Positions 1 to 27,057 of a stretch of 27,057 bases of DNA are shown piece after piece. The position numbers and the translations under genes were made by a program. The DNA is from a virus. Where the stretch lies: IMG/VR virus record IMGVR_UViG_3300045738_000920, positions 1-27,057 of that record, one strand, 5' to 3'. Below the pieces are notes generated by a model. That model saw only the letters and a program-made list of their open reading frames with translations. It ran no database searches and was not told the origin of the DNA. How positions within the stretch are numbered: the stretch's first letter is position 1; every line of letters starts with the position of its first letter.

Positions 1-411
1 ATGGTCAGTGGGTTCCCCAAGGAAGAGCGGGTCATTGCCGCTATCGATAAGGACCTCCTGACAATTCCTGGTCGCCACTTCAATTGGCGGAAAGAGTCTC
101 AAGCCATCACTGAAGTGGACGAGGCCGCGGCAAACTACAACTTCATGCACCAGACACTGTGCGGTGATCGTACCGACGGCTACCCCGGACTGCCCGGGTG
201 CGGCCCAGTCAAGGCCAGCAAGATCCTCGAGGGGGGCGGCGGTGGTCTATACGATATGTGGATCGCCGTAGTCGAGGCCTTCAAAAAGAAGGAGCTGACT
301 GCAGAGGACGCCCTCCTCCAAGCACGCTGCGCCCGCATCCTCAGAGCAGAGGACTGGGACTTCGATAATAACTGTCCGATTCTATGGGAGCCAAAACAAT
401 ATGAATGTTAG
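1..411 (+). CDS. 5'-3' exonuclease, C-terminal part (T7 gp6-like), cut by window start
   Basis: C-terminal 136 residues of a FEN/T7 gp6-type 5'-3' exonuclease. In T7 this enzyme degrades host DNA and removes RNA primers during phage DNA replication in the cytoplasm. Visible here are a metal-binding acidic pair (D16 and D18 in the AIDKDLLTIPG segment) and the helix-3-turn-helix DNA-binding signature from G55 (GDRTDGYPGLPGCG, then VKASKIL). The C-terminal part, with RCARILRAEDWDF and an LWEP end, fits the end of gp6 homologues. The protein lacks the N-terminal active-site half, so the ATG at position 1 is almost certainly an internal methionine and the gene begins upstream of the window. It is followed after 33 bases by a small unknown gene and then the dNMP kinase, which places it at the end of the DNA-metabolism block. 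Confidence 0.85.
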   Translation: MVSGFPKEERVIAAIDKDLLTIPGRHFNWRKESQAITEVDEAAANYNFMHQTLCGDRTDGYPGLPGCGPVKASKILEGGGGGLYDMWIAVVEAFKKKELTAEDALLQARCARILRAEDWDFDNNCPILWEPKQYEC

Positions 412-444
412 TCAGACTATCCCACAAGGACTTGGGGGTTTCTA

Positions 445-612
445 ATGACAGACAGCACCCAACCCCCTAGACTCAAACCACGAGTGTGGTACGAGCGCGG
501 CACCAACAACAAGCTGGAGCGTGTGGCCAGAGGGAACAAGGGGTTTTTCTGGGCAGTGAAAGAGGAGGGCGGCTACCGCGAGGTGGCACGTCAGGACAGG
601 GAGCTGAAGTAA
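445..612 (+). CDS. Small hypothetical protein, 55 aa
   Basis: A 55-residue basic protein beginning MTDSTQPPRLKPRVWYERG. I do not recognise it. The central part (W/Y/F-rich, with GFFWAVKEEGGYREVAR) looks like a small folded beta domain rather than random sequence. A G-run (GGGGG) lies seven bases before the ATG and can serve as ribosome-binding site. The stop codon TAA overlaps the ATG of the dNMP kinase in TAATG, so the two are probably translationally coupled. That coupling, plus the lack of a better reading of this interval, is the main reason to call it a gene. Confidence 0.65.
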   Translation: MTDSTQPPRLKPRVWYERGTNNKLERVARGNKGFFWAVKEEGGYREVARQDRELK

Positions 613-1265
613 TGCAAGAGATAGACAAGCATAAGATCCTCGTGATCACAGGGGCCGCCGGGGCCGGTAAGGACACGCTGGCCATGATGATCAAGGAGTA
701 CATCTATGGAACGAACCAGCGCCTGTGCGGGTTGGTGGACCTGAAATTCTCTGCCCCACTCAAGGAAGTCTGTGCCCTAGTCTTCGGCTGGGATGAAGAC
801 GCGCTTGATGATCTTGACTACAAGGAGAAGGTCTTCACCACGTCGGAATCCCTGTTGTCGAGCAATCCTGATCCGATGGATACCCAAGCTCGCCTGTGGA
901 ACCGGCGGTCTGTGCTACAGCATCTGGGCACCGACGTGTTCAGGAAGATGGACCCGGACGTATGGGTCAAGGCTGCCCTCCGCCGTGCCCGAGATGCGTA
1001 CGGGTACATTGACGGATGGATTTCGACGGACTGCCGTTTCCCCAACGAGGCCACGGCCCTGAAGGATGCCTTCGCGGACACGTACTTCGTAAACATCCGC
1101 CGCGGTGGACCATCGATGACGCTGGGCTCCTCGCACGCCAGCGAGATCCAGCAGCTCCCCGAGCCCGACATGTACCTGCACGCCGAGTCGGGAGCTATGG
1201 CCACACTGCGGGACCACGCCCGCATGCTATCGAATCAATTCTACCCTGAACTGCTGGAGGACTGA
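612..1265 (+). CDS. Deoxynucleoside monophosphate kinase-like P-loop protein
   Basis: A 217-residue P-loop kinase. The N-terminus holds a Walker A motif (GAAGAGKD, residues 14-21) right after a hydrophobic strand (ILVIT). A DCRFPNEA motif at residues 140-147 matches the D-x-RFPNE signature of phage dNMP kinases of the T4 gp1 type, which phosphorylate dNMPs to dNDPs and so recycle nucleotides from degraded host DNA. The neighbouring exonuclease would supply the dNMPs. I chose the ATG at 612 over an upstream in-frame ATG at 486, because the upstream codons overlap the preceding gene and encode low-complexity Gly/Arg/Gln sequence, and because the Walker A motif then sits at its normal distance from the N-terminus. 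The start overlaps the previous stop by one base. Confidence 0.85.
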   Translation: MQEIDKHKILVITGAAGAGKDTLAMMIKEYIYGTNQRLCGLVDLKFSAPLKEVCALVFGWDEDALDDLDYKEKVFTTSESLLSSNPDPMDTQARLWNRRSVLQHLGTDVFRKMDPDVWVKAALRRARDAYGYIDGWISTDCRFPNEATALKDAFADTYFVNIRRGGPSMTLGSSHASEIQQLPEPDMYLHAESGAMATLRDHARMLSNQFYPELLED

Positions 1266-1268
1266 TCG

Positions 1269-1871
1269 ATGCGTGAAGTGATTATCTTTGGCGACGGGGA
1301 CGACGACAACGATACCGTAAACCTCAACCCCGCTCCCCGCCTCAGCCACGTGGTAAACTTGGGGGTTGATTGGGCCCGAAGGATTATCTACCTAGACGGG
1401 GAACTAGAATCTGACTCAGGCTCGTGGTTCCAGACTATGCTTAACTACATGACGGACGAGAGTCCGGTGGAGCTTTGGCTCAATACCCCCGGAGGAGACG
1501 TGACCTCCATGTTCGCCATCGCTGACTCGATCGACCGCCACGGTCAGGTACGCATCAAGGCGTACGGCGAAGTCTGCTCGGCTGGTGTGCTGATCCTGGC
1601 GGCTGGCCAGAAGGGCTATCGCTCAGTTGCCGAGTCCACGGTGTGGATGAGCCACGAGTCCACGACTGACGGGGGCTCTCAGGGCTACCGCGCAGCCAAG
1701 GATCGCAGGCAGGTAGACGACTTCTTGCACGTACACTGGGCCAAGCTGATGGCCAAGCACACGGTGTACACCCCAGCATGGTGGCTCAAGACCACAGAGA
1801 AGCAAGCCGAGTACTGGCTGCTTGGAGGGAAGGCGATCGTTGAGGCCGGTATGGCCGACAAAGTCTTCTAA
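1269..1871 (+). CDS. ClpP-like serine protease
   Basis: A 200-residue protein of the ClpP/crotonase fold. The catalytic serine is S104 in GEVCSAGVLILAAG and the histidine is H129 in WMSHES. Their spacing of 25 residues is the same as in E. coli ClpP (S97/H122). The NTPGGDV segment at 72-78 matches the ClpP oxyanion-hole region. The C-terminal EAGMADKVF matches the usual ClpP ending (YGLxD). The third catalytic residue, normally Asp, is not obvious; E181 or E177 is nearest. In many phages ClpP-like proteins act as prohead proteases, but T7-type heads are not known to need one. The gene sits four bases after the dNMP kinase and before a terminator, so it appears to be transcribed with DNA-metabolism genes. 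A role in host takeover or protein turnover is therefore as likely as head maturation. The N-terminal 30 residues are Asp-rich and not part of the core fold. Confidence 0.85.
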   Translation: MREVIIFGDGDDDNDTVNLNPAPRLSHVVNLGVDWARRIIYLDGELESDSGSWFQTMLNYMTDESPVELWLNTPGGDVTSMFAIADSIDRHGQVRIKAYGEVCSAGVLILAAGQKGYRSVAESTVWMSHESTTDGGSQGYRAAKDRRQVDDFLHVHWAKLMAKHTVYTPAWWLKTTEKQAEYWLLGGKAIVEAGMADKVF

Positions 1872-1877
1872 CCCCCA

Positions 1878-1906
1878 GGGGGCCCTCAATCTAGGGCTCC
1901 CTTTTT
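1878..1906 (+). terminator. Rho-independent terminator after clpP-like gene
   Basis: An 8-bp stem GGGGGCCC (1878-1885) pairs with GGGCTCCC (1894-1901), including one G-U pair. The loop is 8 bases and the stem is followed directly by TTTTT (1902-1906). It lies seven bases past the ClpP-like stop and separates the DNA-metabolism block from the structural block. Confidence 0.85.
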
Positions 1907-1956
1907 CGTCTTTGTGTACCACAGCTAAGACCCCTCCACCCCCACGGGAGCACACA

Positions 1957-2130
1957 ATGGATTACATCCCCAAGGACGGCGACCAGCTAGTGGACGCCCT
2001 CGACGAATTGTATCCTGCGCGGCTCCCGAAGACCAACCAAACTACAGCAGAGATATTCTACGCAGCCGGCCAGCGGTCAGTAGTGGAACTGCTACGCAAC
2101 ATCCAAAACCAAGATGAGGACACAAAATGA
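1957..2130 (+). CDS. Small hypothetical protein, 57 aa
   Basis: A 57-residue acidic protein (MDYIPKDGDQLVDALDELYP...) predicted to be mainly helical. I chose ATG 1957 because GGGAG lies seven bases upstream, whereas earlier in-frame codons would run through the terminator. It is the first gene after the terminator. Its stop overlaps the next start in ATGA (2127-2130), indicating translational coupling. Small acidic proteins with a 'LDELYP' segment just before the portal occur in T7-like marine phages, but I know of no function. Confidence 0.7.
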   Translation: MDYIPKDGDQLVDALDELYPARLPKTNQTTAEIFYAAGQRSVVELLRNIQNQDEDTK

Positions 2131-2342
2131 GTAAGAAACTCGAACAGATCCAGAGCGACGAAGGAGTCGCCGGCGCCCGAGTCCGAAAGGAAATTCATCG
2201 TGCCAGCCGTATCGGACACAAGCTCCAGCAGGAGAGATTCACCGGCAAGACCCCGGTAGTCAAGTCAGTCTCCGAAACCATCGAAGAGGCTTCTGGCGGC
2301 CGGCGATATAGCCGAAGTGGGCCAATCCTAGGGGAGGAGTAG
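2127..2342 (+). CDS. Small hypothetical protein, 71 aa
   Basis: A 71-residue basic protein, mostly helical up to about residue 35 and then Ser/Gly/Arg-rich and probably disordered. It starts in a 4-base ATGA overlap with the previous gene, and its end carries the GGGGAGGAG ribosome-binding site for the next one. I do not recognise a family. Position between the terminator and the portal suggests a minor head or assembly factor; this is inference from context only. Confidence 0.65.
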   Translation: MSKKLEQIQSDEGVAGARVRKEIHRASRIGHKLQQERFTGKTPVVKSVSETIEEASGGRRYSRSGPILGEE

Positions 2343-2345
2343 GCC

Positions 2346-2540
2346 GTGTGTCCCCCACCCAAAGCCAAGCGTAAGCCGAGACCGGCCCCTCCCATCGAAG
2401 CCCCACAGATCGATCTCGGGCAGTCGGACGAAGGCGCTGACCTACGCTCTGTCCAGAGACGTGGACGCAACCAGCTACGCACAAACACTACCGCCGGCTC
2501 CATCGGCTCAGGTCTAGCCATCCCTACACCCGGAGCGTAA
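2346..2540 (+). CDS. Small Pro/Arg-rich protein upstream of portal, 64 aa (GTG start)
   Basis: A 64-residue protein with a GTG start, preceded by GGGGAGGAG at a suitable distance. The N-terminal third is Lys/Pro/Arg-rich (MCPPPKAKRKPRPAPP). The middle is acidic, and the end is QRRGRNQLRTN followed by a Gly/Ser-rich tail ending GSGLAIPTPGA. A short 'MC-x-P' start with a Pro-rich stretch and an 'RRGR...GSGL-IPT' end is a recurring layout for small proteins encoded next to portal or tail genes in T7-like and marine phages. Its function is unknown. It ends six bases before the portal start. It is probably largely disordered. Confidence 0.65.
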   Translation: MCPPPKAKRKPRPAPPIEAPQIDLGQSDEGADLRSVQRRGRNQLRTNTTAGSIGSGLAIPTPGA

Positions 2541-2546
2541 TCCAGC

Positions 2547-4181
2547 ATGATGAGCCAGACAGAATCTGCCGAAGGCCTCTACCTCAAGCGTACGTCGGAA
2601 AGGGCAACCTACCTGGAGGAAGCTCACCGGTCTGCTCTGGTGACGATCCCCTCGATCACCCCCGACCAGCAGGACATCTGCCAGCGCTCAGAGCCCGTGA
2701 TCCTCCCGAAGCCCTTTCAGTCCCTTGGGGCCCGTGGTGTGAACAATCTCTCGTCCAAGCTCTTACTCACCCTCCTCCCCCCGACCGCCCCCTTCATGAA
2801 GTACGAGCTGACGGGAGAGACCCGAGACGCGGCTGAGGCGGAGGGCGCAGAGATCACCGAGCTGAAGTCGAAGCTGGCCCGTCGCGAGATGCGCGTACAG
2901 GCTGAGGTTGACAAGCAGGGCATCCGTAACCAAGGGTTCCAGATCCTCCGAAGGCTCCTCATCGAGGGCAACGTAATGGCCTACGCCCACCCCTCCGAGG
3001 GCGGCCTCAAGGTCTTCGCAATGTGCGCCTACACGGTCAAGCGGGATGGCGAGGGTAACCTCCTTGACCTCATCTACGTAGAGAAATTGGACAGAACCAC
3101 CATAGATGACGAGCGCCTACTAGCCATGATCGCCGAGAGTGATCCCTCCGCCATGGCAGACAAAGACGGCGACCCCATCTTCCTGTACACCCGAGTGCTG
3201 CGTCAGGACCGCAAGACCTTCAAGTCTTGGCAGGAGTTCGACGGTCGCATGATCGAGGGCACAGAGGAGACCCACAATGCAAAGACCCTCCCGTGGCTCG
3301 TCCTCCGCTACACCAGCATAGACGGTGAAGACTACGGCCGGGGCTTCGTTGAAGAGTACCGCGGCGACCTCACGTCCTTCGAGCAGATGTCTCGGGACAT
3401 GGTCTTCGCCAGTGCCAACGCAGCCAAGGTGGTCTGGGCTGTCGACCCCGCCTCCCCCACCAAGTTTAAGAAATTCGCTGAGGTCCCCAATGGGGGCGCA
3501 GTCTCCGCGGGCCCCAACGACATCACGGCGATCCGCCTCGACAAGGGCGGCGACATGAACGTGGTGCTACAGCAGATGGCGTCCCTCTCCAAGGACCTAT
3601 CCGCGGACTTCCTCCTAAACTCCTCCTTCCAGCGCCAGCAAGAGCGCGTGACCGCAGAGGAGATCAGAAGGATGGCTGAGGAGCTGGAGGATACGCTGGG
3701 CGGAGTCTTCTCTCTCCTCTCACAGGAGTTCCAGCTTCCGCTGGCGCGTCTCCTAGAGGCGTACCTCATCAAGACAGACAAGACTTTCCAGCGGCTGCCA
3801 GAAGGCGCCACGTCCATTGGCGTAGTCACGGGCCTCGCGGCGATCGGTCGCGGTCAGGACCTTCAGCGCCTCCGCGAAGGCATGGCCCTCTTGGGCGAGA
3901 TGGCACAAATCTCACCCGGCATTGTGGACTACGTGAAAGAGAGCGATCTGAACACCCGCATCTGGAATGGCTCTGGCGTCGACACCGAAGGCCTCCTCTA
4001 CACCGAGGAAGAAGTCGGCGAGATCCGCAGCCAGCGTGCTCGGGCAGCCGCCCAAAAGACAGTGGGCGAGGACATGTCCTCCGGTGCCGGCCAAGCTATT
4101 GGCACGGTTGGGGGCAACATGGACCCAGAGCAGATGCAAGAGATGATAGCACAAGCCACCCAACAAACATCGCAGGGGTAA
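2547..4181 (+). CDS. Portal (head-tail connector) protein, T7 gp8-like
   Basis: A 544-residue protein, close to the 536 residues of T7 gp8. It forms the dodecameric ring at one head vertex through which DNA is packaged and ejected, and on which capsid and tail assemble. Family signatures include an N-terminal helix with ERATYLEEAHRSALVTIPS, the segment GARGVNNLSSKLLLTLLPP followed by PFMKYEL, the central GRGFVEEYRGDL region, the VTAEEIRRMAEELEDTLGGVFS helix, and LSQEFQLPLARLLEAYL. Two adjacent ATG codons (2547 and 2550) are possible starts; I kept the first. It heads the head-assembly block and is followed by a small gene and the scaffold, as in T7-like genomes. Confidence 0.93.
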   Translation: MMSQTESAEGLYLKRTSERATYLEEAHRSALVTIPSITPDQQDICQRSEPVILPKPFQSLGARGVNNLSSKLLLTLLPPTAPFMKYELTGETRDAAEAEGAEITELKSKLARREMRVQAEVDKQGIRNQGFQILRRLLIEGNVMAYAHPSEGGLKVFAMCAYTVKRDGEGNLLDLIYVEKLDRTTIDDERLLAMIAESDPSAMADKDGDPIFLYTRVLRQDRKTFKSWQEFDGRMIEGTEETHNAKTLPWLVLRYTSIDGEDYGRGFVEEYRGDLTSFEQMSRDMVFASANAAKVVWAVDPASPTKFKKFAEVPNGGAVSAGPNDITAIRLDKGGDMNVVLQQMASLSKDLSADFLLNSSFQRQQERVTAEEIRRMAEELEDTLGGVFSLLSQEFQLPLARLLEAYLIKTDKTFQRLPEGATSIGVVTGLAAIGRGQDLQRLREGMALLGEMAQISPGIVDYVKESDLNTRIWNGSGVDTEGLLYTEEEVGEIRSQRARAAAQKTVGEDMSSGAGQAIGTVGGNMDPEQMQEMIAQATQQTSQG

Positions 4182-4196
4182 GACACGAGAAATAAA

Positions 4197-4511
4197 ATGA
4201 GCAAAGCCAAAGATGCACTGAACGCCGAGGACGGGGTAGCTGCGGAAGCAAAGGCAAAGAGCCCACAGCGCACCCACGACACCGGCGGGATGAACAGACC
4301 CGTACTACGATCGTTCTACGATCCCAAGCAAGACTGCGTCATCGACGTGGTCGGCATCAAACGAAACGTCAGGACCCTCGGAGACGATGGTGTCTCCAAG
4401 GTAGTTTCTGTGACGACTGAGCGACATGTCTTCTGTAATGATGAAGCTATCCAAGAGAAGTACAAGCGCCCCGTTGAAGTACAGAAAGTAGAGGTGACTG
4501 ATGTCGAGTAA
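4197..4511 (+). CDS. Hypothetical protein between portal and scaffold, 104 aa
   Basis: A 104-residue protein with a Lys/Ala-rich, probably flexible N-terminus (to about residue 30) and a folded C-terminal part with alternating hydrophobics (VLRSFYDPKQDCVIDVVGIKR, then KVVSVTTERHVF). It begins 15 bases after the portal stop with only a weak ribosome-binding site (ACGAG). Its last 11 bases overlap the scaffold start, and its end supplies GAGGTG for that gene. I do not recognise it. It may be a head-associated or assembly factor because of its position. Confidence 0.75.
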   Translation: MSKAKDALNAEDGVAAEAKAKSPQRTHDTGGMNRPVLRSFYDPKQDCVIDVVGIKRNVRTLGDDGVSKVVSVTTERHVFCNDEAIQEKYKRPVEVQKVEVTDVE

Positions 4512-5307
4512 CTCTATCACCGTGACCGACGAGAACGTAGCCGAGATCACAGAGGCAGCCGCGCAGGCCACCGCTGAGTTCGAGGGCGCCGATGTACCAG
4601 CTTCCAATGAGGAGCTTATCGAGCCTGGGGCCGCTCCCGAAGTAACGGAGGCCGGGGCCGTAAAGGCCAAGGACACGCTAGAGATCGAGACGCCGACTGA
4701 AGTGTCAGAGGACGAGGCGCCCGAAGAGGGTGATGAGCCCGAGGTTCCAGAAGGAATCGACATGGCCAAGTACTCCGCCGAGTTCGCCGAGACTGGTGAG
4801 CTTTCGGAAGAGAGCACGGGCCATATTGTCGACCGGCTGGAGAAAGCCGGATTCACCGATGCAGAAGACTTGCTTGCAGGTTACATCGCCGGTAGTGTTT
4901 CCCAGAGCGAGAAAGCTCAAGCCGTGGCGCATGACGTTGTCGGCGGGAAAGACAACTATGTCGAGATGGTAACTTGGGCCAAGGACGCACTTACTCCTGG
5001 CCAGATCGAATCGTACAACGCAGCCGCCTCCGACCCGAACATGTTGGAGATGGCAGTAGCTGGGCTCAACGCTCAGTACTTGTCAGCGGGTAAAACTTTC
5101 TCAGATCCAACCCCCGCAACAGAATATACAACTCCAGCCCCGGCGCGTGTTGCGGCAGGAGCCAATACCTCTGGGGCCGTGGCACCAATCACGTCCACAG
5201 AACAACTAGCCGCGCTCGTCTCGACCACGCAGTACCAGAATGATCCGGTACACCGAGCGAAAGTAGATGAGCGCATCAATGCCTCGATGAGGACTGGAAG
5301 AATCTAG
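4501..5307 (+). CDS. Capsid assembly (scaffolding) protein, T7 gp9-like
   Basis: A 268-residue strongly acidic protein. The first ~90 residues are Glu/Ala-rich and without obvious fold. The C-terminal half contains the typical scaffold segment AHDVVGGKDNYVEMVTWAKD followed by ALTPGQIESYNAA and a following helix, then a Thr/Pro/Ala-rich linker and a basic last helix (VHRAKVDERINASMRTGRI) that in this family contacts the coat protein. Scaffold directs procapsid assembly and leaves before maturation. The gene lies directly before the major capsid gene, as in T7 (gp9-gp10). Confidence 0.88.
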   Translation: MSSNSITVTDENVAEITEAAAQATAEFEGADVPASNEELIEPGAAPEVTEAGAVKAKDTLEIETPTEVSEDEAPEEGDEPEVPEGIDMAKYSAEFAETGELSEESTGHIVDRLEKAGFTDAEDLLAGYIAGSVSQSEKAQAVAHDVVGGKDNYVEMVTWAKDALTPGQIESYNAAASDPNMLEMAVAGLNAQYLSAGKTFSDPTPATEYTTPAPARVAAGANTSGAVAPITSTEQLAALVSTTQYQNDPVHRAKVDERINASMRTGRI

Positions 5308-5334
5308 TCCCTCGCAGGCCGGAGAATTCTTCCA

Positions 5335-6285
5335 ATGGCAACAGCAGTAGTTTCAGGCATTATCGATGCCAACAACAACGGAACGCCGTTCGACGACTTG
5401 GCCCTCAAGGTCTATGTCGGTCTCGTACTCGGCGCGTACAATCTCAAGACTGTCACCGCAGGGCGACACATTGAGCGCATGATCATGAGTGGAAAGCAGG
5501 CTCAGTTCCCGGCAGTCGGCCGAGCAGCCGCTCCCGCATTCCACACACGTGGTACGGAAATCACGTTCCAGCAAATTAACTCGAATGAATATACGATCGA
5601 CATTCAGGACCTCCTGTTGTCGCCGCTGTTCATCGACGTGCTGGACGAGGCGAAGTCACACTTTGACGTTCGCCGTGAGTATGCAGTACAGCAAGGTCAG
5701 GCCCTCGCCGAACATTCGGACGCTCGCGTCTTCATGTCGATGATCGCCGGATCCCGAACGGCCACTCCCGTAGTGACCGGTCTCGAAGGCGGCGCCCGTC
5801 AAGTTCTCGCGAACGCGGACACAGACGCTTCCGTCCTAAAGGCCCTCATTTATGATGCGGCTGAGCTGTTCGATACGAACAACATCCCGGCAGAAGGCCG
5901 TAACCTGTTCCTGCGGCCTTCGCAGTACTACTTGCTCCTGCAAGACGGTGAGTTCATCGACCGTGACTTCAATGACGCTGGAAACGGTTCCCGCGCCAAC
6001 GCGATCATGCGGAACGCCGCAGACTTCGCGATTGTCAAGTCGACGAACATCCCATCGACGGACCTGTCAGGTGACACCAGTCTCCCGACGAACCTCCGTC
6101 TCGACTACTCGGCCAACGTGGCCGTGGCGTCTCACATGTCCTCGGCTGGTTCTGTCACTCTCATCGGACTTCAGTTCGAAAGTGAGTACGACCTGAACCG
6201 ACAGGGCACGATGCTCGTTGCCAAGATGGCGAAGGGCTATGACTTCCTGCGACAGGAAGCCAGCACTGATATCGCGACGGCCTAA
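5335..6285 (+). CDS. Major capsid protein, T7 gp10A-like
   Basis: A 316-residue HK97-fold coat protein, a little shorter than T7 gp10A (345 aa). Recognisable features are the N-terminal segment leading to LKVYVGLVLGAYNLKTVT, the ...MIMSGKQAQFPAVGR and HTRGTEIT strand region of the E-loop area, DIQDLLLSPLFIDVLDEAKSH, the long helix with REYAVQQGQALAEHSDARVF, and RNLFLRPSQYYLLLQDGEFI. The last residues GYDFLRQEAS match the end of gp10-type proteins. CCGGAG precedes the ATG. A strong hairpin follows the stop. I see no T7-type slippery site giving a 10B readthrough product. Confidence 0.93.
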   Translation: MATAVVSGIIDANNNGTPFDDLALKVYVGLVLGAYNLKTVTAGRHIERMIMSGKQAQFPAVGRAAAPAFHTRGTEITFQQINSNEYTIDIQDLLLSPLFIDVLDEAKSHFDVRREYAVQQGQALAEHSDARVFMSMIAGSRTATPVVTGLEGGARQVLANADTDASVLKALIYDAAELFDTNNIPAEGRNLFLRPSQYYLLLQDGEFIDRDFNDAGNGSRANAIMRNAADFAIVKSTNIPSTDLSGDTSLPTNLRLDYSANVAVASHMSSAGSVTLIGLQFESEYDLNRQGTMLVAKMAKGYDFLRQEASTDIATA

Positions 6286-6304
6286 GTTGCGATTCACTGA
6301 AGTA

Positions 6305-6340
6305 GTCGGGGTCCCCGTGGTCGAACACGGGGGCCCCGGC
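6305..6340 (+). terminator. Strong hairpin after capsid gene (candidate late terminator or processing site)
   Basis: GGGGTCCCCGTG (6308-6319) pairs with CACGGGGGCCCC (6326-6337) with a single G-U pair around a 6-base loop GTCGAA. GTC/GGC at the base extends the stem to 15 bp. The tail (CTCTTCACCTTT) is pyrimidine-rich but has no clean U-run. T7 has its only phage-RNAP late terminator (T-phi) directly after the capsid gene, so position supports partial termination there. An RNA processing or mRNA-stabilising role is possible too. Confidence 0.7.
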
Positions 6341-6371
6341 CTCTTCACCTTTCCATGAAAGCGAGCCCCGT

Positions 6372-6974
6372 ATGTCCGTAGGCGTCCCCGTCTCGAAACT
6401 GGAAGCAGTCAACCAGATGCTCCATGATCTCGGGGACCGTCCCGTGAACACACTGTCCGGTACCAGCCGCCTTGACGTGACCCGCGCCATAGCTTCCCTC
6501 GAACAGGCCAGCCGCCAGTTCCAGATCGCTGGCTGGTGGTTCAACCGCGAGCAGATCCGCCTGACGGTCGACGGTAGTGGCAACTACAACCTCCCAGCCA
6601 ACGCTGTCCACGTCGAGCACACTTCCGGCGGCCCCGCCTCAGGTGACGAAGGATTACCTTTCCTGGTGGTGCGTGGCGGCGTGCTGTATGACACTGTCAA
6701 CGCTACGTCCGACTTCACCGGGGCCCCCAGTATCCTCTTGAAGATCCACCGCCTCCTCGAATTCACAGACCTCCCCAGCTCCGCCCGCGAGTACGTATAC
6801 GCGGCAGCTTCCATACGCAACCAGAGTCGTGCGGTTGGCTCCGAGGCTGTCGACCGCGACCTGATCCGTCAGGCTGGGTCATCGCTAGCCATCGTTCAGG
6901 AAGAGGAGTTGGACGCAGAGGACTTTGATCTCACGACAGCCCCCCGTTTCTACACTCTCATGCACAACCGATAG
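6372..6974 (+). CDS. Tail tubular protein A (gatekeeper), T7 gp11-like
   Basis: A 200-residue protein, close to the 196 residues of T7 gp11, the adaptor ring between portal and nozzle. The N-terminus KLEAVNQMLHDLGDRPVNTL and the segment GWWFNREQ (strand start) followed by DGSGNYNLPANAVHVE are family hallmarks. So are RGGVLYD, LEFTDLP and the A-x-EYVYAAA helix. It starts after the capsid hairpin, with only a weak ribosome-binding site. Its stop codon TAG forms the first bases of the TAGGA ribosome-binding site of the next gene. Confidence 0.92.
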   Translation: MSVGVPVSKLEAVNQMLHDLGDRPVNTLSGTSRLDVTRAIASLEQASRQFQIAGWWFNREQIRLTVDGSGNYNLPANAVHVEHTSGGPASGDEGLPFLVVRGGVLYDTVNATSDFTGAPSILLKIHRLLEFTDLPSSAREYVYAAASIRNQSRAVGSEAVDRDLIRQAGSSLAIVQEEELDAEDFDLTTAPRFYTLMHNR

Positions 6975-6982
6975 GACCCCTG

Positions 6983-9532
6983 ATGCCCACCGACGCGCTG
7001 ATCTCCCAGAGTCTGGACTCCCTGATCAACGGAGTTTCCCGCCAGCCGGCGCATCAACGCCTTGTCTCTCAACACGAGAACCAAGAGAACATTCTGTCGG
7101 ACGTCGCTGACGGTGTTGTCCGCCGCCCACCGACCGAGCACATCGCCGTGCTAGAAGTCGCTCCGGGCGGGATGGGCTTCCCAGCTAAAATGGGTGGTAT
7201 GCCCGGTGGGGCCCAACCTCCCGGTGGCTACGCCACCCACATATTCGAGAACAGCGGCATCACCTACATCTGCTACATCTCAGACGGCGACGTGAATGTT
7301 TACAACGCCGACACTGGTGCTGAGATAACGGTTAACGATGGCACCACAGCCGGCGTCGAAGGCGCTTACGACTACCTCGACTACGGGCCCTTGTTGGCCG
7401 GCTCCCCCAACGCGGAGGATACGTTCGATCTAATCACCGTGGCGGACTATACGTTCATCACCAACAAATCGATCACCGCCAGCAAGAGTGGAACTACCGC
7501 CGCTGGCCGTACCCACGCTCACGAGTTCTTCCTTGTGGTAACTGGAAGCGGTGGGTTGACGTCCACCAACCAAATCGACATGACCTTCGATGGCGCAGCC
7601 ATCGGGTCTGGTGTCCCGGGCAACACTTCGACAGAGGCTATGATGGGGGCTCTATGCCTCCAACTAGCCAGCACCACCGCCCCCAGCGATACCACGGGAA
7701 CCCACGCCAACGCGCTCAACTGGAAGTTCACCCGAACCGGGAACCTGTTGCACGGGTACCAGTTCCAGAACGCGCTGGAGGCTGTGACTTCATCAGATCG
7801 CTTCGGCGACTCAATCTCCACGTTCGCCACCACTGGTGTCGATGGTGAGGACCCTGAGATCAGATCCTTCTCTGAACTACCAGTCGATGGCATCAACGGG
7901 TTCAGCGTCAAGGTAACAGGCTCAGGCGGTACTAAAGAGAGCACATACTACCTCACGTTCGACGGCAAGCGTGGCGTGTGGGTCGAAACAGCGCAAGTCG
8001 GTCTGGACAATAACTTCGATGTCGACACGATGCCCCACGCTCTGGTCAAGACCATACCTGGACACCCAGCCCCCGGGTTCACGTTCCAACCAAACACGTG
8101 GACAGCGCGACAAGCGGGTGACGCTGACTCAGCTTTGGATCCCTCGTTCATCGGGAATACCATTGAAGCCGTCACCTTCCACAAGGGCCGATTGATGTTG
8201 GTGTCTGGTGAGAACGTCATCGCCTCCGAGCGCGGCGACCTCTTCAACTTCTACCCCACTACCGTCTCCACCATCGTAGACTCCGATCCCGTTGACGTGG
8301 CCGGCACGGGCAACGTTGTCTCCACTTGGGACTACATGGTCCCCTATGGCTCCGGTTTGACCTTGTTCTCCTCAGAGGGTGATACGATCTCCGAGATGGT
8401 TGGCAGCCGTGATGGGCAGTTGAGTATCAAGAACGCCCGCATCGAACAGCGGGCCGAGTATCCATTCTCCGCCGTGAGGCCTGTAGCTACAGCCGACGCC
8501 ATCTTCTTCATACACGATCAAGGTGGGTCGACGATGTTGCAGCGCTACTCCACAGCGGACGGTATCACCTTTAGGGCTGATGACGTGACCTCACACGTGA
8601 GCACGTATGTTCCTGCAGGGGTATTCAAGATTGCAGGGGGACGGGCCAAGAATATAATTGCCCTCCTTTCGAGCGCAGCCGGCGAAGAGCACAGGGTATA
8701 CGTATACCGCTATCACTACTCCGGTGCGGATCAAGTCATGGCGAGTTGGTCGCGCTGGAGTTTCGCACCGAACGATGAAATCTTGAGTGCCAACTGGCAC
8801 GAGTCAGTACTGTACCTAACCATCCAACGGGCCGACGGTCCTCACTTGGAGAAGATTGACTTCGGCAAAACGGACGAAGATGCGGGCGTAGGCGCTACCC
8901 CACTGGGATACCGCGTCCACTTGGACTCGCTCAACACCTCGACGGGCGTTTACGATGCTGTAACCGATGAGACTCAGTTTGACACCGGTTACGAGCAGGA
9001 TAATATTGGTGGCACATACTCTGTAGTTAAGGGCGGCGCCTGGGGATCTGACCGTGGTCAGACCATACCCATTCTGGACCAGACTCCCCTAGACTACGTA
9101 ATCGTAGCAGGCGACCAGACGGCCCACGACGTTTACGTCGGCCGTGAATACGAGAGCGAGCTACCCCTGAGCGAGATCCACGTACGTGGTTCCAGTTCGT
9201 ACGCCCGGGGCGGCGGCAGCGCTTCCTCAGTGCGGGCCTCCGGGCGCCTCCAGCTCCGCAAAGGCTACTTCAAGTACTCCGACACTGGTACCTTCTGCGT
9301 CGACATCGAATCCGAAGAAGACACTGAAGTGTATGGTGAACAGTTCACCAGCCAGTTCATCAACCAAGCCATCCTCGGGGCCACAGGCCTCGACAGTGGT
9401 ACGTTCGCTTTTGACATAGGGGGAGATAGCCGGAATGTCAGAATCATCGTCAGGTCGAGCAGCTTCCTCCCCTTCAAACTCAGCGCATTCGACTGGGAAG
9501 GGCGCTACTACAACCGTTCACGCCAAGCGTAA
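6983..9532 (+). CDS. Tail tubular protein B (nozzle), T7 gp12-like
   Basis: An 849-residue beta-rich protein, slightly larger than T7 gp12 (794 aa), which forms the hexameric tail nozzle that carries fibres and the exit channel. Family signatures are the N-terminal SLINGVSRQPAHQRLVSQHE and NILSDVADGVVRRPP, the region DYTFITNKSI, FHKGRLMLVSGENVIASERG followed by DLFNFYPTT, the strand LTLFSSEGDTI, and the C-terminal receptor-like strands up to WEGRYYNRSRQA. AGGA lies six bases before the ATG. The last 98 bases overlap the gp13-like gene in another frame. Confidence 0.93.
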   Translation: MPTDALISQSLDSLINGVSRQPAHQRLVSQHENQENILSDVADGVVRRPPTEHIAVLEVAPGGMGFPAKMGGMPGGAQPPGGYATHIFENSGITYICYISDGDVNVYNADTGAEITVNDGTTAGVEGAYDYLDYGPLLAGSPNAEDTFDLITVADYTFITNKSITASKSGTTAAGRTHAHEFFLVVTGSGGLTSTNQIDMTFDGAAIGSGVPGNTSTEAMMGALCLQLASTTAPSDTTGTHANALNWKFTRTGNLLHGYQFQNALEAVTSSDRFGDSISTFATTGVDGEDPEIRSFSELPVDGINGFSVKVTGSGGTKESTYYLTFDGKRGVWVETAQVGLDNNFDVDTMPHALVKTIPGHPAPGFTFQPNTWTARQAGDADSALDPSFIGNTIEAVTFHKGRLMLVSGENVIASERGDLFNFYPTTVSTIVDSDPVDVAGTGNVVSTWDYMVPYGSGLTLFSSEGDTISEMVGSRDGQLSIKNARIEQRAEYPFSAVRPVATADAIFFIHDQGGSTMLQRYSTADGITFRADDVTSHVSTYVPAGVFKIAGGRAKNIIALLSSAAGEEHRVYVYRYHYSGADQVMASWSRWSFAPNDEILSANWHESVLYLTIQRADGPHLEKIDFGKTDEDAGVGATPLGYRVHLDSLNTSTGVYDAVTDETQFDTGYEQDNIGGTYSVVKGGAWGSDRGQTIPILDQTPLDYVIVAGDQTAHDVYVGREYESELPLSEIHVRGSSSYARGGGSASSVRASGRLQLRKGYFKYSDTGTFCVDIESEEDTEVYGEQFTSQFINQAILGATGLDSGTFAFDIGGDSRNVRIIVRSSSFLPFKLSAFDWEGRYYNRSRQA

Positions 9533-10004
9533 CCCCCGCGGCATCATCAAACCCACAGTCCCCTCGGACCTTACAACCATTCTCGCTGAAGGCCTTCGGG
9601 CCGACGACGTGGATGAGTTAGCCTGTTGGCAGCGTACGCCAGAGCAGGCCTTTGCAGACGCTTGGCAGACCTCTCGCCCCTTGATCTTCACAATTCACGT
9701 GGACGGCGTACCCAGTGCCCTCTTCGGGGCGGCCGAAGTCTCCGATTCTTCCGAGGGGTCTGTGTGGATGCTGGGGACGGATAGGCTCCTAGTCTCACCG
9801 AGGGAGCTGATCGTCGAGAGCCGCCTGTGGATTCAGTTCCTGGCCGGGTTCTTCGACGGCCTGACTAATTGGGTGTCGGCCCATAACTCAGTATCGATCC
9901 GGTGGCTGGAGGCCATGGGTTTCACTTTCCCGGGGGACGTGATCATCTCCTTAACCGGGACACCTTTTAGGAAATTCACATTATGTGCGAACCTATCTCA
10001 ATAA
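9435..10004 (+). CDS. gp13-like internal virion-associated protein (GNAT-like fold)
   Basis: A 189-residue protein. From about residue 38 on it resembles T7 gp13 and the phage family of unknown function related to it. The C-terminal part FFDGLTNWVSAHNSVSIRW followed by LEAMGF is a GNAT-style core that in T7 gp13 reads 'YVWVGNTSHIRFLKTIGA'. T7 gp13 is needed for correct tail/ejection-protein assembly. The first ~35 residues (Ser/Thr/Lys-rich) are extra compared with T7 gp13 (138 aa) and lie inside the gp12-like gene. I accept this start because GGGGGAG sits nine bases upstream and no other in-frame start codon precedes the conserved part. The 3' end overlaps the next gene by 22 bases. Confidence 0.8.
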   Translation: MSESSSGRAASSPSNSAHSTGKGATTTVHAKRNPRGIIKPTVPSDLTTILAEGLRADDVDELACWQRTPEQAFADAWQTSRPLIFTIHVDGVPSALFGAAEVSDSSEGSVWMLGTDRLLVSPRELIVESRLWIQFLAGFFDGLTNWVSAHNSVSIRWLEAMGFTFPGDVIISLTGTPFRKFTLCANLSQ

Positions 10005-10594
10005 CAACTGCCGGTATCATCGTCGGTACCACAGCCACCACGAGTACCACGGTGGTTGCCGGTGTCACTACGGTGCTGGTCACAGTTGCCCCCAACCTGA
10101 TAACGTGGGGAACCATTGCCACTGGTGTAGCGTTAGCCGGTGCCGCCGCCTCCGCCATCACTACCCCGGTCCTGAAGCACGCCGAGGGCAAGGCTAAGAA
10201 CAAGGCAGCCCACCTAAGGGCCGTTGCGGAACAAGCCCAGATCACCCAAGAGCAGCACCAGGAATCCGAGAAGGCCGCACAGCAGGGGTTCCAGCTACAA
10301 CGCGCAGCTCTTGAGGCTGTGGGTTCAGTGGACAACGCCAACCTCAGTGACCGATCTGTAAAGGCACTGGGGCGCGCTGTAAACTTTGAACTGGGAACTG
10401 ATCAGGCTACCGTAGACAGGAATGTTGAATTCGCCCGCCAGTCCGCACAGTCACAACTTAACAACGTGTCGGCTCGGTTGGAACAAACCAGAGTTGGTGT
10501 CGGTAACCTTGGGGCAGGATCCCTCGCCGCATCCATAACAACAGGACTCATCGGGGTCGCAGCAGGCGGATACCTCAAAGCCTCCAAGAACTAG
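9983..10594 (+). CDS. Internal virion (ejection) protein B, T7 gp14-like
   Basis: A 203-residue protein, close to T7 gp14 (196 aa), which enters the host outer membrane during infection and forms the first part of the DNA-translocation channel. It starts MCEPISITTAG, has a long hydrophobic Gly/Ala/Thr-rich region (about residues 8-62) and then a helical Gln/Ala/Glu-rich coiled coil (AEQAQITQEQHQESEKAAQQ), ending with another Gly/Ala hydrophobic stretch. This is the usual layout for gp14 homologues. The stop TAG overlaps the TAGGA ribosome-binding site of the next gene. Confidence 0.85.
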   Translation: MCEPISITTAGIIVGTTATTSTTVVAGVTTVLVTVAPNLITWGTIATGVALAGAAASAITTPVLKHAEGKAKNKAAHLRAVAEQAQITQEQHQESEKAAQQGFQLQRAALEAVGSVDNANLSDRSVKALGRAVNFELGTDQATVDRNVEFARQSAQSQLNNVSARLEQTRVGVGNLGAGSLAASITTGLIGVAAGGYLKASKN

Positions 10595-10603
10595 GATACT
10601 CTA

Positions 10604-12181
10604 ATGCCCCCAGTAATGTTACAGCCGAAGCGCCTTGAGAGACCAATAGCTAGCGGCATCAGCGGGGTTACACAAGGCATCCTCAACAACGATCCCATCG
10701 GTATTCTCAACGCCGCACTGGGCGCTGGTGAGGCCCTGATCGAGGGCCATAAGAACCGCGAGGAAAAGGACGCCCAAGAAGTCCTCAGTAACCCTCTAGC
10801 CACTGAGGGTGAGATCAACGAGCTAATCAACGAGAGTACGCACAGCCTGAACCGCGTCAAGGCAGAGAACCGTCTGGGTGAGTGGCGGGCCTCCGAAGGC
10901 CGCAGTGCCCTCTTGGACGCTATGAGCAACACGGGATCTGTGGAGCAGGCCCGCACAGTCATGCTGGAGCATCAGGGCTTGGCCCTGCAGGAGGCAGGCT
11001 CAGCCGGCGAGCTTGCTGGTATCAAGGAAGCCTACGCCCAGTGGGCCCCTTCTATGCTCGACCAGGCCAGCGCACGACGTGTCGCCGAAACCGAGAGACA
11101 GGCACAGATCGTCACGACAGGTAGTCAGCGTACAGCTCTCCACGAGGGCGGACCACTGGCCTATGCCACCAACTTCTACGGGCAGCTCAGCGAAGAGGCC
11201 ATCACCTCTGGTGACGTCGACGCCTACGTTGTGTCCGCCGTGACCACCCTAGAGAACGAGTGGCTCGAAGGTGAAGGCATGGATGATATCCCGAACCCCC
11301 GTACGGACCTCATCCTGAACAGCATCGATGCTGTCATGGCGGACTCCGATGCGAACATGACGGACAAGAGCATCTCCCAGTTCCGCACCCTACAGAAGAA
11401 GATCCTGACGGCCGTAGGTGTCGACCGCGTATCAACAGCAAGAGACCAGCTAGACGCTGACAAGCAAACCCACCTCGATCTGATGAAGGAAATCAATGTT
11501 TTCAAGGCCGAGAACCCGGGTAAGGCTGTACCACAGACGGATATCGACGCAGTCCGCGAGGCTTCCTGGTCCCCCTCGATCCTCGAATCCTCCATGAATA
11601 TCATACACGCCGCACCTGAGAACGGGACCAAGACCGGCGTAGCTCACTCTGACATCGCCACCGATCAGCGCAAGCTGCTCGCACGCTCCCTGAACCTCCA
11701 CGAGGGTGGGACGCTCCTCATAACTGACAAAGGCTTTGCTGTTGCTCGGCAGGCCATGAACAACTTCGACGAGCTGTTGGAGACCCTCCCGTCCGAGATT
11801 GCTCAGGACCGTCCCGCCTTCCAGCGTCTACTAGCCGGCATGGCTAAGGACGCCAGAGAGGAAGCCGCCGACGAGATTAAGCGAATCGCCGCTCGCGACA
11901 AGGCCGACAGAGAAGATCACGAGGCTAAATACATCTTGCACCACCAAGAACTCCAAAACGCCCTCCCGCCCCTAGAGCCCACTGGAGGCTTCTTCGGCTT
12001 CGGAGAGTCTGTGCCCGGTAGGGACCCAGTCACAGCCAATAAAGAGACGGTTGCGCTGTACAAAGAACTCAGGGACAAAGAGGCCCCTGAACGTCGCATA
12101 CGCGCTATACGCGAACACGCGGCGTTCATGCAGCAATGGGCCGAAGAGCACGGCGCACCGATCATCCTCCAAACCTTTTAA
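10604..12181 (+). CDS. Internal virion (ejection) protein C, T7 gp15-like
   Basis: A 525-residue helical protein at the position of T7 gp15, the periplasmic part of the ejection channel. It is shorter than T7 gp15 (747 aa), while the next protein is longer than its T7 counterpart. The N-terminus (GISGVTQGILNNDPIGILNAA) is Gly/Ala-rich, and the rest is charged helices with Glu/Ala/Arg heptad-like patterns. Sequence similarity to gp15 is not obvious by eye; the call rests on position, length and helicity. It begins with AGGA upstream and ends 9 bases before the giant ejection protein. Confidence 0.75.
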   Translation: MPPVMLQPKRLERPIASGISGVTQGILNNDPIGILNAALGAGEALIEGHKNREEKDAQEVLSNPLATEGEINELINESTHSLNRVKAENRLGEWRASEGRSALLDAMSNTGSVEQARTVMLEHQGLALQEAGSAGELAGIKEAYAQWAPSMLDQASARRVAETERQAQIVTTGSQRTALHEGGPLAYATNFYGQLSEEAITSGDVDAYVVSAVTTLENEWLEGEGMDDIPNPRTDLILNSIDAVMADSDANMTDKSISQFRTLQKKILTAVGVDRVSTARDQLDADKQTHLDLMKEINVFKAENPGKAVPQTDIDAVREASWSPSILESSMNIIHAAPENGTKTGVAHSDIATDQRKLLARSLNLHEGGTLLITDKGFAVARQAMNNFDELLETLPSEIAQDRPAFQRLLAGMAKDAREEAADEIKRIAARDKADREDHEAKYILHHQELQNALPPLEPTGGFFGFGESVPGRDPVTANKETVALYKELRDKEAPERRIRAIREHAAFMQQWAEEHGAPIILQTF

Positions 12182-12190
12182 GGGATTCTA

Positions 12191-15100
12191 ATGGCCACAT
12201 ACGCACCCACGCTGACCTCAGAATTCAGCGAGTACATTACGAAGCTCGAAGGTGATGGGTCTCGGCGTTTCGATATAAAGTCGAAAAGTTGGGTGAGTAA
12301 CGTCGACCCCAAGACTGGCAACTACCTCCCCTACCAAGACACCGCCGGTAAGTGGACCATCGGCACCGGCATCCTGATCAACGAGGGTAAGTCAGCCGCC
12401 GGCTACGAGGGTGGTCGCCCACGTGAAGAGCTGAGGGCCCGAGGGGATGAACTCCTCGCCGCGGCCCGAGACACAGCCAAGGCCGCAGTGGCCTCTGAGG
12501 GCCGTGAGTGGGAAACCCTCACCCAGCAGGAGCGCCAGTGGCGTACAGAGTTCTCCTACAACCTCAGCCCCGAAGCGCGAGCCAAGTACGTGAAGATGGA
12601 CGCCCACCTCAGAAACGGCGACTTCGCGGCTGCCCTCGGTGAGAGCGACCGGAAGTACCGTATGCCCCCAAAGGCCGATGGGACCCCCGGGGACTGGGTT
12701 GCCCTCACGCCTCGCAACGTCGCCCATCAGGAACGCTACTCAGGTTTCGCGGCCCAGCAGTCCGCCAGCGCCTCCCTCGTCCCCGACACGTCGGACCAGT
12801 ACGTCCCCTTCGAGACCGCCGGGTTCATACCGGATGACAACTCCAGTCAAGCCTACGACCTCGTGGCCAACCGTGATGAGAGGCTCGACGAAGAGAACCT
12901 CATTGCCAATGCCGAGGCGGACTACGATGAGAAGTTTCTCCTCGATGCGAAGCTCAAGCAGAGCACCGAGGCCGCCCAGGCCCCCACCTTCACACCGCCC
13001 ACAGGATCCCCTGAGACCCCTCAGGCCCCTGCAGCACCCAGCACCCCCGAAGCTCCAACGGATCCGGCACAGGGCATTGTAGAGCCTCAGGCACCCACTG
13101 AGGCTCCGGGGGCCCCTGTGGTAGATCCAGCGCGTGCTGGGCAGGCCGAGGGCGATGACTTCGGTCAGGTCCTCAAGGCCCCCGATGACGGGTGGCGCAA
13201 CTACATCGGCATCACTAAATCGGCATGGCGTGGAGTTGCAGTTGAAGCAGGCGACATGGTCGATAACACTTTGGAACTGCTCGACATGACCGACCAGCTC
13301 GCGACCATTGACCGGCTGGGCCTCCAGACGGCCTCGGGCCTCGAAGGCGCCAAGCACATTGCTCGCTTCGTCACGGACTCCGTTAAGTACCTCTCGCAAG
13401 AGGACACGATCCGGGGCGCTGTCGAGAATGTGTTGGGAGAAGCGGACACCCCCGGTGAGGAGATCATCGAGTCCATCACCGGCCCGATCTTCATGGCCGT
13501 GGTTGGTTCCAAGGCTGTTGCCCTCCGGGGCTTCATGTCCCACCTTCTCTCCAAGGTCGCCGTCCCCTCCCTCACGTACGCCGCTGGTGTCGAGAAGGGT
13601 CAGGGCAACATCGGCAACCTTATAGAGGACTCGTTCTCTGAGTCCAGCCTCGCCGATACCAACTTCATCCGAGCGATCTCCATCGACGAAGATGACAACG
13701 CTGCGGAGCGCTTTGCGAAGAACACCGCTGAGGGACTCTTGGTGTCCTTCGTCGCAGACGCTGGCATCGCCAAGGTGATCCAGTACGGTAAGCCCGCCGT
13801 CGCTCGAACGAAGGACCTCCTCGGTAGCCTCCGTGGATACTTCCAGACCGAGCGTGATGTTGTCGCCGCCGTAGCCCGCACCCCCGGAGCTACCGGAGAT
13901 CCCGTCATCGCCGAAGCCGCGAACAACGTGGCCGTCAGCCGCAAGCAGCTCCAGCTCGTCGAGACGGCGCTCGAAGACGCCGAGACCCAAGCCGCAGCCC
14001 GAGCGCCCCTGAAGGCCGCTGAAGAAGCACGGGCCGCTCGCCTCTCCGCCCGCGAAGCCGAGGACGCAGCCCATCGCACCGACCTCGACGATGTAGCTAC
14101 TCCCGCAGAGCAAGCCGACTTCGGCGCCACCGCCGGCACCCGCCCCAAGCACACTGTCGAGGACGCCCTTGGTGACTTGGGCGATGTAAGTGAAGAAGTA
14201 GGCGAAGCAGCAGAGCGTCTATCAAGAGAAGCTGACCTCGGCATAACCAGAGACCGCGAAGTATCGGCCGTTGTCCGCGACAAAGGCGGCACTATCATCG
14301 GTACCCAGTGGCGGGCTTTCGATAACGGCTCCGGTAACTACGAGTTCGATGTAGCCGTTGATGCGGCACACCGAGGTACCGGTGTCGGCTCTGACCTGAT
14401 CGATGATGGTATTGCTGGCTTCGACGAGATCCTAGAGCATACCCCTGACGCTACCATGCGCCTCTCTGTCACCTCCGATATCAGCGAGGCCGCTTTGGCC
14501 CGTCGAGGCTTTGAAGTGGTAGAGACGCGGGGTGGCATTAAGATCATGGCCCATCCGGCTGGTAAACCCCCAGCCGCCCCCGCGGCCCCCAAGGGCCCCA
14601 GGGTCCGAGCAAAGTTCGACGAGCAGACCGGTACGTGGGATGACGCTGCCCGCGAGCCCGTCTCCCCCGACTCGGTCAACTCGCAGCATCTGGCTGATAA
14701 CACCGACTTGGTCCCGACCAAAGAGCAGCAGCTCGACAAGATGAAGAAGAACCAAATTCAGCACGTCGGGAAGGCTGCCGAGAACATCCCAGAGGGAACC
14801 GCAGACGTCGGCCTCCGCATCGACATCGACCTCTTCGAGAACCACGGCCTCTACAGTGTAGCGGTCCACGGTCCCAAGGGCGGTACTGGTGTTGGCAAGA
14901 TCCTCGGCCACGAGCCCACAGCTACCCTGACCGGCCCTGTCCGCTTCAGCGTCGGTAGTGGTGCAACCAAGATCCTCAAGGAAGGGAAGAGGAAGTCCCC
15001 AGTAGCTACGGTCAAGGGCGCGTTCAGTCACTCGACCGAGATGCCCGCAGACATCGACGAGCTGGTCCCGGTGGGATTCAACCCGCACAAGGCCGACTTC

Positions 15101-18100
15101 TTCTACAACAAGATCACAGGCGAAGAAGTGCTCGAAGGCGACGGCGCCTTCTCCATTGGCAACACCGTCTACACCCGAGTCACCAAGACCGGTACGCGAA
15201 AACTCGAAGGCGTAGCCACGGCGGCTGACGATGTGGCCACCGACGGCCGAGCAGCGTTCGCTAACTCCGTCGAGGCCAAGACCCTTAAGCAGCTCCGCAG
15301 TGAGACCTCAGCAGCCGCTAAGCAACTGGAGGCCCATGAGGCCACGCTCCGTGCAGCGGCCCTTGAGACCACCTCGGACGGCCGGACCATCGAGGCCCAA
15401 CGACGGGCCCTGAAGGACGCTGGCCGCAACGATACCGCGACCGACCGTGCCCTCGGCGAAGCGGCCGACCGCAACATGCCGCCCGCACCGGGTGAGCCCG
15501 TTGTACTGGCCCGGACCCCCGAAGGCGAAGCAGCCCTCGTGTTGGACTCGGAGGCCTCGCTGGCCCTGCGAGCCGCACTGGAGTCTGGTGATGTTGACCA
15601 ATACATCGACGCCCTGACCGCGATTTTCCGACAGGAGAACCGCCACACCCTCTCGACTGACGAGGGCATCAAGCTCCTCCTCAAGACGATGCAGAAGCAG
15701 ATGGGCAACGCGGCCGAGAAGTTTGGCATCCACGGTCAGCTCAGTGAATCGATCCCGCTACACACTACGGCCGAGTCCGCTGATAAGTACGCCGCAGACA
15801 TAGTCGCTCGCCACGGTGGGGATCCGAAGCGCGTTGCTCGTGCTTTGGATGACCTCCTCCCCGGCGAAGAGCTGGCCGAGCAGATCAATACCGTTGAGGC
15901 TACCAAGCGATTGTTCTCTCGGCAAGTCGAGAACATCATCAACGACCTCAACGTACAGGGCATCGACATCGAGGATATGCCACCGGAGACAGTTCTCCAC
16001 ATCAACGAGCTTATTGAGACCATCGGCTACTTGGACAAGCGAGTCAACGGTGTCCTCAGTGAGACTGGCCGCGGCCTCGGTGCCGCCCGCCTCCCCCGCC
16101 ACAGCGCTGGGGCACATGATGATATCCTCAAGGCCGGTAAGGAAGTACAAGAGTCCATCGACGAAGGTGTCGAGGAGTTGGGTGAAGAGGGTACGAAGCG
16201 CCTCAAGGAAGTTATTGAAGCTGTGCGGGACTCCACAACCCCCGAGCAGGCTCTGGCGAACCTGAAGGACTACGCCTACAACAGGCACACACTCGGTGAT
16301 ATGATGTTCACCCTGTTCCTGAACAACACCCTATCGGGCCCTGCAACGCAGGTCCTCAACTTCGCGACCACGGGCATCAAGGCACTCATCACGAACCCAC
16401 TTCAGGTGGTTGCTGAGTCAGCGGCTCTGGCCGTCAGGAACCTCGATACCTCTGAGATGCGGGCAGTAACCAAGCACTGGAAGGGTCTCCGCCATGGCCT
16501 CAAGCTCGCAGTAGTGGGCGGGGCCGGCGTAGCGCCCACCGTGAAGACATCATTCCGGCAGGGTCACCGTGTCACTGCCACTGGCGGTAAGACGGTAGTC
16601 AGCGCCATGGCCGAGGACCACGCTCCTGGGCTCCTTACCTCTGAGGCCGTAGGGTCCTTGGTAGGCCGCGGTGTCCCCTTTGCTACACCGTTCCGCGGCT
16701 TTAGCAAAAAGAAGGGCGCGACCAGACAGCTCTTGGGAGTTATTCCCCGGAAGAACCGTAAGCAGTTTGAAGCCTACATGCGAAATAGGAACATGAAGGG
16801 CGTTCAGGCTTGGAACTTCATTGGGCGCGTCTTGGACTCACCCACGCGACTGCTGGCTGCTACAGATGAACTGTGGGCCTCAGCTAACTACAACGCCAAC
16901 CTCATGGCCACCGTTGACGAGCACGTCCGCGGCCTCGGCCTCTTAGGGCGTGAAGCCGACGAGATGACGGAACAGCTCTACCGAGACACCACAAAGCGGT
17001 TCGAGCTGCGTGAGTTGGCCGACCCCAACGATACGGCGCAGATCAAGTACCTGAAGGCGCTCGACGGCTTCAACAAGGGGGCGCGAGACTACACCGACAA
17101 GGCCGTCTTCACCGAGCACGGCCGGCTCTTCAGCGACAGACTCCTACAGCTCCGTAAGACAGCCCCGGCGTCACGCTGGTTCGCTCCCTTCGTTCGTACA
17201 CCCCTCAACCTCGCGGTGGGTGGCATACGTGACTTCACCCCAGCGGGCGCTCTATCTGAAGTAGCCCAGCACGTGGCCAAGGGAACAACAGATTCCCGTG
17301 ACTTCACCAAGGCCATGGGTAAGATGGCCCTGACCGCCGGCTATGCCACTGTCGCGATGGACGCCATCACTAAGGGTAACTTCACCTCGGGCGGCTCCAC
17401 CAACTGGGACAAGCGTAAGCAGCAGATCGCTGCCGGGTTCGTCCCGTACAGTGTGCCGGATGGCTTCGGCGGGCGAGTTGCTCTGGACCGCGCTGACCCG
17501 ATGGTCGGCCCCTTCATGCTCATGGCTGACGTGTACACAATCGTCCAAGAGAACGAAGGCAAAGAGGCACAGCAGTTGGCCTTTGAAGTCTTCGATGCCA
17601 TCTCGACGTTGCTGGAATCAAAGACGGCCATCGAGGGGCTGGGCACCATCTCTCGGGTCCTAGAGAACCCGGGGCAGTTCATCACGCAAGAGGCCGTATC
17701 GATCGTAGAGCGCACAGCGATCCCAGGTTTCTCTCTGGCCCGCAGTTGGGACAGAGCGTTGTACAAGGACGCCACTATGATCAACAAGTCCTCGGTGGAC
17801 GTTACTGGTAAAGAGGGTGGCTTCTGGGCGGACGCCTATGTCCACCTCGGCTCCTCGGTCAAGGCTCAGCTACCCCCGGCATACTACAACATCCTCGCAC
17901 CCCTGTTCGAGCGGACACTCGCCATGCGTAAGTCTATGGACGAAGTTGCTAAGTTGGACCAATGGGGCGACCAGTCGGTCAACAGTACCTCCTGGGGGCC
18001 CGATATCCTTACGAGTAACTTCAAGTCCGGTACGGAGAACCCGGATGCAGTCGACGTGGAACTAGCCAAGTTTGGCTGGCCCGCGTACAACGTGAACCGG

Positions 18101-18511
18101 AACTTCGGTGAGATCAACGGCATCCCGTTGACGCCGAAGCAGCAGCACAAGTTCCAGAAGATTATGGCTCACCCAAAAGGCGGCGCTTCGTTGAAGACCC
18201 GCATCCGTAACATCATCTTCCAACCCGGTAGTACAGAGACGAAGGCGAGTTGGGACAACATGACCGACAATACCCCGATGGGTGACAAGGGTATGAAGCA
18301 CCGACGTATCGCCCGTGAGTTTGAAATACAGCGGCGACGAGCTGTGGCACAATTTCTGGAACTGGAAGAGAATAGTGGGCTTGCTAATCGCATCCAACTT
18401 GAGACTCGCAAAGGTAATATGGCCCTGACCACGGAAGGTCGAGATGCCCTGATCGAGTACAACGAATCTAAAGGCCTCGCGGCCGACCTCGACAAAGCCC
18501 TCGGGCGATAG
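12191..18511 (+). CDS. Giant internal virion protein D (T7 gp16 position) with lysozyme-like and GNAT-like domains
   Basis: A 2106-residue protein where T7 has gp16 (1318 aa). It would be stored in the head core and ejected into the cell with DNA. Visible modules in order: (1) residues ~8-185, a GH24/T4-lysozyme-like muramidase with E20 (KLEG), D50 (PYQDTAG) and T56 (WTIGTG); the D-to-T spacing of 6 equals T4 lysozyme, while E-to-D has an insert. (2) Residues ~260-320, a Pro/Ala/Thr linker. (3) ~577-634, a charged coiled coil. (4) ~688-790, a GNAT acetyltransferase-like domain with the acetyl-CoA loop RGTGVG at 728-733 preceded by VAVDAAH. (5) ~837-1010, a domain ending VGFNPHKADFFYN...GNTVYTRV, like modules of phage polyvalent proteins. 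(6) From ~1377, NNTLSGPATQVLNFATTG and later FVRTPLNLAVGG, signatures shared by gp16-type and polyvalent ejection proteins. AAGGGA precedes the ATG. Confidence 0.88.
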   Translation: MATYAPTLTSEFSEYITKLEGDGSRRFDIKSKSWVSNVDPKTGNYLPYQDTAGKWTIGTGILINEGKSAAGYEGGRPREELRARGDELLAAARDTAKAAVASEGREWETLTQQERQWRTEFSYNLSPEARAKYVKMDAHLRNGDFAAALGESDRKYRMPPKADGTPGDWVALTPRNVAHQERYSGFAAQQSASASLVPDTSDQYVPFETAGFIPDDNSSQAYDLVANRDERLDEENLIANAEADYDEKFLLDAKLKQSTEAAQAPTFTPPTGSPETPQAPAAPSTPEAPTDPAQGIVEPQAPTEAPGAPVVDPARAGQAEGDDFGQVLKAPDDGWRNYIGITKSAWRGVAVEAGDMVDNTLELLDMTDQLATIDRLGLQTASGLEGAKHIARFVTDSVKYLSQEDTIRGAVENVLGEADTPGEEIIESITGPIFMAVVGSKAVALRGFMSHLLSKVAVPSLTYAAGVEKGQGNIGNLIEDSFSESSLADTNFIRAISIDEDDNAAERFAKNTAEGLLVSFVADAGIAKVIQYGKPAVARTKDLLGSLRGYFQTERDVVAAVARTPGATGDPVIAEAANNVAVSRKQLQLVETALEDAETQAAARAPLKAAEEARAARLSAREAEDAAHRTDLDDVATPAEQADFGATAGTRPKHTVEDALGDLGDVSEEVGEAAERLSREADLGITRDREVSAVVRDKGGTIIGTQWRAFDNGSGNYEFDVAVDAAHRGTGVGSDLIDDGIAGFDEILEHTPDATMRLSVTSDISEAALARRGFEVVETRGGIKIMAHPAGKPPAAPAAPKGPRVRAKFDEQTGTWDDAAREPVSPDSVNSQHLADNTDLVPTKEQQLDKMKKNQIQHVGKAAENIPEGTADVGLRIDIDLFENHGLYSVAVHGPKGGTGVGKILGHEPTATLTGPVRFSVGSGATKILKEGKRKSPVATVKGAFSHSTEMPADIDELVPVGFNPHKADFFYNKITGEEVLEGDGAFSIGNTVYTRVTKTGTRKLEGVATAADDVATDGRAAFANSVEAKTLKQLRSETSAAAKQLEAHEATLRAAALETTSDGRTIEAQRRALKDAGRNDTATDRALGEAADRNMPPAPGEPVVLARTPEGEAALVLDSEASLALRAALESGDVDQYIDALTAIFRQENRHTLSTDEGIKLLLKTMQKQMGNAAEKFGIHGQLSESIPLHTTAESADKYAADIVARHGGDPKRVARALDDLLPGEELAEQINTVEATKRLFSRQVENIINDLNVQGIDIEDMPPETVLHINELIETIGYLDKRVNGVLSETGRGLGAARLPRHSAGAHDDILKAGKEVQESIDEGVEELGEEGTKRLKEVIEAVRDSTTPEQALANLKDYAYNRHTLGDMMFTLFLNNTLSGPATQVLNFATTGIKALITNPLQVVAESAALAVRNLDTSEMRAVTKHWKGLRHGLKLAVVGGAGVAPTVKTSFRQGHRVTATGGKTVVSAMAEDHAPGLLTSEAVGSLVGRGVPFATPFRGFSKKKGATRQLLGVIPRKNRKQFEAYMRNRNMKGVQAWNFIGRVLDSPTRLLAATDELWASANYNANLMATVDEHVRGLGLLGREADEMTEQLYRDTTKRFELRELADPNDTAQIKYLKALDGFNKGARDYTDKAVFTEHGRLFSDRLLQLRKTAPASRWFAPFVRTPLNLAVGGIRDFTPAGALSEVAQHVAKGTTDSRDFTKAMGKMALTAGYATVAMDAITKGNFTSGGSTNWDKRKQQIAAGFVPYSVPDGFGGRVALDRADPMVGPFMLMADVYTIVQENEGKEAQQLAFEVFDAISTLLESKTAIEGLGTISRVLENPGQFITQEAVSIVERTAIPGFSLARSWDRALYKDATMINKSSVDVTGKEGGFWADAYVHLGSSVKAQLPPAYYNILAPLFERTLAMRKSMDEVAKLDQWGDQSVNSTSWGPDILTSNFKSGTENPDAVDVELAKFGWPAYNVNRNFGEINGIPLTPKQQHKFQKIMAHPKGGASLKTRIRNIIFQPGSTETKASWDNMTDNTPMGDKGMKHRRIAREFEIQRRRAVAQFLELEENSGLANRIQLETRKGNMALTTEGRDALIEYNESKGLAADLDKALGR

Positions 18512-18520
18512 GAACTCACA

Positions 18521-20035
18521 ATGGCGCACGTAACAACCAACGACATGTACGACGGTACTGGAGCACAGAATGATTTCGTGATTACGTTCTCGTACCAAGC
18601 CCGTAGCTTCATTGAGGTGTATGTGGACGCTGTGCTCCAGACCAGCGGCGGTACGGACTACGCATTCCTCAACAACACCACGATCCGCTTCGAGGCAGGC
18701 TCTATTCCGGGCGTAGGCACCGACAATGTCGAGATACGCCGTGTAACCTCCACAACCCCCTTGATCGATTGGGTCGCCGGCGCCTCCATCACCGACACCG
18801 ACCTAGACACCTCCCAGCTCCAACTCCTGAACATCGTCGAAGAACTACACAATGACTTCGCCGTGGGCCTGGGGAAATCTGGAGGCCACTGGGACGGTGA
18901 CGGCCTGAGGATCACCAACGTAGCCGCGCCCATCGCGGACACAGACGTTGCCACAAAGGCCTCGATCGCGGCACAGGTAACCGCGGCAGAGCTGGCAGAG
19001 ACCAACGCCGAGACGGCCGAGACCAATGCGGCCGCCTCAGCAGCCGCGGCTTCGACGTCAGAGACCAACGCTGCCACCTCTGAGACCAACGCAGCAGCCT
19101 CGGCTACCACGCTGCCGCATGGATTCATTAGCGGGCTGACTCTCTCCAGGGCCGCGAACGACGTCAGTCTGCCACTGAACAGCATCCAGATCGAAGCGGG
19201 CCGGTGTCGGGACGTGACGAACGCTGCGGACCTATCGGTTCCCGGACTTCCGAAGGTCAAGAGACTCGATGCCGCCTGCGCGAAGGGCTCGGGGAACGGA
19301 GGGTTCCCCTCGTCGCTCGTGGCGACAAGGACCCTCGGACAGTGGTATCGGGTCTTCATCATCGGGAGGAACGTGGACGACGAGGTCGAGGCGGGGTTCG
19401 ATGAACTCGATGCGACGGAGGCATCTAACCTTCGGGACGCCTTCAATACAATCGACGGCGACTCGTCGTGGGTTTACTACCGCCAGCTCGGCTACATCAA
19501 GATCGACGACACGACCATCGACGCTTATGTTCCGTTCATGAACCGGCTGGGAAGCCCTAACGAGTTTTGGTTCCTGCAAGGTAAGGGCGGAGGTGACTCT
19601 CTAGATGTAACGAGCGCTCCCACTCTATACACGGGTACGGGCGTTAAGGCGGAGAGGTTTATCACGCTGAACTACTGCCCGCCGAACGAGCAGGCCATCG
19701 TTAATCTAACCGCATGGTCGGCCCAGAACTCGGGGACTTGTAATTACTCGGGACTGGTACGTCCCACCGATGGGCCTTCTATCGCACCGAACAACACCGA
19801 CAGCTTGGACTGGTCGGCCAATCTGGCTAGCGGGAGCAACCTGAACACGAACTGGGTTACCGCGAACAATAAGAACCAACACTTTCACTTCAGGATGCAA
19901 CTCGATGATTCGCAGCAGTTCAACGAGCAGGTTTTTGGGATCTTAGGCACGAACTTGGCGACGTGTTACTCGACGCTGGGCTTCACCTTCGACCGAGATA
20001 CGCCCTTGGTAGAAGAAGAGGGGGGAGGGGAATAG
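18521..20035 (+). CDS. Tail fibre protein, T7 gp17-like N-terminus
   Basis: A 504-residue fibre. Residues 1 to ~120 match the T7 tail-fibre N-terminal domain that anchors fibres to the tail (TNDMYDGTGAQNDFVITFSY, then SFIEVYVD, TTIRFEAG, LQLLNIVEELHND). Residues ~155-197 are an Ala/Glu/Thr/Asn-rich coiled-coil stem with repeated ETNAA units. The rest is beta-rich and presumably binds the host receptor; I do not recognise its family. The last residues EEEGGGE are encoded by GA-rich DNA that also forms the ribosome-binding site of the next gene. The start follows a TAGGA stop/ribosome-binding overlap. Confidence 0.92.
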   Translation: MAHVTTNDMYDGTGAQNDFVITFSYQARSFIEVYVDAVLQTSGGTDYAFLNNTTIRFEAGSIPGVGTDNVEIRRVTSTTPLIDWVAGASITDTDLDTSQLQLLNIVEELHNDFAVGLGKSGGHWDGDGLRITNVAAPIADTDVATKASIAAQVTAAELAETNAETAETNAAASAAAASTSETNAATSETNAAASATTLPHGFISGLTLSRAANDVSLPLNSIQIEAGRCRDVTNAADLSVPGLPKVKRLDAACAKGSGNGGFPSSLVATRTLGQWYRVFIIGRNVDDEVEAGFDELDATEASNLRDAFNTIDGDSSWVYYRQLGYIKIDDTTIDAYVPFMNRLGSPNEFWFLQGKGGGDSLDVTSAPTLYTGTGVKAERFITLNYCPPNEQAIVNLTAWSAQNSGTCNYSGLVRPTDGPSIAPNNTDSLDWSANLASGSNLNTNWVTANNKNQHFHFRMQLDDSQQFNEQVFGILGTNLATCYSTLGFTFDRDTPLVEEEGGGE

Positions 20036-20218
20036 ATGCTCAGCGTAGAGAAGCAAACAGAACTCCTCGTTCGTATTGACGAACGGGTAGGGACTCTCGC
20101 CACCCGCGACGACGACCACGAACTGCGTCTTCGCAAGCTGGAACAGTTTCGTAACTGGGCTATCGGCACGAGTACCACAATTGCGTCCGCTTTCGGGTTC
20201 AAGATCACATTCTTTTAG
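20036..20218 (+). CDS. Small XhlA-like coiled-coil/membrane protein, 60 aa (lysis-associated?)
   Basis: A 60-residue protein beginning immediately after the fibre stop. GGGGAGGGG lies just upstream, five bases from the ATG. Residues 5-38 form a charged coiled coil (RIDERVGTLATRDDDHELRL), followed by RNWAIG and a single short hydrophobic segment to the C-terminus. This is the layout of XhlA/haemolysin-type small phage membrane proteins that work with holins. The order fibre, small membrane protein, terminase matches T7 (gp17, holin gp17.5, gp18). I call a lysis-associated role as likely, not proven. Confidence 0.7.
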   Translation: MLSVEKQTELLVRIDERVGTLATRDDDHELRLRKLEQFRNWAIGTSTTIASAFGFKITFF

Positions 20219-20229
20219 GAGGTTACACC

Positions 20230-20751
20230 TTGGCAAAATCAGATCCAAAGGGCGGGCACCGCTCACAGACAGTTCACAATCTTCAGAACGGCGGACCCGG
20301 CGTCCTAGTCTGGCTCTTCCTCCAGTCCTACGCTACGGACATGTCGACGGCAGAAGCCACGGCATGGATGGGCGTTGTTGTCTGGCTGGCAAGCGCCATC
20401 GGTAAGTTCTGGAGTGAGCACGACCTCTCAACAAAACTACTGAAGAGGATTGGGCTTGGTGCCTTGCTTGTACTGATGACCACAAGCACCGGATGCGCTG
20501 GCTTTGCTGGCGTGTCTACCCCTCATGCCTTTGAAGGTATCAATGGCGAGACCATCGTCGCTTGTGATATCAAGGGCGTGGGCTTCAGCTTCGGCTCAGC
20601 AGACATCTGCCGCAATATCGAAGGCGGGCATATTTCAGAGTTCTTCAAGGACATGACCCTTGGGGTTGTGCGTGAAGCCTCACGAGTAGTCGGTGGAGTA
20701 CTCACCGGCATCGGCGGCCTTGGTACCGCCATAACCCCAGTCGACGAGTAG
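20230..20751 (+). CDS. Membrane protein, holin-like N-terminus plus signal/lipobox-like segment (TTG start)
   Basis: A 173-residue protein starting at TTG, with an excellent AGGAGG seven bases upstream whose first bases are part of the previous TAG stop. Hydrophobic segments lie at about 23-34, 43-58 and 74-94. The first two, between a basic N-terminus and the charged stretch KFWSEHDLSTKLLKR, look like a small holin. The third (KRIGLGALLVLMTTSTGC, Cys89) looks like a lipoprotein signal, though the -3 residue is Ser, not Leu. The remaining ~80 residues are soluble and Gly-rich. Two functions normally encoded by separate genes may be fused. No spanin-like coiled coil is seen. I infer a lysis role from context; a pure membrane or lipoprotein function is possible. 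Confidence 0.65.
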   Translation: MAKSDPKGGHRSQTVHNLQNGGPGVLVWLFLQSYATDMSTAEATAWMGVVVWLASAIGKFWSEHDLSTKLLKRIGLGALLVLMTTSTGCAGFAGVSTPHAFEGINGETIVACDIKGVGFSFGSADICRNIEGGHISEFFKDMTLGVVREASRVVGGVLTGIGGLGTAITPVDE

Positions 20752-20778
20752 TCGGCAATCAAAAGGAAACCGAACATC

Positions 20779-21249
20779 ATGAAATTCATCACCACCATCC
20801 TGGCGATCCTCGCGATTGCCGTACCGGCCCTGGCCGACTCCGATCTCGACTGTCAGGTTGTTGCAGAAGCCATCAACCCGACCGAAGCTCAGGCTACGGA
20901 CGATTGGATCAACCTCACCGATGGCTCGTTCTCGACGACTGTTGCCGACGAAGACGAGTGGACCGCTCCGGTTGACCTTGTTGCTTGGGGCCTCCGCGCA
21001 ACTGTTGATGTTGCTCCCGCCGGAACCGATACGTGGGACATCTACCTCGTAGAAGTTGCCACAAACACCACCCTCCATTGTGAGATTTTGGGAACGGCCA
21101 CGTCCTGTACGGACACATCCTTCGCCCATCGTCCCGTCATCGAAGCTGGTAACGGCCTCACGGTTGTTGTAGACAGCGGCGACGGCGCCTCTGATCCAGC
21201 AGCAGCAGCAGAGCTGACCGTTTCGTTCTGCGTTAGCCGAAAGCGGTAG
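20779..21249 (+). CDS. Sec-exported protein 1, 156 aa (unknown function)
   Basis: A 156-residue protein with a textbook Sec signal peptide: KF at the N-terminus, hydrophobic core ITTILAILAIAV, and cleavage after ALA at residue 19. The mature part starts DSDLDC and is acidic and beta-rich. It has four cysteines (C25, then in LHCE, TSCT and SFCV), an even number consistent with two disulfides outside the cytoplasm. AAGGAAA lies upstream. It sits directly before the small terminase gene, at a position where T7 has no exported protein. I know of no homologue. It could be an envelope-modifying protein or a virion decoration protein exported by the infected cell. Confidence 0.75.
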   Translation: MKFITTILAILAIAVPALADSDLDCQVVAEAINPTEAQATDDWINLTDGSFSTTVADEDEWTAPVDLVAWGLRATVDVAPAGTDTWDIYLVEVATNTTLHCEILGTATSCTDTSFAHRPVIEAGNGLTVVVDSGDGASDPAAAAELTVSFCVSRKR

Positions 21250-21251
21250 AC

Positions 21252-21479
21252 ATGACCAACGAAGACATGCTCAAGATCCTCGGAGAGGGTATGGGCGAAG
21301 CAGCCCGCCTCCTAGTGGCGAAGGTCTCGGAAGGCTCAGCCTCCGCGGCCGATATTGGGCAGCTTCGGTCCATGTTCAAGGAGGCCGGCGGCACCCTTAC
21401 CCTCGGATTCTCACCAACCCCAGTGGGCGATACGGTCCTCGATTCCCTAAAGGACATAGACCCCGCTATGCTCAACTAG
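21252..21479 (+). CDS. terS: Terminase small subunit (DNA maturase A), T7 gp18-like
   Basis: A 75-residue protein (T7 gp18 has 89), located just upstream of the large terminase. The central helix LLVAKVSEGSASAADIGQLRS followed by MFKEAG has the pattern 'G-x-A-S-A-x-D-(L/I)-x-x-(A/L)-x-x-x-(L/F)-K' typical of small terminases of T7-like phages. It recognises concatemeric DNA and regulates TerL. Identity rests on this motif plus position. It starts two bases after the preceding stop. Confidence 0.75.
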   Translation: MTNEDMLKILGEGMGEAARLLVAKVSEGSASAADIGQLRSMFKEAGGTLTLGFSPTPVGDTVLDSLKDIDPAMLN

Positions 21480-21509
21480 ACCAGCGGGTCCCTCCCCCGC
21501 CTTGGTCCG

Positions 21510-21549
21510 CCCCCTCTGCGTCTGTCTCTCCCTACGGGCGCAGAGGGGG
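21510..21549 (+). other. Hairpin between terS and terL
   Basis: CCCCCTCTGCG (21510-21520) is perfectly complementary to CGCAGAGGGGG (21539-21549): an 11-bp stem with an 18-base pyrimidine-rich loop. No U-run follows, so it is not a classical intrinsic terminator. It fills most of the 101-base gap before terL and could act on mRNA (processing, termination by phage RNAP, translation control of terL). Confidence 0.7.
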
Positions 21550-21580
21550 TGTTCCGTGGGGGCAGCCAAGGAGGCCTTAG

Positions 21581-23302
21581 GTGACTGAAGACAAGCTCAG
21601 GGAATCGTTCCCTCTGTTCCTCATATACGTGTGGCGTTTCCTTGGGCTGCCCGATCCAACTCCCGTACAGTTGGACATGGCTAAGTTTCTCCAGCACGGC
21701 GGCCGGCGAATTATCGTCGAAGCGTTTCGGGGCGTTGGAAAGTCTTGGATCACGGCAGCCTTCGTTTGTTGGCTTCTGTATCGCAACAGGGAGGTCAAGG
21801 TCCTCGTGGTCTCGGCCTCCAAAGAACGCTCTGACTCGTTCTCGATCTTCACCAAGCGCCTCATCTGGGAAGTCCCGGTCCTTCAGTACCTGAAACCCTC
21901 TAGGAACCAAGGGGATCGAGTAGCCAATGTGGCCTTCGACGTCCGCGGCTGTAAACCCTCCCACGCACCCTCAGTAAAATCGGTGGGTATCAGGGGCCAG
22001 ATGACCGGCTCCCGCGCCGACTACGTCATCGCCGATGATGTCGAGGTGGTGAACAACTCCGAAACCGCTGCCCAACGGGAGAAGCTCCTAACGCTCGTCA
22101 GCGAGATGGGTGGAGCCATCCTCACCCCAGCCGCACAGGCGGGGACCGAGGGCGGTATTGTCTTCCTGGGGACACCACAGGTCGAGGACTCCATGTACAC
22201 CCACCTCCCAGACCGTGGCTACGAGCTGCAGGTGTGGCCCGCAGAGGTCCCCCAGTCCATCGAAACGTACGGTGGCTGTCTGGGCCCCTGCATTGTAAAA
22301 ATGCTCTCCGATGGCGTCCCAGCCGGTATACCGACCGAGCCCACACGCTTCGGTACTATTGAACTAGAAGAGCGGCGCCTAGAATACGGGGCAGCCGGCT
22401 ATGCCCTCCAGTTCCAACTGGATACTACGCTGGCCGATACTGACAAGAACCCACTGAAGCTCGCTGATTTCATCGTTGCGCGAACTGACGTGGACATCTG
22501 CCCGGACAAGTACGTGTGGGGCCGGGGCGAAGACCAGGAAATGGGGCACATCCCCCTAGTGGGCCTCACGGGCGACCGGTTCTTTCGAGCCCTGTTCGCC
22601 GCCGACGAGTGGTCACCCTACGAATTCTCACTCCTCTACATCGACCCCTCGGGCCGCGGTAAGGATCAGACCGGCTACTGCGTGGTCAAGTACCTGCACG
22701 GTATGATTGTGGTCCGCAAGTGGGGCGGCCTCGTGGGAGGATACGACGATAAAACTCTGACCAAACTGTCGACTATCGCCAAGCAGGAGAAGGTCGACAA
22801 GATCGTCATCGAGTCTAACTTCGGTGATGGCATGTACGCCCGCCTACTCCAGCCAGTCCTCGCAAGGGTCTCTGGGGGCGGCATCGGTATCGAGGATGAC
22901 CACGTCACAGGCCAGAAGGAACTACGGATCTGTGACAACCTTGAACCAGCCCTCGCGTCCCACCGGATCATCCTCGACGAGACACTGCTTGAGGAGGCCA
23001 CTGGGGACCGAACGGAAGCGCGGGATCACGAGGCGGTCCTGAAGACCCCCTTCTACCAGCTCACCCGGATCACCCGGGAGCGCGGTAGCCTCAAGTACGA
23101 CGATCACATCGACGCATTCGCCGGTGCTGTCCGCTGGTGTACCAGTAGGATGTCCAGGGACGTGAATATAGAAGCTACCGACAGAGAATCGGAGCGTGTC
23201 GACCAAATGCTGGAGGACTTCGTTAATGGAGTCTCTGTGTGGAAGCCGTCTCAGCCAGAGACAATATCAAAAAAGAACTGGGCACAGGTAATGCGCCCCT
23301 AG
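21581..23302 (+). CDS. terL: Terminase large subunit (DNA maturase B), T7 gp19-like
   Basis: A 573-residue packaging motor (T7 gp19 586 aa). The ATPase domain has Walker A AFRGVGKSW (48-56) after IIVEA, and Walker B YVIADDVE (148-155) with the catalytic acid after it. The C-terminal RNase H-like nuclease has the first acidic residue D355 in LLYIDPSGRGKDQTGY and the last at YDDHIDAF (D507/D508/D511). It translocates DNA into the prohead through the portal and cuts the concatemer. The start is GTG 21581, with AAGGAGG seven bases upstream. Its TAG stop overlaps the AGGAG of the next gene. Confidence 0.95.
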   Translation: MTEDKLRESFPLFLIYVWRFLGLPDPTPVQLDMAKFLQHGGRRIIVEAFRGVGKSWITAAFVCWLLYRNREVKVLVVSASKERSDSFSIFTKRLIWEVPVLQYLKPSRNQGDRVANVAFDVRGCKPSHAPSVKSVGIRGQMTGSRADYVIADDVEVVNNSETAAQREKLLTLVSEMGGAILTPAAQAGTEGGIVFLGTPQVEDSMYTHLPDRGYELQVWPAEVPQSIETYGGCLGPCIVKMLSDGVPAGIPTEPTRFGTIELEERRLEYGAAGYALQFQLDTTLADTDKNPLKLADFIVARTDVDICPDKYVWGRGEDQEMGHIPLVGLTGDRFFRALFAADEWSPYEFSLLYIDPSGRGKDQTGYCVVKYLHGMIVVRKWGGLVGGYDDKTLTKLSTIAKQEKVDKIVIESNFGDGMYARLLQPVLARVSGGGIGIEDDHVTGQKELRICDNLEPALASHRIILDETLLEEATGDRTEARDHEAVLKTPFYQLTRITRERGSLKYDDHIDAFAGAVRWCTSRMSRDVNIEATDRESERVDQMLEDFVNGVSVWKPSQPETISKKNWAQVMRP

Positions 23303-23313
23303 GAGAACAACAA

Positions 23314-23793
23314 ATGAAGTCCCTCACAATTATCCTCGGCGTTTTGCTCGTCGCCGGGGCGGCCTCCGCGGATAGTGAAGCGTGGATCTCGCATTGTAAC
23401 GAGTCGGGCACGGTCAACGATCACAATCTACAAGCGACTCCAGTAATCACCACCCTCGCCCCCGGTGAGCGTGCGTGCGCTGAGTCGGTTACGCAGACCA
23501 ATGAGACCTCCATACTACATGTCGGCCGCTGCTCCCATGTCGACATCTTTCAATACATCGACGCTGATGGTGACGGTATTGACAGTACGGTGACTGGACA
23601 GGTCCAGATATGCCCAGGAAACAATGACGATGACGACTCCTGCGACGACTTCGGTCTAGCAGCGTTTACGGCGGCAGATGTATTCCTTCAGGGACTAGGC
23701 GCCACGTACATACGTATAGCCTCCGGTGGGACCACCGATGCAGACCAAGTCCGATGGGAAGTACGCTGTGAAGGCAATGCGTCCAACAATTAA
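23314..23793 (+). CDS. Sec-exported protein 2, 159 aa, with Ca-binding-like loop
   Basis: A 159-residue protein with signal peptide (MKSLTIILGVLLVAGAASA, cleavage after residue 19). The mature part has six cysteines (C28, C55, C73, C100, C110 and one near the C-terminus), enough for three disulfides. The loop D83-A-D85-G-D87-G-I-D90 has the D-x-D-x-D-G spacing of EF-hand, dockerin and thrombospondin type-3 calcium sites. A second acidic run (NNDDDDSCDD) follows. I chose the ATG at 23314 because AGGAG precedes it and it puts the signal peptide at the N-terminus; the longer in-frame start at 23239 lies inside terL. No family recognised. Confidence 0.8.
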   Translation: MKSLTIILGVLLVAGAASADSEAWISHCNESGTVNDHNLQATPVITTLAPGERACAESVTQTNETSILHVGRCSHVDIFQYIDADGDGIDSTVTGQVQICPGNNDDDDSCDDFGLAAFTAADVFLQGLGATYIRIASGGTTDADQVRWEVRCEGNASNN

Positions 23794-23818
23794 TCTAACA
23801 ATAATGAGTGGTATACCC

Positions 23819-24313
23819 ATGTCTGCAAAGCTCAAGAACACAGCAATAACTAAGGCACTAGCCTTGGTTTCAATCGGTATACTATCCTTCGCCCACACGA
23901 CGTGGGCTAATGAGAGTATCAAGTATGGTCCGGTTGTATCGGGTGGTGGGACGTTGCGAGGACAAGTCGATGTAGTGGCGACGACCGCAACGACCGACAC
24001 ACCAACGGCCCACGAGATGCGCGGCAGTTGGCACACTGCAAGCAATACGGCCATCGTGACCTATACGCTGCCCGAGATCAGTACGATCGGAGTTGGCGCT
24101 AGTGCTTGCTTCTATGACTTGGATGCGACGGCGATCCTTACGATCGATGTCGATGCTGCGGACGTGATCGTACTAAACGGAGTCGATCTCGATGCCGGAG
24201 ACACGATTGACTCGCCCGGTGCGCGTGGTGATTTCATCTGCCTACTGGCGATCGACACTACGAATTGGCTCGCACTCGGCAGCTCGGGTGTCTGGGTCGA
24301 TGGAGGTCCATGA
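23819..24313 (+). CDS. Sec-exported protein 3, 164 aa
   Basis: A 164-residue protein with a signal peptide: basic SAKLKN start, core ALALVSIGILSFA, cleavage after TWA at about residue 30. The mature part is Thr/Val/Asp-rich beta sequence with two cysteines (ASACFYD and DFICLL). The end, with IVLNGVDLDAGDTIDSPGAR and then NWLALGSSGVWVDGG, has the look of a repeated fold in phage decoration and fibre-type proteins, where 'GTIDSPG...W..LG..G.W.DGG' occurs. Starts at 23777 and 23804 are also possible; 23819 has the imperfect site GAGTGG about seven bases upstream and gives the most normal signal peptide. Confidence 0.7.
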   Translation: MSAKLKNTAITKALALVSIGILSFAHTTWANESIKYGPVVSGGGTLRGQVDVVATTATTDTPTAHEMRGSWHTASNTAIVTYTLPEISTIGVGASACFYDLDATAILTIDVDAADVIVLNGVDLDAGDTIDSPGARGDFICLLAIDTTNWLALGSSGVWVDGGP

Positions 24314-24314
24314 C

Positions 24315-25196
24315 TTGAGAGTTCACCTCCTCGCGCTGCTCCTGCTCTTGCCAACGCTATGCGGTTGGCCGTCGATAAACATCGCGAACAGCAGCAACGC
24401 CTTCGCAGACTGTGACTTCGGCGGCGATCTCCCTACGCCGGTTCTTGCTTACAATTTCAACAGCGTCGACAGGACAGCGGGGTGTGGGTTTGGCTGTTCC
24501 ACAATATATCATGAAAGTTCAAGCGAGGCGGCGAGCATTAGTCCTACTGCTAACCATGAGATTCAATGTAGCACCGCTTTCATAGGACCGTATTGTGGCA
24601 CTCTGGTTGCGTCTGGTGGTCCGGGCCAAACCGGAGGCGCCTACTACGATCTATCTACCGGATCGGGAACGGCACACCGGGGTTTTGTGAAAGCGGTCGA
24701 CGCAACGGAAGAAGACTATTCAGGCGACAACGAATTTACCCTCTCGATATTTGTTAAGCTGGACGGTAAAAGTTCATTTGGAACTTATCTTGTATCCAAG
24801 GGGTTCGAGTTCGAGCTTACCGGCAACCCTTGGGATAGTGATGGCACCCCCTTTGTTTATGACTCGCATCTTTGCGCGAATCTCATCGCGGACACTTCGG
24901 TCAACTGTGCGTGGCTTGCTGGAACGGATATGCTGGAGTGGGACGCGGACGGTGTTTGGACTCATTACGCCTACGTCTACGACGGACCCACCTCTCATAA
25001 AATCTACAAAAATGGGGTGTTAGGTTTTGAAAGAACGGGAACCTCATCGACCATCGGAAACTTAGGGAACGGGCTGTCCATTGGGGCGGTGAATACATGG
25101 GGCGTCGATGGCGGAATAGATGAGTTTTCAATCTTCTCTGAGGCGTTGGATGCCAGTCAAATCCTGGCGCTCTCGACCTGTGTGGTTCCAGAATGA
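24315..25196 (+). CDS. Sec-exported LamG/concanavalin-like domain protein (TTG start)
   Basis: A 293-residue protein with a TTG start. GGAGGT lies seven bases before this TTG, whereas the ATG at 24300 precedes the ribosome-binding site. The signal peptide is MRVHLLALLLLLPTL and onward, cleaved probably after AFA at residue 31. The mature protein has eight cysteines. From about residue 145 it has LamG/concanavalin A-like lectin features: NEFTLSIFVKLD, WTHYAYVYDGPTSHKIYKNG, VLGFERTG, and GGIDEFSIFSEALDASQI with a final TC. This jelly-roll fold binds sugars or proteins outside cells. Its start is two bases after the previous stop. DNA is visibly more AT-rich than in the structural genes. Confidence 0.8.
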   Translation: MRVHLLALLLLLPTLCGWPSINIANSSNAFADCDFGGDLPTPVLAYNFNSVDRTAGCGFGCSTIYHESSSEAASISPTANHEIQCSTAFIGPYCGTLVASGGPGQTGGAYYDLSTGSGTAHRGFVKAVDATEEDYSGDNEFTLSIFVKLDGKSSFGTYLVSKGFEFELTGNPWDSDGTPFVYDSHLCANLIADTSVNCAWLAGTDMLEWDADGVWTHYAYVYDGPTSHKIYKNGVLGFERTGTSSTIGNLGNGLSIGAVNTWGVDGGIDEFSIFSEALDASQILALSTCVVPE

Positions 25197-25207
25197 TAGG
25201 ACGAAAC

Positions 25208-25510
25208 ATGGAGAGGTACTTAATCGCAATTATGATCCTGATCGCGACCGCTACTCTCGCGCAGGCGATTACGCCAAAACACTACAGCCCCGGGTTTAGC
25301 GTGTACGACGAGGGCTTTGTCGAGGGCCTATATGATATGTCTGTTTGGGTTGTTTCTGAGTCTGGGTTCAGTAACGGCGATAACACTTGCACGTTACTTG
25401 TCAGCATGGACTGTCAGTTGACCGCCACCTTTAGAGACGGCGCGGAGCACATCATAGCTTGCGATGAAGAGGTACCTACCGGCTCCACCTTCATCGCGGC
25501 CTGCCGCTAA
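25208..25510 (+). CDS. Sec-exported protein 5, 100 aa
   Basis: A 100-residue protein with signal peptide MERYLIAIMILIATATLAQA (cleavage after residue 20). The mature part is ~80 residues with four cysteines (DNTCTL, SMDCQL, IIACDE and the penultimate residue C99), a pattern expected for two disulfides. AGGA lies six bases before the ATG at 25208; a start at 25193 would overlap the ribosome-binding site. No family recognised. It is the last gene of the exported cluster and precedes the repeat-rich segment. Confidence 0.75.
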   Translation: MERYLIAIMILIATATLAQAITPKHYSPGFSVYDEGFVEGLYDMSVWVVSESGFSNGDNTCTLLVSMDCQLTATFRDGAEHIIACDEEVPTGSTFIAACR

Positions 25511-25518
25511 CTCCTGGT

Positions 25519-25558
25519 ACCCCCTATTGACCCCCTATTGACTCAGAGGGCCCTGAGT
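25519..25558 (+). repeat. Tandem 11-mer repeat followed by a hairpin
   Basis: ACCCCCTATTG occurs twice head-to-tail (25519-25529 and 25530-25540), immediately followed by a perfect inverted repeat ACTCAG (25541-25546) and CTGAGT (25553-25558) around AGGGCC. It starts nine bases after the stop of the last exported-protein gene. No U-run follows. It may be a protein-binding or packaging-junction element. Confidence 0.6.
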
Positions 25559-25652
25559 ACACCAGCACGGCCTTCGCGCACCAACTGGACCCTCCCTACC
25601 CAAGAATGAATAAGTCCTCGCACAGGAGATCCTAGGACCTTAGAGGTACGTT

Positions 25653-25844
25653 GTGAAGAACAGGAAGACCCTACGTAAGTACAAGCCCACCCTCAAGATG
25701 ATCAAGGCCATCGAGGCCATCGAGGTCTGGTATCCCCAGAGGCCCGCACCACCCCTTGGGGTTGTTGGAGGGGCCAACGCCCAGACCTACATAGTAACCC
25801 CCACGCTGATAGAGCTGAAGGGTGGCTGGGGACGCTGGGGGTAG
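25653..25844 (+). CDS. Possible small basic protein, 63 aa (GTG start)
   Basis: A 63-residue reading frame with GTG start and AGAGGT five bases upstream. The N-terminus is strongly basic (KNRKTLRKYKPTLKMIKA), then helical, then Pro/Gly-rich. I do not recognise it. It is isolated between non-coding sequences and the C-terminal half is low complexity (GGWGRWG), so it may not be a real gene. The Shine-Dalgarno and basic helix are the only support. Confidence 0.4.
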   Translation: MKNRKTLRKYKPTLKMIKAIEAIEVWYPQRPAPPLGVVGGANAQTYIVTPTLIELKGGWGRWG

Positions 25845-26027
25845 GAGGGGGTTTTGGGGAATTTCATTGTCCCCGATTGAACACCCTTACGTAATACGTC
25901 TCCGGGCGATTTCCCCCCATACGGGCGCCGGAAGGGCCCGATACCCGCAGGGGACATCCTGGTCCCCTCGGGCCGCAGGGGGCGAGCACGCTCCACCTTA
26001 GCGCGTGGGGCGGCGAACGGCCACAGC

Positions 26028-26053
26028 GGGGGGGCGGGGTGGCGGGGTGGCGG
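26028..26053 (+). repeat. G-run cluster with CGGGGTGG tandem repeat
   Basis: Seven G (26028-26034) are followed by CGGGGTGG twice in tandem (26035-26050) and CGG. The four G-runs of three or more, with short loops, could form a G-quadruplex on the + strand. Confidence 0.6.
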
Positions 26054-26104
26054 TCGGGATCCCCTAAGCCCTCAGCACCTCCAGTGGGCCACAGGGGCCC
26101 CGAG

Positions 26105-26140
26105 GGGGATGCGGGGACCGCGGGGGATGCGGGGGATGCG
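26105..26140 (+). repeat. Four tandem 9-mers, GGGGATGCG type
   Basis: Units at 26105-26113, 26123-26131 and 26132-26140 are identical GGGGATGCG; the second unit (26114-26122) is the variant GGGACCGCG. Together with the upstream G-runs this is the most repetitive stretch in the window. Confidence 0.75.
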
Positions 26141-26253
26141 GACGCGCGGCGGGGTGTCGGACCTTTATTTTTCGACTCCCACCCGAGGGGAAAGCCTGGA
26201 GCGACTCTCACGAATAAATCGACATCGGGCCCGATAATAAGTAGCTGATTTGC

Positions 26254-26282
26254 TTCACTTTTCGCTCCATTTACCGTAGAGT
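26254..26282 (+). promoter_or_regulatory. Candidate sigma70-type early promoter
   Basis: TTCACT (26254-26259) and TAGAGT (26277-26282) are 17 bases apart and each match four of six consensus bases. The surrounding stretch is AT-richer than the flanking G-rich DNA. It lies 48 bases before the first gene after the genome-end segment, where T7-like phages place promoters for the host RNA polymerase. A small hairpin GGGCG/CGCCC (26299-26312) lies in the leader. Confidence 0.45.
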
Positions 26283-26329
26283 CTGGACTCCACCAGCGGG
26301 GCGGAATCGCCCGAGAGGAATAAAAAACC

Positions 26330-26857
26330 ATGAGAAGCAAAGCACGAGCACACTCCAGTGAAGAACAGGAAAAAGCACACCGAGACCTTAGCGGCACCTT
26401 TAACGGCGACTCCGGTAAGGGCTTTAAGACCGAGGAAATCCGGGCAAGGGGCAGCTTGACGGGCGTAACCATCGCCGCAGGGGTAGGAGATAGCAGCACC
26501 TTTGTATCCCTTACGTTTAGCGGTGTCGACGCTCTCCGAAAGGCCATCGAAGATCACGATACTTTGAGTCGTGAGTGGGACGGCCGCGTGGAAGAAGAGA
26601 ATAGGCAAGCAGAGCAGCGGGAGGACAGCGAGCAGACTCGAAAAGATAATATAATTTCCTTGATCGCTCTACGCGAATTCGCCGATGGTCAACGAGAGGG
26701 GGCGCGGAATTGGGCGGTCGGGCACGACGATCTGCCACCAATATCGGTCAGTCTAAACCGCCGCGCAGACCGAGCAGACGCGCTGGCGAATGAGCTTAGC
26801 GTAAAAGTAGGCCCGCTTCGTAGCGCAGTGGCGGCGGGCGACACGCACTCCCGCTAA
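26330..26857 (+). CDS. Hypothetical, probably early protein, 175 aa
   Basis: A 175-residue charged protein. Residues 1-40 are basic and polar; about 42-68 form a compact hydrophobic/Gly stretch (GSLTGVTIAAGVGDSSTFVS followed by LTFSGVDALRKAI) that looks like a beta hairpin and helix. Residues ~77-105 form a highly charged coiled coil (REWDGRVEEENRQAEQREDS). GAGAGGA lies upstream of the ATG at somewhat long spacing, with an A-run between. I recognise no family. Being the first gene behind the candidate promoter it is probably expressed early; small charged early phage proteins often bind and inhibit host enzymes, but nothing in this sequence proves it. Confidence 0.7.
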   Translation: MRSKARAHSSEEQEKAHRDLSGTFNGDSGKGFKTEEIRARGSLTGVTIAAGVGDSSTFVSLTFSGVDALRKAIEDHDTLSREWDGRVEEENRQAEQREDSEQTRKDNIISLIALREFADGQREGARNWAVGHDDLPPISVSLNRRADRADALANELSVKVGPLRSAVAAGDTHSR

Positions 26858-26867
26858 CTGCTTAGCA

Positions 26868-26905
26868 GGGGCCGCACGATCCTCCGAGGGGACTCGAGCG
26901 GCCCT
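26868..26905 (+). other. Inverted repeat after the first early gene
   Basis: GGGGCCGC (26868-26875) pairs with GCGGCCCT (26898-26905), seven Watson-Crick pairs plus one G-U, with a 22-base loop that has a smaller CCTC/GGGG stem inside. It begins 10 bases after the stop of the preceding gene. No U-run follows. It may be an RNase processing or mRNA-end structure, as occurs between T7 early genes. Confidence 0.55.
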
Positions 26906-26967
26906 AACTAAACCGTTAGTATAAACAATAAACCGGGCCCACTGGGGGCCACTGAGGGGATACGAAG

Positions 26968-27057
26968 ATGGACGAAAATGAGGCTAGCTTGTTTTGCGCA
27001 TGCGGCAATGAGGTAGACTACCCCGATGCGGATGCGGGGGCCTGCAGCGAGTGCATC
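26968..27057 (+). CDS. Small Cys-rich (zinc-ribbon-like) protein, cut by window end
   Basis: The first 30 residues of a gene that continues past the window. GAGGGG lies eight bases before the ATG. The sequence has C10-x-C12 and C26-x-x-C29 (LFCACGNEV ... ACSECI), a spacing that fits a small zinc ribbon or knuckle, with an acidic stretch between. Such proteins are common among phage early genes, where they bind nucleic acid or host proteins. The family cannot be assigned from this fragment. Confidence 0.6.
   Translation, partial: MDENEASLFCACGNEVDYPDADAGACSECI

Follow-up and report, generated by a model that had tools for sequence, protein, structure and literature searches.

A cluster of predicted exported, cysteine-rich proteins around the terminase genes of a T7-type phage

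Five signal-peptide genes in a late block

The window analysed here, a linear record of 27,057 bases from an uncultured bacterial virus and probably only part of a longer genome, has a T7-type gene order. Genes for an exonuclease, a nucleotide kinase, a protease-like product, the head-tail connector, scaffold, capsid and tail proteins precede those for internal virion proteins (one of 2106 aa), a T7-type fibre, small membrane-type proteins, and the small and large terminase subunits (TerS and TerL). The connector, capsid, tail, internal virion proteins, fibre N-domain and TerL are T7-like (Autographivirales-type) markers. A 525 aa protein encoded amid the internal virion proteins (10604-12181) had no PHROG match.

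Around the terminase genes lie five plus-strand genes, A to E, packed so tightly that 1 to 27 nt separate each from the adjoining genes (Table 1). An initial annotation had described five Sec-type signal-peptide genes near the terminase, and all five open reading frames are there. We called signal peptides with a home-made score of n-, h- and c-regions, using minus-strand open reading frames as the control. Genes A to E are exactly the five top-scoring plus-strand frames of the 27 kb window. Charged n-region, hydrophobic core and A-x-A-like site are good in four of the five and weaker in D, and the A-x-A site is exact in four of five. Minus-strand frames score up to 10.9, so the score alone does not separate C and D from chance; their signal peptides rest on cleavage sites, position and company. 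The weakest is that of D, where the AFA site lies ~15 residues past the hydrophobic core and the score itself favoured an earlier site. By codon usage the coding frame is the best fit for all five genes, narrowly for C (0.547 versus 0.532 off frame) and D (0.495 versus 0.472).

Table 1. Features from the tail fibre to the end of the cassette. A slash marks the predicted cleavage site; Cys counts are for mature proteins.
Feature	Coordinates	Strand	Start or ribosome site	Score	Predicted signal-peptide end	Other properties
Ordinary T7-type tail fibre	18521..20035	+				N-terminal tail-binding domain, Phage_T7_tail PF03906, E 2.4e-23
Membrane protein, neighbour outside the five	20230..20751	+	TTG start, AGGAGG			173 aa; lipobox-like TSTGC site
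Gene A	20779..21249	+	AAGGA	13.8	MKFITTILAILAIAVPALA/DSD (ALA/D)	156 aa; 4 Cys; possibly jelly-roll-like; ends 2 nt 5' of TerS
Small terminase subunit (TerS)	21252..21479	+				PHROG terminase small subunit match, weak, E 0.057
Large terminase subunit (TerL), T7 type	21581..23302	+				phrog_38, E 5e-100; Terminase-T7_RNaseH-like, E 1e-33
Gene B	23314..23793	+	TAGGAG	13.3	MKSLTIILGVLLVAGAASA/DSE (ASA/D)	159 aa; 6 Cys; begins 11 nt 3' of TerL
Gene C	23819..24313	+	no obvious Shine-Dalgarno-like site	11.1	TTWA/NES (TWA/N)	164 aa; 2 Cys
Gene D	24315..25196	+	TTG start; GGAGGT 7 nt 5' of TTG 24315, within 3' end of C	10.4	NAFA/DC (AFA/D)	293 aa; 8 Cys; LamG/ConA-like domain
Gene E	25208..25510	+	AGGA	12.6	MERYLIAIMILIATATLAQA/ITP (AQA/I)	100 aa; 4 Cys

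The density of signal peptides at this locus is unusual. They begin 5 of 8 genes here, whereas across related viral contigs 22 of the 1360 plus-strand genes close to TerL start in this way, a count that excludes L002, L004 and L188, discussed below (Fisher p 1.1e-7, indicative because the test was chosen post hoc and the loci are mutually related). This rarity bears out the earlier statement that T7-type phages normally lack such a secretome.

Cysteine content points the same way. The mature counts first reported for A to E hold, the ninth cysteine of D falling inside its signal peptide. That annotation had read disulfides from the even numbers; the content is indeed of disulfide type, but what carries that conclusion is enrichment, as five even counts alone arise by chance about once in 32. 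Over 872 aa the five proteins have 25 cysteines, whereas the products of the window's virion genes have 13 over 5704 aa (~13-fold; Fisher p 8e-14); both the capsid protein and the internal protein of 2106 aa are cysteine-free. Enrichment is stronger evidence of an oxidising compartment than even counts by themselves.

It is nevertheless conceivable that the starts were mis-called, or that the hydrophobic N-termini stay uncleaved and anchor the proteins in the membrane, in either case with no release into the periplasm. The home-made score is the only score behind the calls, minus-strand frames reach values close to those of C and D, a clear ribosome site is missing from C, and the c-region of D is long. 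We regard this explanation as very improbable, given the exact A-x-A sites, the preservation of the site of A in a relative (see below), the fit of the cysteines to an oxidising compartment, and a locus density far above that of relatives. That the five are exported, disulfide-type accessory proteins is, in our judgement, well supported and likely.

Tightly packed same-strand genes behind the fibre and around TerL form the late block of T7-type phages, so A to E are expected to be expressed late. Direct repeats, examined for signs of a phage promoter family, were all of coding type or low complexity, and a scan for sigma-70 promoters and terminators found no excess over chance. Lysogenic-conversion genes were provisionally set aside as an identity for the five, which lie inside the late block of a window (a fragment record) with no visible integrase. 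The 3' side of the cassette holds GC-rich DNA and a few short open reading frames. Positions 25800-26300, rich in GC and G-runs and devoid of convincing genes, may represent a terminus or a site of packaging.

The terminase slot in related phages

In a tree of 168 TerL sequences, the window forms one clade with two other loci, L002 and L188 (support 0.996), while a third locus of interest, L004, is placed elsewhere. All three relatives, near and distant, encode at least two exported cysteine-rich proteins starting just 3' of TerL. TerS has a homologue in L002 at the equivalent position (phmmer E 4.5e-22). The suggestion that this is an accessory locus collecting exported proteins thus gains support: the nearest TerL relatives fill the equivalent slot with exported cysteine-rich proteins of mostly different sequence.

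Gene A is the clearest case of shared content. Its syntenic homologue L002:4838-5413, 5' of TerS, matches with a BLAST E of ~2e-11 (within a small set) and an identity of about 30-35%. Because neither the signal peptide nor any of the four cysteines has been lost in the homologue at this divergence, export of A looks selected. Gene C has a candidate homologue directly 3' of TerL in L004 (7668-8123), with a weak alignment z of 3.1. By sequence comparison, then, the slot recurs and its content mostly changes, with A alone clearly shared and C possibly so. Such scant conservation outside A is as expected for proteins that face a variable surface.

The remaining contents differ from locus to locus. 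In L002, an exported, beta-rich-looking protein of 749 aa begins 18 nt after the TerL match. Two exported proteins lie 3' of TerL in L188, one of 255 aa and one of 498 aa, each with 12 mature cysteines, the shorter with fibre-shaft-like GDFTCTTGVCTLD repeats. L004, a 39.9 kb record, has five signal-peptide genes in total around TerL; a lipoprotein and an exported cysteine-rich 117 aa protein lie on the 5' side, and exported proteins of 151, 291, 547 and 617 aa on the 3' side. The 617 aa protein has a weak Beta_helix match (E 0.0075, under the curated cut-off). Elsewhere, on its minus strand, the same record encodes beside a collagen-type fibre a protein that resembles DUF459/SGNH members and begins with a signal-peptide-like sequence (L118:8023-8748; E 3e-5, under the curated cut-off). 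No T7-type fibre gene is seen in the part of this record that runs from the internal virion protein to the small genes 5' of TerL. The 173 aa neighbour of gene A in the window looks by sequence like a holin-like part fused to a lipoprotein, the two being separate genes in L004 (4873-5043 and 5040-5330). The C-terminal tail of the neighbour resembles the short L004 lipoprotein (L004:5040-5330), the two having a C...IEGG region in common by eye that is non-significant by BLAST.

Beyond these loci, the cassette was absent from five cultivated relatives with 46-48% TerL identity (Bordetella phage BB8, Roseobacter phage CRP-804, Rhizobium phages RHEph01 and Pasto, and Limnohabitans phage YIMV22061); RHEph01 has one lipoprotein-like gene 3' of TerL. 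Among bacterial genomes, TerL was found only in Marinobacter and Maritalea (44-47%), with no exported cassette nearby. Single-protein or two-sequence searches of viral_contigs found no relatives of the window's A, B or C, and a search with the L002 copy of A recovered nothing but that copy. A tblastn search of 50,697 phage records, run for B, C, D, the L002 copy of A, the L188 255 aa protein, the L004 617 aa protein and the L002 749 aa protein, gave no match.

Small signal-peptide proteins do occur near TerL in other phages. Those of phrog_650, conserved in the cyanopodoviruses P-SSP7, P-SSP3, P-GSP1 and S-RIP2, are likewise small proteins of T7-like marine phages, and their genes lie 5' of TerL in L023-L028 (for example L027:2176-2538). 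Unlike the cassette, phrog_650 is a single gene without cysteines, and none of the five matches it. A separate set of small exported proteins with a VCKRVEGC...YCPTC-type pattern was seen in L076 (2110-2388), L049, L073, L089, L091 and L106, ~0.3 kb 5' of the TerL match in most loci and 1 kb in L049; the L076 copy had no match in phage records.

The genes just 5' of the cassette raise the question of lysis. Between the fibre and the TerS/TerL block, L002 and L188 carry lysis-type genes and the window small membrane-type genes, so the five might remodel the envelope as part of lysis. This seems improbable to us: no peptidoglycan hydrolase, SAR domain or spanin feature was found in any of the five, L002 and L188 already have spanin-like (Rz/Rz1-like) gene pairs, and L188 has a GH108 endolysin. 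The spanin-like pairs suggest a diderm host for the L002/L188 clade. The GH108-type endolysin gene of L188 (2514-3182) lies directly 5' of TerL, the position held in the window by gene A and TerS.

Fibre-like and lectin-like features of the five proteins

The proteins appeared unrelated in the initial annotation, and shuffle tests agree, finding no significant homology between any two; nor do the five have a docking domain in common. Gene D has the firmest assignment, a Laminin_G_3 domain (PF13385, E 1.7e-14; 54.7 bits against a curated cut-off of 27.6), along with weak matches to virion structural PHROGs. Genes B and E match no Pfam or PHROG family and could not be assigned a fold, A and C match no Pfam or PHROG fibre family, and none of the five an exclusion family in PHROGs. 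Sequence searches of A and D against solved structures gave no informative match.

Low-confidence structure models add hints for A and C. Gene A is modelled as a beta-sandwich (pLDDT 54.6), and with this query the best matches in a viral-model fold search (Foldseek E 2.8e-5) include tail-fibre, collagen-repeat and tropism-determinant proteins. A second look in the PDB returned various beta-sandwiches at Z 5.5-7.2, which may be background (Z <8). Jelly-roll cement proteins, receptor-binding protein (RBP) heads and fibres are among them, including the cement proteins of Helicobacter phages KHP30/40, a Pam1 capsid chain, and RBP heads or fibres of Tuc2009 and phage 7-7-1. For C, whose model is poorer (pLDDT 46.7), Foldseek finds 191 BFVD models at E<=0.001, the best at E 4.5e-7, and those with names among the matches listed are mostly tail or fibre proteins. 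Gene C is thus possibly a tail-fibre-type module, and A and C may be detached tail-fibre tips. A fibre-type fold for the two is weakly suggested by these models, with phage tail-fibre tips and C1q/TNF-like jelly-roll or collagen-linked fibre modules as possible counterparts. Known fibre modules, however, are virion parts with an anchoring N-terminus, where A and C have a signal peptide, and the PF03906 virion-attachment domain of the ordinary fibre was not found by Pfam in any of the five.

These likenesses could mean that the proteins, freed at lysis, join heads or tails from outside as extra adhesins. The modelled resemblance of A to cement proteins, a capsid chain and RBP heads or fibres, and of A and C to fibre modules, would suit such decoration. 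T7-like virions, however, are assembled in the cytoplasm, where exported proteins would be absent; the five have no common docking domain, and the Z values are in the background range. We think this role improbable.

The main rival is a polysaccharide-processing kit, in which exported lectin- and fibre-like modules would attach to capsule, LPS or biofilm polymer and cleave it, giving progeny a way out after lysis. The Pfam family of D is named for the lectin/glucanase superfamily, and relatives have the beta-helix-like, DUF459/SGNH-like and beta-rich-looking exported proteins described above. None of the window's five has an identified catalytic residue, four of them (A, B, C and E) measure just 80-140 aa when mature, and the beta-helix and DUF459 matches are under cut-off and belong to relatives, not to the window. 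Soluble phage depolymerases are free proteins that act on surface polymer after lysis and, as a rule, are related to tailspikes and free of a signal peptide; the five have signal peptides and no identified catalytic domain. Compared with LamG/ConA-like lectin/glucanase proteins, D, a candidate binder, shares the domain and adds a signal peptide and a cysteine-rich N-terminal part. Overall we consider polysaccharide processing unlikely, though worth keeping in view.

A possible late brake on re-adsorption

The explanation we favour treats the five genes as a late-placed secretome cassette of fibre-tip and lectin-type modules, in which a Sec signal peptide would replace the virion-anchoring domain. 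The set looks other than an arbitrary mix: A and C resemble fibre/jelly-roll modules in low-confidence models, D is LamG-like, and relatives contribute beta-helix-like and hydrolase-like members. That such modules unite the set is something we infer. The proteins would be made late alongside TerL, carried by Sec over the inner membrane and oxidised in the periplasm. There they would build up until freed at lysis, and would then bind envelope or surface glycans or receptors. Progeny phage would in this way be spared loss by re-adsorption to the dying cell, its fragments, or neighbours already infected. Taken whole, as late exported envelope or surface binders that limit re-adsorption or superinfection, this account is tentative, somewhat nearer to doubtful than to probable.

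The closest precedent comes from phage T5, whose periplasmic protein Llp has a Cys11-Cys58 disulfide and blocks the receptor FhuA (PMC9586334). Llp supports the favoured reading as an instance of a periplasmic, disulfide-bonded, receptor-blocking phage protein. Like the five, Llp and the Cor-type superinfection-exclusion lipoproteins are small, phage-encoded and exported. Llp, the best-known exclusion protein in that compartment, is however single, early and lipidated, whereas the five sit late in the gene order and have no standard lipobox (none in A, B, C or E; in the PTLC of D the -1 position is taken by L and not by the usual G/A/S). Adsorption blocking by the five is proposed by analogy with Llp and Cor only. 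Their late right-end position argues against early receptor masking of the Llp kind, but not against a block on late or post-lysis re-adsorption, and it suits one that keeps progeny off debris and neighbours. One point against the re-adsorption account is that in a diderm host the proteins would stay periplasmic until lysis, barring a further secretion step.

A bolder version, which we hold to be unlikely, is that a T7-like lineage turned fibre-tip and lectin modules into fast-changing, Sec-exported, disulfide-stabilised soluble adhesins that rival its own virions for receptors, or coat virions and neighbour cells after lysis.

Apart from lysis proteins, toxins and a small number of exclusion lipoproteins, tailed phages are not known to export much. 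The first annotation knew of no named system of this kind, and none was found in the literature searched. Exported phage proteins as such are already known (Llp, Cor, phrog_650); the set beside the terminase may represent a poorly known class of them that works at the host envelope or beyond the cell. The pattern is firm and recurrent, and its function we infer from sequence. If the reading is true, soluble proteins are a means by which certain phages that appear lytic affect the envelope or surroundings of their hosts, and the cassette would supply a defined gene set with which to test exclusion, control of re-adsorption and polymer degradation.
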